DNA of 64,000 nucleotides from Lentimicrobiaceae bacterium (GTDB lineage Bacteria > Bacteroidota > Bacteroidia > Bacteroidales > JAGONC01). The position numbers and the translations under genes were made by a program. Positions 1 through 64,000 of this stretch are shown in pieces. The stretch lies in contig JAGONC010000011.1 of assembly GCA_017993235.1 (NCBI GenBank), positions 1 through 64,000 on the forward strand. Reading direction: 5' to 3'. Numbering within the stretch: position 1 is the first letter of the stretch; every line of letters starts with the position of its first letter. The notes beneath the pieces were generated by a model. It had not been told where the DNA came from. It did no database searches and saw only the letters and a program-made list of their open reading frames with translations.

Positions 1-32
1 TTTTCCCGGGAAATTTTTGTACTTTTATCCAT

Positions 33-95
33 GGGTTCAGGTTTGTTTGAAATGTTTTTTGTAATCGACTACAAATTAAACAAACTCTTGAACCC
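33..95. repeat. Extended imperfect inverted repeat upstream of ppk2
   Basis: Positions 33-39 (GGGTTCA) pair with 89-95 (TGAACCC), 42-48 (TTTGTTT) with 78-84 (AAACAAA), and 58-63 (TTTGTA) with 70-75 (TACAAA) around a six-base loop. Transcribed, this gives one long interrupted hairpin. It lies about 100 bases before the polyphosphate kinase gene. It may be the terminator of a gene left of the window or an mRNA leader structure; no long T tract follows directly. The stretch 143-190 between it and the gene is AT-rich with an imperfect 10-base periodicity. Confidence 0.5.
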
Positions 96-200
96 TCTTT
101 AATTTCAACTAAGATTTGGACAATATCGAGATGGTCAATGACGACAAATAACCACAAATAACATCCATTAACAACCAATAACCATTAATCTCATTTCATC

Positions 201-1103
201 ATGTACGAGAAACGCATTTTGGATCTCTACCGCGTTCAAAGCGGAGAGAAGATCAACCTTGACGAGGTTGACACCGAGTATGGCTTCCTGACGCGACTGC
301 AGGAGTTCAAAAAATCCACGGTCAAGGAGCGGCTGGAGGAGCGGCTGGCCCAGAACATCAAAGATCTGGCAGAGATGCAGGAATTGTTCTATGCCAGTGA
401 TACGTATTCATTGCTGTTGATTTTCCAGGGGATGGATGCGGCAGGGAAAGACGGCATTATCAAGCATGTCATGTCGGGAGTGAATCCCCAGGGTTGTCAG
501 GTTTACAGTTTCAAGCAACCCTCGGCCGTGGAGCTGGATCACGACTTCTTATGGCGCTGCGCCCTCTGCCTGCCGGAAAGAGGACGTATCGGGATCTTCA
601 ACCGGTCGCACTATGAAGAAGTACTGGTCGTAAAGGTCCATCCGAAAATCCTGAACAACCAGCGGCTTCCTGATTGCAATCCGGATGAAGCATTCTGGCA
701 GCAACGCTATGAATCGATCCGTTCATACGAAAAGCACCTGGCGAAGAACGGTACGATCATCCTTAAATTTTACCTTCACCTATCCAAACAGGAACAAAAG
801 AAAAGATTCCTTGACCGGCTTGACAACCCGGAAAAATACTGGAAGTTTTCTACTTCTGATCTGGCCGAACGGGCCTATTGGAAAGATTATCAGAAGGCAT
901 TTGAAGATACGCTCAGAGATACATCCACCGACTATGCGCCCTGGTATATTGTCCCTGCAGACCACAAATGGTTTGCCCGTGCGCTGGTGGCGGATATCAT
1001 CGTTTCGACCATCCGATCCCTTGACCTGAAGTATCCTGTCATCTCCGACGAGCAATTAAAAGCAATGAAAGAGGCTAAAAAGACGCTGGAGGAGGAGCGG
1101 TAA
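201..1103 (+). CDS. ppk2: Polyphosphate kinase 2 (PPK2) family protein
   Basis: Cytoplasmic enzyme transferring phosphate between polyphosphate and a nucleotide (ADP/GDP or AMP). At 300 residues it is a single-domain PPK2. The Walker A-like motif GMDAAGKDG is at residues 77-85, and the FNRSHYEEV segment around 133-141 is the family's second conserved block with its Asp/Arg-rich lid downstream. The ATG at 201 starts the usual N-terminal extension (LYRVQSGEKINL). Which acceptor it uses (AMP or ADP) cannot be settled from the motifs alone. It stands alone, followed by a transporter remnant. Confidence 0.93.
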   Translation: MYEKRILDLYRVQSGEKINLDEVDTEYGFLTRLQEFKKSTVKERLEERLAQNIKDLAEMQELFYASDTYSLLLIFQGMDAAGKDGIIKHVMSGVNPQGCQVYSFKQPSAVELDHDFLWRCALCLPERGRIGIFNRSHYEEVLVVKVHPKILNNQRLPDCNPDEAFWQQRYESIRSYEKHLAKNGTIILKFYLHLSKQEQKKRFLDRLDNPEKYWKFSTSDLAERAYWKDYQKAFEDTLRDTSTDYAPWYIVPADHKWFARALVADIIVSTIRSLDLKYPVISDEQLKAMKEAKKTLEEER

Positions 1104-1107
1104 TTTC

Positions 1108-1329
1108 GGTGAAAAGGACCGGAAAGGAGCCTCCAGGGCCGCTTTTCAGGCGATCGTTGCTGCAACGGCCATCTCATTAATCATCGGCATCCCCGGCTGG
1201 CTGCTGGCCGTTCCGCTTCATCTGAAGGAACAGGGTGTCTATTATGCAATCGTCATCGCCGAAACCATCATGACCCTTACAGCCATACTTGTCTTCCGGC
1301 GTGGGAAATGTAAATTAAAACAAGTTTAG
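1108..1329 (+). pseudogene. C-terminal remnant of a MATE-family efflux transporter
   Basis: An open frame without a start codon runs from the end of ppk2 to TAG at 1327-1329. It encodes about 74 residues, including WLLAVPLHLKEQGVYYAIVI and FRRGKCKLKQV. This matches the last two membrane helices and the basic tail of Bacteroidota MATE transporters, which typically read LAIPLGxxxQGVYYAI...FRxGKWKLxxV. The other roughly 380 residues of a MATE protein are missing and the frame runs back into ppk2 coding sequence, so this is a deletion remnant. The family call rests on remembered consensus, not a search. Confidence 0.65.
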
Positions 1330-1370
1330 GTTTTGCCTTTTTCAAAACATTTTTGTTCCTTTGACAAAAT

Positions 1371-2153
1371 TTGATCTGTGTGAACGCCCACTTGCTGTTT
1401 CAGATCCTTCAGCTGATCATTATCCTGATCATTTTCATTTTTCTGATCCGGTACATTTGGGGATCCTTCTTTGACACGGATTATCAGCCTGCTGCCTGGA
1501 AACAGGCCATCCAACAGAAAACGGTCTCACCGGAATTGCGTAAAATCGAAAGACAAACTCCCGATAAGGTGCGTTTTTTTAATTTCTGGTTCCAGATCGA
1601 ACGGATCAAAAGGGAACGTATTCCCGGGGTATTTGCAGAACTTGGAGTCTACAGGGGAGAAACTGCCCGTATCATTCACCGGATGGATCCGTCACGCACC
1701 CTTCACCTGTTCGATACATTCGAGGGATTCCCCGCCTCGGATCTGAAGGGAGAAACGGGAGAGGCGGCTACCTATTCACCGGAGCGGTTTTCTGATACGG
1801 GACTGAAAAAGGTTAAAAAGAGAATTGACGGTAACGAAAACATAATCTTTCATCCGGGGTATTTCCCGGATACAGCCCGGGGACTGGAAAAGCTGGTTTT
1901 TGCATTCGTTTCGATCGATGCCGACCTGTATCAGCCCATTGCATCGGGCCTTGCCTATTTTTATCCCCGGCTTTCCCCGGGGGGAGTCATCATCGTTCAC
2001 GACTACAACTACAAATGGGAAGGCGCCATGCGGGCCGTAGATGAGTTCATGCAAAAGATCCCCGAAAGCCTGGTGCACCTGCCGGATATGGAAAGCAGCG
2101 TGATGATCGTTAAAATGAAAGATGAAAAATACCCTGCAACCTGCAACCTGTAA
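1371..2153 (+). CDS. Membrane-anchored TylF/MycF-type methyltransferase-like protein
   Basis: Predicted SAM-dependent O-methyltransferase of the macrocin (TylF) family. One N-terminal membrane helix (about residues 8-28) precedes the catalytic domain. The SAM-binding motif is seen as VFAELGVYRGETA, the family block as LHLFDTFEGFP, and the metal/substrate-side motif as SIDADLYQP followed by GGVIIVHDY. The start is uncertain: the frame opens with TTG at 1371, with GTG at 1380 as an alternative; no ATG precedes the helix. The last codons and the stop lie inside a tandem heptamer array. The substrate is unknown; such enzymes usually modify sugars or polyketides. Confidence 0.8.
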   Translation: MICVNAHLLFQILQLIIILIIFIFLIRYIWGSFFDTDYQPAAWKQAIQQKTVSPELRKIERQTPDKVRFFNFWFQIERIKRERIPGVFAELGVYRGETARIIHRMDPSRTLHLFDTFEGFPASDLKGETGEAATYSPERFSDTGLKKVKKRIDGNENIIFHPGYFPDTARGLEKLVFAFVSIDADLYQPIASGLAYFYPRLSPGGVIIVHDYNYKWEGAMRAVDEFMQKIPESLVHLPDMESSVMIVKMKDEKYPATCNL

Positions 2154-2186
2154 CCTGCAACCTGTAACCTGAAACCCGCAACCTGA
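2131..2186 (+). repeat. Tandem heptamer array, AACCTGY family, eight units
   Basis: Eight consecutive 7-base units are readable: ACCCTGC, AACCTGC, AACCTGT, AACCTGC, AACCTGT, AACCTGA, AACCCGC, AACCTGA. The array encodes the last six residues and the TAA stop of the methyltransferase gene and ends 8 bases before the ATG of the GH13 gene. The same heptamer recurs as an inverted pair at 60636-60707. Confidence 0.9.
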
Positions 2187-2194
2187 ACCGCCCT

Positions 2195-3652
2195 ATGAAA
2201 AATCCCTTTATCCTCGAAATCAACACCTGGGTCTGGTTGAATGAACTCACACAGAGGTACGACCAGGCAGTCACCCTGTCAAATATCCCGTCGATGGAGT
2301 GGGATGAGATCGCAGCACAGGGATTTCATTACCTGTGGTTGATGGGAGTGTGGAAACGAAGTCCTGTGGGACTGGAGATCGCCCTGCAGCATCCCGGCAT
2401 CATCAATGCCTGCCAGCTCGCATTGCCTGGTTTCAGGCCCGTGGATATGGTGGCTTCAGCATACTGTGTCCAGGATTACAGCGTGGATGTGATGCTGGGT
2501 GGTTTGGAAGGGATCCAAAAAGCACGGATGGAATTGAAAGCCCGAGGAATGGGACTGATCCTCGACTTTGTCCCCAATCATGTTGCGCCGGATCATCCCT
2601 GGACAAATACACATCCGGAATATTTCATCCAGGGAACGGAAAGCGATATGCTCGACCGACCGGATGATTTCATTCACATCAACGGAAGGATCCTTGCCCG
2701 TGCAAGGGATCCCTTCTATCCGCCCTGGCCGGATGTCGTCCAGGTGAACGCATTCTCCGGTGAGCTGCGGATGGCTTTCCTGAAAACCCTGCTTATGATC
2801 GGATCCCTGTGCGATGGCGTCCGCTGTGACATGGCCATGCTGACCACAAACCGAATCTTTGAACAGACATGGGGATCCAGAGCCGGACAGAAGCCAGCGA
2901 AAGAATTCTGGATGGAACTCATTGGGGAAGTTAAAAAGACATTTCCTGCTTTCGTGTTCATTGCAGAAGTCTACTGGGATATGGAATGGGAACTACAGCA
3001 GCAGGGATTTGATTTCTGTTACGACAAACGCCTTTACGACCGTCTCCTCCATGACTCCCCCGGGAGCCTTCGGCTTCATGCTACGGCTGGCCTGGAATTT
3101 CAGGAAAAACTCCTTCGTTTCATCGAAAACCATGATGAGCCTCGGATCTCCTCACTACTCGATTTCCCACGTCACTGTGCCGCGGCATTTATTTTCGCAA
3201 CCCTTCCCGGCGCACGTCTTTTCCATCAGGGACAGCAGGAGGGTAACATGACCCGCATTCCCGTCTTCCTTGCTAAATCCATCCCGGAGATTGTTAACCA
3301 CGATCTGAAAGAATTTTACCGGAATCTGCTTCACCTGACATCAGGATCACTGTTCCATGATGGAAGCTGGGCGCTGTGCACCGTCAATGGCTGGCCCGAC
3401 AACAACACGGCCATGAACCTGCTCGCCTGGTCATGGACACTGCCAGACCAAAGAGCCCTTGTGGTCATCAATTACTCCGACAAACCTGCCCAGGGGATCG
3501 TCGGTTGGCCGTGGATGGACGATCCGGAGCAGGAGGTGCTGCTGAATGACAGAATGCATGATGTTTCGTACGGAAGGTCGAACATTGATCTGGCAGAAAA
3601 TGGCCTGTTTGTCGATCTGGATGGCTGGAATTATCATTTTTTTGTAATTTAA
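2195..3652 (+). CDS. GH13 alpha-amylase family glycosidase
   Basis: A (beta/alpha)8-barrel enzyme acting on alpha-glucans or related alpha-glucosides, probably cytoplasmic since no signal peptide is visible. Conserved region I is DFVPNH (residues 124-129). The nucleophile is Asp212 in GVRCDMA, the acid/base Glu258 in AEVYW, and the transition-state Asp314 in NHDEPR, so the catalytic triad is complete. At 485 residues it lacks the large C-terminal domains of many amylases. It follows the heptamer array with no obvious Shine-Dalgarno sequence. Exact substrate cannot be read from the sequence. Confidence 0.9.
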   Translation: MKNPFILEINTWVWLNELTQRYDQAVTLSNIPSMEWDEIAAQGFHYLWLMGVWKRSPVGLEIALQHPGIINACQLALPGFRPVDMVASAYCVQDYSVDVMLGGLEGIQKARMELKARGMGLILDFVPNHVAPDHPWTNTHPEYFIQGTESDMLDRPDDFIHINGRILARARDPFYPPWPDVVQVNAFSGELRMAFLKTLLMIGSLCDGVRCDMAMLTTNRIFEQTWGSRAGQKPAKEFWMELIGEVKKTFPAFVFIAEVYWDMEWELQQQGFDFCYDKRLYDRLLHDSPGSLRLHATAGLEFQEKLLRFIENHDEPRISSLLDFPRHCAAAFIFATLPGARLFHQGQQEGNMTRIPVFLAKSIPEIVNHDLKEFYRNLLHLTSGSLFHDGSWALCTVNGWPDNNTAMNLLAWSWTLPDQRALVVINYSDKPAQGIVGWPWMDDPEQEVLLNDRMHDVSYGRSNIDLAENGLFVDLDGWNYHFFVI

Positions 3653-3666
3653 CGATCTATCATCCC

Positions 3667-4764
3667 ATGTTCATGAAAATTTCCGTTATACTATTACTCA
3701 TCATCCATTCCTTATGTACACACGTTGTCGCTCAGCATCTGGCGGCTTTCTCAGATGTACAGAATCATTTCTATGTTTTTGATGCCGGAGCCACAAAACA
3801 ACTTGAAAACCTCAAGATCCAGTCCTATAAGGTTGGCGGGAATCATCTGGCCTATATCGACAATTCGGGCGACTTAAAAGTGTACTATAATGGAGAGGTC
3901 TATGAGCTTGATAATGCAGGCGCCAGTATGAAATACTACGCAACAGACTATCTGCTGGGATATAAATACCTTGATTTTTTAAAGGTATTCGACCGGGGTA
4001 AGATCAAGATACTTTCAACTGCAGTTGAAGGGTATGTGGTGCAGGACAGTCTCATCACCTGGTACGACAGGATCACCAAAAGGGTAAACATCTATTATAA
4101 AGGAAAAATTGAAACGCTGGAGGATGGTCTGCTGGACTTTCCGTTCGAACGGCTAAAAAGCGGCGACAACACGCTGGCTTATGTGACCACGGTTGACAAT
4201 AAATTCAAGGTCTTCTGGGCAGGAGATACCTGGATCCTGGATGAATTCGGAGAATACATCACCTTTAAAACCGGGAAAAATATCGTCGCCTTTATGGATG
4301 AACCCCGGAATATTTTCAAGGTCTTTTACAGGGGTGAAGTGTTTGAGCTGGAATATTACCGCCCGCAATCCTTCGAGGTTGGAGATGATCTGCTGGTATA
4401 TGTCGATGACATGGGTAACCTGAAATCGTTCAACAAAGGGATCACCACCACCCTCCTTTCCCACAAGCCTGAATATTATGAAGTTAAAGATGAGATGATG
4501 ATTTTTGTTGACCAGGGTTATTTTAAAACGCACTGCAATGGAACGATCCAGATCATCGAACGCTATGTACCGGAGAAATATGTACTTGACTGGAATTCAA
4601 TTGCTTATATTGATGACAATCGCAATGTGCAGGTGGTTCAGTATTGCGAAAAACATATGGTCACCTATGAACTGGTGACTGATCTGGAGATGAACCGTAA
4701 CCTGATCATGTATAAGACCGGGCCCAATACGAACCGGATTTACTACTTCGGACAGGTGTTCTAG
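3667..4764 (+). CDS. Exported repeat-built hypothetical protein, probable beta-propeller
   Basis: Not recognised as a named family. A signal peptide is visible (MKISVILLLIIHSLCTHVVAQ region), so it is exported. The mature part consists of about seven degenerate units of roughly 45-50 residues. Each pairs a YxDxxGNLKV-like strand with a short motif of the type xxYNGEVYEL (for example YYNGEVYEL, YYKGKIETL, FWAGDTWIL, FYRGEVFEL, FNKGITTTL). This periodicity and beta content suggest a propeller, which is an inference. ATG at 3667 and at 3673 are both possible starts. It lies 14 bases after the GH13 gene and may be co-transcribed. Confidence 0.75.
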   Translation: MFMKISVILLLIIHSLCTHVVAQHLAAFSDVQNHFYVFDAGATKQLENLKIQSYKVGGNHLAYIDNSGDLKVYYNGEVYELDNAGASMKYYATDYLLGYKYLDFLKVFDRGKIKILSTAVEGYVVQDSLITWYDRITKRVNIYYKGKIETLEDGLLDFPFERLKSGDNTLAYVTTVDNKFKVFWAGDTWILDEFGEYITFKTGKNIVAFMDEPRNIFKVFYRGEVFELEYYRPQSFEVGDDLLVYVDDMGNLKSFNKGITTTLLSHKPEYYEVKDEMMIFVDQGYFKTHCNGTIQIIERYVPEKYVLDWNSIAYIDDNRNVQVVQYCEKHMVTYELVTDLEMNRNLIMYKTGPNTNRIYYFGQVF

Positions 4765-4843
4765 GAATAGGGATTGTCTGTTGTTAACATCGTCCGGTTA
4801 TTATTTTGCCATACAATAAAATCAATTCTTTTCGTTATCTTAG

Positions 4844-4851
4844 TAGCTTTG
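4844..4851 (+). promoter_or_regulatory. Bacteroidota -7 box candidate for the exported-protein cassette
   Basis: TAGCTTTG fits TAnnTTTG, the -7 element of the Bacteroidota primary sigma factor. It lies in the 153-base gap before the gene at 4918, followed by a GC-rich imperfect hairpin (TTCCGGGAACGCCGGAA). No clear TTG box is seen at the right distance. Confidence 0.45.
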
Positions 4852-4917
4852 CAGATCGTTCCGGGAACGCCGGAAAGGTCCATTTCAGGTAATGAACTAA
4901 TTTAATCCATTTTGTCC

Positions 4918-5598
4918 ATGAATCCTTCTCAAAGAACCTATGGTCATTTGATGACCATGTTATATTTCACACTGATCCTGTTGTTTGCCGGATCCGTGTT
5001 GACAGGCAGCAGCGGGTGTGCAGGAAAGAAAAAAGCGGGAAAGACACAAAAGGTGACCACCGTTCACGATGATCCCGATCAGTTGTTAAAGGCAAAAGGT
5101 CAGTTGCTGGAAATACTGAATGATAACGGATCCATTCCGCTCAGTGAGAAAGAAGCCACGCTGGAAGAAATTAAAGCACAGCAATTCCAGGATACGGAGA
5201 TCAACAGCATGATTGATCTTGCCGAGCAAAAGATCCGCAGCGAAAAAGAAAAGGCCCGCAAGATCGAGCCGGTGATACCACCCCAGGATGAAGGAGAGGC
5301 AGAAGTGACCAGCACGGCAGATGTCCTGGAGGGATTTTTCGATGATCTGGTCAATAATAAGAATTACAGCGCCTCAAATATATTTATCAACCAGGCGCTG
5401 AAAATGTTCGTTAACGAATCTGTACCGGTATTGATCATCATATCCCAGGAAGGCGGTATGACCGATTACGATGAGCCCACCACGATCCTGAAATACCTGC
5501 AGTATCTCGATGACACCAAGAATAATGTCAACCGGATCAGCAATATCGTTCTCAACCAGGAAGGCCTGATCACTGAACTGGAATTAATTAAAAAGTAA
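4918..5598 (+). CDS. Hypothetical lipoprotein, first gene of exported cassette
   Basis: Unknown function. The ATG at 4918 gives a signal sequence with a lipobox-like GSSGC around residue 30, so it is probably lipid-anchored; a TTG two codons upstream is an unlikely start. A charged, helical linker follows (Lys/Glu-rich, with PPQDEGEAEV). The C-terminal 90 residues resemble the small alpha+beta domain of the next two genes (pattern ...ALKMFVNESVPVLII... then ...TTILKYLQYLDD), which looks NTF2/SnoaL-like. It is 5 bases from the next gene and most likely co-transcribed through 9620. Confidence 0.7.
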   Translation: MNPSQRTYGHLMTMLYFTLILLFAGSVLTGSSGCAGKKKAGKTQKVTTVHDDPDQLLKAKGQLLEILNDNGSIPLSEKEATLEEIKAQQFQDTEINSMIDLAEQKIRSEKEKARKIEPVIPPQDEGEAEVTSTADVLEGFFDDLVNNKNYSASNIFINQALKMFVNESVPVLIIISQEGGMTDYDEPTTILKYLQYLDDTKNNVNRISNIVLNQEGLITELELIKK

Positions 5599-5603
5599 TC
5601 ATC

Positions 5604-6179
5604 ATGAACCATATAAAAATTGCATTCCTTGCCATCATCATGGCATTCCCGGGAACATTTGCCACAGCTCAGCCTGAGATCAGTCCTGAGCGGAAGGCAG
5701 CTATCGATTCCCTGGCACTGGAGAAAGTACGCGATCTGAGCAAATACATCAGCATCATTGGTAATAAGGAAACACCCTGGTCAGAGGCGAACCGGGTCAT
5801 CGAAAGAACTCTGGAGCTGTTTATGCCCGAAAGCCAGATGGGCGTATCCTCCCTGTTCAGTGACGACATCCGGTATTATGGCATCAGGGAATACCTGGAA
5901 CGGCTCATGCAGCTTAACTACGACAAGGTGAAGATCCAATGGTATAATATTCAGTATATCAGCGATCTGGAACAGCAACCGGATGGCCGGTTTGTGGGCG
6001 TGATCACCATTTTCCAGCGGTTTGAGGGGATCACCGGCGATCAGCTTGTGTATAAGGATACAACCAAAAAAGATATTACGGTCTATGTAGAACGAAAACA
6101 GACCCAGATCGGTGGACGGCTCATCGGATTCTGGGATGTGCTGCTGGGTGATGTCAGGGTGACGGAAACCTTGCCATGA
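5604..6179 (+). CDS. Exported NTF2-like hypothetical protein, second gene of cassette
   Basis: Unknown function. It has a cleavable signal peptide (IAFLAIIMAFPGTFATAQ) and a single domain of about 150 residues. Its pattern is an N-terminal helix ending in ERTLELFMPES, a YYGIREYLERL helix, then strands KIQWYNIQYISDL and FVGVITIFQRFEG. This order of helices and curved strands resembles the SnoaL/NTF2 fold, with no catalytic residues recognised. The stop overlaps the start of the next gene by 4 bases (ATGA), implying translational coupling. Confidence 0.7.
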   Translation: MNHIKIAFLAIIMAFPGTFATAQPEISPERKAAIDSLALEKVRDLSKYISIIGNKETPWSEANRVIERTLELFMPESQMGVSSLFSDDIRYYGIREYLERLMQLNYDKVKIQWYNIQYISDLEQQPDGRFVGVITIFQRFEGITGDQLVYKDTTKKDITVYVERKQTQIGGRLIGFWDVLLGDVRVTETLP

Positions 6180-7003
6180 GAAAATTTTTTTTCCTGGGAT
6201 GGATTGTTCTTTTGATTGCGCCGGATCTGCCGGCGCAATCTATTGGTAGTTACCTGGGGGATGAAGCGATCCTTATGGCGCAAACCAAACAGGTAAACCA
6301 GTTCCTGCGGAGGTTCAACTGCGAAGAAAACCCTGACGGCCAGCGATTTTATCCCGGTGATCCCCTCTACAGGGATCCCATCCTTCGGAGTAAATACCTT
6401 TCGATCCTCTTCGATAACGAAAATCCTGCAATTAATGAACTGACCAAACAAGACTTCATTCAAACTGTGGTAAACGGTGACCATTCCATCTATCTTGATT
6501 TTCACGGAGGAGAATGGTTTGCCGAGGTCACCACCAAATTCCTGTATAAAGGAAATGAAACACCGCTTACCCTTTTTCTCCGGCTTCAGGAGGAACAGGT
6601 GGGTTCAAAATGGGTGATCACTAACGTCTACTTTGAGCCCTTCAGTAAACTCTTTTTCAATTCTGCACCCGGTCAGCTCAAATTTCTTCATCCCTTGAGC
6701 CATGAGCTCGATTTTATGAACCTGATTCATGTCTTTAAAAATAAGGATGAGGTTGAGTTATATACTGCCCGCGAATACCATCCGGATTTTCTTACCCTTT
6801 TTATCTATGAGGTGAAGAATGGGAACCTGACATTTAAGACCGTTCAGCAGGTCAAATTTCACTTTTTCCAGGTTCCCGGCTGGTACTTTGAGCTGGTTGA
6901 CTTCAACCGGCGGTCAGCCAACTCAGGCTGGCTGATGGCCAATCTTTTGAAGATCACACCTGAAGAAAAAGAACTGATGATGAAATTCATCTACCATGAG
7001 TAA
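6176..7003 (+). CDS. Exported hypothetical protein, third gene of cassette
   Basis: Unknown function. The signal peptide is FFLGWIVLLIAPDLPAQS. An N-terminal domain (about residues 25-160) repeats the arrangement of its neighbours: RSKYLSILFDNENPAINELT, TKQDFIQTVVNGDHSIYLDF, then strands ending in WVITNVYFEPFSKLF. A second domain (about 170-275) follows, containing SHELDFMNLIHVFKN and FQVPGWYFELVDF. It overlaps both neighbours (4 and 8 bases), so all are probably translated from one mRNA. A role in an envelope complex with the LRR protein is only inferred from the linkage. Confidence 0.7.
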   Translation: MRKFFFLGWIVLLIAPDLPAQSIGSYLGDEAILMAQTKQVNQFLRRFNCEENPDGQRFYPGDPLYRDPILRSKYLSILFDNENPAINELTKQDFIQTVVNGDHSIYLDFHGGEWFAEVTTKFLYKGNETPLTLFLRLQEEQVGSKWVITNVYFEPFSKLFFNSAPGQLKFLHPLSHELDFMNLIHVFKNKDEVELYTAREYHPDFLTLFIYEVKNGNLTFKTVQQVKFHFFQVPGWYFELVDFNRRSANSGWLMANLLKITPEEKELMMKFIYHE

Positions 7004-9620
7004 AATGATACTTCCTTCCCTCTCGGTACTGACCTTTGCTTTCTTTATACTCATTGTTTCCGCAACCGCACAGGTGAGCTCCCATGGGAAGGAATCCAGC
7101 CAGGAATTAGAATCGTATATCCTCCAGGTACGGCAAATGGTTCATTTTATTGAATCCACGTTCAATACCCTGGGAGATCCTGCGGTTACCATCCGGGAAA
7201 AAGATATCATCATCAATGAAAGCTATCTTAAATTCTTCCGGGATGAAAAAGTACAGATCGAAGATGACCTGGATGAAAACCGGAAGGTGGTTACCAATAA
7301 AAATGTACAGGCATACCTCAAGGACATCAACTTTTTTTTCAGGCAGGTCGTATTTACCCTGACAATCGAAGAGATCTCACAGGAAGTAAATGAGGATGGC
7401 CAGATCTATTTTAAAGTCTCCCTCAACCGGAATTTGCGCGGTCAAACCATTGATGACAGCCTTGTTAACAATACTCAGGTCCGTTATATCGAGATCAACC
7501 TTGACCCGGACCGGAAAGACCTCAAGATTGTAAGCATCTATACCACCGGGCTGAGCGAGAACGAAGACATGGCCAACTGGTGGCAGCAGCTTCCCATGGA
7601 ATGGAAAGAGTTCTTCGCCAGTCAGGTGCAGCAGCCTCTTTCAACTCCTTTGCAGCACATCCTGTCTTTCGGCGATTCCACCGTCGTCCTGCAGCCGGAT
7701 CCATCAGATCCACTGCGGGATACCCTGTCGATGAACACCACATCGCTGTATGAAAGCATCCGGCAGATCTGGTCGCTGGAAAAGATCAATATCAGCAGCA
7801 ATGGATCCATCCGTAACCTGGAACCGCTGAAAAAACTGACTAGACTGAAATCCCTATCGATGGCACATACCGGTATTGACGATCTCACTCCGCTGCGCAG
7901 CCTGTCGAAACTGGAACAGCTGGATTGCTCACACACATCGGTAAACTCCCTGGAATCCCTGCGTTACTCACTGAACATGAGTGAACTGACCATCGAAGAT
8001 ACGCACATTGAAGCCATAGGAACCATCGAAAACTTTAAAAAATTAAGGGTATTCAACATGAGCGGCACACCGGTGCCCAGCCTTGAATCCCTGTCGGGAC
8101 TCAAGGAGCTGACCGAGCTTCGGTTCAGCAATACGATGATTGATCAACTCGATCCGCTCATCAATCTATCCCATTTGACTGTCCTGGATCTATCGGGCAC
8201 ACGGGTGACATCCCTTCAACCTGTCGGAGGTATGACGAAACTCACCTATCTCAATTTCGGAAACACACTGATCCAGGATCTCGAGCCAGTCAGGAACCTG
8301 ACTGCTCTGCAGTTCCTCTATCTGGACTATACCCCTGTCGACAACCTGGATCCATTGCTGTCATTACCTGATCTGAAGCGTGTCTACTGCGATCATAGCC
8401 GGGTGACCGGTGAAAAAGCCAACCTTTTCATGATCAGCAAACCGGAGACACTGGTTATTTATGAAACCGGTGAACTTACCCGCTGGTGGAATTCGCTGGA
8501 GGCAAAATGGAAAGACATTTTTACCGAACAGATCGGTATAGAGTCGGAGCCAACAACAGAGGATCTGCATCAGATCACGCTGATCCATAAGTTAAACCTG
8601 CAGGGTGACAGTCTGATCACCGGGCTGGACCCCCTTACTGTGCTCATTAATCTCGACGATCTGGACATTTCCGCCACACCGGTCCGCGATCTTAGCCCAT
8701 TACAGAAAAGCATCCACCTCAGAACACTTCGTCTGGCAGGGACACAGGTGGAGAGCCTTGAGCCGCTGCGAAGTCTACATATGATCGAACGACTTGATCT
8801 TTCAGGTACGCGGGTAACTGACCTTGATCCCCTGACCCCGTCCGAGAATCTTTCAGCCCTGAACATTGAAGACACGGAAATCGCTTCCCTTCAATCCCTT
8901 TCCGGTATCCGGAACCTGAAACTGATCTGGGCGGATCAAACCCAGCTGACCCAGCAGGAAGTATTTACATTTATCGATCAAAATCCCGCATGCCAGGTGA
9001 TCTATATGACACCCCTGTTGCAGCAGTGGTGGAATAGTCTGCCTGAGGAGTGGAAGACCATTTTCCTTGATGCGCTGGATCTGACCGATCCTCCGGGAAA
9101 GGAGGACCTCCACAGGATGATGAACCTGGAAGATCTGAGCATTGAGAACAATATGGATATCCAGGACCTTGAGCCCCTGCGGATGTTAAAACGGTTAAAA
9201 AGTCTGGTCATCCGTGAGTCCCGGATCACGGACCTCATGCCCATCAAGGATGCCAGCCGGCTGGAAAAACTAACCTGCAGCAAAAGTCCTCTGGCCGGAC
9301 TTTCTTACATTGCCTCGCTAACATCCCTCAGATACCTTGATATTTCCGACACCCAGGTTTCGGACTACACCCTGGCAGCCCTGCTGACACAACTGGAGTA
9401 CCTGAATATTTCGGGAACTCCGGCCAAAAACCTGAAATGGGTCTCCAATCTTGAAAAGCTAGCCCAGTTTGATTTTTACAACACATCGGTCGGAAGCCTG
9501 AATGAATTGACCGGGCTCGACAGCCTGAAGGTAATCCGTTGCTATAATACGAAGCTGAACGATAAGAAAATTGAAAAATTCCGCAGCCTGCGACCGGATG
9601 TTGAAGTTGTCTTTTATTAA
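6996..9620 (+). CDS. Exported leucine-rich-repeat protein with three WW-LP-WK modules
   Basis: 874 residues with a signal peptide (FAFFILIVSATAQ). Residues about 25-190 carry the same NTF2-like domain type as the upstream genes. Then come three modules, each opening with a Trp-rich helix (WWQQLPMEWKEFF near 192, WWNSLEAKWKDIF near 490, WWNSLPEEWKTIF near 675) followed by a run of bacterial LRRs of about 22 residues. The LRR consensus is LxxLDLSGTRVTxLxPLxxL, close to the internalin/SDS22 type. The Trp helix probably caps each solenoid. Such proteins normally bind proteins or surface ligands; no enzymatic motif is present. It is the last gene of the cassette, 11 bases before pyk. Confidence 0.85.
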   Translation: MSKMILPSLSVLTFAFFILIVSATAQVSSHGKESSQELESYILQVRQMVHFIESTFNTLGDPAVTIREKDIIINESYLKFFRDEKVQIEDDLDENRKVVTNKNVQAYLKDINFFFRQVVFTLTIEEISQEVNEDGQIYFKVSLNRNLRGQTIDDSLVNNTQVRYIEINLDPDRKDLKIVSIYTTGLSENEDMANWWQQLPMEWKEFFASQVQQPLSTPLQHILSFGDSTVVLQPDPSDPLRDTLSMNTTSLYESIRQIWSLEKINISSNGSIRNLEPLKKLTRLKSLSMAHTGIDDLTPLRSLSKLEQLDCSHTSVNSLESLRYSLNMSELTIEDTHIEAIGTIENFKKLRVFNMSGTPVPSLESLSGLKELTELRFSNTMIDQLDPLINLSHLTVLDLSGTRVTSLQPVGGMTKLTYLNFGNTLIQDLEPVRNLTALQFLYLDYTPVDNLDPLLSLPDLKRVYCDHSRVTGEKANLFMISKPETLVIYETGELTRWWNSLEAKWKDIFTEQIGIESEPTTEDLHQITLIHKLNLQGDSLITGLDPLTVLINLDDLDISATPVRDLSPLQKSIHLRTLRLAGTQVESLEPLRSLHMIERLDLSGTRVTDLDPLTPSENLSALNIEDTEIASLQSLSGIRNLKLIWADQTQLTQQEVFTFIDQNPACQVIYMTPLLQQWWNSLPEEWKTIFLDALDLTDPPGKEDLHRMMNLEDLSIENNMDIQDLEPLRMLKRLKSLVIRESRITDLMPIKDASRLEKLTCSKSPLAGLSYIASLTSLRYLDISDTQVSDYTLAALLTQLEYLNISGTPAKNLKWVSNLEKLAQFDFYNTSVGSLNELTGLDSLKVIRCYNTKLNDKKIEKFRSLRPDVEVVFY

Positions 9621-9631
9621 ACCGATCGCCT

Positions 9632-11179
9632 ATGAGACAGAGATTCCTGCTGACCAAAGTAATTGCCACCCTGGGACCGGCCAGTGAGTCGCCTCAGATG
9701 ATCCGGAAGCTGATTGCAGAAGGTGTGGATGCATTTCGGCTGAACTTTTCCCACGGATCCCTGGAGATGCATGGTAAGCTGGTGGAAAGAGTGAGGCAGA
9801 TCAGCGCGGAGCTGGATATACCTGTGGCCATTATCGGTGACCTTTCGGGGCCGAAAATCCGCATCGGGGAAGTACCGGATGGCGGAATCCTATTGAACCC
9901 GGCCCGGCCGGTGGAGTTTGTCAGTTCGACGGAGCTGACTCTTTGCCGTGAAGAATCCGATCGCATTCTTTTGACGACGAATTACCCTGAGTTCATCAGC
10001 GAAGTGCAACCGGGGCACCGCATCCTGTTGGATGATGGAGCGATCGCACTGGAATGCAAACAGAAAACGCAAGGAGCGCTTAACACCCAAAGACTGATCT
10101 GCAGGGTGCTGAACAGTGGATTGATCACCTCCCGCAAGGGCGTCAATCTTCCGGATACCGACCTGTCGGTTCAGGCCCTTACGGAAAAAGACCACCTTTT
10201 CATTGAATTTGCCGTTGAGCACCACATTGATTTCCTTGCGCTGAGCTTCGTCAGAACCGCAAAAGACATCCAGATACTGAAGAAGCGGCTGAGCGAGCTG
10301 AATGCCAGGCCTGAAAGACCGGCTTTGGGAGCGGTGCAGCATACCTCTGCCCCAAAGAAACTCCAGCCCGGACAACAGTTCATTCCCGTGATCAGTAAAA
10401 TTGAGAAGCCACAGGCACTGGCCAACCTGGAAGAGATCCTTCGCGAGACGGATATGGTAATGGTTGCCCGGGGTGACCTGGGGGTGGAGGTAGAACTGGC
10501 GGAAGTGGCTGTACATCAGAAAAGGATCATCCACCTGTGCCATGAGTACGGAATTCCGGTGATCGTGGCCACCCAGATGCTGCAAAGCATGATCGGGTCG
10601 CCATCGCCCACCCGTGCAGAAGTGTCCGATGTGGCCAATGCGATCTTCGATGGATCCGATGCTGTCATGCTTTCCGGTGAGACGGCCGTCGGAAAATATC
10701 CATTGGAAGCCGTCAGGATGATGAATCGCATCACTGAAAAGACAAACCATTACCTGCGTTTGCACGGAACACCGCTTGTCCTCCCTCACCATTTCCGTCA
10801 GGGAACGCACGAGAGTGCTGCCATCGCCCATGGGGTAAAAACCATTGTGGAGGATATCGACATAAAAATGATCATCACCTGGACCCATGTTGCGGAAAGC
10901 GTCATCTATCTCTCACAGTACCACATCCCCCTTCCCATCCTGGGTTTCAGCAACCGCCGGGAGGACCTGAGAAAAATGGCACTGTTGTATGGACTGATGC
11001 CCATGTTCATGGAATTACCCAAAAGCGGAAGCCAGTTCATCCGGCAGGTGGATCAGATGCTCATCGGGAAAAAATGGGCAAGGGCAGGAGATGCGGTCGT
11101 GTTTGTACTGGGAGAACCCATTGGACGGGCTGGCATATCCAATCGTCTGGTGGTCCACATCCTGGGGGATGGTGAGTGA
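9632..11179 (+). CDS. pyk: Pyruvate kinase
   Basis: Final glycolytic step, phosphoenolpyruvate plus ADP to pyruvate plus ATP, in the cytoplasm. The N-terminus reads KVIATLGPAS with FRLNFSHGS (substrate binding). The catalytic and metal site includes ISKIEKPQAL, MVARGDLGVEV and the signature VATQMLQSM. The motif DGSDAVMLSGETAVGKYP is intact. About 515 residues, slightly longer than the usual 470-480; an extra segment (ARPERPALGAVQHTSAPKKL) lies just before ISKIEKP at the barrel. It follows the LRR gene by 11 bases, so read-through from the cassette is possible. Confidence 0.95.
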   Translation: MRQRFLLTKVIATLGPASESPQMIRKLIAEGVDAFRLNFSHGSLEMHGKLVERVRQISAELDIPVAIIGDLSGPKIRIGEVPDGGILLNPARPVEFVSSTELTLCREESDRILLTTNYPEFISEVQPGHRILLDDGAIALECKQKTQGALNTQRLICRVLNSGLITSRKGVNLPDTDLSVQALTEKDHLFIEFAVEHHIDFLALSFVRTAKDIQILKKRLSELNARPERPALGAVQHTSAPKKLQPGQQFIPVISKIEKPQALANLEEILRETDMVMVARGDLGVEVELAEVAVHQKRIIHLCHEYGIPVIVATQMLQSMIGSPSPTRAEVSDVANAIFDGSDAVMLSGETAVGKYPLEAVRMMNRITEKTNHYLRLHGTPLVLPHHFRQGTHESAAIAHGVKTIVEDIDIKMIITWTHVAESVIYLSQYHIPLPILGFSNRREDLRKMALLYGLMPMFMELPKSGSQFIRQVDQMLIGKKWARAGDAVVFVLGEPIGRAGISNRLVVHILGDGE

Positions 11180-11210
11180 ACATCTGCGCCACTCCCTGAG
11201 AGCCTTCTCC

Positions 11211-11756
11211 TCAGCTCAGGTTAAACCGTTCGGGATGCTTCCCCTGCCTGCCCCGGTAAAACGCTTCGACCTGATGAAAATCCCGGTCATAATCTCCTGA
11301 CGGGATGAGTACCTGTCCCAGGCCGCATCTTTTTTCCCTGTAATCCAGGAAACCCAGTATGACAGGCACATTGGCCCTCATGGCAATATAGTAATAGCCT
11401 TTTTTCCAGTTCGTTACCAGTTTTCGCGTGCCTTCCGGCGTAATGGCAATATAGAGTGATTCATGCTGATCAAAGACCAGGGCCACCTGCTCAACCATGT
11501 TGGTGCTCTTCGTCCGGTCGACCGGTATACCCCCCATCGCCTTCAATATCGGCCCCAGCCCGTGATGGAACATTTCCTGCTTGATCAGGAACTTCACCGG
11601 CACATCAAGGACCGTGAAGGCTAACCGACCAACAATAAAATCCCACATGCTGGTATGAGGTGCGACGAGCACGACACATTTCCTGATTCCCGCAGGCAGT
11701 CCGCCCACCACTTTCCAGCCGAATAGCAACAGGATCAGTTTTGCAAGGAGTTTCAT
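11211..11756 (-). CDS. 1-acyl-sn-glycerol-3-phosphate acyltransferase-like (PlsC family)
   Basis: Membrane-associated acyltransferase of phospholipid synthesis or modification. The HX4D catalytic motif is APHTSMWDF, and the acyl-acceptor motif is TPEGTR (with GGIPVDRTKSTN before it). At 181 residues it is a short PlsC-like protein, as seen in Bacteroidota where annotation often reads acyltransferase or glycerol acyltransferase. One hydrophobic N-terminal segment is visible. Its substrate could be a lysophospholipid or another acyl acceptor. The stop lies 31 bases from the end of pyk, convergent. Confidence 0.85.
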   Translation of the reverse strand: MKLLAKLILLLFGWKVVGGLPAGIRKCVVLVAPHTSMWDFIVGRLAFTVLDVPVKFLIKQEMFHHGLGPILKAMGGIPVDRTKSTNMVEQVALVFDQHESLYIAITPEGTRKLVTNWKKGYYYIAMRANVPVILGFLDYREKRCGLGQVLIPSGDYDRDFHQVEAFYRGRQGKHPERFNLS

Positions 11757-11792
11757 CGGGGTTTGGGTTTATACTGTTGAAATGTCAAATTG

Positions 11793-12734
11793 TCAACCTT
11801 TGCGTTTCCCGTATGGAGATATTTGTGAGGCAAATGTCCATGAAATATAGCTGTTTTTTTCACAACAGACGTGGGTTGCAAAATCTATGGCGGTATGGAT
11901 CAGTGTATCCCACACAGGCTCATTCAGCATCCCTAACTCCTCACGGGAAATCCTGTTTTGGACCAGTCCGAAGATCAGGCCTGCATTGAATCCGTCCCCT
12001 GCTCCAATCGTACTGACGGTTTGAATCACCGGAACGGGATAGGATTTCGTTAACCTTTCCGTAAAAAGCATCACCTCCTTTTCTCCACGGGTCAGGATCA
12101 ACATGTCCCCACCGGATGATTGGATGGTGCCGAAGATGTGTTCCGGCTCTACAGTGCTGAAAATATTTCCGAAATCCTCATCTGAACCCCTTACAATATC
12201 CGCCTGATGAATATTTTCATGGATGTACGGCATGACCGTATCGAGTTCCTTCAAATGAGGCTTTCTGAAATTGGGATCATAGATCCGAATACATTCCTGA
12301 TGCGAAGCTCTTTCAAGCCACCTGCTTATTCTGTCCCTGTTGGCCGGCTTCAGTGAATAATAGGATCCGTACAGAAAAATATCGCCCGGTAAAAAAACAG
12401 GCTCCTTCGCGTTCTGAGGATCCGAAAGATGTGTACCGTGATAGAAAGTATAGTCGGCATTGTTGGTGTCGTCCAGAAAGGCAAATGCCACCCGTACCTG
12501 ACCATGTAAACGGGATATCCATTCGGTTGACACACCATTATCCTGAAGAAATGACCGGATGAACATCCCGACAGGGTCGTCACTGCATTCGGACAGCATG
12601 AAAACCGGTAAGCCTGCCCTGCCAAGGGAAACAGCCGTATTAAGCTTTGACCCTCCCGGGCTGATTAAGAATGGTTCCCTTCCCTTGAAAACGATATCCA
12701 GGATGCATTCCCCGGTGGTAAAGATCTTTTGCAT
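11793..12734 (-). CDS. PfkB-family carbohydrate kinase, probable fructokinase
   Basis: Phosphorylates a sugar (fructokinase/ribokinase family). The N-terminal motif GGSKLNTAVSLGRAGLPV and the C-terminal signature STIGAGDGFNAGLIFGL carry the anion-hole glycines and catalytic Asp of the family. I chose ATG at 12734 (MQKIFTTGECILDIVF), because the longer frame to 12809 runs into dnaX coding sequence and lacks family similarity. That gives 313 residues, the usual length. It lies downstream of dnaX on the same strand with a 31-base gap. The sugar specificity is not determined. Confidence 0.88.
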   Translation of the reverse strand: MQKIFTTGECILDIVFKGREPFLISPGGSKLNTAVSLGRAGLPVFMLSECSDDPVGMFIRSFLQDNGVSTEWISRLHGQVRVAFAFLDDTNNADYTFYHGTHLSDPQNAKEPVFLPGDIFLYGSYYSLKPANRDRISRWLERASHQECIRIYDPNFRKPHLKELDTVMPYIHENIHQADIVRGSDEDFGNIFSTVEPEHIFGTIQSSGGDMLILTRGEKEVMLFTERLTKSYPVPVIQTVSTIGAGDGFNAGLIFGLVQNRISREELGMLNEPVWDTLIHTAIDFATHVCCEKNSYISWTFASQISPYGKRKG

Positions 12735-12765
12735 GATGCCGGATAATTTACCGTCTGACAGATCA

Positions 12766-14475
12766 TTAATAATCGATTTCCAGGCCCAGCTGATCCTTGA
12801 AATGGGCAAGATCCGGGTTCTTCTCCGTCATCTTTTTATATTTTTCAAGAGGTGTGTAGGGCCGCTGATCCTGTGAATTGGCATGTATCCTTGCCGATAT
12901 CCGGATCTGGTCATTTTTCAGCCGTGTACGGAGAAAACCCAGCAATTCCTGCTTCTTATCATTCAGCTCAACTTCCTGGACTTTGTTATCGATGGTAAGT
13001 TCGATGGTAAAATCATCCTGAAGCAAGGGTTTACGTTTGGTCAGGGTACTATGGAAGTTAGGAGATGCTTCCGCGATGGTTGAGGCATAGACAGCCCAGG
13101 CTTCTTCCAGCTGCACCTGATCGAAGGGTTCTTCTGACCTGGGTGTGTGATACTCCGAATTCAATCCGGAGGAAGGGTCATTTTCTTTAGGCGGTGATGT
13201 TTTTTCCTTGATGGAGACGCCGCAGCCGGGTTGCATCGTCCTTTCCCGGACCGGCGTCTGCCGGAGAGTGGGGATGTCCTGTGCGACAGGCTCTTTAGGC
13301 TTCGCCGGAGGGGAAACCGCCTCCGGTTTATGTTCTGCAGGTTTTACGGTATCTCCTGCAGGTTTTGCGAACCGGTTGTAGCCTTCCGATAAAGAGCACA
13401 TCTGCATCAAGGTAATCTCAATGTGCAGCCGTTTATGGTTACTGGTCTTATAGTTCAGATCGCACCGGTTATTCATATCCAGCGCTTTAAGCAGGAGATC
13501 CACCGAACATTTCCGGCTCTGGTTCAGATACCGTTCACGAAGCCCCTCCCCTGTCTCCAGCAATTTGACCGTTGAAGGATCCTTGGATACCAGCAGATTT
13601 CTCAAATGCTCACCCATGCCGATCAGGAAATGCTGTCCGTCGAAGCCGTTATCCAGTATTTCATTCAGGATCAGGAGCGAAGAAGGAATGTCGGCATTCA
13701 GGATGCAATCCACCATTTTAAAGTAATAGTCATAATCGAGTACATTCAGGTTGTTGATCACGGTTTCATAGGTCAGCCGGCTTCCCGAAAAGCTCACGAT
13801 CTGATCGAACATGGAAAGGGCATCGCGCATGGCACCATCGGCCTTCTGCGCAATGATGCGCAAGGCGTCCGGATCAAATGTAACCTGTTCGTTCTGAGCC
13901 ACTTTTATCAACTGCTGTGTAATATCCTCCACCGAGATGCGTTTAAAGTCATAGATCTGGCACCTGGAAAGAATGGTGGGGATGATCTTGTGCTTCTCCG
14001 TCGTGGCAAGGATGAACTTGGCATAGGCGGGAGGCTCTTCCAGTGTTTTGAGAAAAGCATTGAATGCCTGCTGGGATAGCATGTGCACCTCGTCAATGAT
14101 GTAGACCTTGTATCTGCCCACCTGAGGGGGAATACGAACCTGATCGACAAGGTTGCGGATGTCATCCACCGAATTATTCGAGGCAGCATCTAGTTCGTGA
14201 ATGTTAAATGAAGCAGAGGTGTTGAACGACAGGCAGGATTCACAGGTATCACAGGGCACAATATCGCTGGAAAGATGGTAACAGTTGATGGTCTTGGCCA
14301 GGATCCTGGCGCAGGTAGTCTTTCCAATACCGCGGGGTCCGCAGAACAGAAAAGCCTGGGCAAGCTGGTTGTTGCGAATGGCATTTTTAAGGGTTGTGGT
14401 GATGGCCTGCTGCCCGACAACAGTATCAAATGTCTGGGGCCTGTACTTACGGGCTGAGACAATAAAATTCTCCAT
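12766..14475 (-). CDS. dnaX: DNA polymerase III subunit gamma/tau
   Basis: Clamp-loader ATPase of the replisome. Walker A is CGPRGIGKTTCAR, the zinc-binding cysteines are in CDTCESC, the DExx box is IIDEVHMLS, and the sensor segment is AFLKTLEEPP. A proline/lysine-rich linker (about 370-450) and a C-terminal tau-like domain follow. The start is set at 14475 (MENFIVSARKYRP), the standard Bacteroidota N-terminus; a -7 box at 14505-14512 rules out the longer reading from 14517. I see no clear slippery A-run that would produce a separate gamma form, but did not test this exhaustively. Confidence 0.94.
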   Translation of the reverse strand: MENFIVSARKYRPQTFDTVVGQQAITTTLKNAIRNNQLAQAFLFCGPRGIGKTTCARILAKTINCYHLSSDIVPCDTCESCLSFNTSASFNIHELDAASNNSVDDIRNLVDQVRIPPQVGRYKVYIIDEVHMLSQQAFNAFLKTLEEPPAYAKFILATTEKHKIIPTILSRCQIYDFKRISVEDITQQLIKVAQNEQVTFDPDALRIIAQKADGAMRDALSMFDQIVSFSGSRLTYETVINNLNVLDYDYYFKMVDCILNADIPSSLLILNEILDNGFDGQHFLIGMGEHLRNLLVSKDPSTVKLLETGEGLRERYLNQSRKCSVDLLLKALDMNNRCDLNYKTSNHKRLHIEITLMQMCSLSEGYNRFAKPAGDTVKPAEHKPEAVSPPAKPKEPVAQDIPTLRQTPVRERTMQPGCGVSIKEKTSPPKENDPSSGLNSEYHTPRSEEPFDQVQLEEAWAVYASTIAEASPNFHSTLTKRKPLLQDDFTIELTIDNKVQEVELNDKKQELLGFLRTRLKNDQIRISARIHANSQDQRPYTPLEKYKKMTEKNPDLAHFKDQLGLEIDY

Positions 14476-14504
14476 CAGGATTTTTTTAGGGATCGAATTC
14501 ATTT

Positions 14505-14512
14505 CAAAAGTA
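14505..14512 (-). promoter_or_regulatory. -7 box for dnaX
   Basis: On the minus strand this reads TACTTTTG, a match to TAnnTTTG. It lies 30 bases upstream of the chosen dnaX start and so supports ATG at 14475. No TTG box at the expected distance was found. Confidence 0.5.
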
Positions 14513-14576
14513 CGCATTTTTACTTACCTTGCCCCGTTTATTTTTCAACAGAAGAACCCGATAACAACATATCCGG

Positions 14577-15887
14577 ATGATTCTCATCTACACGGAAAAA
14601 CAAACCAGCCGCGTCAGGTACATCTTCCACATTTTCTTTGGAGACCTGCTGGGCATTGACTATAGGCTGACTTCCGATGCGCAGCATTTTCTCACCTTTG
14701 CAGGTCCGAAATTATCCTATGGGTCCCGGCCGCTGGGAACGGAATTGTTCATCAGATCGGCGCCGCTGCTCTTTGAGGAAGGCAATAAACGGCCGGTACC
14801 GGAATGCATGCAGGTCGGAGATTCAAAAGTGCTTTTTCCATGCCGGGATGAAAACTCGGCCCTTCCTTTCGACCTGTTTGCCGCAGGCTTTTACCTGGTT
14901 ACCCGGTTTGAGGAATATGAGACCCTTCACAAAGATCGGCACGGCCGGTTTATACCCTATGAGAGCATAGCCTATAAGGAAGGTTTCCTGGATAAGCCGG
15001 TTGTGAACCGGTGGGGGATGCAATTGAAGGAAATGCTCCTGCAATATTTCCCCGATATGGAATTGGGCCAACGATCATTCAGTTTCCTGCCCACCATTGA
15101 CATTGACTCAGCTTATGCCTATCGTCATAAAGGTTTCTGGCGCACGACGGGGGGTTATGTGCGATCATTCGTACAGGGTGACCTCCGGCAGGTAAAAGAG
15201 CGTTATCAGGTCATCAGAGGGGCACAAAGGGATCCTTTCGACACATTCGATTACCTGATGGCACTTCACAAAAAATTTGAACTTTCCCCATACTTTTTCA
15301 TCCTCGTGGGAGATTATGGCAAGAATGACAAAAACCTTTCTCCCGGCAATCCGCATTTCAGGGATCTGATCGCCAGGCTAGCCGAAACCAATGCGGTCGG
15401 TATCCATCCTTCCTATGCCTCCCATGATCATCCTGACAGGCTACAAAAGGAGATATCCCGGTTAACCGCCATCATCCACCACAACGTGACCCACAGCCGC
15501 GGGCATTTTCTCCGGCTTACCCTGCCCGGCACCTACAGGAACCTGATCGCTTCGGGTATAGAAAGCGATTTCACAATGGGGTATGCACAGGAACCGGGTT
15601 TCAGGGCTGGCATCTGCACTCCCTACCTGTTTTACGATCTCCATGAAGAAAGGCCAACCCCGCTGCGTATCTATCCATTCGCCGTGATGGACGGCACACT
15701 CAGGGATTATAAGAACCTCTCCCCTGCCACGGCAACCGAAACCGTTCATGCGCTTCTGGAGGAAGTCAAAGCCGTTAAAGGAACCTTTATCACCATCTGG
15801 CACAATGAATCCCTGAGTGATCAGGGACGATGGAAGGGCTGGCGAACCGTTTATGAAAACATGATCCGGGACGCCCTGAGCCCATGA
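14577..15887 (+). CDS. Polysaccharide-deacetylase-like protein
   Basis: Resembles the Bacteroidota polysaccharide deacetylase-like proteins with an extra N-terminal domain. Residues about 1-150 form that domain (LPFDLFAAGFYLVTRFEEY). The NodB-like part begins with SFLPTIDIDSAYAY, where the paired Asp residues correspond to the metal-site motif. It continues through VGIHPSYASHD, supplying His ligands, to ITIWHNESLS near the C-terminus. No signal peptide, so it may act on a cytoplasmic or lipid-linked substrate. Divergent from dnaX with 101 bases between starts. The substrate is unknown. Confidence 0.75.
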   Translation: MILIYTEKQTSRVRYIFHIFFGDLLGIDYRLTSDAQHFLTFAGPKLSYGSRPLGTELFIRSAPLLFEEGNKRPVPECMQVGDSKVLFPCRDENSALPFDLFAAGFYLVTRFEEYETLHKDRHGRFIPYESIAYKEGFLDKPVVNRWGMQLKEMLLQYFPDMELGQRSFSFLPTIDIDSAYAYRHKGFWRTTGGYVRSFVQGDLRQVKERYQVIRGAQRDPFDTFDYLMALHKKFELSPYFFILVGDYGKNDKNLSPGNPHFRDLIARLAETNAVGIHPSYASHDHPDRLQKEISRLTAIIHHNVTHSRGHFLRLTLPGTYRNLIASGIESDFTMGYAQEPGFRAGICTPYLFYDLHEERPTPLRIYPFAVMDGTLRDYKNLSPATATETVHALLEEVKAVKGTFITIWHNESLSDQGRWKGWRTVYENMIRDALSP

Positions 15888-15898
15888 GGCAAAGGCAA

Positions 15899-16273
15899 TT
15901 AATTCCATTGGCAGGATGGCATCGAACGCTCCATTTTCTGAAGAAGCTTCCTGATCATCATCATCAGTTCCTCACATTCCACCAGCATCACCACACTGAC
16001 TTCCTCATCCACAAGATGGCTGTCGCGGATCAGCCGGATGTGATAATGCGTCTCCCGGGCATACTCATAGGCAATGGTCAGCTGCATATACTGCTCCTCG
16101 CTGGATGTGGCATCCTGCCCCACCTCCAGGCAGGAGCCGATCGAGGTACCCTTGACCAGAATATGTTCTGACATCACGTATTCCCGGTGCTTGAAATGAA
16201 GGATCTTGTAAAGTTCAATGATCAGCAAGCTGAAAAGATAGCTTTTCTTGACCAGCAACTGCGTTCCTTTCAT
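15899..16273 (-). CDS. Four-helix-bundle protein (S23/IVS type)
   Basis: Resembles the small four-helix-bundle proteins first found as 23S rRNA intervening-sequence ORFs and now common as stand-alone genes in Bacteroidota. Starting at ATG 16273 it has 124 residues and the usual first helix (KKSYLFSLLIIELYKILHF), and the ARETHYHIRLIRDSHLV segment near the third helix is typical. The longer frame from 16324 adds a non-family N-terminus. Function is unknown; the family oligomerises and may bind nucleic acid. It is not in an rRNA gene here. Confidence 0.8.
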   Translation of the reverse strand: MKGTQLLVKKSYLFSLLIIELYKILHFKHREYVMSEHILVKGTSIGSCLEVGQDATSSEEQYMQLTIAYEYARETHYHIRLIRDSHLVDEEVSVVMLVECEELMMMIRKLLQKMERSMPSCQWN

Positions 16274-16389
16274 GGTTTTTATTGTTAATACGATTACCTG
16301 GGTAAATGTTACCCTGGCGATCATACTTTTTTCATTCAGAGGCCTAATAATTCTTTACCTTAGCGTTTTCAACCGGATTTTCCCATCAA

Positions 16390-17340
16390 ATGATCCAGTA
16401 CATCACCAACAGAAATATCGATAAGACGAAATGGGATTCGTGCATCCAAAATTCATTCAATGGGATGATTTATGGCTATTCATGGTTCCTGGACCTGGTG
16501 TCAGAGGAGTGGGATGCACTGGTGGAAGATGATTACCAACGAATTTTTCCCCTTACCTGGAGGAAAAAGGCTGGTATCTATTACTTGCACCAACCTTTTT
16601 TCACCCAGCAACTCGGAATCTTTTCAAAAAGTCCGCTGGAAGAAACTACCGTTAGCCAATTTCTGGATTCCATCCCTGACCGGTTCCGGTTGATCGAGAT
16701 CAGCCTGAATTCCTTCAATGCCGTTTCTGCACCGGCTTATTCTGTTCGCAAACACCTCAACCATGAATTATCCCTGACCGAAGACTATGATCAGCTGGCA
16801 AAAGGTTATTCGGAGAATACCAGGCGCTCCATCCGGAAAGCCCTGAACCAAAAACTGACCTGTCACTGCGAAACCAGTCCTGATGAGGTGATCCGGCTGT
16901 TTCGCCGGAACCGGGGCAGGTCGGTCCATACCCTGAAAGATAAGGATTACAGCAAGCTTCGCCGGCTGGTGTATACCTGCATTCATAAAGGCAAAGCCCG
17001 GATATGGGGAGCGTATAGTCCTGAAAATCAATTATGTGCAGGGATCATTTTTCTCTTCAGCCATGACCGGGCCATATTTCTTTTTTCCGGACTTGATTCC
17101 TATGGCAGGGAACATGGGGCCATGCCTTTTTTGATCGATGCCTTCATCAAAGAGCACGCCCATTCCTATCTAACCCTTGATTTTGAAGGTTCAAACGACC
17201 CGGATCTGGCGCGGTTTTACAGGAGCTTTGGCTCCAGGGAGGTGACCTATCCGTTCATCACAAGATACCGTTTGCCGATGATGATTCGGATATTAAAAAA
17301 ACTGCGAACGGGGATCAGCAAACGCCGAACTACAATCTGA
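16390..17340 (+). CDS. GNAT/FemAB-like acyltransferase
   Basis: 316 residues resembling FemAB-type tandem GNAT proteins found across Bacteroidota. The first half carries YGYSWFLDLVSEEWDAL and a basic helix (YSENTRRSIRKALNQKL). The second half has LFRRNRGR, a CoA-fold strand pair (GAYSPENQLCAGIIFLFSHD) and LDFEGSNDPDLARFYRSFGS, the latter typical of the FemAB-like C-terminal GNAT domain. A near -7 box (TACCTTAG, 16356-16363) lies upstream. The acceptor is unknown; cell-envelope peptide or lipid modification is a family-based guess. Confidence 0.75.
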   Translation: MIQYITNRNIDKTKWDSCIQNSFNGMIYGYSWFLDLVSEEWDALVEDDYQRIFPLTWRKKAGIYYLHQPFFTQQLGIFSKSPLEETTVSQFLDSIPDRFRLIEISLNSFNAVSAPAYSVRKHLNHELSLTEDYDQLAKGYSENTRRSIRKALNQKLTCHCETSPDEVIRLFRRNRGRSVHTLKDKDYSKLRRLVYTCIHKGKARIWGAYSPENQLCAGIIFLFSHDRAIFLFSGLDSYGREHGAMPFLIDAFIKEHAHSYLTLDFEGSNDPDLARFYRSFGSREVTYPFITRYRLPMMIRILKKLRTGISKRRTTI

Positions 17341-17367
17341 CTGACCTTGCCATTCAATGTTCGCGGT

Positions 17368-18096
17368 TCATTTGCTGTCTTGCGGTGTACAATGATCTTT
17401 ATTCATGAACGGATACTTGAAATCGGTGGCAGGTAAAAGGGTTTCCTTTATGGTCCTTGGATTTGTCCACCGTAAGAGATTCATGTAACTCCCGGCCTTA
17501 TCGTTGGTACCTGATTGCCGGGAGCCTCCGAAGGGCTGCTGTCCGACCACGGCGCCGGTGGGTTTGTCGTTGTAGTAAAGGTTCCCTGCGGCATATTTCA
17601 GGATATCGCTTGCTCTGGTAAGGGCATAGCGGTCACGGGCAAAGATGGAGCCGGTCAGTCCATAGGGTGAGGTCGAGTCACACAGTTGCAATGTCTCCTC
17701 AAAGCGATCATCCCTGTACACGAAAATAGTCAGCACAGGTCCGAAGATCTCTTCCTCCATAGTCCGGAAATGAGGATCCCGGGTCAGAATGATGGTCGGT
17801 TCGATAAAAAAGCCCAAAGACAAAATCCTTACCTCCGGTCTCCCCTACGATCATCGGATAGGATTTATAGCCAGACAGATGCTCAGAGGTCATTCTCCAT
17901 AATCTGTCGAACGTTGCGTTGGATCCGGTAAAATGGATTCCTGCCAGATGCGTATCGGCCATGACTGCATTTCCGCCACCTCGCTGCTCATCCTTTTCAG
18001 TTCAGCGACAACTTCTTTCCGGTCCCTGCTTCCCGGAACATAGGAACGTATGGGTTCGTTTTCAGGGTATTCAAATACAAAAAGTGCGTTGTTCAT
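17368..18096 (-). pseudogene. pruA: Deleted 1-pyrroline-5-carboxylate dehydrogenase (pruA) remnant
   Basis: Three pieces of one aldehyde dehydrogenase survive in order. The N-terminus (MNNALFVFEYPENEPIRSY, from 18096) is followed by a central piece in another frame (THLAGIHFTGSNATFDRLWR, then GETGGKDFVF). A C-terminal piece follows from about 17823 (FIEPTIILTRDPHF, FGPVLTIFVYRDD, QPFGGSRQSGTNDKAGS). The intact enzyme has about 540 residues; here roughly 250 residues between pieces one and two, and the part with the catalytic Cys between two and three, are missing, with frame changes. It cannot encode an active proline-catabolic enzyme. Confidence 0.85.
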
Positions 18097-18173
18097 ACAT
18101 GGATCATTTACGATAGAAGATTAACATTATAACCGTGAAATTGTTCATGTCGACCGGGATGATTGACTCCGAA

Positions 18174-18204
18174 TTGTTAAATTTGCCAAACCAAGATACC
18201 TTTG
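18174..18204 (+). promoter_or_regulatory. Promoter of the tungstate transporter operon
   Basis: TTG at 18174-18176, a 20-base spacer and TACCTTTG at 18197-18204 match the Bacteroidota promoter pattern TTG-N19-20-TAnnTTTG. The expected transcription start falls at or a few bases before the wtpA ATG at 18209, implying an almost leaderless mRNA or a coincidental match. Confidence 0.55.
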
Positions 18205-18208
18205 CCCT

Positions 18209-19228
18209 ATGAAATCAACAGCAAATCCAATCCCCGTACCTACACGATGGTTCATCTGTCTGCCGTTGGTGCTGCTGTTGCTTACCATGGGTTGTCGCCC
18301 GGCAGGCACCGGAGGGGAATCCTCTGCCAGTTCAGAGGATACGGTCTCCTTGACGGGGGAACTGATCATCTTCCATGCCGGCAGTCTGGCGGTACCGTTC
18401 AGGGACATGGCAACCGCCTTTAACCAAATATATCCGGGAGTTACATTTCGGATGGAGGCAGGAGGCAGTGTCGCAAGCGCCAGAAAGATCATCGATCTGA
18501 AACGGCCCTGTGATATCATTGCGGTCAGCGATTACCGGGTCATTGATGAAATGCTCATCCCGGAGCATGCCTCATGGAACATCAAGTTTGCAGCCAATGA
18601 AATGGTGATCGCCTTTTCAGCGAAATCAGCATACAGTGAAACGATCGACTCCCTGAACTGGTTCGATATCCTGCTGAAGGATGATGTCAGGTTTGCCCGG
18701 TCTGATCCGGATCAGGATCCCTGCGGTTATCGTACGCTTCATACATTTCTGCTGGCCGAAAAATATTATGGGAAACCAGGCCTCGCCGGCCGGTTAAGAT
18801 CCAAGGACAATCAGTACATACGCCCCAAGGAGGTTGACCTGCTGGCGCTGCTGGAAACCCATACCGTGGACTATGTGTTCAACTATCGGTCCGTTGCCTG
18901 CCAACATCATCTCGATTTCATTCAGCTGCCGCTGGAGATCAACCTGAAATCGCCCTCATTTACTGACCTTTACGGAACAGTTACTGCAGATATTGGCGGA
19001 AAGGAACCCGGACAGCGGATCACCATAACCGGGGAGCCTATGCTCTACAGCCTGACGATCCTGAAGGATGCTCCTAACCAGGAGAATGCAGGTGCTTTTG
19101 TTGAATTCTTATTGTCGCCGCGCGGACAGCAGATTCTGGAAGCCAACGGCCAACCCTTGGTGGTTCCGGCAGCTTCCGCGTCGTATGAAAAGATTCCCGA
19201 CCGGTTCAAAGCGTACGCGACGAAGTGA
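18209..19228 (+). CDS. wtpA: Tungstate/molybdate ABC transporter, substrate-binding lipoprotein
   Basis: Periplasmic-side oxyanion-binding protein anchored by a lipid: the signal sequence ends in a lipobox, LLLLTMGC, near residue 30. The mature part begins with the WtpA/ModA signature LIIFHAGSLAVPFRDMATAF and MEAGGSVASARKI. The ligand region includes FAANEMVIAF, SDPDQDPCGYR and VDYVFNYRSVACQH, typical of the WtpA subtype with six-coordinate oxyanion binding. The permease and ATPase genes follow after one inserted gene. Tungstate is favoured over molybdate by subtype only; sulfate is unlikely. Confidence 0.88.
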   Translation: MKSTANPIPVPTRWFICLPLVLLLLTMGCRPAGTGGESSASSEDTVSLTGELIIFHAGSLAVPFRDMATAFNQIYPGVTFRMEAGGSVASARKIIDLKRPCDIIAVSDYRVIDEMLIPEHASWNIKFAANEMVIAFSAKSAYSETIDSLNWFDILLKDDVRFARSDPDQDPCGYRTLHTFLLAEKYYGKPGLAGRLRSKDNQYIRPKEVDLLALLETHTVDYVFNYRSVACQHHLDFIQLPLEINLKSPSFTDLYGTVTADIGGKEPGQRITITGEPMLYSLTILKDAPNQENAGAFVEFLLSPRGQQILEANGQPLVVPAASASYEKIPDRFKAYATK

Positions 19229-19248
19229 GCGGGAAGCGGGAGACGGAA
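19228..19248 (+). repeat. Short heptamer array, AGCGGGA family
   Basis: Three units: AGCGGGA, AGCGGGA, GACGGAA, the first sharing the final A of the wtpA TGA stop. AGCGGGA is a circular permutation of GGGAAGC, a unit of the long array inside selB (47064-47126). The remainder of this 96-base gap before the next gene is AT-rich with no other signal. Confidence 0.6.
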
Positions 19249-19324
19249 AAACAATTTAAAAGTTTAACCATTTGGCAATTGTTCACAATCCATTAATAAT
19301 AAATTAATCAGGTAAAAAATCATC

Positions 19325-20368
19325 ATGAAACAACAATTATTCATTGTAATGATCCCCCTTATCATGGTATCCTGTATCCATCACCCTTCTGAAATAACCC
19401 CACCGGCCGGAAGTACAAGGGACACGGCCGATCTGACCAACGACTTCTATGATAATGAACCGATTCATGACCTGCTAACCGGGGAAGTGGATGTAAACGG
19501 TGAAGTTCACAATCCGGGAACAGTGGATCTGGCTTCACTTCCCCTCCACTCAGTCATCGTCAAGGAAACGGTCCTGTCGGAAGATTCAAACCGGTTTGTG
19601 GGTGCCTACCGATACGATGGGTATTCCCTTTACGATATCCTGAACCGGTTTCTGCCGGATAAAGCAAACAAGGAAGAATTTGCTCCCATCATTGACCTGT
19701 ATGTGGAGATCACCAGCAAAACGGGTGAAAAGGCAGTGTTCAGCTGGGGCGAGATCTATTATCCGGTTTGTCGCCACCAGATCATCCTGGCAACAAAGGT
19801 GATGGAGATCGTCCCATCCAAAACAAAAGACCACTGGCCACTGCCCGTTTCGTGGAAAATAGTTGCAGCTCCTGATCTTATCACCGAAAGGAATATCACC
19901 GATCCCGTCACCATCACGGTTAAATCGTCGGCCACATCCTTCCCTGTTGACCGGGACAAAAAATACGCTGAAGGCGTAACCTTCTTTTTACATGATTCCC
20001 TTTTACATTCTTTTTCAATATTTTCTGATTATCAATCCATTACATATCCAACCATATTCTATGGCCGGGGCAGGGGGATTCACAGTGTCACCCCTTTTTC
20101 GGGTATTATGCTCAAGGAATTATTAAATCAATATATTCCCCTGGCAAAGAATAACCTGCAGCATGGACTGATTATTGTCAAGGGTGCAGACGGTTATCGC
20201 AGTGCATTTACCCTGAGTGAGATCATTAACAGGAACGATCAGTCGGAAGTGATCATCGTGAATGTCGGCGAGGGAAAGGAAGGCGGCCGTTACAGACTTT
20301 TTTCCGGAGCTGACTTCTTCTCTGACCGGGCAGTCTTCGCTCTCGAAGAAATCCGGGTGAATATCTGA
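19325..20368 (+). CDS. Sulfite-oxidase-fold-like lipoprotein within the wtp operon
   Basis: Not a standard transporter subunit. A lipobox (IPLIMVSC, about residue 17) marks it as a lipoprotein. Two tandem regions resemble the oxidoreductase molybdopterin-binding fold: residues about 55-200 (VDVNGEVHNPGTVDL, YRYDGYSLYDILNRFLP, WKIVAAPDLITERNI) and about 205-347 (VTPFSGIMLKELLNQYIP, LIIVKGADGYRSAFTLSEI). The cysteine that holds the pterin in real sulfite oxidases (TLxCxxN/EGW context) is absent; that position reads VIVKETVLSED. Its place between wtpA and wtpB suggests a metal- or pterin-related accessory role, which is inference. Confidence 0.7.
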   Translation: MKQQLFIVMIPLIMVSCIHHPSEITPPAGSTRDTADLTNDFYDNEPIHDLLTGEVDVNGEVHNPGTVDLASLPLHSVIVKETVLSEDSNRFVGAYRYDGYSLYDILNRFLPDKANKEEFAPIIDLYVEITSKTGEKAVFSWGEIYYPVCRHQIILATKVMEIVPSKTKDHWPLPVSWKIVAAPDLITERNITDPVTITVKSSATSFPVDRDKKYAEGVTFFLHDSLLHSFSIFSDYQSITYPTIFYGRGRGIHSVTPFSGIMLKELLNQYIPLAKNNLQHGLIIVKGADGYRSAFTLSEIINRNDQSEVIIVNVGEGKEGGRYRLFSGADFFSDRAVFALEEIRVNI

Positions 20369-20373
20369 TTTAG

Positions 20374-20408
20374 TTTTGATATTTGCTTTTTGATCTTTGA
20401 TCTTTGAT
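20374..20408 (+). repeat. Heptamer array, CTTTGAT family, five units
   Basis: TTTTGAT, ATTTGCT, TTTTGAT, CTTTGAT, CTTTGAT run without break and end 3 bases before the wtpB ATG at 20412. This array occupies most of the 43-base gap between the two genes and takes the place of a ribosome binding site. An in-frame TTG inside it (20397) could be mistaken for the gene start. Confidence 0.8.
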
Positions 20409-20411
20409 CTT

Positions 20412-21197
20412 ATGAAAAACGGTCTCTTCCAACTGGTTCTCATGGTTCTGGGAGGGATGGTATTGCTCTTCATCGTCGCCCCTCTTCTGGGGATGTTCCT
20501 GAAGACCACACCCGGCAATCTTTTTGAAGCCAGCCAGGATCCCGAGGTGATGAGGAGTGTCTGGCTGACGCTGTGGACCAGCATGGTCGCCACGCTTGTC
20601 TTTGCCATCGGGGCCATTCCGCTTGCCTATCTGCTGGTCAGGAGGAATTTTCGCCTGAAGCAACTGGTTCTCGGCATTATCAATCTGCCCATTGTTATCC
20701 CTCATTCTGCTGCAGGGATCGCGATCCTTGGTTTTATTTCAAGGGACACACTGATCGGTAAAGCAGCTTCCCTTGCGGGATTTGATTTTGTCAGCACTCC
20801 TGCCGGCATCGCACTGGCGATGGCGTTTGTGAGCATTCCCTTTCTTATTAATTCAGCAATGGATGGATTTGCTGCTGTGCCCGTAAGGCTTGAGAATGCA
20901 GGCCTCAACCTGGGAGCGTCTCCTTCACGGGTATTCGTAACCATATCGCTGCCCCTGGCCTGGAGGAACATTGTTACCGGCCTGATCCTGATGTTTGCCC
21001 GCGGGATGAGCGAATTTGGCGCTGTGGTTATCGTTGCCTATCACCCCATGATCACCCCTGTGCTGATCTTTGAGCGTTTCGGTGCATTCGGCCTCAAATA
21101 CGCACGGCCAGTAGCCGTTCTGTTCATTCTGGTGTCACTGGCGGTATTCATCATCCTGCGTTTGCTTACTAAAGATAAAAGCCATGCTAAGAATTGA
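20412..21197 (+). CDS. wtpB: Tungstate/molybdate ABC transporter, permease
   Basis: Inner-membrane channel subunit. About six membrane helices are visible, starting with LVLMVLGGMVLLFIVAPLLG. The ATPase-contact (EAA) loop is seen as AGLNLGASPSRVFVTISLPL, followed by ARGMSEFGAVVI, as in ModB/WtpB proteins. I start at ATG 20412 because the upstream TTG lies inside a heptamer array. The C-terminus overlaps the ATPase gene by 14 bases. It works with WtpA and WtpC to import the oxyanion. Confidence 0.9.
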   Translation: MKNGLFQLVLMVLGGMVLLFIVAPLLGMFLKTTPGNLFEASQDPEVMRSVWLTLWTSMVATLVFAIGAIPLAYLLVRRNFRLKQLVLGIINLPIVIPHSAAGIAILGFISRDTLIGKAASLAGFDFVSTPAGIALAMAFVSIPFLINSAMDGFAAVPVRLENAGLNLGASPSRVFVTISLPLAWRNIVTGLILMFARGMSEFGAVVIVAYHPMITPVLIFERFGAFGLKYARPVAVLFILVSLAVFIILRLLTKDKSHAKN

Positions 21198-22251
21198 ACG
21201 GTTGTCGGTCGACATGGGAGAGTTTGCGCTGCAGGAAATGGATATGCAGGTGGAGCAGGGAGATTATTTCGTCGTTCTTGGTGTCTCGGGTGCAGGAAAA
21301 TCATTGCTGCTGGAAACCATTGCGGGCATAGTCAAACCTGCCGGAGGACATATTTATCTTAACCATGAAGAGATCACGCACCATAAAATCCAGGACAGGG
21401 GGGTAGGTCTTGTCTACCAGGACCATGCCCTTTTTCCTCATCTTACCGTACAGGAAAATATTGCTTACCCTCTCAAAAGCAGGAGCATTGAAAGGGATCA
21501 GGCGGAAACCATCATGCTGGATCTTGCCTCACGGATGAACATAACGCATCTCTTGCACCGCAAACCGGGCACTTTATCCGGAGGTGAGCAGCAACGAGTT
21601 GCCCTTGCCCGCACGCTCGCACTGGATCCCTCTGTTCTCCTGCTGGATGAACCGCTGGCATCGCTCGATGTGGAACTGAAAAAAGACCTGAGGAAACTCC
21701 TCCGGAAGATCAACCAGGATGGAATGACAATCCTGCATGTGACACACGACTATGAGGAAGCCATCACCCTGGCCAATAAAGTTGCGGTACTCCACAATGG
21801 GAAGATCATCCAGTCAGGATCCATCACCGAGGTCTTCCAGCATCCCAGAAATGCATTCACTGCAAGCTTTATCGGGATTAAGAACTTCTTTCCGGCACAA
21901 CTTTTACCTCCTACCGATATGGATGGAGGAAGTCTACGTAAAGCCTTGATCAATAATGAACTATGTTTCTTCCTTCAGGGTCAGGAACACTCAGATGATG
22001 GCTTTCTCATCCTCAGGGCAGAAGATGTCATCATCGGACGTTCACGCCCCGACTCCAGTGCACGGAATAATTTTCAAGGTACCATTCTGGATATTTCTCC
22101 ATGCATTCAGGGATTTGAAATTACGGTGAACATCGGTGTGCATCTACTGGCAACCATTACCCGGGATGCGTTATCCAGCCTCCGCCTGCAGGAAGGAGAA
22201 CACATCTGGGTGTCCTTTAAAGCATCAGCATTAAAATTCATTGAAGGGTGA
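21184..22251 (+). CDS. wtpC: Tungstate/molybdate ABC transporter, ATP-binding protein
   Basis: Energises the WtpAB importer. Walker A is GVSGAGKSLLLE (about residues 37-48), the Q-loop is QDHALFPHLT, the signature is LSGGEQQRVALARTLALDP, Walker B is VLLLDEPLASLD, and the switch His is in LHVTHDYEEA. After the nucleotide-binding domain (to about 235) is a C-terminal domain of about 110 residues with a TOBE-like pattern (LRAEDVIIGR, NNFQGTILDI), as in ModC/WtpC, where it can bind oxyanion for regulation. Overlap with wtpB shows coupling. No terminator is visible after it. Confidence 0.92.
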   Translation: MLRIERLSVDMGEFALQEMDMQVEQGDYFVVLGVSGAGKSLLLETIAGIVKPAGGHIYLNHEEITHHKIQDRGVGLVYQDHALFPHLTVQENIAYPLKSRSIERDQAETIMLDLASRMNITHLLHRKPGTLSGGEQQRVALARTLALDPSVLLLDEPLASLDVELKKDLRKLLRKINQDGMTILHVTHDYEEAITLANKVAVLHNGKIIQSGSITEVFQHPRNAFTASFIGIKNFFPAQLLPPTDMDGGSLRKALINNELCFFLQGQEHSDDGFLILRAEDVIIGRSRPDSSARNNFQGTILDISPCIQGFEITVNIGVHLLATITRDALSSLRLQEGEHIWVSFKASALKFIEG

Positions 22252-22306
22252 CATCAGCGCCCGTTCATGAGCATAAATGATGTAACTTTATGAAAAATTA
22301 TGTGTA

Positions 22307-23629
22307 ATGCCTATCCGACGCTTACATACGATCATCTTGATAATTATATCATTAACACCAGGGACGGTACTATCCAGTCCCCGACTCCATTACCCGTACA
22401 CTTTTGAAAATTCATCACCTGCCGATACGATCAAACTCCTTGACTCCCTGTATGCATATTTCTGGAGAACCCAGATCGGGTACTGGGTCAATGAGGATCT
22501 GGACCTTTTTTATTATGACCATAACACCAGGCTGATCAAATGGAACAGAAAGCATTGGGACGAATCGTATGGTTATTTATGGTACGATGATTACCGGGTG
22601 CTTTACACCATCGAAAATGGACTGACCGTGGAAGAATTGAAGCAGGAATATGACCGCGTTTCCCAATTGTGGACTAATTATTCGTTATTCACTTATGAAT
22701 ACGATCTGCAGGGGAACCGAACCGAATGGAAATGGCAAAGATGGTCATCCGATGCAAACGATTGGAATAATTTCCGGCTGAATCAATATCTCTACAACAA
22801 TGCCAACCAGCCTGTTCAATCCGTTTCCATGATCTGGGATACGGATGTTTCCAGCTGGGTGTACTCCCAAAAAATTGAAACCCTGTACAACAGTACCGGG
22901 AATGACTCGATCATCCTGACATGCTACTGGAGTCGACCGGATTCGGCATGGTCCAACCTCAGTAAAAAGACGAACCTGTACGACTTCTCAGGCAACCTGA
23001 TCCATGTCGTCACACAGGTTTGGGTTGATGAACTGGACGCATGGATAAATTCAAGCAACAGTCTGTCTGTATATGATAACAACAACATACTGGAAACAGT
23101 CAACCAGCACTGGAATACCGTTCTGTCGGACTGGGAGGATAAAACCCGGACAGTATATTCCTATAATGAGCTGGGACAGATCAGTTTTGCTGCCGGTGCG
23201 ATCTGGGACAAAGCTGACTCGCTCTGGAAGAACACCACAAGAAGTATTTACGAATACGATCGGGATGGAGATATGGTGGATGTCGTTCTGCAAAACTGGA
23301 CTGCGGATCAGGAATGGCAAAATACTTCCCGAAATCGCTTTGTGTACATGAAGGTCCTTTCCATACCGGAAGGAAGGGCAAGCAGCCAGGTAACCTGTAA
23401 ATGGACGGCGTTATCTTCAGAAGTAAAGTGCGCACGTTGTGAAGGATTGAAAGATGATGAGCCCTACCTGTTCTCCCTTTTTTCAATGCAGGGGAGCAAC
23501 GTCTTTTCACAGTATGTTAAGGGGGACCAGACTTTCTTCCTCAGGGGTGGATTACCTGCGGGCATATACGTGCTCATAATTACCGATGACCATTCACCCG
23601 TTTATCAGGAAAAAGTGTTCATCCCCTGA
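22307..23629 (+). CDS. Secreted Trp/Tyr-repeat protein with type IX-like sorting domain
   Basis: Unknown function. A signal peptide (TIILIIISLTPGTVLSS) is followed from about residue 70 to 345 by repeats of about 46 residues. Each contains W-x-N/D-x(5-10)-YxYDxxGN and a following WD/VS...W pattern, for example YEYDLQGNRTEWKWQ, NLYDFSGNLIHVVTQ, YSYNELGQISFAAG, YEYDRDGDMVDVVLQ. The last 70 residues (FSMQGSNVF, LRGGLPAGIYVLIIT, ending QEKVFIP) look like a type IX secretion C-terminal sorting domain. It is probably exported to the cell surface; the repeats suggest a beta-rich fold distantly like YD repeats. Confidence 0.78.
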   Translation: MPIRRLHTIILIIISLTPGTVLSSPRLHYPYTFENSSPADTIKLLDSLYAYFWRTQIGYWVNEDLDLFYYDHNTRLIKWNRKHWDESYGYLWYDDYRVLYTIENGLTVEELKQEYDRVSQLWTNYSLFTYEYDLQGNRTEWKWQRWSSDANDWNNFRLNQYLYNNANQPVQSVSMIWDTDVSSWVYSQKIETLYNSTGNDSIILTCYWSRPDSAWSNLSKKTNLYDFSGNLIHVVTQVWVDELDAWINSSNSLSVYDNNNILETVNQHWNTVLSDWEDKTRTVYSYNELGQISFAAGAIWDKADSLWKNTTRSIYEYDRDGDMVDVVLQNWTADQEWQNTSRNRFVYMKVLSIPEGRASSQVTCKWTALSSEVKCARCEGLKDDEPYLFSLFSMQGSNVFSQYVKGDQTFFLRGGLPAGIYVLIITDDHSPVYQEKVFIP

Positions 23630-23631
23630 AA

Positions 23632-24363
23632 TTACGGCAGGAAATCCGATTCGATATGGGTCATTGACCGAAAAAGGTTCTGCTTTACCTTTTTGTTCAG
23701 ATGTGTCATTTCAAGGATCAGTTTGCGGACCTCATTTCTCATCGAAGCATGCTCATACGGGCATCGGGTGGCCGCAGGTTTGAATCCCCGTAGCGTGGCA
23801 TACCGGGCCAGTTCATTGTTGGTGACCGACACCAGCGGTCGGATGAGGGTTATCTTTCCTTCGAACAGTTCCAGTTTTGCGGGTATGGAGCAAAAGGTCC
23901 CATGGTGGATCATGTTCATCAGGAGTGTTTCAATGAGGTCATCCAGATGATGGCCAAATGCTACCTTGTTGCAGTTCAATTCCCCAGCCAATATAAAAAG
24001 CTCTTTTCTCCGCTGGCGGGAACATAGATAACAGATACCTTTCCTTTTGTCCTGGTGCAGGTTGATCCTGGTTCGCTTTTCCATAAAAGGAACCGACAAC
24101 CGTTCGCAGAACGCATTCAAATAGGCAGTGTCGGTTTCACTGGGGATCTCTTCGGCTTTGATATTAGCAACATAAAGGGCTGAGGGTGACGACAGGATCT
24201 GTTTTCGCCATGCCAGTATGTCGAGCAGGGAAAGGGAATCCTTTCCTCCCGAGACAGCAACAAGGATCTTATCCTCAGGCATTATCAGCCGATATGTTTC
24301 GATCGTTTTCAGCACGTTCGAGCGGACTCTTTCTATAAATCTTATATCACTAACCTTATACAT
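23632..24363 (-). CDS. TtcA-like PP-loop ATPase (tRNA 2-thiocytidine type)
   Basis: ATP-pyrophosphatase acting in tRNA thiolation. The PP-loop is VAVSGGKDSLSLLD. The cysteine pair CYLCSRQRR and a later Cys in TRCPYEH match the CxxC...C pattern that binds the iron-sulfur cluster in TtcA. GHHLDDLIETLLMNM is the conserved helix. The chosen ATG at 24363 gives 243 residues; the longer frame to 24549 has no family similarity and overlaps a ggt remnant on the other strand. Convergent with the repeat protein (2 bases apart). A related TtcA-like role cannot be excluded. Confidence 0.85.
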   Translation of the reverse strand: MYKVSDIRFIERVRSNVLKTIETYRLIMPEDKILVAVSGGKDSLSLLDILAWRKQILSSPSALYVANIKAEEIPSETDTAYLNAFCERLSVPFMEKRTRINLHQDKRKGICYLCSRQRRKELFILAGELNCNKVAFGHHLDDLIETLLMNMIHHGTFCSIPAKLELFEGKITLIRPLVSVTNNELARYATLRGFKPAATRCPYEHASMRNEVRKLILEMTHLNKKVKQNLFRSMTHIESDFLP

Positions 24364-24412
24364 CGAAGCATATATTTCATGTAAAATTGCATAAAAACCA
24401 TGGATAAGTTCA

Positions 24413-24420
24413 TAAATTTG
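24413..24420 (+). promoter_or_regulatory. -7 box upstream of ggt remnant and araA
   Basis: TAAATTTG fits TAnnTTTG; a TTG at 24387-24389 lies 23 bases upstream, longer than the usual spacing. It precedes the ggt remnant ATG by about 20 bases and may now drive the arabinose operon. Confidence 0.4.
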
Positions 24421-24441
24421 CCAAAACCGCAACCGGTTTTC

Positions 24442-24582
24442 ATGAAAGAGGGGTTGGTTATTACCTTTTTTTTGATGATGAATCTGTTTTCTCATGCTCA
24501 GGACAGGATCACGGGACTTCCATTTGCTACCCGGTCCCCAACAATCCAAGAGGAATCACAGTTAAACAATTTGACAATTTAG
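24442..24582 (+). pseudogene. ggt: N-terminal remnant of gamma-glutamyltransferase
   Basis: A signal peptide (LVITFFLMMNLFSHAQ) is followed by DRITGLPFATRSPTIQEE. That matches the mature start of periplasmic gamma-glutamyltransferases (xRITGxPFATRSxVxAxxGM). Homology ends there; the frame stops after about 46 residues while an intact enzyme has about 560. The ATG and possible promoter are intact, so a short peptide may still be made. The alternative, a real small exported peptide, is less likely given the match. The call rests on remembered consensus. Confidence 0.5.
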
Positions 24583-24591
24583 CTCCAACAA

Positions 24592-26073
24592 ATGAAAGAC
24601 AAGATACTCAATTACGAAGTCTGGTTTGTTACCGGCAGCCAGGACCTCTACGGGACTGAAACCCTCCGGCAGGTAAACGACGACTCCTCGGACATTGCAG
24701 CTTCTTTGGATGCTTCGGATAAAATTCCGGTAAAGATCATTTTTAAACCTGTCGTGACCACACCATCCGAAATTACAGAGCTCTGCCAGCAGGTCAACAT
24801 TACAGAAAGGTGCCTGGGCATCATTGCCTGGATGCACACTTTTTCTCCTGCCAAGATGTGGATAGCGGGTCTCAGTATCCTTGCCAAACCCTTGCTTCAC
24901 CTTCATACACAATTCAACAGGGACATCCCCTGGGATTCGATCGACATGGATTTCATGAACCTGAACCAGTCAGCACACGGTGACCGTGAATTTGGGTTCA
25001 TCTGTACAAGGATGCGCATGAACCGCAAGGTGGTGGTCGGGCATTGGCAGACCGATCGGGTACAGGACGAAATTGCAGTCTGGATAAGGGCCTCCATGGG
25101 ATTTCATGAGTCAAAAAGACTGAAAATCTGTCGCTTTGGCGACAATATGCGTTATGTTGCTGTAACTGAGGGAGATAAAGTGGAAGCGCAAAAGATCTTT
25201 GGCTGGCAGATCAATTACCATGGTGTCGGGGAACTGGTTGAGTGTATGAAAGAGGTTTCAGGAGCGGAGATTGAATGGCTGATAAGCGAATACCGGGATA
25301 AATATTCATTTGGCACCAGTCAGATCGACCCGGTTCGTTACCAGGCCCGCATTGAGCTGGGCCTTAAAGCCTTCTTCGAACAGCATGGTTATCAGGCCTT
25401 CACCACCAACTTCGAAGATCTTTTCGGGCTTCAGCAGCTTCCGGGACTTGCGGTTCAACGGATGATGGAACAGGGTTGGGGATTTGGAGCGGAAGGTGAC
25501 TGGAAGCAATCAGCTCTTGTGCGGATTATGAAGGTGATGGCTGAAGGGATGAAAGGGGGATGCTCCTTCATGGAGGATTACACGTATCACCTCGATCCGG
25601 AAAAGCCGGCTGTTCTCAGTGCTCATATGCTTGAGATCTGTCCATCCCTTGCCGCAGAAAAACCTGCGATTGAAGTTCACCCGCTTGGCATTGGCGGCAA
25701 GGAGGCACCTGCCAGGCTTGTCTTTACGGTTCCAACCGGCCGGGGGATCGTGGCTACATTGGTTGACCTGGGAGGGCGGATGCGCATGATCATCAATCCG
25801 GTAAATGTGATCGCACCCAGGCCATTGCCGAAATTACCGGTCGCCCGTGCCCTGTGGGTACCTGAACCCGACCTGCATACAAGTGCCCACGCCTGGCTCC
25901 TGGCCGGAGGTGCTCATCACACGGGATTCAGCATGGCGCTGAGCCGGGAATACCTGGAAGATCTGGCTGAAATGTTCGGGATTGAGCTGATCGTGATCGA
26001 TCAACACACCAACATCTCCGACTTGAAGAAAGAGCTCAGGTTTAACGATGTATATTTTCGGAAAATGAATTAA
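24592..26073 (+). CDS. araA: L-arabinose isomerase
   Basis: Converts L-arabinose to L-ribulose using a Mn2+ site. The N-terminus VWFVTGSQDLYG is diagnostic. Family blocks include WMHTFSPAKMWIAGL, LHTQFNRDIPW and the metal-site region with GFGAEGDWK, FMEDYTYH and HMLEICPSL. The second His region is AHHTGFSMAL near the C-terminus. At 493 residues it has the normal length (E. coli about 500). First gene of an operon with the symporter (27 bases on), araD and araB. No AraC or AraR regulator is in the window. Confidence 0.97.
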   Translation: MKDKILNYEVWFVTGSQDLYGTETLRQVNDDSSDIAASLDASDKIPVKIIFKPVVTTPSEITELCQQVNITERCLGIIAWMHTFSPAKMWIAGLSILAKPLLHLHTQFNRDIPWDSIDMDFMNLNQSAHGDREFGFICTRMRMNRKVVVGHWQTDRVQDEIAVWIRASMGFHESKRLKICRFGDNMRYVAVTEGDKVEAQKIFGWQINYHGVGELVECMKEVSGAEIEWLISEYRDKYSFGTSQIDPVRYQARIELGLKAFFEQHGYQAFTTNFEDLFGLQQLPGLAVQRMMEQGWGFGAEGDWKQSALVRIMKVMAEGMKGGCSFMEDYTYHLDPEKPAVLSAHMLEICPSLAAEKPAIEVHPLGIGGKEAPARLVFTVPTGRGIVATLVDLGGRMRMIINPVNVIAPRPLPKLPVARALWVPEPDLHTSAHAWLLAGGAHHTGFSMALSREYLEDLAEMFGIELIVIDQHTNISDLKKELRFNDVYFRKMN

Positions 26074-26100
26074 TTCAGCGGTAAGTAAAAGTTACAGAAT

Positions 26101-27765
26101 ATGACGACATTGGACTGGATTGTACTGGGTGCCTTCATTGCTGCTCTGGCTGGGATCATTATCTGGGTACTGCTCAAGAAAGACAAGGATACCTCCGATT
26201 ATTTCCTGGCTGGGCGCGATGCGACATGGCTGGCGATCGGGGCATCCATCTTCGCTTCCAATATTGGATCCGAACACCTGGTAGGCCTCGCCGGCGCCGG
26301 AGCGGAAAGCGGAATGGCCATGGCGCACTGGGAAATGCATGGATGGCTTATCCTTATGCTGGGATGGGTATTTGTTCCCTTCTACTCCCGTAGCAAGGTC
26401 TTTACCATGCCGGAATTTCTGGAGAGAAGATACAATCCGCAATCACGGTCGTTTTTATCCATCATTTCGCTGGTCAGCTACGTACTGACAAAAGTTGCAG
26501 TCACCGTATATGCCGGTGGGATTGTTTTCAAGGATGTTTTCGGGATCGAAGCCATCCGGATATTCGGTACAGAAATCGATTTCTTCTGGGTGTCCGCCGT
26601 TGGACTTGTCGTCCTGACAGGCCTTTACACAACCCTGGGAGGGATGAAAGCCGTACTCTATACCTCGATACTTCAAACGCCTGTACTGTTACTGGGCTCT
26701 GTCCTGGTGCTGATCCTTGGTCTTACGAAAATCGGAGGATGGTCGGAAATGATGGAAGTCATCCGTAGTGCTCCGGTCAATGAATATGGTGACAGTATGG
26801 CGAATCTGATACGCTCACCTCACGATCCTGAATTTCCCTGGACGGGCGTACTTCTGGGATCAGCCATCATTGGTTTCTGGTACTGGTGTACCGATCAGTA
26901 CATCGTCCAGCGCGTTCTGTCAGCACGAAATATGACGCAGGCAAGGAGAGGATCCATATTCGGTGCTTACCTGAAACTAACACCCGTCTTCATATTCCTG
27001 ATCCCCGGCATGATCGCATACGTGATGAACCAGAAGGGAATGATCCAGCTCTCAAGCAACGACGCGGCATTTTCCACGCTGGTCAAGGAACTACTACCCA
27101 TGGGATTCAAGGGTGTGGTGATCGGTGGCCTGCTGGCTGCCCTCATGAGCTCCCTGGCTTCGCTGTTCAACTCATCTGCCATGCTTTTCACGGTTGATTT
27201 CTATAAAAAATACAAACCTGATGCAAGTGAACGGCACTATGTCGTGGTCGGTAAAATCGCAACTGCGGTTGTCGTATTACTCGGAATTCTATGGATTCCC
27301 GTCATGAGGGGCCTGGGAAAAGTGCTATACGCTTATCTGCAGGACGTCCAGTCCCTTCTTGCCCCTGGTATTGCGGCAGTGTTTCTCCTGGGGATCCTGT
27401 CAAAAAGGACCACTCCAAAGGCAGGTCTCTATGGGCTGATCGTGGGTTTTATCCTGGGAATGTTACGGCTCGGACTGAAATTATTCGAGGACTCCATGAA
27501 TCCTGACGGAATTATTTACAGGATATTTCTAGCACCCAACTGGTTACACTATGAAATCGCCCTGTTCTTCATCATTATCCTATTGATGATCATGATCAGT
27601 TTCTTTACGAAACCAAAAGATTTTTCGAGCATTCGGGGACTTACACTAGGTTCGGTCACTCCTGAGCAGCGGGTCGAGGTCCGAAGCAGCTTCGGCAAAT
27701 GGGATGTGATCAATACGATCATCATTATCAGCATCGTTATCGCATTTTACATTTATTTCTGGTAA
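26101..27765 (+). CDS. Sodium/solute symporter (SSS family), probable arabinose importer
   Basis: Inner-membrane Na+-coupled sugar transporter of the SGLT branch. At least 13 membrane helices are visible across 554 residues. The family signature begins with IGASIFASNIGSEHLVGLAG in helix 1-2, followed by GMAMAHWEMHGW, FGVIGFWYWCTDQYIVQR-like text (IIGFWYWCTDQYIVQRVLSA) and GGLLAALMSSLASLFNSS, all SGLT hallmarks. It lies between araA and araD, which makes L-arabinose the likely substrate. A galactose- or xylose-type specificity cannot be excluded. Confidence 0.9.
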   Translation: MTTLDWIVLGAFIAALAGIIIWVLLKKDKDTSDYFLAGRDATWLAIGASIFASNIGSEHLVGLAGAGAESGMAMAHWEMHGWLILMLGWVFVPFYSRSKVFTMPEFLERRYNPQSRSFLSIISLVSYVLTKVAVTVYAGGIVFKDVFGIEAIRIFGTEIDFFWVSAVGLVVLTGLYTTLGGMKAVLYTSILQTPVLLLGSVLVLILGLTKIGGWSEMMEVIRSAPVNEYGDSMANLIRSPHDPEFPWTGVLLGSAIIGFWYWCTDQYIVQRVLSARNMTQARRGSIFGAYLKLTPVFIFLIPGMIAYVMNQKGMIQLSSNDAAFSTLVKELLPMGFKGVVIGGLLAALMSSLASLFNSSAMLFTVDFYKKYKPDASERHYVVVGKIATAVVVLLGILWIPVMRGLGKVLYAYLQDVQSLLAPGIAAVFLLGILSKRTTPKAGLYGLIVGFILGMLRLGLKLFEDSMNPDGIIYRIFLAPNWLHYEIALFFIIILLMIMISFFTKPKDFSSIRGLTLGSVTPEQRVEVRSSFGKWDVINTIIIISIVIAFYIYFW

Positions 27766-27787
27766 TCGTTCATGAATCCGTTACATC

Positions 27788-28471
27788 ATGCTTAATGAAC
27801 TGAAAGAGCGTGTATACAATGCCAATCTTGATCTGGTGAACCATGGATTGGTACTGTTCACCTTTGGCAACGTCAGTGGCATTGACCGGGAAAAAGGATG
27901 GATCGTCATCAAGCCCAGCGGGATTGATTACAGGCAAATGAAGGAAAGGGATATGGTTGTTGTGGATCTGAGTGGAAAGGTGGTGGAGGGCCGGTACAGA
28001 CCTTCCACCGACACACCCACCCATCTCCAGTTATATAAAGCTTTTCCTGAGGCAGGAGGCATTGCGCATACCCATTCCACCTACGCCACTGCCTGGGCAC
28101 AGGCAGGGAAAAACCTTCCCATCCTTGGCACCACGCACGCAGATCATTTCTCGCAGCCAATCCCATGCACACCCGTTATGACCCCTGAACAGGTGGAAGG
28201 TGAGTATGAAACAGCGACAGGCCTTTTGATCATCCATACGTTCAATAATCTGGATTACCGACAGGTTCCGGGCGTTCTGGTAAGGAGCCATGGACCCTTT
28301 ACCTGGGGCAAAGATCCCGCCGAGGCTGTCTACAACAGTGTCATACTTGAAGAACTGGCTCACATAGCCTACCTGACCCTGGAGATCAATCCGGAATCAA
28401 CTATGAATAAAGCGCTCATCACGAAACATTACAGGCGCAAGCATGGAAAGGATTCGTATTATGGACAGTAG
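27788..28471 (+). CDS. araD: L-ribulose-5-phosphate 4-epimerase
   Basis: Class II aldolase-family enzyme converting L-ribulose-5-phosphate to D-xylulose-5-phosphate. Zinc ligands are visible in AHTHSTYATAWAQ (two His) and in RSHGPFTWGKDP. Other family blocks are TFGNVSGIDRE, VIKPSGIDYRQM and TDTPTHLQLY. The length (227 residues) is close to E. coli AraD (231). It follows the symporter by 22 bases and overlaps araB. Confidence 0.96.
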   Translation: MLNELKERVYNANLDLVNHGLVLFTFGNVSGIDREKGWIVIKPSGIDYRQMKERDMVVVDLSGKVVEGRYRPSTDTPTHLQLYKAFPEAGGIAHTHSTYATAWAQAGKNLPILGTTHADHFSQPIPCTPVMTPEQVEGEYETATGLLIIHTFNNLDYRQVPGVLVRSHGPFTWGKDPAEAVYNSVILEELAHIAYLTLEINPESTMNKALITKHYRRKHGKDSYYGQ

Positions 28472-30140
28472 GACAGCGAAATATGTGATCGGCGTCGATT
28501 TTGGGACCGACTCGGCGCGTGCACTGCTGGTGAACGCATATACCGGAGAAGAACTGGCCAGTTCTGTTAAAAACTATCCCCGATGGAGTGAGGGAAAATA
28601 TTGTGATCCGGTAAAAAACCAGTACCGCCAGCATCCGCTGGACTACATGGAGGTACTGGAAGGAACCGTTAAAGAAGTGCTTGCAGCAGACGGACGGGGT
28701 ATCGCCGGTCATGTGGTTGGCATTTCGATGGATACGACTGGTAGCACACCGGTACTGACTGACGCGGAGGGCATTCCCCTTGCATTGACCGCAGGGTTTG
28801 AAGAAAATCCGAATGCCATGTTCATCCTGTGGAAGGATCATACAGCCGTTAAAGAAGCTGAGGAAATCAATCGGCTGGCTAAAAGCCTGGAGGTGGATTA
28901 TACAAAATATGTCGGGGGGGTCTATTCTTCGGAATGGGTCTGGGCGAAGGTGCTCCATGTGATCCGGCAGGATACCGCGGTCAGGCGGGCAGCCGCTTCC
29001 TGGATCGAGCACTGCGACTGGATGCCGGCGCTGTTGTGCGGCCGTCAGCGACCTGTTGATGTCGTTCGCAGCCGCTGTGCAGCAGGGCATAAAGCCCTGT
29101 GGCACGCTGAGTGGAATGGACTGCCTCCTGCCAGCTTCTTTTCAGCATTGGACCCAGACCTGGGTCGCCTACGGCAGAATCTGTCTGATATGACTTTCAC
29201 ATCCGATGTGAAGGTCGGGTACCTCACACCTGAATGGGCCAGCCGGCTGGGGCTCACAACAAAGGTAGCCGTTGGCACAGGTGCTTTCGACTGCCACATG
29301 GGTGCCGTAGGAGGAGAAGCCACACCGAATGTTTTAACGCGGACCATTGGTACTTCCACCTGCGATATCATGACCGCCAATCCGGCAGATGTAGGTGATA
29401 AATTAATTGCGGGCATATGCGGACAGGTCGACGGATCGGTGATACCCGGTTATGTGGGCCTCGAAGCGGGCCAGTCAGGCTTTGGCGACATCTATGCGTG
29501 GTTCAAAAAGGTGATCGCATGGCCAGTTGAGAACCTGCTGGAAAACACTTCCCTCATCAATCCGGAAATCAGGGAGAAACTCAGGGAGGAAATCCTGGAA
29601 GAGATCATCCCTCACCTGAGTGAAGCAGCTTCCCGGATACCCGTTGAAGAGTCAGCTATCGTTGCGCTCGACTGGATGAATGGCCGAAGGACACCGGATG
29701 CCAACCAGCAGGTTAAAGGGGCAATCATGGGGCTTACCCTGGCTAGCGATGCACCCAGGATATTCAAGGCACTGGTGGAAGCCACCGCCTTCGGATCAAA
29801 AGCCATCGTGGAAAGGTTCGAACGGGAAGGTGTCAGGATCCATGAGATCATCGGACTCGGAGGAGTGGCCAAAAAGTCACCTTACGTGATGCAAACCATG
29901 GCCAATGTGTTGAACATGCCCATCAAGGTAGCTGCCACAGAACAAACCTGTGCCTTCGGCGCCGCTATGTTTGCGGCTGTCGCGGGAGGGTTACACCAAA
30001 AGGTTGAAGATGCCCAGAAAGCAATGGGAAAAGGATTCGACACCATTTATTACCCTGACAAAGCCTCTGCAGAGACCTACCAGCGTTTATACCAGGAATA
30101 CCTCAGACTCGGAAAGTTTGCCGAGGAGGCATCTGCCTGA
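28461..30140 (+). CDS. araB: Ribulokinase
   Basis: FGGY kinase phosphorylating L-ribulose. The N-terminal phosphate loop is VIGVDFGTDSARALLV. Family signatures include SMDTTGSTPVL, GAFDCHMGAVGGEATPN, and the ATP-binding stretch EIIGLGGVAKKSPYVMQ near the C-terminus. The ATG at 28461 overlaps the end of araD by 11 bases and has an AAGGA sequence 8 bases upstream; ATG 28443 in the same frame is possible. 559 residues, normal for ribulokinase. It completes the arabinose catabolic operon. Confidence 0.96.
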   Translation: MDSRTAKYVIGVDFGTDSARALLVNAYTGEELASSVKNYPRWSEGKYCDPVKNQYRQHPLDYMEVLEGTVKEVLAADGRGIAGHVVGISMDTTGSTPVLTDAEGIPLALTAGFEENPNAMFILWKDHTAVKEAEEINRLAKSLEVDYTKYVGGVYSSEWVWAKVLHVIRQDTAVRRAAASWIEHCDWMPALLCGRQRPVDVVRSRCAAGHKALWHAEWNGLPPASFFSALDPDLGRLRQNLSDMTFTSDVKVGYLTPEWASRLGLTTKVAVGTGAFDCHMGAVGGEATPNVLTRTIGTSTCDIMTANPADVGDKLIAGICGQVDGSVIPGYVGLEAGQSGFGDIYAWFKKVIAWPVENLLENTSLINPEIREKLREEILEEIIPHLSEAASRIPVEESAIVALDWMNGRRTPDANQQVKGAIMGLTLASDAPRIFKALVEATAFGSKAIVERFEREGVRIHEIIGLGGVAKKSPYVMQTMANVLNMPIKVAATEQTCAFGAAMFAAVAGGLHQKVEDAQKAMGKGFDTIYYPDKASAETYQRLYQEYLRLGKFAEEASA

Positions 30141-30169
30141 GACCATCGCTGCCTTCACCAGAAATGTAT

Positions 30170-30177
30170 TATCTTTG
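30170..30177 (+). promoter_or_regulatory. -7 box for the tandem exported paralogues
   Basis: TATCTTTG, a match to TAnnTTTG, lies 49 bases before the ATG at 30226 in the short gap after araB. No convincing upstream TTG was found. Confidence 0.45.
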
Positions 30178-30225
30178 CAAAAAATTTAACAGGAAAAACG
30201 CTGTGCATAATAAATTTTTATACCT

Positions 30226-31002
30226 ATGAAAAAGATGATCTTTATCCTGGGGACTGTCGTGCTGCTGGTTGGAATTACATCCCAGCAGGTATCCTCACAG
30301 AACCTCATGGAAAAAATGAAGAAAAAGGCGGAAGAAGCCCTTTTGAAAAAGACACCGGCCGGTGAAGAGCAAAAGGATGACCCATCCACCACCGGCACTT
30401 CATCACAAGGCACCGGCGGTCCGTCAAACACCAAAGGAGGGGGATTGAGTGCAAAGACGATCGATATCCAGCAGCAAATTGCCGATGCACAAACTGCTTT
30501 CGATGCGAAAAAATTCACCGATGCCAAATACTCCATACGCCAGGCCATCCTCGGCATCGAGCTGGAGATCGGGAAGAACATCCTCAAGGAGTTGCCCGAA
30601 AAGATCGCAGGTCTTCCCATCGTACCGGAAGAGGACAATGTCACCAGTAGCGGGATTGGATTTGTGGGGCTGGTCATCCATCGTGTCTACGGCTCGGGTG
30701 ATCAACAATTCACCCTGACCATTGGCAACGATGCGGTCATGCTTTCGGCAGTGAACATGTACCTTGCCTCGGGAGCCTATACCTCCACTGCTGAGGAGCA
30801 GAATGTACAGCAGACAAAATTCAAGGATTACAGAGCGATCATTGAATATGATGAATCCTCCGGATATAAGCTGAGCGTTCCTTTCGGACAATCATCCATC
30901 CTGGTCACCGAAGGAGTGAACTTCAATTCGGATAATGAATTTATGAGTGCATCCAATGAAATTGATATTGAAAACATTAAGAAACACCTTGGGGAACAAT
31001 GA
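30226..31002 (+). CDS. Exported hypothetical protein, paralogue 1
   Basis: Unknown function. Signal peptide FILGTVVLLVGITSQQVSSQ, then a charged helix (MEKMKKKAEEALLKK), a Ser/Thr/Gly-rich linker and a globular domain from about residue 85. That domain opens with a helix pair of TPR-like look (AQTAFDAKKFTDAKYSIRQA), continues with LGIELEIGKNILKELPEKI and ends in beta strands (IIEYDESSGYKLSVPFGQS). The next gene has the same domain. The ATGA overlap with it suggests both products are made together. Confidence 0.7.
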   Translation: MKKMIFILGTVVLLVGITSQQVSSQNLMEKMKKKAEEALLKKTPAGEEQKDDPSTTGTSSQGTGGPSNTKGGGLSAKTIDIQQQIADAQTAFDAKKFTDAKYSIRQAILGIELEIGKNILKELPEKIAGLPIVPEEDNVTSSGIGFVGLVIHRVYGSGDQQFTLTIGNDAVMLSAVNMYLASGAYTSTAEEQNVQQTKFKDYRAIIEYDESSGYKLSVPFGQSSILVTEGVNFNSDNEFMSASNEIDIENIKKHLGEQ

Positions 31003-31601
31003 GAACAACATTATTTTCTTTCATATTGATCCTGTCGCTGTTTGCCATTCAGGTACATGCGCAGGATGTGAGCGGACAGCTGAATACAGCCACTGCATCC
31101 TACACTTCGGGTGATCTGGAGAATGCCCGTTTTTCCCTTCAGGAAGCGCTTAACGGTGTGAATCAAGCCCTGGGCAAAGAGATACTTGATCTGCTTCCCG
31201 GCACACTCGGGGGAATGAATGCTCAGCTGGATGCAGATAATGTAACAGGGACCAATATGGGCTTTGCCGGTTTATATGTCAACCGCGATTACCAGAAGGA
31301 TACGATCCGGGATGCCTCCCTGGAGATCATCAGCGACTCTCCTATGCTGGCAACGGTGAATTCGTTGCTGACCATGTCAACCATGTTTTCATCGGATCCG
31401 AATCAGAAACGGATTAAAATAGGCAGCTATAAAGCGTTGATGACAAAAAGCGAAAGTAATGACATCATCTCCTATGACATCCAGATGCCGTTCGGTAATT
31501 CGATGATGACCTTCAAAACAAACGGGATCGCTGATGAGGCTGAGGTGACAGGTTTGGTCAACTCCCTGCCCATTACAGATATTGTCAGGCTCGCCCAATA
31601 A
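30999..31601 (+). CDS. Exported hypothetical protein, paralogue 2
   Basis: Unknown function; a shorter version of the preceding protein without its linker. Signal peptide FILILSLFAIQVHAQ, then the shared domain: ASYTSGDLENARFSLQEAL, LGKEILDLLPGTLGGM, NVTGTNMGFAGLYVN, IDIQMPFGNSMM-like strands. The order and spacing of these blocks match paralogue 1, so the pair arose by tandem duplication. No membrane segment other than the signal. Its stop is 80 bases before the stop of a minus-strand gene, with a shared hairpin between. Confidence 0.7.
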   Translation: MRTTLFSFILILSLFAIQVHAQDVSGQLNTATASYTSGDLENARFSLQEALNGVNQALGKEILDLLPGTLGGMNAQLDADNVTGTNMGFAGLYVNRDYQKDTIRDASLEIISDSPMLATVNSLLTMSTMFSSDPNQKRIKIGSYKALMTKSESNDIISYDIQMPFGNSMMTFKTNGIADEAEVTGLVNSLPITDIVRLAQ

Positions 31602-31633
31602 TTCATTTAAGAACCATTAGCATATTCATGGAG

Positions 31634-31668
31634 AAAAAAGCCGGGTGGCGGCAGGAAACGCCACCCGG
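31634..31668 (-). terminator. Intrinsic terminator of the coiled-coil gene
   Basis: A perfect 10-base stem (CCGGGTGGCG at 31641-31650, CGCCACCCGG at 31659-31668) with an 8-base loop. On the minus strand it is followed by a T6 run (A tract 31634-31639), the classic form. It also sits 40 bases after the plus-strand paralogue and may act in both directions, though there is no T run on that side. Confidence 0.8.
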
Positions 31669-31682
31669 GGGAGATATGTAGA

Positions 31683-32639
31683 CTATCTGGCTTCCGCCAG
31701 TTCGGCGTTGTTATCGCGAACGACGATCACCAGATATTTGGTCTTTTCCCAAAACCTCTCCGGATCGGTGATCCTGATCGATCCTACCCTGCCCTGGTCG
31801 TCCAGCAGCTGATAGGTTGATGGATCCTGATCCGTAATGATCTCGCAATGCCTGGCATCCACAGGGATTTCCGTGACCACCCGGGTATCAATCCTGTGAA
31901 ACTGCTCGGGTACTAATTCATTGCTGAGAATCTTGACCTGGTTAATACCAAGGAATCCCCCTTCTTTCTCCACGATCTTTCTATCTTTCAATGCTTTGTA
32001 GGTACCAATCGTATAATAGGCCGTATGAAGCACCTGTTCCTTTTCCAGCAATTGTTTTTGTTGCTCCTCGATTGTGACTGATTTCGCGGCAAGGTGCTGA
32101 TCGAGTTCGTTCACCCTGACCACCAGCTGCTCCTTCACCTGGATCATTGCATTCAGGTCCTGTTGCATCCTCTCCTTTTCGGCGACCAGCATGGTGACCT
32201 CTGCTTTATACTCATCCAGTTTCTGTCTGAGGTCCTTCTCCGTACGCTGATATCCGGCTATTCTTTTATCCTTTTCACCCAATTGATCATTCAGACTGGC
32301 AATGAGGGCATTATTCTCATTCAGCAATTGCTCAATGATATTGATCTCATGCTGGATCCGCTCCTGGGGATCAAGGACACCGCCATGCTCAACGCTGGTA
32401 AGTTTATTATGCAGTAATCTCTCCTGCTTTCTTATTTCCGAAAGATTGTTCTCTATCCGGGTAAAAGCATCCAGCATGTATTTCTCCTGGGCTGCCTGCA
32501 ATTTTTGAGTCTCCTCCATGAGCTCCTGCCTTTGGTCATATTGCCTGAGGGCGGCAATGATCCCAACGGCAGCGACTACCGTGACAAACAACATTAAAAT
32601 GTTCTTTATCATTATCTTCTTGTTATCCTTTAGTTCCAT
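31683..32639 (-). CDS. Membrane-anchored coiled-coil hypothetical protein
   Basis: Unknown function. One membrane helix (ILMLFVTVVAAVGIIAAL, about residues 13-30) is followed by about 170 residues of heptad-rich coiled coil (to about 200) and a C-terminal globular domain. That domain includes GGFLGINQVKILSNELVP and FHRIDTRVVTEIPVD, ending in WEKTKYLVIVVRDN. The topology (short N-terminus, then a long coil) suggests a periplasmic or cytoplasmic scaffold. A sigma-54-like promoter lies upstream and the neighbouring regulator is an NtrC-type activator, so it may be that activator's target. Confidence 0.7.
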   Translation of the reverse strand: MELKDNKKIMIKNILMLFVTVVAAVGIIAALRQYDQRQELMEETQKLQAAQEKYMLDAFTRIENNLSEIRKQERLLHNKLTSVEHGGVLDPQERIQHEINIIEQLLNENNALIASLNDQLGEKDKRIAGYQRTEKDLRQKLDEYKAEVTMLVAEKERMQQDLNAMIQVKEQLVVRVNELDQHLAAKSVTIEEQQKQLLEKEQVLHTAYYTIGTYKALKDRKIVEKEGGFLGINQVKILSNELVPEQFHRIDTRVVTEIPVDARHCEIITDQDPSTYQLLDDQGRVGSIRITDPERFWEKTKYLVIVVRDNNAELAEAR

Positions 32640-32678
32640 AGCAACTAAGTTACAGTTTGATTATGATCAGCGTTAGAT

Positions 32679-32694
32679 TACCATTCCTATGCCA
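32679..32694 (-). promoter_or_regulatory. Sigma-54-like -24/-12 element
   Basis: On the minus strand this reads TGGCATAGGAATGGTA. It has the full -24 half (TGGCAY) and fits 14 of 16 positions of TGGCAYRNNNNTTGCW, but the -12 GC is GT. It lies 40 bases upstream of the coiled-coil gene and downstream of a sigma-54 activator gene. Confidence 0.35.
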
Positions 32695-32775
32695 CCAGGA
32701 AGGCAGAACTATAATATACTCATAATCAATTAATTATATAAAATTAATCCGACAGGGTCAATCAAAATAAAAAGA

Positions 32776-32796
32776 TTTTTATCAAAATGATAAAAA
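32776..32796 (-). terminator. AT-rich perfect hairpin after the sigma-54 activator gene
   Basis: TTTTTATCA (32776-32784) and TGATAAAAA (32788-32796) form a 9-base palindrome with a 3-base loop, 13 bases after the stop of the activator gene on its strand. It could terminate transcription or be an operator; its AT-rich stem makes it a weak terminator. Confidence 0.35.
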
Positions 32797-32808
32797 ACGG
32801 GGAGGGGA

Positions 32809-34170
32809 TTAGATTTCTTTAAGCATCCGGTACACTGTGGCCTGTCCTATGCCCAGTTTTTGAGCGACAAGTCTGATATTGTTTGCATATTTTTTCAGAT
32901 AGAATTTCAGTATGGTCTTATCATACTCTTTGAGTGTCATTTCATCCGACAGGACGTCAGCCATCAGATCGGAATGGCTGAGCATGATATCGGATGCAGC
33001 CAGGGTATCGCAGGTGCTCATGACGATTGCCAGTTCGATCACGGATTTCAGCTCCCTGATATTTCCCGGCCAGGGATAACCCATCAACCGGTTTTTTGCT
33101 TCTTCCGACAGGATCTTATCCGGAAGGTGATTGTCCTTGCAATAGGCATCCATAAAGTGACGGGCCAGGATCAGGACGTCGTTTTCCCGTTCGCGTAGTG
33201 GAGGAAGATCGATCTGCAGACCAAACAGGCGGTAATAAAGATCCTGTCGCAATGTTCCGTTTTTTACCTCGTTTTGCAGATTACGGTTACTGGCAACGAT
33301 AATACGGCAGTCGAATTTAATGATTTCATTGCTTCCAAGCCGGCTTAACTCCCTTTCCTGCAAAGCCCTGAGCAACTTGGGCTGGAAATTGATATCGGTA
33401 TCTGCAATTTCATCCAGGAATAAAGTGCCTCCGTGTGCCTCTTCCAGTTTACCAATCCGGCGGGTGGCTGCACCGGTAAACGCTCCTTTTTCGAATCCAA
33501 AAAACTCACTCTCGAACAGTTCGGAAGGAATGGCACTCATATTGACCGCCACGAAGGATTTTTCCCTGCGCGGCGAATGGAAATGGATGGCTTTTGCGAT
33601 CACTTCCTTACCTGTTCCGGTTTCTCCTGTTATGGTCACGGTAATGTTGTTCGTGACTGCCTTTCCCATCAGGTCAAGCACCTTCCTCATGGCCGGACTG
33701 TTACCTACAACAACCTTCTGAAAATCATACCTGCTGATTACCTCCTGCTCGAGAGCCCTGATCCTCCTCTTCAGTCCGGAACTTTTTATGATCTTCATTA
33801 CCGCGTTATGCAGCCTCTGCCGGATCTCTTCATTTTTCACCAGGTAATCAAAAGCTCCCTCATGGAGCAGATCCACAGCGGTCTGTACATCCTCCTGCTC
33901 AGAAATGATGATCACTTCGATCCCATCGTCAAATTCCCTGATCTTCCTGAGCAGATCCGATCCCTTTGTATCCGGTAAACGATAATCCAGCGTGATGATA
34001 TCGGGTCGTTCATGCAGATGAGCAAGCAACTCCCTCCCACTGAAAAAATTTTTGACCACGTAACCGGGATAGATATCCAGGTGGTGAACCAGCAACCGGT
34101 TATACCATTCATTGTCTTCCACGACAAATATTGTCACCTGTTCTTCCTGCATGGTTTTTTCGTTAATCAT
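32809..34170 (-). CDS. Sigma-54-dependent response regulator (NtrC family)
   Basis: Phosphorylation-controlled transcription activator. Residues 12-125 are a receiver domain with phospho-acceptor Asp62 (ITLDYRLPD). Residues about 150-380 form the AAA+ domain with Walker A GETGTGKE (182-189), the sigma-54 contact loop GAFTGA (229-234) and LFLDEIAD. A Fis-type helix-turn-helix closes the protein (NIRLVAQKLGIGQATVYRML). The ATG at 34170 overlaps the kinase stop (ATGA), so the partner is the adjacent hybrid kinase. The full GAFTGA shows it depends on sigma-54. Confidence 0.95.
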   Translation of the reverse strand: MINEKTMQEEQVTIFVVEDNEWYNRLLVHHLDIYPGYVVKNFFSGRELLAHLHERPDIITLDYRLPDTKGSDLLRKIREFDDGIEVIIISEQEDVQTAVDLLHEGAFDYLVKNEEIRQRLHNAVMKIIKSSGLKRRIRALEQEVISRYDFQKVVVGNSPAMRKVLDLMGKAVTNNITVTITGETGTGKEVIAKAIHFHSPRREKSFVAVNMSAIPSELFESEFFGFEKGAFTGAATRRIGKLEEAHGGTLFLDEIADTDINFQPKLLRALQERELSRLGSNEIIKFDCRIIVASNRNLQNEVKNGTLRQDLYYRLFGLQIDLPPLRERENDVLILARHFMDAYCKDNHLPDKILSEEAKNRLMGYPWPGNIRELKSVIELAIVMSTCDTLAASDIMLSHSDLMADVLSDEMTLKEYDKTILKFYLKKYANNIRLVAQKLGIGQATVYRMLKEI

Positions 34171-36700
34171 TTGATTTCATTCCGTGATTCCAGATCAGAC
34201 CGTATTCGTTCGAACTCCTCGACAGCCTGGAGGATCACTTCGGCCGACATCCAGTATTTATCCGGATCATTCAGAAGAGCTTCTGCCTCTTTCAACAGGC
34301 GGTAAAGTTTTTCTGCCTTAAGATGGCGGCAGGGAGCACTGATCTTATGAATGATCTCTGCTGCTTTTAACCACTCCTGTTGTGCCAGGCAGTCTGTTAT
34401 CTCCTCGAGCCCCTGATCCGTATCCAAAATAAAAAGTTGCACCATTTCGCTGAAAAAAAGGTCATCACCTGCACTTGTATCCCGCAGGGGAGAGAGGTCA
34501 TAAACCGGCACATCTTCCCGTTCCGGAGGTTTTGCCTGCCCGGGCTGAATTTCGGGGACAATTTCCTTGATTTTTCGATCAGAAATACGCGAAATATACT
34601 TATGGATCACCTGGATCAGCTGTTCTTCCTCGAAGGGCTTGGTAATGCAATCATCGATTCCCATTTCCCGGAATATATCCCTGCTTTCTGCGGTAACGGC
34701 AGCACTTATGATGATGATGGGCACCGGGACACCTCTCTCTCCGGTCATCCTTCGGATCTCACGCGCAGTTTCGTCACCGCTGATCCCCGGAAGATGTAAG
34801 TCCATCAGAATGAGGTCAATGTCAGACTGCCCCATGATCCGAAGCGCATCTTCACCACTTCTGGCTTCCACCGTTTTGCATCCATACCGCTCGAGAATGA
34901 CTTTCAGCAGTTTTACATTGTATTCTTCGTCATCCACCAGCAACACCTGAAGGCCGTCAAGGCTTTCAGTAGCCGTGGTTTTCTTTTCTTCGACAGGTAC
35001 TCCGGCCCCCTTTGCTTTCAGGTAGGGGATGCTCACGCTAAAGGAAGATCCTGCTCCCAGTTCACTTTCGACCTTCAGGCTTCCTCCGTGAAGCTCAATC
35101 AGTTTCCGGGTAATGGCCAGGCCTAGTCCCGTACCCCCTGAATTCTGCCGTTGCGTGCCACTGCCTTGTTCAAATTCATTAAAAATCTTTTTCAGTTCTT
35201 CCGGTTTGATCCCGATGCCGGTGTCCTTCACTTCGAAAACGACAAGGGTTTTATCATCGGTAATCTCTCTGGGGAAAGCTTTGATGGATATTTCCCCTTT
35301 TTCGGTGAACTTGATGGCATTCCCGGTCAGGTTAAACAGGATCTGACGCAGCCGAATCGGATCCCCGGTCACAAACTGAGGAACACCCGGTCCGACCCAG
35401 GCATTCAGACGGATATTTTTATCCATGGCGGCAGGTTCAAACCACCGTTTCATGTCGTCCATGATCTCCCGGATGCTGAAGGTCGTCTGAGCCAGCTCCA
35501 GCTTGCCGGCCTGCAGCTTCGACAGGTCAAGCAGGTCATTCAGGATGCCCAGCAGGTGATCGGAGGATTTCTTTACCATCATAAGCTGTTCATGCTGACC
35601 GGCGTCGAGCCTGCTTTTGAGAAGCTGGGCGACAAAGCCTGAAATGACGTTCATCGGCGTCCGGATCTCATGGCTCATGTTCGCATAAAATCGCTCCTTT
35701 GTTCGCGAAAGGTCTTCTGCCTCATCCCTGGCGCGCCGGAGCGCCTTCTGGTAGAGTGCATTTTTCCTGACATAGCGAAAGATCACCAGACCAGCCAGCA
35801 GCAGTAAAAGGGAGGCTGAGACTCCAAATGCAAAAATGATCTGTTTAACCTCTCCTGCTTTCCGTTCCGTATCCCTGGTCCGGCCCGACAGGGTTTCCTT
35901 CTCAACAGATTCCATCCTTGATAGCACCTTTCGGATCTGATCCATCAGCAAATGGTCCTGCTGTAAAAGACCCCACTCCTCCTGCCTTAGCATTTTTTCC
36001 CTTGCCATGGCTTCCTGCTGGACTTTGCTAACCTGATCGTTGATGTCATCATAAGATGCTGCCGGCAGCTGCTTTGTTGTAATCAAAACGGTATCAGGCT
36101 GTTGCTGTTCCGGTTGCTTGTTACGGCGAAAGATCCTTGAAAAGAAACTTTCTTTTTTCAGGGTATCCGCATTGCTGATCACTACTGTATCGGAAACTGG
36201 AGGAAGTTCAGGTTTCTTTTCTTTTCGTATCTGTTCCATCACCCTGTCCATGGCCTGCTGGACCCTGTATTCGTCCTGAATCGAGAGAAACCGGTCAAGG
36301 TTCATGAACTTCCTGATGACAATGCTGTCAAGGGTGAGGATATAGGGGTACATCGGGTCACTCCGGCTGCACATACTTTTCAGCTCCTCAATGCGTTCAC
36401 CCGTAACCTCGATGAGGGTATAAAACCGGTCCATATCCTCTTCATTCCGGGTAAGGCTGTAGGATTTCACACTGCTTTCGGCTTCCGACAGATCATTGTA
36501 GATCTCTTTGACCAGAATCAGCTTCTGATCCGGTCGGATACTATTATTCACCGTCTGGATGATTTGGTCCAAACGTACATAGGACAGTAAACCGGTGGCA
36601 ATGACCAGAAGGAAAACCAGAAAAAGTGAGATGGCGACAATGACCTCAAATGCATAGTGCTTTTTGGGTTCCTTAATGGAAGGGTTTGCGTTATTAGGTT
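34167..36700 (-). CDS. Hybrid sensor histidine kinase with receiver and Hpt domains
   Basis: Membrane sensor of a phosphorelay. Counting from GTG 36700: TM1 about 18-42, an extracytoplasmic sensor of about 240 residues rich in Gln/Lys with coils, TM2 about 288-310, HisKA with His344 (MSHEIRTPMN), and HATPase motifs FNLTGNAIKF, DTGIGI and GTGLGLAI. A receiver domain (LLVDDEEYNVKLL, LILMDLHLPG) and a C-terminal Hpt domain (AAEIIHKISAPCRHL) follow. The start is uncertain (TTG 36737 in frame). It is translationally coupled to the NtrC-type regulator. The signal is unknown. Confidence 0.92.
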
Positions 36701-36814
36701 TCACGGTAGCGTGCAATTCAAAAAAACTAAAGTACAATAAAAAAACGTAATTTTACCTGCAATGAGATCTCCGGATAAAGATTTTTCACTATAACGTTGA
36801 TAATCAAATATGAG

Positions 36815-37267
36815 ATGAAAAAGCCCATCTTACTTCTGTTTTTCACTTCCCTGGTTCTATTCTATTCCTGTTCACAAAGAACAGCAACTCATTCTGCTGC
36901 AGATGCCAGGCAAGAGATCCGCCAAACGGAACATGCATTCAACGCCACGGCTCATCAGGAGGGAGTTGCCGAAGCATTTTACCGGTTTGCAGATTCATCG
37001 GCCGTCATCAACAGGGGGAATGATTCACTGATTTCTGGCAGGGAGAAGATCAAAAAATATTACGACCGTGAGGGATACAGGAATGCTGTTGTCAATTGGG
37101 AGCCTGACTTTATAGAAGTGTCCCGGGATGGGGATCTTGGGTACAGTTACGGAAAATATGTCTGGCAGATCAGGGATACTGCAGGACAGGCTCATGAATA
37201 CCGCGGGATTTATATGACCATCTGGAAAAGGCAAAAGGACGGAACGTGGAAATATGTATGGGATTAA
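36815..37267 (+). CDS. SnoaL-like (DUF4440-type) lipoprotein
   Basis: 150 residues from ATG 36815. A lipobox appears in LFYSCSQ, so it is probably an exported lipoprotein. The rest is a single SnoaL/NTF2-like domain: helix ARQEIRQTEHAFNATAHQEG, RFADSSAVINRGNDSLISG, then GDLGYSYGKYVWQIRD, ending TIWKRQKDGTWKYVWD, the usual DUF4440 closing strand. These domains bind small ligands, but no function is assigned. The stop is directly followed by the xylB ATG without a gap, so it may share the xylose operon's transcript. Confidence 0.82.
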   Translation: MKKPILLLFFTSLVLFYSCSQRTATHSAADARQEIRQTEHAFNATAHQEGVAEAFYRFADSSAVINRGNDSLISGREKIKKYYDREGYRNAVVNWEPDFIEVSRDGDLGYSYGKYVWQIRDTAGQAHEYRGIYMTIWKRQKDGTWKYVWD

Positions 37268-38764
37268 ATGAAGACACTGGGACTTGACATAGGCAGTTCA
37301 TTCATCAAGGCATCCATTTTTGATGTTGAATCGGGAATGTGCATGGCCAGGGCACAGACACCGGATCAGGAAATGCCGATCCTTGCCCCGCGAAAAGGCT
37401 GGGCTGAGCAGGCCCCTGCATCCTGGTGGGAGCACGCCGTATGTGCCATCCGGCAGGTAGTCAGCCGGGCGGGGAAAGCCGCACATGAGATCGCAGCCAT
37501 CGGCATCACCTACCAGATGCATGGCCTGGTTTGCCTGGATAAACAGCGAAAGCCACTGAGACCCTCCATCATCTGGTGCGACAGCCGCGCCGTGGAAACA
37601 GGCAACCGGATGGCTGACCTGCTGGGTAGTGAATACTGTCAGCAGCATCTTCTCAATTCCCCCGGTAATTTCACGGCAGCAAAGCTCAAATGGCTGATGG
37701 AGAATGAACCGGCTTTGTACGACAGTGTCCGGTATGTGATGCTGCCGGGCGACTATATTGCATACAGGCTGACCGGAGATATCCGCACTACAGTCAGTGG
37801 ATTGTCAGAAGGAATATTCTGGGATTTCAGAGAGAATCGAATCGCTGATGAATTGCTTGCGATCACCGAAATTCAGAAAGAGCTCCTGCCTGACAGGGTG
37901 CCCACGTTTGGCAGTCAGGGCACCTTACTGCCTGCGGTAGCCGGTGAACTGGGGCTTCCAAAGGGTATTCCGGTTGCTTACCGTGCCGGCGACCAGCCCA
38001 ATAACGCGCTCTCGCTGAATGTGCTTGAGCCGGGGGAAGTGGCTGCGACAGCCGGCACATCAGGAGTCGTTTACGCTGTCACCGATCAGCTGCTGTCCGA
38101 TCCACTGTCACGCATTAATACGTTTGCACATGTCAATCACAGTCCGGATCAGCCAAAGCTTGGCGTTTTACTGTGCATCAATGGCACCGGTATACTCAAC
38201 TCCTGGCTGAAGAAAAACGTGGCAGCCGGTGAAGGCTATGATGAGATGAACCGTCTTGCAGCCGGGATCCCGCCGGGCTCTCAGGGTCTGGTTGTTCTGC
38301 CCTTTGGAAATGGAGCCGAAAGGATCCTGCAGAACAGGGATATCGGTTGCCGCTTTCTTGGCCTGAATTTTAACATCCATACCCGGGTTCACCTTTACAG
38401 GGCTGCCCAGGAAGGCATCGCCTTTGCCATGAAATACGGGATGGAGGTCATGCGTCAGCATGCCATCTCACCAGGGGTGATCAGGGCTGGCTACGCCAAC
38501 ATGTTCCTGAGCCCCCTGTTTCGGCAGATCCTTTCCGATGCATCGGAGACGCCCATTGAGCTGTATGAAACCGACGGTTCGACGGGCGCCGCCATCGGTG
38601 CCGCCGTGGGTGCAGGGATCGGGACACCCGAAGAAATTCTGGCAAGACTGAAGAAAAAAATGATCCTTATGCCTTCCTCCATGAAAGGAGCTACAGCAGA
38701 TGCTTACTTCCTCTGGAAGGATTGTCTGGATCGGGAAATGGCGACACAGAAAAGTTCATCTTAA
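37268..38764 (+). CDS. xylB: Xylulokinase
   Basis: FGGY kinase producing D-xylulose-5-phosphate. N-terminal phosphate loop LGLDIGSSFIKASIFD. The substrate-side motif is GITYQMHGLVCLD and SIIWCDSRAVE. The ATP-binding region includes AGDQPNNALSLNVLEPG and ATAGTSGVVYAV, and the C-terminal IRAGYANMFLSPLF. Length 498 is normal. Immediately upstream of xylA (18 bases), forming the xylose catabolic module; the order xylB-xylA is common in Bacteroidota. Confidence 0.95.
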   Translation: MKTLGLDIGSSFIKASIFDVESGMCMARAQTPDQEMPILAPRKGWAEQAPASWWEHAVCAIRQVVSRAGKAAHEIAAIGITYQMHGLVCLDKQRKPLRPSIIWCDSRAVETGNRMADLLGSEYCQQHLLNSPGNFTAAKLKWLMENEPALYDSVRYVMLPGDYIAYRLTGDIRTTVSGLSEGIFWDFRENRIADELLAITEIQKELLPDRVPTFGSQGTLLPAVAGELGLPKGIPVAYRAGDQPNNALSLNVLEPGEVAATAGTSGVVYAVTDQLLSDPLSRINTFAHVNHSPDQPKLGVLLCINGTGILNSWLKKNVAAGEGYDEMNRLAAGIPPGSQGLVVLPFGNGAERILQNRDIGCRFLGLNFNIHTRVHLYRAAQEGIAFAMKYGMEVMRQHAISPGVIRAGYANMFLSPLFRQILSDASETPIELYETDGSTGAAIGAAVGAGIGTPEEILARLKKKMILMPSSMKGATADAYFLWKDCLDREMATQKSSS

Positions 38765-38782
38765 TCAATAAACATAATCCAT

Positions 38783-40108
38783 ATGAATATCACCATTGGA
38801 GAAAAGGAATTTTTTCCGGGGATAGGGAAAATTGCCTTTGAAGGAACGAACACCAAATATCCACTGGCATTTCACTGGTATGATGAGAACCAGGTGGTGG
38901 CAGGCAAAACCATGAAAGAGCACCTGCGCTTTTCCATGGCCTACTGGCACACCCTGTGCAACACCGGCAGCGATCCTTTCGGCCCCGGCACCAAGGCATT
39001 CCCCTGGGAAGAGGCTTCTGCACTGATGCAACGTAACTTCGACCGGATGGATGCCGCTTTTGAGTTCGTGACCAAAGTTGGTATACCCTTCTGGTGCTTT
39101 CATGATACAGATGTTGCAGGAGACGGAAGAGTGGCAGAAATTGAAGATCGGCTGGGCAGGATGGTCGAATATGCACGAAAAAAACAGGAGGCATCCGGTG
39201 TGAGGTTACTGTGGGGAACCGCCAATGTGTTCGGCAATACGCGCTACATGAACGGAGCCGCCACCAATCCTGATTTCCTGGCAGTAGCCCATGCCGGCAC
39301 GCAGGTTAAAAATGCGCTGGATGCCACCATCGCCCTTGGAGGGGAAAATTATGTCTTTTGGGGTGGAAGGGAAGGATATCTGTCACTGCTGAACACCGAT
39401 ACGAAAAGGGAAAAGGAACACCTGGCCCGTTTTCTGACCATGGCAAGGGATTATGCCCGCAGCAAAGGATTCAAAGGTACTTTCCTGATCGAACCCAAAC
39501 CTATGGAGCCCACCAAGCATCAGTACGATTTTGATGCAGAAACCGTCATTGGATTTCTACGGCATTTTGGGCTGGATAAGGACTTCAAGCTGAATATCGA
39601 GGTGAACCATGCCACTCTGGCGGGCCACACGTTTGAGCATGAGCTTCAGATGGCGGCTGATGCCGGCCTGCTGGGCAGCATCGACGCCAACCGCGGCGAC
39701 AGCCAGAACGGCTGGGATACCGATCAGTTCACGGTTAACCTTTACGAAACAATTGAAGCGATGCTGGTGATCCTGCAGGCAGGAGGCCTCGCACCCGGAG
39801 GGATCAACTTTGATGCAAAGACACGGCGCAACTCCACTGACCTGGAAGATATCTTCATTGCGCATATTACGGCCATGGATACCTTTGCACGGGCACTGGT
39901 CATCGCCGACAGGATACTGAGGGAATCGGATTATCTCAAGATCCGGCAGGAGCGCTATGCCTCCTTTGATTCCGAAAAGGGAAAAGCATTTGAACAGGGC
40001 CTGCTCACCCTGGATGACCTCAGGCAGATTGCGCTAAATCAGGGTGAGCCCAGGCAGATCAGTGGTAAGCAGGAATTGCTGGAACAAATCATTAATCTTT
40101 ATAGTTAG
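38783..40108 (+). CDS. xylA: Xylose isomerase
   Basis: Converts D-xylose to D-xylulose with two divalent metals. Signatures: [10 protein letters not shown] (catalytic His), [51 protein letters not shown] and [17 protein letters not shown]. These supply the Glu/Asp/His metal ligands, all present. At 441 residues it belongs to the longer class II type. It follows xylB by 18 bases. The stop overlaps a convergent minus-strand gene by 4 bases. No xylose-specific transporter is in the window. Confidence 0.97.
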
Positions 40109-40731
40109 TTTGTATCGGCTGTTGAACTGATCTTTCCCTGGGTTTCAATCACCCCAAAATCAATCAGGACATTTACAATATCCAGGATTTCAGAAGTATG
40201 ATCCCCATTAACATCCGCTTTTTTCATGATATCTTCAACGCTTTTAAAGTCGGCGGTTGGAAATGGCAGGTGAAAAAGGAACTTTCCCTGGGGGACCGAA
40301 AGGCTGAGTCTGCGCTCCGTGCGTCCTCTCCCCTGCCCCATCCAGATGGCTACACCACTAATATACTGATTGTTACGGGCAGTGGTGAACCGTGCTCCTG
40401 CGTTCTTCCGCTCACGGATCCGTAATTGTCTTTGGTTGTCCGGTGCAGATTGCGGAAAGAGAGATGCCAGATCGAGGTTCAGTGTTATTTCTTTCACAAT
40501 GAGTTTGTACCTGAAATAAGGTCGTTTGCCTTCATAGACTTCTTCTTTTTGAAGAATTCTAAGTTCCTGCATCGCTTCCAGAAAATCCTGCACTGTCTTG
40601 ATATGCAGGTTCAACCGCGATGCGGCTTCTGAAGCTGATATCGTTGTATAGGCTGCGAGTAGCCTGAACAGGTCTTCGGCATAATCCTTCGAAAGATACG
40701 AACCCAGTATGGCGGCTTTCTTAAAATCCAT
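40105..40731 (-). CDS. Winged-helix DNA-binding protein
   Basis: 208 residues. The N-terminal 75 carry a winged helix: [20 protein letters not shown] then [17 protein letters not shown] as recognition helix, and [18 protein letters not shown] as wing. The middle is basic and loop-rich ([21 protein letters not shown]) and the C-terminus has [20 protein letters not shown], like a second winged helix. Probably a transcription regulator. It follows the transglutaminase cassette on the same strand (28 bases after the gene at 40760), so that cassette may be its own operon's target; the xyl genes are the alternative. Confidence 0.7.
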
Positions 40732-40759
40732 CCCTGCAATTTGTTTACTAATTCATCGA

Positions 40760-41581
40760 TTACGAAAAAATACCCACCCCGGTCGAATCCAGCCTGTTAA
40801 TGATCCTCACCCCTTCATTCTTCAGGAATATTTCCAGAAATTCCTTGAATAAATTTCCCATTGATTCACAAAGCTGGTCAAACGAAAGCTGATCTTTATA
40901 CTCGAGATAATCTCTTTTTGAAATTTGAACGGTCACTTCTCCATTATAATCAATAGCCACCCAGGACCGATCTTCGTAATCTGTTCTGAATCTGTACAGC
41001 AATGAGAATTCTCTGCCCATCTTGATCGGAACCAGTACCACCCTGTCCATTTCGATAAAAGGTAAAGCGATATGGTTTCTCCTTAGAAAGCCCGCATAAG
41101 CCAGCAGTTCATCCTTTGAGTAGCTTATCTTTCCTGCAGGACGGGGGCGTTCTGTAAAACCATCCAGGGCATCACTGACCGATGCAGCTGCCAGTTCAAA
41201 AACCTCCCGTCCCTTCCATTTAGTCTTGCGGGTCAGTAAGAGGTAAACCAGCCAGAGTAAAAGGAAGACCGTCACGAATGTGAGTAACTTCAATGGTAGA
41301 TCAAAATCTTTTTCGATAAAACCGTGTTCGGTGACTGGCATAAAGAACAGGAACAGGGAAAACGACAGGATATATGTTGCACTTAGGAAATAAGCCAGGC
41401 TTCTGACCCTGGAGAAGGCATAGTACTGGAAAAGGGCATAAATGAAAATGATTACCGACAGAATTTTATAGCCAATCGGCCTCCCAAAGAATATAAATGC
41501 CAGTGCTGTAACGGTCAGGGCAATGATGGCCGGCAGCAATCCGGTGATGGATCGATCGGCAATCAGTTTGTTTGCTTTCAT
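40760..41581 (-). CDS. Membrane protein paralogue B of transglutaminase cassette
   Basis: Unknown function. About five or six membrane helices occupy residues 15-125. A soluble C-terminal domain of about 140 residues includes GFTERPRPAGKI, VLVPIKMGREFSLLYRF and VTVQISKRDYLEYKDQLSFD, and ends INRLDS. The gene at 43101 encodes the same architecture with matching landmarks (GFTGRPFPAG, YDRLCASLGN versus FDQLCESMGN), so the two are paralogues separated by the transglutaminase-like gene. The start ATG is at 41581. No catalytic motif recognised. Confidence 0.7.
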   Translation of the reverse strand: MKANKLIADRSITGLLPAIIALTVTALAFIFFGRPIGYKILSVIIFIYALFQYYAFSRVRSLAYFLSATYILSFSLFLFFMPVTEHGFIEKDFDLPLKLLTFVTVFLLLWLVYLLLTRKTKWKGREVFELAAASVSDALDGFTERPRPAGKISYSKDELLAYAGFLRRNHIALPFIEMDRVVLVPIKMGREFSLLYRFRTDYEDRSWVAIDYNGEVTVQISKRDYLEYKDQLSFDQLCESMGNLFKEFLEIFLKNEGVRIINRLDSTGVGIFS

Positions 41582-41601
41582 TGATGTAGTGATTATTTAG
41601 T

Positions 41602-43080
41602 TTATTGTTCAATGCGGTAGTCAAGAATGCTCATTTCTTTTGGCTGAAATGTCGCTTTCTCACCAAGGCGAATATGTCCGGCATCTACATAATCGTATTC
41701 GAAAATTGTGGCATCCACGGGGATCCAGCCTGCTTCGCCCATGTAGATCTCAGTCCAGGCATGCTGGCCGAAACTGCCACCATAATGGGTTGTATACAGA
41801 CATCCGATGGAAAGGCGCGCGGGTATCCCCACAGCACGGCAAAAAGCGGCCAGTAACCGTGAATGCCCGCCGCATTCCGCTTCACGCATTTTATAGGTAT
41901 TGATGGCACTTCCTCCTCCCGGGATGGCTCCTTTAATATTGTGTGCCACCCATTTGCTGAGGCGGATCGCCGCTTCCCATGAATCGGCAGAGCCCTCTGT
42001 AATGGAACGAGCCCGTGCAATGATGGCCGGATCATCCGACTCGATCTGCAATTCAGGCTTCAGGTACTTTCGAATCTCCTCGTTGCTGTTATAATCCGGA
42101 GGGAATGGTGGCGCATTGGCCCCATCATACTTCAGAGGCTGCATTTCAAAGACTCCGTCTATAAAATTTTCCGAAACCTCACCCGTGAAGTACTGTCCAG
42201 GCCGGTTCAAACTCGTTGAGGTCACCTCCTCTCCTAAGGTCTGGATACTGGCGTCAACCTTTAAATAGGTCATATGCTGAAAATCCGGTATCATTTTGTT
42301 GACTCGTGCAAAGATGACATTGTCGAAATCCACAACCCGGATCTTGTTCATGACAGAGCGGTCTGCCAAATAGATGTGGCGTCCTGCAACGAGTATTTTG
42401 ATCTCAAAGCCATCCTCCTTGTTCAGCCAAAGCTTCGATTTGGTCATAGAGGAAAGATCAGTCTCCTCAACGACCAGGGCATGATATACAGAATCGTTGA
42501 TGAAAAGTTCCTCTTCCCCAATGTTTTTGAATACCTTTTCGACGATCTCTCCGGGAAGAGGCTCATAGATCCGGTATTTCATTTCTTTGGCACCACCCCG
42601 GATCATATCCCTGTACAGGTAAGGGTACCTGAGCGGAATATCAAGGATGACATCCGGTGTAATCGCAATCTTTCTGGGATCAGACACTCCATTCCCTTTG
42701 AACAGGATCGTATCACCCTGAACGATGCTTGTTGCCTGGATGGTAGCATTTCCGGTGGTGATCCTCGTCTCATTGAACAACAGACGCTCATTCAGCGGAT
42801 CAACCTCTTCCCGGACCTGGAAGTTCATGTCCACGCCAGCACCCAGAATCGATAGTTTCAGGTTCACATCAGATCTTACCTCCAGGACCGGTTTACCTTC
42901 CTTTTTTACAGGGCAGACTCTTTCCACAGAATACCCGCACAGGACGCCATCGATCTCCACACCAAAATAGTACTCGCTTCCTCCTTCACAAACGGATTGC
43001 GGCTGCCCCTGAATGCATGATCGCAGCAGAAGAAAGCATGTCGCTATATACAGCCAGATGATGCCATTTGTTGTTTTCAT
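41602..43080 (-). CDS. Secreted transglutaminase-like protein
   Basis: 492 residues with an N-terminal hydrophobic segment ending LLLRSC, a possible lipobox. The middle (about 40-320) is beta-rich. The C-terminal domain has the transglutaminase triad: Cys403 in AECGGHSRL, His440 in FGQHAWTEIY and Asp456 in WIPVDAT, all present. Such domains act as cysteine proteases, peptide-bond hydrolases or cross-linkers, typically in the periplasm or on the cell surface. Its flanking membrane paralogues (20 bases either side) suggest a three-part envelope system; the substrate is unknown. Confidence 0.85.
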   Translation of the reverse strand: MKTTNGIIWLYIATCFLLLRSCIQGQPQSVCEGGSEYYFGVEIDGVLCGYSVERVCPVKKEGKPVLEVRSDVNLKLSILGAGVDMNFQVREEVDPLNERLLFNETRITTGNATIQATSIVQGDTILFKGNGVSDPRKIAITPDVILDIPLRYPYLYRDMIRGGAKEMKYRIYEPLPGEIVEKVFKNIGEEELFINDSVYHALVVEETDLSSMTKSKLWLNKEDGFEIKILVAGRHIYLADRSVMNKIRVVDFDNVIFARVNKMIPDFQHMTYLKVDASIQTLGEEVTSTSLNRPGQYFTGEVSENFIDGVFEMQPLKYDGANAPPFPPDYNSNEEIRKYLKPELQIESDDPAIIARARSITEGSADSWEAAIRLSKWVAHNIKGAIPGGGSAINTYKMREAECGGHSRLLAAFCRAVGIPARLSIGCLYTTHYGGSFGQHAWTEIYMGEAGWIPVDATIFEYDYVDAGHIRLGEKATFQPKEMSILDYRIEQ

Positions 43081-43100
43081 TGCTTGTTACGTTTGGTTGA

Positions 43101-43910
43101 TTAAACTGATTTTAACTCCGTGATAATCCGTGCTTCCTGCCCATTCTGATAATAATTGAAAAACCGGATAAATACATTACCCAGTGAAGCGCATAACCTG
43201 TCATAATTGAAAGTTCGCTTGTACTGTTGATAGTCAGCCGTTGTCAATATGACCATCACTTTTCCTTCCGGACTGATTGCGATGTGACTGAAATCCTCGG
43301 GCTGCTCTCCTACCAGTAGGCTTTTATTCAAAGAGAAAGCAAGGAAAAGAGTGTTATCATCATAAAAATACCGGGTAATATTCTTTCCGCTTAAAAATCG
43401 CGCAAAGCCAAGCAAGTCTTCCTTAAGGGCCTGAAGGTGTCCCGCCGGAAACGGCCTCCCGGTGAAACCGTTTGACGACTCTTCAATGGTATCTACCGCA
43501 AGCTTGAGTAGACGGCGTGCATTGGACTCATATCGTTCGTGACCGCTCAATACTGACCATCGAATGATAAGGAAGAAGCCCAGCATTACCGCATTCAACA
43601 ACCAGAGCAATTTGAAGGCAGGTCCTGGATACAGATGGGCTGGGATCGTCAGCAGGGAACCGATACCCATAAAAAATCCCAGGACCATATAATCCCAGAG
43701 TCCGTACCTGAAATATTGAAAGACTCCCATGACGATAAAGAAAAGTCCTGTGACGATGACAATATAATACGGGTAATGGGTAATATCGGAGTGCGCTTTG
43801 TACAATCCAAACCTGATGGCAATCTCAACAGCCAATAACAAATAAATGATCATCAGTGCCAGGGGATAGACCCTGCCGATCGGGCCCTTCAATTTGGATC
43901 TTGTTTTCAT
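43101..43910 (-). CDS. Membrane protein paralogue A of transglutaminase cassette
   Basis: Unknown function. Membrane helices are seen from residue 12 to about 125 (PLALMIIYLLLAVEIAI, FKLLWLLNAVMLGFFLII). They are followed by a soluble domain with NGFTGRPFPAG, NTLFLAFSLNKSLLVGE, VMVILTTADYQQYKRTF and NYDRLCASLGN. Block order and spacing match the gene at 40760. First gene of the minus-strand operon, with a strong Bacteroidota promoter upstream (43951-43981). Its soluble domain likely lies in the cytoplasm, which is inferred from helix count. Confidence 0.7.
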   Translation of the reverse strand: MKTRSKLKGPIGRVYPLALMIIYLLLAVEIAIRFGLYKAHSDITHYPYYIVIVTGLFFIVMGVFQYFRYGLWDYMVLGFFMGIGSLLTIPAHLYPGPAFKLLWLLNAVMLGFFLIIRWSVLSGHERYESNARRLLKLAVDTIEESSNGFTGRPFPAGHLQALKEDLLGFARFLSGKNITRYFYDDNTLFLAFSLNKSLLVGEQPEDFSHIAISPEGKVMVILTTADYQQYKRTFNYDRLCASLGNVFIRFFNYYQNGQEARIITELKSV

Positions 43911-43950
43911 TATTTCAATATTTTATATACTTTATAATTTTTAAACTTTA

Positions 43951-43981
43951 CAAAATTAGAACATTAAAAAGCGAAAAGCAA
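43951..43981 (-). promoter_or_regulatory. Promoter of the transglutaminase cassette
   Basis: On the minus strand TTG (43979-43981), a 20-base spacer and TAATTTTG (43951-43958) match TTG-N20-TAnnTTTG exactly. It lies about 40 bases before the first gene of the cassette. Confidence 0.65.
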
Positions 43982-44044
43982 GTTTTTGTGAAAATAAATT
44001 TTTATACCTTCGTCAAATCATTTACATTTCTCAAAGACAACAAC

Positions 44045-44254
44045 ATGAAAACAAACATGGGATGGGCCGATAGGATCATCAGGATTGTGATCGCGGCCGT
44101 TTTCGCTATTCTTTTCTTCACTAAAGTGATCACCGGAGGCTGGGGGATCGTTTTACTGATCATTGCCATCATTTTCTTTATAACCGGCATTATCGGGTAT
44201 TGTCCTCTCTACACTGTTTTTAAATGCAATACATTCTGTGCGAAAAAGAAATAA
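44045..44254 (+). CDS. Small DUF2892-type membrane protein
   Basis: 69 residues from ATG 44045. The pattern NMGWADRIIRIVIAAVFAIL, a Gly-rich loop, then LLIIAIIFFITGIIGYCPLYTV and NTFCAKK matches DUF2892 (YgaP-like inner-membrane domain). Two membrane helices, Cys residues after the second. Function unknown; the domain is often fused to rhodanese or found alone. A near -7 box (TACCTTCG, 44005-44012) lies upstream. It precedes the selenocysteine locus by about 105 bases, with no evident relation. Confidence 0.85.
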   Translation: MKTNMGWADRIIRIVIAAVFAILFFTKVITGGWGIVLLIIAIIFFITGIIGYCPLYTVFKCNTFCAKKK

Positions 44255-44358
44255 TGCAGCAGGCAGTACCAACGTCACATTTTGCTTCGAACTGACCCGG
44301 ACGAATCGTTCTGTAACGGGGAAATTGAACTTTTTCAGGTGAAATTCACATTTCATTA

Positions 44359-44366
44359 TATCTTTG
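44359..44366 (+). promoter_or_regulatory. -7 box for the selenocysteine locus
   Basis: TATCTTTG fits TAnnTTTG and lies 33 bases before the tRNA-Sec 5' end. No TTG box at the usual spacing was found. Confidence 0.45.
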
Positions 44367-44398
44367 TGATGAAAATGGCGTAGCCATGACAGTATCGT

Positions 44399-44493
44399 AG
44401 AGAGGTCGGGACTGGTGTTCCAGTTGGTCTTCAAAACCAATGACAGGCGGATAAAACCGGCTGTGGCAGGTTCGATCCCTGCCCTCTCTGCCA
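44399..44493 (+). tRNA. selC: tRNA-Sec (UCA anticodon)
   Basis: A selenocysteine tRNA of about 95 bases with encoded CCA. The anticodon stem TTGGT/ACCAA encloses CTTCAAA, anticodon TCA. The long variable arm (ACAGGCGG with CCGGCTGT, one mismatch) and T arm (GCAGG-TTCGATC-CCTGC) are clear. The acceptor 5' strand AGAGAGG pairs with CCTCTCT, followed by discriminator G and CCA. By my folding this is 7 acceptor plus 5 T-stem pairs, 12 in all, against the 13 (8+5) of typical bacterial tRNA-Sec. It lies 33 bases upstream of selA. Confidence 0.9.
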
Positions 44494-44525
44494 AACAACC
44501 TTCCGTGTCTGAAAAAAATGTTACG

Positions 44526-45941
44526 ATGGAAAGTGTTGCAGGATCATTCAAAGATCTTCCCGGCGTCGACACATTGCTTACCACAGACGAAATACGAAAC
44601 CTGCTTACGTCCTATCCCAGGGAACTGGTCATTTATGCCGTACATGCTTCCCTGAATGATTACAGGGATCAAATGAGGAACGGGTCACCGGCTCCGTCTT
44701 CGCAGGAAATTCTGGATGCCACTGTAAAATTACTGAATCAACTTGTCCGGCACAGCCTCCGCAGGGTGATCAACGCTACCGGAGTGATCATTCACACCAA
44801 CATTGGCAGGGCTCCGGTCGGAGAAAAATTACTGAATGAAGTCAAAAATATCCTGACCGGCTATTCCAATCTCGAGTTTGACCTGTCCCTTGCCAAACGG
44901 GGCTCCCGGTATGTTCATGTCACCGGACTTTTACGTTACCTGACCGGTGCAGAGGATATTCTGGTGGTCAACAACAATGCTGCTGCAGTGTTGCTGATCC
45001 TGCACACCCTGGCGAATAAAAAAGAAGTGATCATCTCCCGCGGTGAACTGATCGAGATCGGTGGTTCATTCCGCATGCCTGATATCATGAGAACGTCGGG
45101 ATGCCGGATGGTTGAAGTAGGAACTACCAACAAGACAAGCCAGGAGGATTATGAAAAGGCCATCTCCCAAAAGACGGCTCTTTTAATGAAAGCCCACCCT
45201 TCGAATTATGTGATCAAAGGATTTACCCACCAGCCATCATTGAAAGAACTGGTTGAATCGGGGAAAAAGCATTCGTTACCCGTGGTGTACGATATGGGTT
45301 CGGGATTATTGCGTAAAACCAACATTGAGATCCTCAGGGACGAGCCCGATGTACGGCAGACACTGGCTGAAGGAGTTGATCTGGTCAGTTTCAGTGGCGA
45401 TAAGCTACTGGGAGGACCGCAGGCCGGGATCATTGCCGGGAAAAAGGAGTTGGTGGCCCGGCTGAAAAAAGATCCGCTGACCAGGGCCCTGCGCGTGGGG
45501 AAAACCACCCTCGCCCTGCTTGAGGCCGCCTGCCTGTCCTATCTTGATGATGAACGCCTGATGCAGAACAATCCGGTTTTTGCCATGCTCCACCGGACGC
45601 CTGCAGAAATCCGGCAAAAGGCTGACTTGCTTCATCATGAACTGAAGGCTCTCAACATTGATGCTGAAGTCGTTCCAAATTTTGCCCAGACCGGGGGTGG
45701 TTCTCTACCCGATGGGGAAATACCGAGCTATGCCGTATTGATCGCTGGCTCTTTCAAGTCCGGCCGGGAAAGAGCAGCTTTTGCCGAAAAAGTATACCGT
45801 AACCTGCTTCTTCAGGACACACCGGTACTGGCCATCCTACGGAAAGGACAGGTTCTTTTTGATTTGCTGACCATAGCTGACCACGAGATCCCTCTTATTG
45901 CCCAAATCATCCATCAGGTAATTCATCCCAATCCATCATGA
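44526..45941 (+). CDS. selA: L-seryl-tRNA(Sec) selenium transferase
   Basis: PLP enzyme converting Ser-tRNA-Sec to Sec-tRNA-Sec in the cytoplasm. Signatures: the SelA block RRVINATGVIIHTNIGRAP, YSNLEFDLSLAKRGSRY, VVNNNAAAVLLIL, and the PLP-lysine motif VSFSGDKLLGGPQAG. I start at ATG 44526 (MESVAGSFKDLPGVDTLL) because the open frame extends upstream into the tRNA gene. 471 residues, the usual length. It overlaps selB by 4 bases (ATGA), so SelA and SelB are translated together. Confidence 0.96.
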   Translation: MESVAGSFKDLPGVDTLLTTDEIRNLLTSYPRELVIYAVHASLNDYRDQMRNGSPAPSSQEILDATVKLLNQLVRHSLRRVINATGVIIHTNIGRAPVGEKLLNEVKNILTGYSNLEFDLSLAKRGSRYVHVTGLLRYLTGAEDILVVNNNAAAVLLILHTLANKKEVIISRGELIEIGGSFRMPDIMRTSGCRMVEVGTTNKTSQEDYEKAISQKTALLMKAHPSNYVIKGFTHQPSLKELVESGKKHSLPVVYDMGSGLLRKTNIEILRDEPDVRQTLAEGVDLVSFSGDKLLGGPQAGIIAGKKELVARLKKDPLTRALRVGKTTLALLEAACLSYLDDERLMQNNPVFAMLHRTPAEIRQKADLLHHELKALNIDAEVVPNFAQTGGGSLPDGEIPSYAVLIAGSFKSGRERAAFAEKVYRNLLLQDTPVLAILRKGQVLFDLLTIADHEIPLIAQIIHQVIHPNPS

Positions 45942-47950
45942 GCCGGCACCTTATCCTTGGGACCGCAGGCCATGTGGATCATGGCAAAACTGCGCTCATC
46001 AAAGCGCTGACCGGCATTGACTGCGATACCCATAAAGAGGAAAAAGAGCGGGGTATCACCATCAACTTGGGTTTTGCCCACCTCGATCTGCCCTCAGGCG
46101 AAAACGTCGGTATTGTGGATGTTCCCGGGCACAGGGACTTCATCCGGACCATGGTGGCCGGTGCTTACGGCATTGATATGGTGATGCTCGTCATCGCGGC
46201 GGACAGCGGCGTGATGCCCCAGACCGTTGAACATCTCAACATCATACAGTCGCTAGGTATCCGACAGGGTCTGGTAGCGCTGACCAAAACCGACCTTGTT
46301 GACGAAGAAACACTTGATCTTGCCAGGCTGGAGGTGATGGAATTTTTGGAAGGGACTTCCCTTGAACATGCACCCATTGTGCCCGTTTCGGCAGTCACGG
46401 GAAATGGACTGGGTGTGTTGGTGAATGAGATCGTCGCATTGATCCCAAAGATTCCCGATAAGCCTGCGGGTTCAGTTTTCAGGATGTATATCGACCGCCT
46501 TTTCAACATGAAAGGCCAGGGATATGTAGTTACAGGGACGGTGATGAATGGCTCCGTCAAAATAGGTGAGGAGCTTTACCTTTTGCCGGGATTTGATAAA
46601 AAAATGAAGGTCAGGCAGATACAGCGACACGGACAAACGGTGGATTCCGTCTGCGCCGGCGATCGCGCTGCACTGAATCTGTCAGGCATCAATGCTGAGG
46701 ACTTCGAACGGGGAGTGGTGCTTTCCAGTCAGCGCCTGCCCTCTGCCAACATGACCGATGCCTCGCTGGTGCTCTTCGGGGAGGCAGAGAAAATGGGCAC
46801 CTGGTCGCAAGTGATCTTCCTTACCGGAACACTGAAATGCAATGCACGGATTCACCTGCTCGATAAAGACCAGCTGATGCCTGGAGGATCGGCTCTGGTC
46901 CAGATCCATCTTGACAAACCCGCTATGCTTATGAACGGGGACCACTATGTCATACGGAACTCCTCCAACGATACCACCATCGGCGGGGGGGTGATTCTGG
47001 ATATCAGTCCCCTGCATCATAAGAAACGGACAGCGAAGCTGGTTGATTACCTGAATGATCTCAGGGAGGCGGAAAGCGGGAGGCGGGAGGCAGGAGGCGG
47101 GAAGCAGGAGGCAGGAAGCAGGAGGCAGCAGGGATTGGGATGGTTGAAAATTGAAATGAGGAAGGAGGCGGGTCCGGTTTTACCGGAAACACTTGAGGCT
47201 AAACTAAATTTATCACCCGGTGATGTCCTGAAGTATATAAACGAGGGATTGAGTCCTGAAATCCGGCTCTATAATCCCGGAGGAAGGAGCATCCTGATCA
47301 TGAACTCCCTGGATGAGGGCATCCGGCAGAAGATCCTGTCTGTTCTTCGACAATGGCATGAAGCCAATCCATTGCTGGAATCCGGGCTGGATTCCAGAGG
47401 CCTTGCTGGCAAGCTGGGGTTTCAATCTCCGGAGCAGAAACTTTACCTGGAAGCACTGCTTGATACACTACGTGAAGAAGGGAAGATAAGGCAAAACGAA
47501 GCCACATGGCTGCTGGGAGATTTTCAGGTAACCATTGATAAAAGGATGCAGGAATCACTTGACTGGCTTGATCAAACCACAGAACAATACGGCGTTCAGA
47601 AGTCAGTGGCCACGGAGATGGAATCACTGGTCGCATCAGCCCAGGCCAGGAGTATCAGTAAGCAGAAGCTGATGATGATGCTGGTGTATCTTGCGAAAAA
47701 AGGGATACTGTATTTCTATGATGATGATTATCTTCACCGCACTGTGGTTGACCATTGCCGCAACCTTTTACTGGCTGATCTGAAGCACAAGGAAGCCGGC
47801 ATCAACGAAAAGGAATTCCGCCTGCTTATCGATGGCACAAAAAGGATCGTCCAGGTGCTCATCGGGATATTCACAGAAGAAGGCTCGATTACGAAACAAT
47901 CGTTCTACCTGAGAATCACGGAGAAGGGGAAAAAAATTTTAAAACTTTAG
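45938..47950 (+). CDS. selB: Selenocysteine-specific elongation factor
   Basis: Delivers Sec-tRNA-Sec to UGA codons at SECIS hairpins. GTPase motifs: [15 protein letters not shown] (G1, residues 8-22), [19 protein letters not shown] and TKTDLV. Beta-barrel domains follow (about 175-370), then C-terminal winged helices (to 670) that bind the SECIS. Residues about 376-396 are encoded by nine tandem heptamers (Ala/Gly/Arg/Gln-rich), between the barrel and the winged-helix part. It is longer than typical SelB (about 610-640). The stop overlaps kdpE (minus strand) by 4 bases. Confidence 0.95.
47064..47126 (+). repeat. In-frame heptamer array within selB, nine units
   Basis: GGGAGGC, GGAAAGC, GGGAGGC, GGGAGGC, AGGAGGC, GGGAAGC, AGGAGGC, AGGAAGC, AGGAGGC run without gaps: 63 bases, a multiple of 21, so the reading frame is kept. 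It encodes a low-complexity Glu/Ala/Gly/Arg/Gln linker. The same unit, circularly permuted, occurs after wtpA (19228-19241). Confidence 0.9.
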
Positions 47951-48636
47951 TCATCTCCCATAAACCTGTATCCAATGACCGGTTCGGTGACGATAATGAC
48001 CGGATGATTGGGATTGTCTTCGATCTTTTTACGCAGCTGGGCGATAAAAACCCGAAGGTACTGTGACTGTTCAATATAACCCGGTCCCCAGATCTTCATC
48101 AAGATGAACTGGTGGGTGAGGACCCTGTTTTCATTTTTGGCCAGAAGTGCCAGAAGGGAATATTCAGTGGATGTTAACCTGATAAGGGTGTCCCCTTTTC
48201 TTACTATCCGGTTCACAAGATCAATGGAAAGATCATGACTTTGAATGACCGACTTAGTTTCTGATCTATTATAATTCCGGAGCACTGTCCGGATCCTGGC
48301 CAGTAATTCTCCGGTACGGAAGGGCTTGACCAGGTAGTCATTGGCACCATTATCCAATGCCCTGATGATCTCATCCTCGCTATCACGGACCGATAGAATA
48401 ATGATCGGCGAAATATACCATTCCCTCAGTTTGACAAGGATGTTCTGACCATCCTCATCGGGCAGGCCCAGGTCCAGAAGGATAAGGTCAGGTGGATGCA
48501 TGGCAGCCTGCATCAACCCATCCCTGCCAGTACTGGCTTCGATGACCTTGTATTCTGCTGAACGTAGGGTTATTTCCAGTAACCTGATGATCTGCGCTTC
48601 ATCATCAATGATCAGTATGGTATGCCGTTCATTCAT
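47947..48636 (-). CDS. kdpE: KdpE-like response regulator (OmpR/PhoB family)
   Basis: 229 residues: receiver domain (phospho-acceptor Asp55 in LILLDLGLPDEDG; KPF switch in YLVKPFRTGEL) and an OmpR-type winged helix (LTSTEYSLLALLAKN, then SQYLRVFIAQLRKKIE). The C-terminal VTEPVIGYRFMG and the kinase partner point to KdpE, but no kdpFABC genes are present. The gene overlaps its kinase by 8 bases. OmpR-family regulators bind 11-base-period direct repeats; such sites exist upstream of two genes nearby. Confidence 0.85.
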   Translation of the reverse strand: MNERHTILIIDDEAQIIRLLEITLRSAEYKVIEASTGRDGLMQAAMHPPDLILLDLGLPDEDGQNILVKLREWYISPIIILSVRDSEDEIIRALDNGANDYLVKPFRTGELLARIRTVLRNYNRSETKSVIQSHDLSIDLVNRIVRKGDTLIRLTSTEYSLLALLAKNENRVLTHQFILMKIWGPGYIEQSQYLRVFIAQLRKKIEDNPNHPVIIVTEPVIGYRFMGDD

Positions 48637-49711
48637 CTTCTGGTTCTATCCGGACTGTCTCGACAGGTATTCGAATGGTAAAAAGGGCACCGTGAGGATC
48701 GTGGTTAGCGACCGTTATGGTACCGTTATGAGCCTGTATAAATCCCCTACTTATGGACAAACCCAGTCCCAGTCCACTTTTCCCGGAATCTCCGCGACGT
48801 GAGAATTTATCGAAGACCATATCCAGACTCTGCTGATCAAATCCGGGACCGTCATCGGATAGCTGAAGAACCAGGTCATTCCCTTCCATTACTGTATTGA
48901 TGTTGACCGAGGTCCCGGGTGGTGTATGTACCGTGATATTCTGCAATATATTGTAGAGGGCCTGTTCCATTAAACCAAAATCCATTTTTACCATCGGAAA
49001 ATTCTCCGGCACCCGAATAGAAACGGGAAACTTCTCAATTTCCGGCCTTAATCTATTCACCACAGTATGGATCAACTCATTGACATCACACCAATCCAGC
49101 TTTGGCTGAAGCATCCCTGACTCAAGGCGTGACATATTCAACAGATTGCTCACCAATCGGTTAAGCCGGTTGGAGGCGAGAAGTATTTCATTCTGCAGAA
49201 AAATCCTGTCCGTGTCCTGAATTTCTTTATGCCGGCCAATCAGGGTTTCAGCCGCACCAATAATCGTAGTAAGAGGCGTTCGCAGCTCATGGGAAATGGA
49301 ATTGAACAGGGCATTGTACAACTTCAGAGCCTGTAGCCTCTGTTCTCTTTGTCTGACCTGCTTTTCAAAATGCCTGATCCGGGATGTGAGAATTCCGTTC
49401 AACAGGGCAATTGTTAGAAACATGGCAAGCATCAGCACATCTTCAGTCGTATTGACATGAAAGGTGTAATGGGGTGGAATGAAGAAAAAATCCCATATAA
49501 TGGCACTGAGTATAGCTGATATCAAGACCGGATACAGACTGAATACGATGGCCAGCAGCGAGACATTGAACAGCAGTACCAGTGCCACTGCACGATACCC
49601 AATCACATCTGAAATGAAAAAACAAATTAATGCAACGACAAGGGTGACAGAAATGCTTATCAGGTATTGAGTGGGATGTTTCTTACCGGTGTAGTCACTT
49701 AATTTGATCAT
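48629..49711 (-). CDS. KdpD-type histidine kinase lacking N-terminal KdpD and Usp domains
   Basis: 360 residues, against about 890 for full KdpD. It begins with the DUF4118 membrane part: four helices within residues 17-110 and the typical loop IWDFFFIPPHYTF. Kinase domain: His141 in SISHELRTPLTT, N box MEQALYNILQNI, G boxes LSDDGPGFD and GLGLGLSISRGF. The cytoplasmic N-terminal KdpD (ATP-binding) and universal-stress domains that sense c-di-AMP or K+ are absent; a separate usp gene lies at 52331-53161. Pairs with the KdpE-like regulator. Confidence 0.88.
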   Translation of the reverse strand: MIKLSDYTGKKHPTQYLISISVTLVVALICFFISDVIGYRAVALVLLFNVSLLAIVFSLYPVLISAILSAIIWDFFFIPPHYTFHVNTTEDVLMLAMFLTIALLNGILTSRIRHFEKQVRQREQRLQALKLYNALFNSISHELRTPLTTIIGAAETLIGRHKEIQDTDRIFLQNEILLASNRLNRLVSNLLNMSRLESGMLQPKLDWCDVNELIHTVVNRLRPEIEKFPVSIRVPENFPMVKMDFGLMEQALYNILQNITVHTPPGTSVNINTVMEGNDLVLQLSDDGPGFDQQSLDMVFDKFSRRGDSGKSGLGLGLSISRGFIQAHNGTITVANHDPHGALFTIRIPVETVRIEPEDE

Positions 49712-49805
49712 TGTTCAGGAATAAGATCTACCCAATCAGAAACTCAATGCAAAGTCTACCAAAGATACAACAAAATGGGTGAACTTTAAAATCGTGAGGG
49801 TGTAG

Positions 49806-50024
49806 TCAACACTTTATCACGCACTCATGAAAGTATTTCAGCGTCCTCTTAAGTTCGAGAATGCATTGATCATAAGCAGCGAGTTTACCCGCAAGTATCA
49901 ATGTCATTCTTTCACTGGTCACAGAGGATTCATTCTCAATTTTTTTCAGCACCTCTGCTTTGCTTTCCGTCAGCCGGATGATCAAATCCTCGATGAGCTT
50001 TTCCATGGTCATGCAGTGTTTCAT
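49806..50024 (-). CDS. Small hypothetical helical protein
   Basis: 72 residues from ATG 50024, 7 bases after the transporter's stop on the same strand. Mostly one amphipathic/coiled helix: MTMEKLIEDLIIRLTESKAE, then a basic and acidic stretch and AAYDQCILELKRTLKYFHEC. The longer frame from 50267 is out-of-frame transporter sequence. No family recognised; tight spacing suggests co-translation with the transporter, perhaps as a small regulator, which is inference. Confidence 0.55.
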   Translation of the reverse strand: MKHCMTMEKLIEDLIIRLTESKAEVLKKIENESSVTSERMTLILAGKLAAYDQCILELKRTLKYFHECVIKC

Positions 50025-50031
50025 TGATAAT

Positions 50032-52080
50032 TTAGAAATTCTTTGAAGCCAGATGGATGATTTCTGACTGGTCCAGAGGGATCGGCAACACAATGGTAGT
50101 GATTCCATGAAGGAACAGTTTCCTCTGGATGGCAAAAATGGTGTAATTATGAAGCAGTCGTACAAACCGGGGATTGCCATGAAAGATGAACTGGCCTCCA
50201 AAAAATACAGCATCCGGATATTTGGCAATGATCTCAGGAATAAGATGATCCACCTCCTCCACAACATCGGTACCCAGACTGTAGAAGCAATCGGACCTTA
50301 AACCGACCTGCTCGGCAATATATTTATATTTCTGAAGGTCTGTCACAATATTTTCCCTGAGCCGCTCATAATGATTATGGTCGGTAAAACACTGTGAATC
50401 CACAATACCAATGCTCATAAAGGTGATGTTAGCGTAAGTAGAATCAAACAAATCGATAAGCCGGTAGAATGAATATAATCCCAGACCATTGTATCCGTTG
50501 ACCAGGAATACGGCAGTATGCACTAGTTTGTCACCCCTGTATTTTGTAGAGGAGGGGATTGCTATTTTGGTTTTCATTTTAGTGATGATATCAGGCAGTA
50601 CCTTCTTTATGATCCTCTGCACGATGATGATCTCCTTTCTGGTTTTATTATAATGTCGCTTGATGGTAACTGCAAATAAGGAAAGCATTCCTGTTATTAA
50701 GAGCGTTATCCATCCTCCTTCGCCAAATTTGAGAATCACCACGGTAATCAGGATGAAGCTGGTCAGGACAAGGCCGATACCATTCACCAGCATTTTCCTC
50801 AACCATTTTTTTTCGTGCTTTCTGACCTGGATCCAGTGCCTGACCATTCCGAATTGTGAAAGGGTGAACGTGATAAAAACGTTAATGCTGTAAAGGATGA
50901 CCAGCCATGCGACAGATCCCCTGGAAACGAACAATAGCACAAAAGCTGCTCCACCCATGATCAGGATTCCATTCTGAGATACAAGCCGGTCGCTCAGGTG
51001 CATGAATCTTTTCGGTATCCAGTGGTCGGTGGCCATGTTGGCCATCACCCTGGGTCCATCAAGGAAACCTGTCTGGGCGGCAACGAACAGCAATGCTGCT
51101 TCGGATATCAGTGTAAGAAAAACAAATGATTTCCCAAGAAAGGGATTCCACCCGGAGGAAGCCTGCTGAACCAGTACAGCATTCAATGTTTTACCATGCT
51201 CAAATCGGAGATCAAAAAGGTAATAGGAAATGATGAGTCCGAATGCTGCAATGGCCAGAGATACCGACATCAGCATCATGGTTTTCTGCGCGGTGTGGGT
51301 TTTCGGATCCCGCAGGTTGGGAATGCCGTTACTGACGGCCTCAATGCCCGTGTACGTTCCTGCTCCCATACTGTAAGCCCTCAGGATCAGGAAAAGGGTT
51401 CCTAGTATCCCCAGTTCAGAAACCGTCCGGGATGTCTCAGCTGCAGTCTTTTCGATGATGACCGGTGCCTGAGACATATGCGTCATTAAACTGTAGCCGA
51501 TCAGCAGGATGTGGGTGAGTACAAACAAGATAAAAACGGGAGTCAGTGTCTGTACCGATTCTTTTACTCCCCTAAGGTTAAGAGTGATCAATACCAAAAG
51601 AATAAAAAATGCAAATGGAAGTTTAAAAATGTACCATGTTCCCGGCAAAAAGCTGAATATGGCATCGGAGCCGCTGGACACTGACAGGGTGATGGTCAGG
51701 ACATAATCGATCAGCAATGCACTGCCGGAGATCATTCCGGCAGCCGGGGAGATCAGCTTGCTGGCCACAATGTATCCGCCTCCGCCATGCGGGAAAAGCC
51801 GGATGATCTGCCTGTAACTCGTGCTGATCACAAAAATGGTGAGGACCGTAAGTGTGGCCGCAAAGATGGAAAGGTTCTGGTGGCCTGCCAGGTTTCGCAT
51901 GATCTCTTCAGGACCGTAACAGGATGAAGACAGCGGATCCGATCCCAATCCCACCCATGCAAAAAAAGTGATCAGTGAAATATGGCGAAATATTGACTTA
52001 TCCGATATATCACGCGCTTTACCGATCAGGGTGTTCTTGATTTTTGCCGATATGGCAGCCGTGTCGTTCATATGGGTCAT
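50032..52080 (-). CDS. APC-superfamily transporter, KimA/K+-uptake type
   Basis: 682 residues: about twelve membrane helices (to about 450) then a cytoplasmic domain of about 220. The N-terminal block FFAWVGLGSDPLSSSCYGPEE and LFPHGGGGYIVASKLIS match the KimA/KUP-like branch of the APC superfamily, where the first is part of the substrate path. The C-terminal domain (KLVHTAVFLVNGYNGLG, DAVFFGGQFIFHG) looks like a USP-type regulatory domain. Adjacent KdpDE-like genes suggest potassium; an amino-acid substrate is the alternative. The start ATG is at 52080 (or 52071). Confidence 0.82.
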   Translation of the reverse strand: MTHMNDTAAISAKIKNTLIGKARDISDKSIFRHISLITFFAWVGLGSDPLSSSCYGPEEIMRNLAGHQNLSIFAATLTVLTIFVISTSYRQIIRLFPHGGGGYIVASKLISPAAGMISGSALLIDYVLTITLSVSSGSDAIFSFLPGTWYIFKLPFAFFILLVLITLNLRGVKESVQTLTPVFILFVLTHILLIGYSLMTHMSQAPVIIEKTAAETSRTVSELGILGTLFLILRAYSMGAGTYTGIEAVSNGIPNLRDPKTHTAQKTMMLMSVSLAIAAFGLIISYYLFDLRFEHGKTLNAVLVQQASSGWNPFLGKSFVFLTLISEAALLFVAAQTGFLDGPRVMANMATDHWIPKRFMHLSDRLVSQNGILIMGGAAFVLLFVSRGSVAWLVILYSINVFITFTLSQFGMVRHWIQVRKHEKKWLRKMLVNGIGLVLTSFILITVVILKFGEGGWITLLITGMLSLFAVTIKRHYNKTRKEIIIVQRIIKKVLPDIITKMKTKIAIPSSTKYRGDKLVHTAVFLVNGYNGLGLYSFYRLIDLFDSTYANITFMSIGIVDSQCFTDHNHYERLRENIVTDLQKYKYIAEQVGLRSDCFYSLGTDVVEEVDHLIPEIIAKYPDAVFFGGQFIFHGNPRFVRLLHNYTIFAIQRKLFLHGITTIVLPIPLDQSEIIHLASKNF

Positions 52081-52091
52081 GATACCGGCAG

Positions 52092-52158
52092 CAAATGTAA
52101 TCCAGGTATTATAAAGGAAAAGTCAAACTATCCGGCGATCGTGTAAAGATTTCATAAA
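52092..52158 (-). promoter_or_regulatory. Composite promoter with OmpR-type direct repeat, APC transporter
   Basis: On the minus strand: TTTATG-AAATC-TTTACA (52142-52158), then a TTTGACTTTT block (52118-52127), and 24 bases after its TTTG a -7 box TACATTTG (52092-52099). The same parts at the same spacing occur upstream of the second tonB (60499-60565). The 11-base period fits a site for an OmpR/PhoB-type regulator. The rest of this 250-base gap shows nothing clear. Confidence 0.6.
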
Positions 52159-52330
52159 AGAATTCCCATGATTTCTCACTGATAAGAGGAAAAATTACCA
52201 AGAATAGTAATGACTAAACTGCCGAGAGGGTCTTTGGACGTGGCATAACAAATTTGTCCTACCACTTCCGGTTCCGGCAAGTTCTCAACTAAGGGATGGC
52301 ATTCCTTATTCGGTCTTTACTCTGGCCTGG

Positions 52331-53161
52331 TCAACGTTCCAGGATCGGGTATTTGAACTTCCGCGGATTGATACACATTACCGGAATTTGGGGAGCATTG
52401 AAGATCATCTCCTCATCGTAGGTTCCTAAAAAGAATTTTTTAAAGTTACTGTCAGGGTTTGTCATTATAAGGATCAAGTCGGCATCCAGTGAGGTCGCAT
52501 AATCGATGACAGATTTTGAAAAGCCACTACTTCTTACAGCGATGTTATAGGTGTGTTTGACATCATTTATCTTGAAATAATCATTCATCCTTTTAGCGGC
52601 TTCTACAACATTACAATCCACGGTATCTGTTTGAAAAATGTGTATGGTGGCCCCATACTGTTGCGCGATGAACGCAGCCCATTTCGTCTTTTCCATGGGA
52701 CCCGATTCACTGGTGACAGGCATTACAATGTTTATAAAGCCTTTACGTGAGCTGCGGTTATGGACGACAATCACAGGTATGGGAGACCTAGTGATCACTT
52801 TGAGCGCAAAGCTGCCTGTAAGTTTTTGCATACCCACTTTCCCGTGCGTGCCAAGAAACATCAGGGTGGCATCGATCTCTGTGGCTACAGCACCGATTGT
52901 CTTAAAAATACTTCCTTCCACTACTCTTGTCTCCACCGGAACCTTATATTTCAGGTGTATCTCATTGGCTTTTTTATCAAGCATATCACCTATGGCGCTA
53001 TCTCCTAAATAGGATTTGTCCAGATAGGCACGCGTGTCCTTATTGATCACATGAAGCAGGCATATGCCGTATTTGAGGATCTGTGCCGTTACAGAGGCTT
53101 GCTTTATCGCATTGTTACAGACCTCGGAGAAATCTGTTGGGACCAGAATGATATTTTTCAT
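52331..53161 (-). CDS. Tandem universal stress protein
   Basis: Cytoplasmic protein of two Usp domains, 276 residues from ATG 53161. Domain 1 starts NIILVPTDFSEVCNNAI with the ATP-binding loop LGTHGKVGMQKLTGSFALKV. Domain 2 ends with LDADLILIMTNPDSN and VMCINPRK. The first domain has the Gly-rich G-x2-G-x9-G loop of ATP-binding Usp proteins; the second lacks an obvious one. Located next to the K+-type transporter and the KdpD-type kinase that lacks its own Usp domain, which suggests a related signalling role. Confidence 0.9.
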   Translation of the reverse strand: MKNIILVPTDFSEVCNNAIKQASVTAQILKYGICLLHVINKDTRAYLDKSYLGDSAIGDMLDKKANEIHLKYKVPVETRVVEGSIFKTIGAVATEIDATLMFLGTHGKVGMQKLTGSFALKVITRSPIPVIVVHNRSSRKGFINIVMPVTSESGPMEKTKWAAFIAQQYGATIHIFQTDTVDCNVVEAAKRMNDYFKINDVKHTYNIAVRSSGFSKSVIDYATSLDADLILIMTNPDSNFKKFFLGTYDEEMIFNAPQIPVMCINPRKFKYPILER

Positions 53162-53297
53162 TGGACTGTTTTTTAAGTTTTTCAAGGGATTGACTGACCA
53201 TAGTATACTTTTCTCTGATCAATCCATTCATTCAATCTTGACTTATTTATATGACGGAATACCATTTGATAATAACGGTTGCTAACCCGTTGTCATA

Positions 53298-54989
53298 CTA
53301 TTTCTCCTTGAGAACGGCTTCCAGATAGTCCATGGTAGCGATCACCTCTGGATCATCCGGATCTGCAATGAGAATGTATTGTAAATAACCCAGTGCATTT
53401 CTGAAAGAAGCTTTTGCTGCATCCTGGTTTGTGTGTAAGGCTTTTTCGCCTGCAGTAAAATAATAATATGACAGGTATTTGTAACATTCCTGAAGGTATT
53501 TCTGGTTCTTGACCGTATCACCCTCCCTGATCAGAACCATTGCTTTTTCATAATCAGAAACTGCCAGACCCTGCATTTGATCAGGATCCAGCTGGGATCG
53601 TACCCTTCCCCGAAGCAGGTAACCGGTAAAAGCATTGGGACTTACCTCCGTCACGCGTGTAAATGAAGTGTCCGCTTTTTGCAGGAGCATGACTTTTTCA
53701 ATTGAATCGGTGACCTGAACTGTATCCAGAGCCCACATATAAAATTCCTTACCGATATTGTAATACGTATTTCGTTCATTATCAACCCCTTCCTGCAAAC
53801 CAGTCATGTACCAGTCAATAGCCTCCGAATGATCTTTTAACTGGGTCAGCTTCTGTGTAATTTCCGGTATCAGTTCGGTTTTTGAATGATCCATCTGAAA
53901 AGCGAGGATTAGATTCCGCACTCCAACAGAATCCTGGCCATTCTTAATCAGGAGCCTTCCCTTATAGACATAATCCGATGAAATGAGTTTATCAGGAGGT
54001 TCCAATTTATATAACATTTCAATGCTTTCCAGTCCCCTGCCATACTGGCCAAGTTCATAGCTCATGTACGCTTTTAACCGGTGAAGAACAGGCGAATCTG
54101 GACTGGCCTTCAGGAGGGTATCAACAATGGTGTTGGCCTTTTCATATTCGTCAGAAAAAAATAATATGTACGCATACTGTTCCTGGACATCGGCACAATA
54201 GTCCGCCAAGGAAAGGTATTTTTCATAATATCTTTTCGCTTCGTAGTATTTGCCGAAGTCATAGTTCAATTCACCATAGTATCTGTAGACTGCTATCTGG
54301 TTGGAATCAAGCCTGATGGCAATATTAAAAGCGTTGGATGCTTCAAGATAGTTTTTCGCTTTTGTAAAGAGCTTCCCCAGTTTAATATAGGCCGGAATGC
54401 AACTCTTATTGTAAAAAATGGCTCTTTGATATTCATTGACAGCTTCTCCAAGGGACAAGTCGAGATACTTCATATCTCCCTTTAGCAAATAGTAATCCGG
54501 ATTCTTGTCGTCGAGGGATTCCAGGATGGCAAGGTACTTTTGGGCTGTGGTGAAATCCTTGATTTTTTCCGAAAGAGCAATCCTGACCACTTCCGATAAA
54601 AAGTTCAGGTCATTTTTAGATAACTTCCGCCCCTTTTCAAAATACTCCAGTGCCTGAGTATTCAAACCTTTGTAGTAACTGATCCTGCCAAGGCCCGCAT
54701 AATTCAACGGTTCAAGTGGATTCCTTTCCATACCAGCATTGAAAGCACGTTCCGATGAGTCTTGATGCATCAATTTATCATAAACATCACCGAGATAAAA
54801 GTATGCTTTTGCACTATTGGGATCTTTTAGGATGGCCCTGACAAAATACGATTTAGCGGTTTGGTTTTGCTCTTCATGCAGATACCAGATTCCCCGGGAC
54901 AATTCCTGGGAAAATAAGGCAGATGATCCGGTCAGGAAAAGAACGACCGTAAGACAAAATAAATATCTTAATTGATTTGTCATTTTCAT
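53298..54989 (-). CDS. Exported TPR-repeat protein of the exbBD-tonB operon
   Basis: 563 residues from ATG 54989. Signal peptide LFCLTVVLFLTGSSALFSQ. Then about 12 tetratricopeptide repeats, for example AKAYFYLGDVYDKLMHQDSS, PLNYAGLGRISYYKGLNTQA, CIPAYIKLGKLFTKAKNYLE. It is the last gene in the order exbB, exbD, exbD, tonB, small membrane protein, PstS-like, TPR, found repeatedly in Bacteroidota. The TPRs likely make it a periplasmic scaffold. No enzymatic motif. Nearest gene is 14 bases away. Confidence 0.88.
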   Translation of the reverse strand: MKMTNQLRYLFCLTVVLFLTGSSALFSQELSRGIWYLHEEQNQTAKSYFVRAILKDPNSAKAYFYLGDVYDKLMHQDSSERAFNAGMERNPLEPLNYAGLGRISYYKGLNTQALEYFEKGRKLSKNDLNFLSEVVRIALSEKIKDFTTAQKYLAILESLDDKNPDYYLLKGDMKYLDLSLGEAVNEYQRAIFYNKSCIPAYIKLGKLFTKAKNYLEASNAFNIAIRLDSNQIAVYRYYGELNYDFGKYYEAKRYYEKYLSLADYCADVQEQYAYILFFSDEYEKANTIVDTLLKASPDSPVLHRLKAYMSYELGQYGRGLESIEMLYKLEPPDKLISSDYVYKGRLLIKNGQDSVGVRNLILAFQMDHSKTELIPEITQKLTQLKDHSEAIDWYMTGLQEGVDNERNTYYNIGKEFYMWALDTVQVTDSIEKVMLLQKADTSFTRVTEVSPNAFTGYLLRGRVRSQLDPDQMQGLAVSDYEKAMVLIREGDTVKNQKYLQECYKYLSYYYFTAGEKALHTNQDAAKASFRNALGYLQYILIADPDDPEVIATMDYLEAVLKEK

Positions 54990-55023
54990 TTGATTATTAA
55001 GGCAGAACATGATTTGATTGTTT

Positions 55024-55968
55024 TCATAAATGATCCTTCACCCTGACGATCCTGACGGGAGCCTGCGCAGGCAGGATCCCGGCTTTCAGGATGATGCGCT
55101 GACCTTTGTCGCTTGCTAAAAACGCCATAAAGCCAGTCGCCAGACCGTTTCTTGGTTCGGTTGAAATAGCATAAATATCCCTTGTCAGGGGGTAGGATCC
55201 ATCAGAAATATAGGCCTGAAATGGCTGGTAACTGTTTTCCCATGTAGCCTTTTCTTCCCTGGATAAAGCCAGAACGTTAATTTTCTTTAAAAACGATAAC
55301 TGGGTGGTGTCATCCATATCACTGATCCAACTGACACCAATCAATCCCAGGGCATTTTCGTGTTTTGCGACATAATCCACCACATCCAGATTCTGTTCCA
55401 GTGCATACAGGTGTTTCGAGAAATCTTTTCCACTACAGATAGAGTCATGGATGAAACGGACGGTACTGGATTGTTGATTATCGAAGATCACCTCAATGGA
55501 ACCTGACCGATTGGCAGGGTTCACTTGACTCCATTGACTGATCTCGCCTGTCATAATCCGTTGAAAATCATGCATGGCGAGCAGGTTATCCGGATTATCC
55601 GGATGTATAACAAGGGCAACTGCGTCGGTGGCAATCTTAAGTTCCCTGGGAAATAAATCCTTATGTCTGAAAAAGTCCTTTTCCTCTTTTTTAAGCAGCC
55701 TTGAAACAACAACCAGCCGGACACTATCCCCGAGCAACAACTGAACAGCCATTTGTTCAGGCAGATATCTCGATTGAATCTCCGCATAATGGTAAAGCCC
55801 ATGAAAAACCATTAATTCGGCTTCGAGGATAGGCCGGAAGGATTCATCAACTCCGATTGTAATTCTACCCGTGGTTGGAGTATCAGCATAAGGATCCCTG
55901 TTAATACCCTTGCACCCTGTCAGCAGGGTTATTATGAAAATCATCAGGATACTATTTACTTTTTTCAT
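55024..55968 (-). CDS. PstS-like phosphate-binding lipoprotein
   Basis: Lipobox in LMIFIITLLTGCKG, so a lipid-anchored periplasmic binding protein of 314 residues. Family features: ITIGVDESFRPILEAELMVF, IATDAVALVIHPDNPDN, MTGEISQWSQVNP and RNGLATGFMAFLASDKGQRI (typical of PstS-type proteins). In the energy-transduction operon rather than with pstCAB, so it may sense phosphate for outer-membrane transport instead of feeding an ABC transporter; no pst permease is in the window. It overlaps the small membrane protein gene by 17 bases. Confidence 0.82.
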   Translation of the reverse strand: MKKVNSILMIFIITLLTGCKGINRDPYADTPTTGRITIGVDESFRPILEAELMVFHGLYHYAEIQSRYLPEQMAVQLLLGDSVRLVVVSRLLKKEEKDFFRHKDLFPRELKIATDAVALVIHPDNPDNLLAMHDFQRIMTGEISQWSQVNPANRSGSIEVIFDNQQSSTVRFIHDSICSGKDFSKHLYALEQNLDVVDYVAKHENALGLIGVSWISDMDDTTQLSFLKKINVLALSREEKATWENSYQPFQAYISDGSYPLTRDIYAISTEPRNGLATGFMAFLASDKGQRIILKAGILPAQAPVRIVRVKDHL

Positions 55969-56155
55969 TTTTAAGATAGGTTAGATTCCTATACAAACGG
56001 AAAACTCCATACAAAATGAACAGGATACTGAATATGATCCGAATCGCAGGCTCCAGCGAGCTTTTAAACCAGTCGGAGACCCAAAGGAATATTCCGGCAC
56101 CGATATAGACTGGAGCCATGACAAATCCCAAAATGATAAGAAATCTGGCTGACAT
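55952..56155 (-). CDS. Small two-helix membrane protein
   Basis: 67 residues: two membrane helices (FLIILGFVMAPVYIGAGIFLW, then AIRIIFSILFILYGVFRLY) and a basic tail (LKNEKSK). Not recognised as a named family. It lies between tonB and the PstS-like gene in the operon, overlapping the latter by 17 bases. Such small proteins recur at this position in Bacteroidota exbBD-tonB operons, which suggests a conserved subunit. Confidence 0.65.
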   Translation of the reverse strand: MSARFLIILGFVMAPVYIGAGIFLWVSDWFKSSLEPAIRIIFSILFILYGVFRLYRNLTYLKNEKSK

Positions 56156-56179
56156 AATGTGCTTGTTTGAGGTTCCTCA

Positions 56180-57000
56180 TTATATCAACTGAAACTTAAT
56201 GGGCATGTTGAACCTCACGGGGACCGGTCTGCCATTTTGTTTTCCAGGATTCCAGCGAGGCATTTTGGATATGACCCGGACTGCTTCCTCATCGCATCCA
56301 GCCCCTATTCCCCTTAACACCTTAATATCTGATATGTTCCCGTTTTTATCCACAATAAAGGTAACATATACAGTTCCCTCCACATCACTCTCCTTGGCCA
56401 GTTGGGGATATGTAACGTTTTTCATCAAATACTCGCGTAAAGCTGCTTCACCTCCGGGGAAGTCCGGCATTTGTTCAACAAACGTATAGGGTTCCTCTGT
56501 TTCTTCCACGATTTGCTGATCTTCCACGGGCATAGTCTCTGGCATAACTGCTTCAGGAGCATCCGTCCCTTTATCATAATTAATGGTTCCCACCGCAGCT
56601 TTGCTTTGTGTCACTTCCTCCTGGGTTTTAGGTTCTTCTTCATCAGCTACCTCTTCATCGGGTTTAATGACCGGAGCGGTAAATTTTATGACGTTTTTCA
56701 GCAGTGGGGGGGGGGCGGTAACTCTGCGATGATCTCATCTACTTTTTCTGCAGGTTTGTCAAGTTTAATATCTGTCAGAACCCTGACTGAAACATCCCTC
56801 TCTTTTCGTTCCGGTGTTATTCGTTTAATGATGACCGGAGCAGTGGAACCCGCAGTAAAAACAATAATGGCAATAATCAGGGAAATCAGATGCCGTTTAG
56901 ATGCAGAAGTACGCATGAGATAAGCACCATAATCCCGGTTTCTGTTTTCGAAGACGATCCGGCACCATTCTTTAGAAAAAATATTGACTTTAGAGGACAT
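56180..57000 (-). CDS. tonB: TonB-family protein, frameshifted at a C10 tract
   Basis: Energy transducer linking ExbBD to outer-membrane receptors. The first part (from 57000) has SKVNIFSKEWCRIVFENRN, a membrane helix (HLISLIIAIIVFTAGSTAPV) and a proline-rich stretch, then runs out of frame at the C10 tract (56706-56715) and stops. In another frame the text continues KNVIKFTAPVIKPDEEVADE and into the C-terminal TonB domain (FPGGEAALREYLMKN, GTVYVTFIVDKNGNISDI, MPRWNPGKQNGRPVPVRF). Changing the tract by one base (11 C, or 8 C) restores one ORF. It is either a sequencing error, phase variation or real inactivation. Confidence 0.85.
56706..56715 (-). repeat. C10 homopolymer at the tonB frameshift
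   Basis: Ten consecutive C on the minus strand (G on the plus) in the proline codons of tonB. Homopolymers of this length are prone to slippage in replication and to error in sequencing. The preceding codons read GAG TTA CCG, and the downstream frame resumes as CCA CTG CTG AAA AAC. Confidence 0.9.
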
Positions 57001-57033
57001 TTTCTGTAGAATTTATAATGATTTATAATCACC

Positions 57034-57660
57034 TCAGCCTGATATGTGGCTTAAGAGTTCAAGATCGTAGTCGGTTATGTCAACGATGGCATAACGTCCA
57101 ATGTTGCAAATCGCCATTTCATCCAGAATATCGATCAGATTCTTATATGAGGCAGCGTCGGTAGCTTTAATCAGCACAATAGGAGATGACTTGTCTGCAA
57201 TGATCTCACTCCTCTTTTTATTGAAATCATCGTCTGACATCCTGACGGCATCCTTTTTGTCTTTCAGCTCCAGAACCTTGACCATCACGTCATAATTCCT
57301 CTTGATCAAATACTCCCGGATGCCTTTGGCGGAGAAATCCGTCGCTTCCATTTTGGGATCCACATCATTTTCCCTGGTACCTTCATAATAAAACACCTTA
57401 TTATTGGCTCCAAGGATGATCGTGATTGCCCTTGAAGCCTTGACTTTGGTCTGCTCTTCCTCTGCTACCTTTTCCTTGCTCGGCATCGCAATTTCCATGG
57501 TCTGGGGTTTGATCAGGGTTGTCGTCAGCATAAAAAAGGTTATCAAAAGAAATCCAAGGTCCACCATAGGGGTAAAATCAATCCGCGTGGAAACTTTTTT
57601 GGGGGTCGTTCGCTTTTGCTTTTGACCACTCCCGGGGCTATCTTGTTGTATCTCAGCCAT
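57034..57660 (-). CDS. exbD: ExbD/TolR-family biopolymer transport protein, second copy
   Basis: 208 residues: one N-terminal membrane helix with the conserved Asp (RIDFTPMVDLGFLLITFFML, Asp near residue 33), a proton-path residue in ExbD, then a periplasmic domain (MEIAMPSKEKVAEEE, SPIVLIKATDAASYKNLIDIL, ending in YDLELLSHISG). It has a longer periplasmic insertion than E. coli ExbD (141 residues). Adjacent to the other ExbD (4 bases), as in Bacteroidota operons with two ExbD proteins, and to tonB. Confidence 0.92.
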   Translation of the reverse strand: MAEIQQDSPGSGQKQKRTTPKKVSTRIDFTPMVDLGFLLITFFMLTTTLIKPQTMEIAMPSKEKVAEEEQTKVKASRAITIILGANNKVFYYEGTRENDVDPKMEATDFSAKGIREYLIKRNYDVMVKVLELKDKKDAVRMSDDDFNKKRSEIIADKSSPIVLIKATDAASYKNLIDILDEMAICNIGRYAIVDITDYDLELLSHISG

Positions 57661-57664
57661 ACGA

Positions 57665-58279
57665 TTATAGGATTATTTTTTCTGGATTTTGTTCAAGACT
57701 CGTAATGAGGTTGTATCGGTTCTCATTCAGATCCTGCAATGTATTCATCACATTCCGGATCATGGGATACGTAGTGGTCTGATCTGCCTTAATGGCTATC
57801 CTTGCCTGTGGTTTAACCAGTCTGGCCACTTTGACCCAACTCTTCAGCTGATTATTCGTGGAATCTGCCGGGATACCAAGGAGGTTCTCCTTCAAATCCC
57901 TGTCGCCAGGGCTTAGTGCAAGGTAGGATTTCATCTGTTCAATAGGGATGCCAAAGCGGTTGACAAGGCTGAACTTGGTGATCTCCTCCTGGGTAAAAGG
58001 AATAGAATAGATCTCCCCCATCTTTTTCAACATCTCCTGCCGCTCGCTCTGGCCATCCATTCCGATGAAAACTTTTCCGTTTTCATCAACAAGGATCATA
58101 AGAACATCGCGCTCCGGAATTTTTATTTCCGAAATGGAGGATGGGGTGTTGACCATGATCGGTTCAGGCTGTGTGAAGTTGGACGTCAACATAAAAAATG
58201 TCAGTAACAAAAAGGCGACATCACACATAGCTGTCATGTCAATGGCAGTGCTTTTATGCGGAACTGTTACTTTTGGCAT
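57665..58279 (-). CDS. exbD: ExbD/TolR-family biopolymer transport protein, first copy
   Basis: 204 residues: N-terminal membrane helix with the proton-path Asp (STAIDMTAMCDVAFLLLTFF), followed by a periplasmic domain with PEPIMVNTPSSISEI and VDENGKVFIGMDGQ, ending in the ExbD-like AIKADQTTTYPMIRNVMNTL. It precedes the second exbD and follows exbB by 12 bases. Together the two ExbD copies and ExbB form the inner-membrane motor driven by proton motive force. Confidence 0.92.
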   Translation of the reverse strand: MPKVTVPHKSTAIDMTAMCDVAFLLLTFFMLTSNFTQPEPIMVNTPSSISEIKIPERDVLMILVDENGKVFIGMDGQSERQEMLKKMGEIYSIPFTQEEITKFSLVNRFGIPIEQMKSYLALSPGDRDLKENLLGIPADSTNNQLKSWVKVARLVKPQARIAIKADQTTTYPMIRNVMNTLQDLNENRYNLITSLEQNPEKIIL

Positions 58280-58291
58280 GTTATTCAGTTT

Positions 58292-59098
58292 TTAATGATT
58301 CTGCGCATAGGTCTGTACAATGCTGAATCCTGCCTCGTCTATGCTATGAAGCAACTTATCGATCCTGGTTGTATAGACATTATAAAAGATGACCGCAAGG
58401 GCCGCAGTAGCAATACCAAAAGCAGTATTAATCAACGCCTCGGAAATCCCGGTTGCCAAAGCCACCGAATCAGGGGCACCTGCATGAGCCAGAGCGGCAA
58501 ATGCCCGGATCATGCCCAGGACAGTCCCCAGTAGACCCATCAGGGTTGCAATAGAGGAAATGGTGGCAAGGATCACCAGATTCTGCTGCAAACCAGGTAA
58601 TTCCAGACTGGTTGCTTCCTCCACTTCTTTCTGCACAGCAAGCATCTGTTGTTCCTTGGTCATCCCTTTTTCCTTCTCAATCTCCTGATATTTAGCGATA
58701 GCAGAATAAATGACATTGGCGACTGAACCCTTTTGCCTGTCGCACAATTTTTTTGCATTATCCAACTGGTCCCTCGAAAGCAGATGCTTGATGTTTTGTA
58801 CGAATTTCAACACATTACCTTTGCCTGATGCTTTCCTGATCGCAAAGTACCGTTCAATGGAAAAAGTAATAACGGTAAGAAGAAGACACATTAAGATGGG
58901 GACAATAATACCCCCCTTATAGATCGTTCCCAGGTAATTCCCTGGAATGGGTGAGTTAGCAGGATCATTACCCTGGAAATTGGTTGGTTCACCCATCACT
59001 AATTTAAAAATGATGATCGAAACAACCAGTGCAACAGGAATGACTGATGCAGAAAATACATTTTTCAGATTGTTCATTAAATCTTTAATCTTGTTCAT
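58292..59098 (-). CDS. exbB: ExbB/MotA/TolQ-family proton channel
   Basis: 268 residues with three main membrane helices (VPILMCLLLTVITF, LVILATISSIATLMGLLGTVLGM, GISEALINTAFGIATAALAVIF) and a long N-terminal extension. The MotA/ExbB signature is in the 170-235 region (SIATLMGLLGTVLGMIRAF and ALATGISEALINTAFGI). First gene of the operon on the minus strand. The 178-base gap before the next gene on the right holds no clear promoter box. Confidence 0.93.
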   Translation of the reverse strand: MNKIKDLMNNLKNVFSASVIPVALVVSIIIFKLVMGEPTNFQGNDPANSPIPGNYLGTIYKGGIIVPILMCLLLTVITFSIERYFAIRKASGKGNVLKFVQNIKHLLSRDQLDNAKKLCDRQKGSVANVIYSAIAKYQEIEKEKGMTKEQQMLAVQKEVEEATSLELPGLQQNLVILATISSIATLMGLLGTVLGMIRAFAALAHAGAPDSVALATGISEALINTAFGIATAALAVIFYNVYTTRIDKLLHSIDEAGFSIVQTYAQNH

Positions 59099-59276
59099 GG
59101 TAATTAAGAATTAACGGTTCATGCATTTGATTGATTTTGGGCCAGGATTACTCTCTGGATTTATACAGAAATAACCATAATGGAAACCTTGGCATAGCCA
59201 GAATCCTATTCCATATCATCTGATATGGAATCATAAATTCGCTACACCACGATAAATTCAGGAAGATGTGTGGGAA

Positions 59277-59681
59277 CTAGATTCGTATTACCACTAGATT
59301 ATTCAGAACAAACCTCTCTGTACAGAAGAGATTGATCACGTCAAGAAAATTATAAGAAAGTTGTTCCTGAGAGATTATAAAGGGCGAATAAGATGGAGCA
59401 TGGATAGATTTTATCAGGATGAATTTGATCGATTTTTTGGTTAAAAGCGAAGCAATAGTTAAGTAATTATTAATATCCGTTTGATTGCTTTCCTTAATAC
59501 CATGTACAGATCTGTCATCATTTAGTCGGGCGAAATTGAGCTCATTGCACTTATTAAGCTGATAATTAGAAACGAAGTGCGCGATATTTCTGGTATTTGA
59601 AAGAATGAAATTATATTGCAAGACATTTAGGAGGGCTAACAGGCAAGCCAATACTATGATACCTGTCCTTTTCATTTTCAT
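59277..59681 (-). CDS. Hypothetical protein with N-terminal membrane segment
   Basis: 134 residues from ATG 59681 (ATG 59675 also possible), AT-richer than neighbours. An N-terminal hydrophobic segment (IIVLACLLALLNVLQYNFIL) could be a signal anchor; the remainder has no recognised motif. It may be a truncated gene or a false ORF, because no family similarity is evident and codon use looks looser. Between exbB and the second tonB on the same strand. Confidence 0.35.
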   Translation of the reverse strand: MKMKRTGIIVLACLLALLNVLQYNFILSNTRNIAHFVSNYQLNKCNELNFARLNDDRSVHGIKESNQTDINNYLTIASLLTKKSIKFILIKSIHAPSYSPFIISQEQLSYNFLDVINLFCTERFVLNNLVVIRI

Positions 59682-59784
59682 AACAATTGGTTGCAAAAAT
59701 AATTCAAAATAGACCTATAATATAATTTTTTCATGATTTCTTTCATAATGACATTTCGACACATATATGAGTATTTCGTTCTCG

Positions 59785-60477
59785 TTAAAGGGCAAACCTG
59801 ATTGGCATATTGATCAGCACACGGACAGGTTTCCCGCGTTGTTTACCCGGATTCCAGGTGGGCATTTTCTTCACTACCCGGATCGCTTCTTCATCACATC
59901 CGCCTCCAATTCCCTTCAGGACCTTTACACCACTGATGTATCCATTAGATTCCACAACAAATATTATGTAAACAGTTCCCTGAATATTATTTTTCCTGGC
60001 CTCTGGAGGATACTGGATATTTTTCTGGAGGTATAGCATCCTGGCCGCATCTCCACCAGGAAAAGAAGGAGATTCTTCGACGACCATAAAGACTTCGTCT
60101 TCATTAATTCCTTCTTCCGCAACGCCGGTCCCCATTTCAACACCGGATCCTCCATTTTCATCCATTGGTATATTCTCGTCGATTTCAGCATTTACCCTGA
60201 CATCATCATCCACAATATCCCTATCCCCGACCCTCTGGAGAATACTGGTCTGCTCCGGTAATGAGGGTAGAGAAGGTTGTTCCTTGTGTCCAGTTTGAAT
60301 GACCACTTCATCTATTATTCCAATATTTTCTCTGGAAAGGAACACGATTTCTTTTCGTTCATGCTGTTTCCATTCAAGAGCCATCAAAGTCAATGCAAGT
60401 GCGATAATCAGACCAGTCTGAATCAAAATTCCCCGCTTACCTTCCAGATCTGCTTTAGGACTTTTATTGACAACCAT
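59785..60477 (-). CDS. tonB: TonB-family protein, second copy
   Basis: 230 residues. The N-terminus (VNKSPKADLEGKRGILIQTG, then a membrane helix ALALTLMALEW) is the typical Bacteroidota form. A negatively charged periplasmic linker follows (DDDVRVNAEIDENIPMDENG). The C-terminal TonB domain is intact: FPGGDAARMLYLQKN, GTVYIIFVVESNGYISGVKV, CDEEAIRVVKKMPTWNPGKQ. It is not part of the exbBD operon and is under the shared composite promoter at 60499-60565. It can substitute for the frameshifted copy. Confidence 0.93.
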   Translation of the reverse strand: MVVNKSPKADLEGKRGILIQTGLIIALALTLMALEWKQHERKEIVFLSRENIGIIDEVVIQTGHKEQPSLPSLPEQTSILQRVGDRDIVDDDVRVNAEIDENIPMDENGGSGVEMGTGVAEEGINEDEVFMVVEESPSFPGGDAARMLYLQKNIQYPPEARKNNIQGTVYIIFVVESNGYISGVKVLKGIGGGCDEEAIRVVKKMPTWNPGKQRGKPVRVLINMPIRFAL

Positions 60478-60498
60478 TTTAAATGCTTTTTAGCTCAT

Positions 60499-60565
60499 CA
60501 AAGATACTTTAAAGAGAATAAATAAAAAGTCAAACTTTCTGGTGATTGTGTAAAGATTTTGTAAA
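60499..60565 (-). promoter_or_regulatory. Composite promoter with OmpR-type direct repeat, second tonB
   Basis: On the minus strand: TTTACA-AAATC-TTTACA (60549-60565), a TTTGACTTTT block (60525-60534), 24 bases after its TTTG the -7 box TATCTTTG (60499-60506), 22 bases before the start codon. It shares all parts and spacings with 52092-52158. Confidence 0.65.
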
Positions 60566-60635
60566 GAATCTTTTCGATCGCTGTTTTAACTCAGAACGAA
60601 AGGTAATGAACAATAGTATGTTTTTATTGTTTATT

Positions 60636-60707
60636 GGTTGCAGGTTACAGGTTGCAGGTTGTAAGTTAACCTGTAACCTGTAACTTGGAACTTGCGACCT
60701 GCAACCC
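60636..60707. repeat. Inverted heptamer arrays, AACCTGY family
   Basis: Left arm on the minus strand: GGTTGCA, GGTTACA, GGTTGCA, GGTTGTA. Right arm on the plus strand: AACCTGT, AACCTGT, AACTTGG, AACTTGC, GACCTGC, AACCC. The arms meet at AGTTAAC, giving a long imperfect hairpin directly after the stop of the GNAT fusion gene (60710). The unit is the same as at 2131-2186, 58 kb away. It could serve as the gene's terminator. Confidence 0.88.
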
Positions 60708-60709
60708 AA

Positions 60710-62209
60710 TTACAGATTTTCGTTCGGATCATGCGCCTGTATGTACGCCAGGATCTCTTTGGTGGAATCCTGGTAAATGACCAGCTTGCCGTAATCAAAC
60801 TCCACATTATTGAGGTATTGCAGTACCAGGGCGTCGCCAATCATGGAATCCGGGAGGATGCCGGCAAAGAAAAATCCCATCTTTTCGAATTCAGCTGTCA
60901 AATGATAGGTAAGCGGATCGGTAAGTTTCAGGAAAAGAATGATCGATGAGACTTGCTGGACACAGAAACTTCGCAGATTTTTTCTGATCACACGGATAAT
61001 ATTATCACCGTAATTTGTCACAAAGATCTCCCCGCAACTCTCCAGTTCATTCAGAAAAGTATAGATTGCAGAATCAGCGCCCTTAAAAACAGGCTCCTTT
61101 AATTCCGGTTCATGAAACTGATGGATTGCTCCCAGCGAATCGTACAATCGCATGACCATATCCCTATGGTGCAAAGGAGGAAACAGGATCAGCTCAGACG
61201 GCTGTTTCAGGTACCTGAAACTTAAAACAACGCTGATCCGTTGTGAAGTGTCGTCCGAAATCCCTTTGAATTTCCATGAAGCCGGGCTGGTGGCAAGCAA
61301 AATACCACAATCCTTCAGGTTATACTTCATGAGGGACTTCTGGGTAAAAGGATGATTCGCTACCGCATAGGCATAAATGCCGGTCAATTTACGCTTTTTG
61401 GGTACCTGGAGCAGGAACTCGGTCATCCGGTTCAGTGCTCCCTGTCCCCGGTACTCCACATTGACAAATGCAAAGGTCAGTTCGGCAATGGTGTCTTCAG
61501 GATTTTGAAAAACCAGTGCCGTATGGCCCATAAATTCATTATCCTTTGTGACGGCTACCACGGATATCATCTCCAGGCTGCTGTTCATCTCTACCAGGCG
61601 CTCAGGGTAATAAATGTGATCATCAAAGAACGAATAACCGTGTGATTTGTAGGCGCACCTGGAAACTTCAATCGCCTCCTCAGGCAGCATCCGTCTGATT
61701 TCATATTCTATTTTTCCGACTGGTGCCGCGGTATCTTCCAGTAATTCAGCCTCATCAGGTGGAAGGGTATCCTCGAGGACATTTTGAGGCAAATATTTTA
61801 TCATGTGGATTTCCTTCCCAAGATGCCCGAGGTTCTTGAATGAGAGATCATCCACCACTTTGCTCAGCATATAGATCCATAGCCCTTCGGTTTCCATATC
61901 CTCGATATTCTTCGTAATGTTGAAGCGGGCGATTTGATGCGGATCAAAAGGAATTCCCATATCCTTGACAATGATCCTGATGCCATTGTCAAGCTTCTGG
62001 CAAATGACTTCAATGGTACTGCTTTCCTCCTTATCGTACCCGTGTTTCATGACAAAGGTGACGGACTCTTCCACAGCTATATCGATCTGATTCAGCGAAT
62101 TGCCTCTGAATCCGATCTTTTTTGCCATTTCCCTGACATACAGTTGTGCCAGGTCGAAATAGGCGAGTTCATTGGGTACCATGAGTGTAACTGAATCCGA
62201 TGTTTTCAT
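60710..62209 (-). CDS. Anti-sigma-type ATPase fused to a GNAT domain
   Basis: 499 residues from ATG 62209 (ATG 62254 in frame is possible). Residues about 5-140 form a histidine-kinase-like ATPase of RsbW/SpoIIAB type: NQIDIAVEESVTFVMKHG (N box), VKDMGIPFDPHQIA (G1) and TEGLWIYMLSKVVDDL (G2). No receiver or His-phospho domain is present. A GNAT domain follows (about 175-310) with VNVEYRGQGALNRM as the acetyl-CoA loop. The last 180 residues form a distinct domain (LHHRDMVMRLYDSLG, SSIILFLKLTDPLTYHL). Probably a signalling protein; the partner is not nearby. Confidence 0.82.
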   Translation of the reverse strand: MKTSDSVTLMVPNELAYFDLAQLYVREMAKKIGFRGNSLNQIDIAVEESVTFVMKHGYDKEESSTIEVICQKLDNGIRIIVKDMGIPFDPHQIARFNITKNIEDMETEGLWIYMLSKVVDDLSFKNLGHLGKEIHMIKYLPQNVLEDTLPPDEAELLEDTAAPVGKIEYEIRRMLPEEAIEVSRCAYKSHGYSFFDDHIYYPERLVEMNSSLEMISVVAVTKDNEFMGHTALVFQNPEDTIAELTFAFVNVEYRGQGALNRMTEFLLQVPKKRKLTGIYAYAVANHPFTQKSLMKYNLKDCGILLATSPASWKFKGISDDTSQRISVVLSFRYLKQPSELILFPPLHHRDMVMRLYDSLGAIHQFHEPELKEPVFKGADSAIYTFLNELESCGEIFVTNYGDNIIRVIRKNLRSFCVQQVSSIILFLKLTDPLTYHLTAEFEKMGFFFAGILPDSMIGDALVLQYLNNVEFDYGKLVIYQDSTKEILAYIQAHDPNENL

Positions 62210-62319
62210 CTGCAGGAATTTTTTTAAATGACCCGAAAGATAAACAATTTCCATTTAATATACGCATTCGATCGATTATAATGTTTAGGTTCACTCAATA
62301 TTAATAGTACTTTAATTCG

Positions 62320-62327
62320 TACCTTTG
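62320..62327 (+). promoter_or_regulatory. -7 box for the BNR-repeat protein gene
   Basis: TACCTTTG matches TAnnTTTG and lies 22 bases before the ATG at 62350. No TTG at the usual spacing. Confidence 0.5.
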
Positions 62328-62349
62328 CAATGAATTTTAATCATCACTG

Positions 62350-64000
62350 ATGAAACGATTTATACTGTTTCTTTTTCTTACTGCTGCATTTGTTCCTTAT
62401 CAGGAAAGCATCGCACAACAGCCTGATACAGCGAGTTTTCCCTACTGGATCGAAATGATGCAGGATCCCGCGGTGAATTTTTACGATGTGCAGAGAGCGT
62501 TCAATACGTACTGGGCTGACCGTAAAATTACCCGGGGCAGCGGGTGGAAACCTTTTAAAAGATGGGAATATATGGTACAAAACAGGATTCTTCCTGATGG
62601 TACCCGTCCGGATCAGGATCAGGTCTGGAAAGAATATTATGCCTATGTTCAAAAACACCCTGACCGCCAGAGTCTGGGTCAATGGGTTAACCTGGGACCG
62701 TTTACTGTGCCCCTGGCCCGTGGCTATCAGGGTCTGGGCAGGATCAATGCCATCGCTTTTGATCCCGTTGATCCCGAGGTCATTTATATCGGTGCACCTT
62801 CCGGAGGATTATGGAGATCGCTGGATAACGGAGAAACCTGGGTATGCCTGACCGACGAATTGCCAACCCTTGGGGTATCGTCCATTGTCATTGATTTCAA
62901 CGATCCGGATATCATCTATATCGGTACGGGCGACCGTGATGCCGGTGATGCTGCCGGACTTGGTGTTATGAAATCCACTGACGGCGGGATTACCTGGACC
63001 AGTGCCAGTAACGGGATGGATAACAAGACCGTTGGCAAACTGATCATGTATCCCGGTGATCCCGGTACGATCCTGGCAGCAACAGGCGGTGGTGTCTATA
63101 AAACCATGAATGGTGGCGAGAGCTGGTACCGCACCCATGCGGGTGACCACAAAGATATTGTCTTCAGGGTTGACGATCCGAATGTGGTTTTCGCAACAGC
63201 CAACGGGAGATTATATGTTTCCTTTGACCTGGGTGAGTCCTGGTCGCAGGTCACCAACGGCATCACCCCCGGTAACCGGGGTGCCATCGGTGTCACACCG
63301 GCTGATCCCAATGTAGTCTATTTCTTCACCACAACTTCTTCTTCCTACAAAGGCATTTTCCGGTCCACAGACGGCGGAAATTCCTTCACGCTCATGTCGA
63401 CAACTCCCAATATCATGAGCTGGGGGTGCAACGACAGCGCGGAGGGAGGACAGGCATGGTACGATCTGGATATCGCTGTGGATGAGCAGGATCCCAACTC
63501 GGTGTACGCCGGAGGGGTCAACTGCTTTAAATCAACCGATGGGGGCGCCACCTGGTTCATCGTATCCCACTGGTGGGGCGACTGCGGGGTACCGGCTGTA
63601 CATGCCGACCTGCACGTCCTGGAATACAATCCCCACGACGGAAGGCTTTTCGCTGGCAATGACGGTGGCATCTATTATACTGCAGATGATGGAGAATCCT
63701 GGATAGAGATCTCCAACGGACTGGCCATCAGCCAGACCTACCGGCTGGGCCAGAGTGCAACCAGCAGGAATTTGGTCATTAACGGATACCAGGATAACGG
63801 AACTTCAACCTATACAGGCCAGGCGTGGCTGAATGTCTACGGAGGCGACGGAATGGAATGTGCCTTTGATTACCAGGATTCCAGATATAGCTATGCAACA
63901 CTGTATTACGGAAGTATTTTCCGTCTCTTCAATAACGGCAACGCTAACCAGATCGCCGGTGAGGGAGTGAACGGCATCACGGAAGGAGGAGCCTGGGTGA
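62350..64000 (+). CDS. Secreted BNR/sortilin-type repeat protein, cut by window end
   Basis: 550 residues before the window ends; no stop within it. Signal peptide FILFLFLTAAFVPYQESIAQ. From about residue 115 the chain consists of repeated Asp-box units: SGGLWRSLDNGETW, MKSTDGGITW, YKTMNGGESW, VSFDLGESW, FRSTDGGNSF, FKSTDGGATW, YYTADDGESW. These are BNR/VPS10-like beta-propeller blades, as in surface glycosidase-like or adhesin-like proteins. A type IX sorting domain at the missing C-terminus is likely in this group. No sialidase active-site residues can be assigned from this part. Confidence 0.85.
   Translation, partial: MKRFILFLFLTAAFVPYQESIAQQPDTASFPYWIEMMQDPAVNFYDVQRAFNTYWADRKITRGSGWKPFKRWEYMVQNRILPDGTRPDQDQVWKEYYAYVQKHPDRQSLGQWVNLGPFTVPLARGYQGLGRINAIAFDPVDPEVIYIGAPSGGLWRSLDNGETWVCLTDELPTLGVSSIVIDFNDPDIIYIGTGDRDAGDAAGLGVMKSTDGGITWTSASNGMDNKTVGKLIMYPGDPGTILAATGGGVYKTMNGGESWYRTHAGDHKDIVFRVDDPNVVFATANGRLYVSFDLGESWSQVTNGITPGNRGAIGVTPADPNVVYFFTTTSSSYKGIFRSTDGGNSFTLMSTTPNIMSWGCNDSAEGGQAWYDLDIAVDEQDPNSVYAGGVNCFKSTDGGATWFIVSHWWGDCGVPAVHADLHVLEYNPHDGRLFAGNDGGIYYTADDGESWIEISNGLAISQTYRLGQSATSRNLVINGYQDNGTSTYTGQAWLNVYGGDGMECAFDYQDSRYSYATLYYGSIFRLFNNGNANQIAGEGVNGITEGGAWV

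Follow-up and report, generated by a model that had tools for sequence, protein, structure and literature searches.

Why would one and the same promoter stand before the gene for a predicted potassium importer and, on the other side of an 8.4-kb segment, before a tonB gene? This question is raised by a contig of a Lentimicrobiaceae bacterium, of which we analysed a stretch of 64,000 nucleotides (hereafter, the window). A sequence-only reading had noticed a shared composite arrangement upstream of an "APC transporter" gene (site A) and of the second tonB gene, tonB2 (site B), and had proposed that a single regulator, KdpE-like or PhoB-like, links ion uptake to TonB.

The arrangement is exact at both promoters. 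On the minus strand, site A (52158-52092) reads TTTATG-AAATC-TTTACA-CGATCGCCGGATA-GTTTGACTTTT-CCTTTATAATACCTGGAT-TACATTTG, and site B (60565-60499) reads TTTACA-AAATC-TTTACA-CAATCACCAGAAA-GTTTGACTTTT-TATTTATTCTCTTTAAAG-TATCTTTG. They have in common TTTAyr-AAATC-TTTAca, with an identical AAATC spacer, then TTTGACTTTT, and then a TAnnTTTG box. In each site, TAnnTTTG lies 59 bases from the first hexamer; the distances noticed earlier, 24 bases from TTTG to TAnnTTTG and 17 bases from CAAA to GTGTAAAG, are also the same in the two sites. The elements are the following:

52142..52158, minus strand: predicted distal KdpE box of site A, TTTATG-AAATC-TTTACA, half-sites at 0 and +11 (pattern and model R1)
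52110..52127, minus strand: proximal half-sites of site A, TTTGAC/TTGACT (+31/+32) and TTTATA (+43), aligned with the conserved +32/+43 columns of 16 promoters of other genera
52092..52099, minus strand: -7 box of site A, TACATTTG, +59 from the first hexamer (composite pattern)
60549..60565, minus strand: predicted distal KdpE box of site B, TTTACA-AAATC-TTTACA (pattern and model R1)
60517..60534, minus strand: proximal half-sites of site B, TTTGAC/TTGACT and TTTATT (same conserved-column alignment)
60499..60506, minus strand: -7 box of site B, TATCTTTG, +59 from the first hexamer (composite pattern)

The pattern TTTAYRAAATCTTTAYR has two matches in the window and none in 100 dinucleotide shuffles, and the same is true of the full composite. 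Many copies in non-promoter DNA, the sign of a repeat element, were looked for genome-wide, and only two copies were found: in the 3.34 Mb of this genome, the perfect box occurs at sites A and B alone. The same two sites are returned by R1, a sequence-only model (alignment A1) built from 12 promoters of other genera, with the genus of this organism excluded; site B (60498-60569) scores 36.0 bits (E=1.9e-8), site A (52091-52158) 35.2 bits (E=3.5e-8), and the third-best match in the genome 13.2 bits (E 0.26). The AAATC spacer and the -7 geometry are needed in the pattern, since in seven genomes the loose form TTTAYR-N5-TTTAYR occurs no more often than its reversed control. Among the near-matches in the same genome, one (contig C74) was rejected, as it appears to be part of a kinase coding sequence, and two others (C71 and C3) have no evident promoter. 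A scan for sigma-70 promoters and terminators gave nothing informative.

The genes around site A point to a regulator. The three downstream, for a KimA-type importer, a KdpD-like kinase of reduced length and an orthologue of KdpE, form one apparent operon, and a gene for a Usp-domain protein lies on the other side:

50032..52080, minus strand: KimA-type K+ importer (the "APC transporter"), 682 aa (phmmer to KimA 6s3k, E=1.1e-70; Pfam AA_permease_2)
48629..49711, minus strand: short KdpD-like sensor kinase, DUF4118-HisKA-HATPase, without the N-terminal KdpD/Usp part (Pfam/NCBIfam)
47947..48636, minus strand: KdpE orthologue, response regulator (NCBIfam, 4kny, operon comparison)
52331..53185, minus strand: protein of 284 aa with a single Usp-domain match, encoded on the upstream side of site A (Pfam)

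By homology, the product of 50032..52080 is a KimA-type K+ importer: the only significant PDB relative of this APC-superfamily protein is KimA, the K+/H+ symporter of Bacillus subtilis (6s3k), to which it is homologous over residues 36-494. A search of the genome for KdpA found none. The best full-length NCBIfam match of the response regulator is KdpE (227 bits, below the cut-off of 325); it matches E. coli KdpE (4kny) with E=9e-58, and is 58-65% identical to the KdpE of full kdpABCDE operons. It also keeps the DNA-contact residues R193, R200 and T215 (YLR...LRKK...VTE; mapped by eye), which are important for binding in E. coli, where the KdpE half-sites are TTTATA-N5-TTTACA (PMC3264566).

Judged by its sequence, the box represents the KdpE box in its Bacteroidota form. 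Like the box of the E. coli kdpFABC promoter (PMC3264566; 4kny), it consists of two 6-bp direct repeats (TTTATA/TTTACA in E. coli) with 5 AT-rich bp between them, and both organisms encode an OmpR-family KdpE. We scanned 395 genomes for the perfect box and read the loci (the relatives that bear a name are Bacteroidales/Bacteroidetes MAGs; outside the window, K+ genes were assigned to families by BLAST against reference proteins, supplemented by a small number of Pfam checks). The box lies upstream of kdpFABC in seven genomes, with near-matches in two more, of kdpDE-kup in three and weakly in a fourth, of trkH or ktr genes in three, and of kimA in three. The latter are two members of the same genus, G001 and G002 (via contig C114), and one of another family, G058, with a KimA of 60% identity whose gene is likewise followed by the kinase and the regulator; all three have the 59-base offset, which is the usual geometry at the K+-gene boxes of other genera. 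In another genome (G094), KdpDE is divergent from kimA, and a perfect box in the intergenic region points toward kdpDE. KimA homologues of other families, mostly without adjacent KdpDE, have no box on the scanned upstream strand. The perfect box is present in 12 of the 28 genomes with a KdpD-like kinase versus 22 of the 366 without (394 genomes; Fisher p=2.8e-7). Most of the perfect boxes located away from K+ genes in the 395 genomes lack TAnnTTTG at +58/59; the exception, on contig C2 of G205, is a kdp-type promoter that has been duplicated and is accompanied by a truncated kinase.

Model R1 leads to similar loci outside the genus (149 relatives, E up to 1.2e-5). Twenty strong matches were read, of which 14 directly adjoin kdp (KdpA), kup, trkH, kimA or kdpDE genes. 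At one other locus (L304), kdpE is nearby and the site precedes an ECF sigma factor gene, at another (L312) the site precedes a porin-kdp operon, and one match is at a contig end; of the remaining three, one belongs to a barrel-like protein, one to a secreted protein with a porin match in its vicinity, and one is convergent with kup. The motif is not found throughout the phylum: several kdp operons (in four genomes that we name G137, G436, G098 and G025, and in others) show no strong box by the matrix used. We note that some KdpE-type sites elsewhere precede or adjoin barrel or porin genes, which would fit an adjustment of the outer membrane to K+ scarcity. A literature search did not find a Bacteroidota KdpE motif or K+ regulon, which is not proof of absence.

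It is therefore the neighbouring KdpE-like protein that is the right candidate for the single regulator that had been proposed, since the box matches the E. coli half-sites and, across the phylum, goes with kdpDE and with genes for K+ transporters. We consider it likely that sites A and B are sigma-A-type promoters activated by the KdpE encoded at 47947-48636, as a regulator of the response to K+ limitation.

The alignment of promoters suggests how such a promoter may be built. In an ungapped alignment of 16 promoters of other genera, the conserved columns are 0-5, 11-16, about 32-36 and 43-48, with TTTG at 63-66. The +32/+43 blocks hold 3.4-5.3 bits, a level that none of 500 within-promoter shuffles reached (maximum 3.0). 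There are thus four 6-bp half-sites, at 0, 11, 32 and 43, with spacings of 11/21/11, each close to an integral number of helical turns. In this phylum, sigma-A promoters carry TAnnTTTG at -7 and TTTG near -33, with variable spacing (PMC7366714). Sites A and B have this -7 box at +59, but no clear -33 TTTG at the canonical spacing: KdpE-like half-sites fill that stretch, and the TTTG closest to the -7 box, 24 bases upstream, overlaps one of them. We read TTTGACTTTT, which contains this TTTG, as the third half-site rather than as a clear -33 box, because the +32/+43 blocks are conserved at these spacings. It may be that TTTGACTTTT has a dual role, as half-site and as -33 TTTG, since the spacing of the latter varies in the phylum (PMC7366714).

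On the side of site B, the downstream gene is of another class: site A precedes the K+ uptake gene kimA, whereas site B precedes tonB2, which is not a K+ gene. The features that matter here are:

59785..60477, minus strand: tonB2, directly downstream of site B (Pfam TonB_C)
53298..59098, minus strand: exbB-exbD-exbD-tonB1-PstS-like-TPR cluster, downstream of tonB2 (Pfam/NCBIfam)
52111..52163, minus strand: duplicated segment, copy A, 83% identical to copy B over 53 bp (self-BLAST)
60518..60569, minus strand: duplicated segment, copy B (self-BLAST)

The order after site B is tonB2, a small ORF, the exbB-exbD-exbD-tonB1-PstS-like-TPR cluster (with the PstS-like gene at 55024-55968) and the Usp protein. 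A box before tonB was seen in no other genome. Copy B has an upstream flank, reaching to about 60634, whose orthologue in both congeners is the upstream flank of kimA. In G001, the upstream flank of site B is matched (83%) by the 119 bp that lead up to the kimA box, while everything downstream matches A (85%); likewise in G002, with 90% for the B-type flank and 95.6% for the A-type flank. Both congeners have a single contiguous kimA promoter, where here an 8.4-kb segment (52163-60517), which contains tonB-exb-pstS-like-usp, lies between two copies of about 53 bp. The GC content of this segment is 42.3%, versus 48.4% in the rest of the window, and neither congener has a match of comparable strength to the PstS cluster.

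The tonB promoter is, from these alignments, a paralogous copy of the kimA promoter, and the simplest reading is that the segment and the second promoter were gained in this lineage; the segment may possibly have been acquired from outside. A repeat-driven misassembly of the 52163-60517 region is unlikely, because the longest identical runs between the copies are short. Since part of the likeness between sites A and B comes from shared descent, the proposed link between ion uptake and TonB stands as a prediction for this species, and not as a conserved pairing.

Does site B work, or is it a non-functional relic of the duplication, its likeness to A being due to descent and KdpE having no role at tonB2? 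The direct repeat of 53 bp that flanks the 8.4-kb segment, the single contiguous copy in the congeners and the comparable duplicated promoter with a truncated kinase in G205 fit a relic, and site B, which does not precede a K+ gene, may persist only through its youth. On the contrary, the way in which B has diverged argues against it. Sites A and B agree in 30 of the 34 conserved columns, but in only 17 of the 30 others (site A and G001 agree in 30/34 and 26/30, respectively). Over the 34 conserved columns, B fits the outside consensus about as well as A (28 versus 29 matches), and it outscores A with the independent model R1. In addition, TATCTTTG at +59 is kept, although it lies outside the well-conserved 53 bp. 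That conserved columns were held while others drifted suggests selection on B, which in a single sequence is not proof. We consider the relic unlikely, though the most serious alternative; site B probably functions as a KdpE promoter of tonB, because the conserved positions were kept while the rest drifted.

The other regulator that had been proposed, PhoB, finds little support. Another way of writing the pair of hexamers is as repeats of 7 bp that are 4 bp apart (CTTTACA-AAAT-CTTTACA), and the pair resembles the Pho box in being an 11-bp-periodic direct repeat of an OmpR-family regulator; moreover, the tonB cluster carries a PstS-like gene, and cross-talk between PhoR and KdpE is reported in E. 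coli (PMC5458449). However, the organism's own pst/phoU operon is without the box (over the 14 kb around pstS-phoU, contig C73, scores stay at or below 7.1 of 24.9 bits), the PstS-like clusters of 11 other genomes have no strong box, and across the phylum it is kdp, kup, trk and kimA genes that the box accompanies, so that control of both promoters by PhoB is very improbable. As a side observation, the PstS-like protein of the tonB cluster recalls the K+-phosphate coupling of E. coli (PMC5458449). That the arrangement is a dispersed repeat or a chance match is hardly credible: A and B do share 53 bp at 83%, but with just two copies in the genome, none in the shuffles, and the same geometry in distant genera whose sequence is otherwise unrelated.

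With KdpE as the activator, we propose the following mechanism, in which phosphorylation, binding, activation and the extent of the transcripts are what we infer from sequence. Phosphorylated KdpE would bind the strong distal direct repeat (0/+11) and the weaker proximal pair (+32/+43) on the same face of the helix. Since the proximal pair sits in the place of the -33 element, KdpE would direct RNA polymerase to the -7 box (+59). Transcription from site A would cover kimA, the truncated kdpD and kdpE, and thereby provide both K+ import and autoregulation; site B would drive tonB2, perhaps the whole exb cluster, so that in this species TonB-dependent energising would rise under K+ limitation.

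In Bacillus subtilis, kimA is controlled by a c-di-AMP riboswitch; here, it is encoded with a KdpD/KdpE-type two-component pair and preceded by a KdpE-type promoter. Unlike the KdpE box of E. coli, the one described here has AAATC as a fixed spacer, is followed by a weaker pair at +32/+43, and lies at a fixed 59 bases from a Bacteroidota -7 box; KimA and tonB2, rather than Kdp, are its predicted targets.

We give about even chances to the full proposal, namely that a duplicated KdpE promoter has put tonB, possibly with the whole TonB-ExbBD and PstS-like cluster, into the K+-limitation regulon, which would raise outer-membrane active transport together with K+ import, and that one KdpE promoter with four half-sites in a fixed geometry serves Kdp, Kup, Trk/Ktr and KimA across Bacteroidota. 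For the phylum, it provides a testable KdpE promoter architecture, four half-sites at a fixed 59 bases from the -7 box, in which the regulator-promoter pair would persist while the transporter changes. With one copy in the congeners and two in this species, it would also be a readable case of the growth of a regulon by promoter duplication, by which this species may tie the energising of its outer membrane to potassium shortage.

On contig C2 of G205, another of the genomes compared, 258 bp (L249, 5543-5800) repeat at 98% the kdpDE-kup promoter together with the first codons of the kinase. This copy has no K+ gene close by and is an independent promoter duplication. In G457 (L304, contig C8), an ECF sigma factor gene is preceded by a strong predicted KdpE-type site, and a kdpE-like gene lies near it.

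Both congeners carry a phenylalanine-hydroxylase-like gene that runs divergently from kimA (L098, 2307-4034; L291); it is absent at the corresponding place in the window genome. The Usp-domain protein (52331-53185, minus strand) is encoded by a separate gene, which adjoins that of the KdpD-like kinase. This kinase is devoid of the Usp-containing N-terminal part; in the KdpD proteins of E. coli and S. aureus, the Usp domain serves as a regulatory input (PMC2714519, PMC4686210).

Two features lie on either side of tonB2 and site B, the partly duplicated promoter copy that precedes it:

59277-59696, minus strand: 139-aa ORF between tonB2 and exbB
60637-60691: short inverted repeat of the AACCTGTAACCTG type, upstream of site B

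Related copies of this repeat occur at 2137-2183, close to the window start. The ORF has no Pfam match and is preceded by the sequence TATTTTTG, which suggests that exbB may have its own, separate promoter.

Last, the reading frame of tonB1 (56180-57000, minus strand) breaks in two at a tract of about 10 C. The cause may be a frameshift, an error in the assembly or phase variation of the tract. Should the break be genuine, the sole intact TonB of this cluster would be tonB2, under site B.
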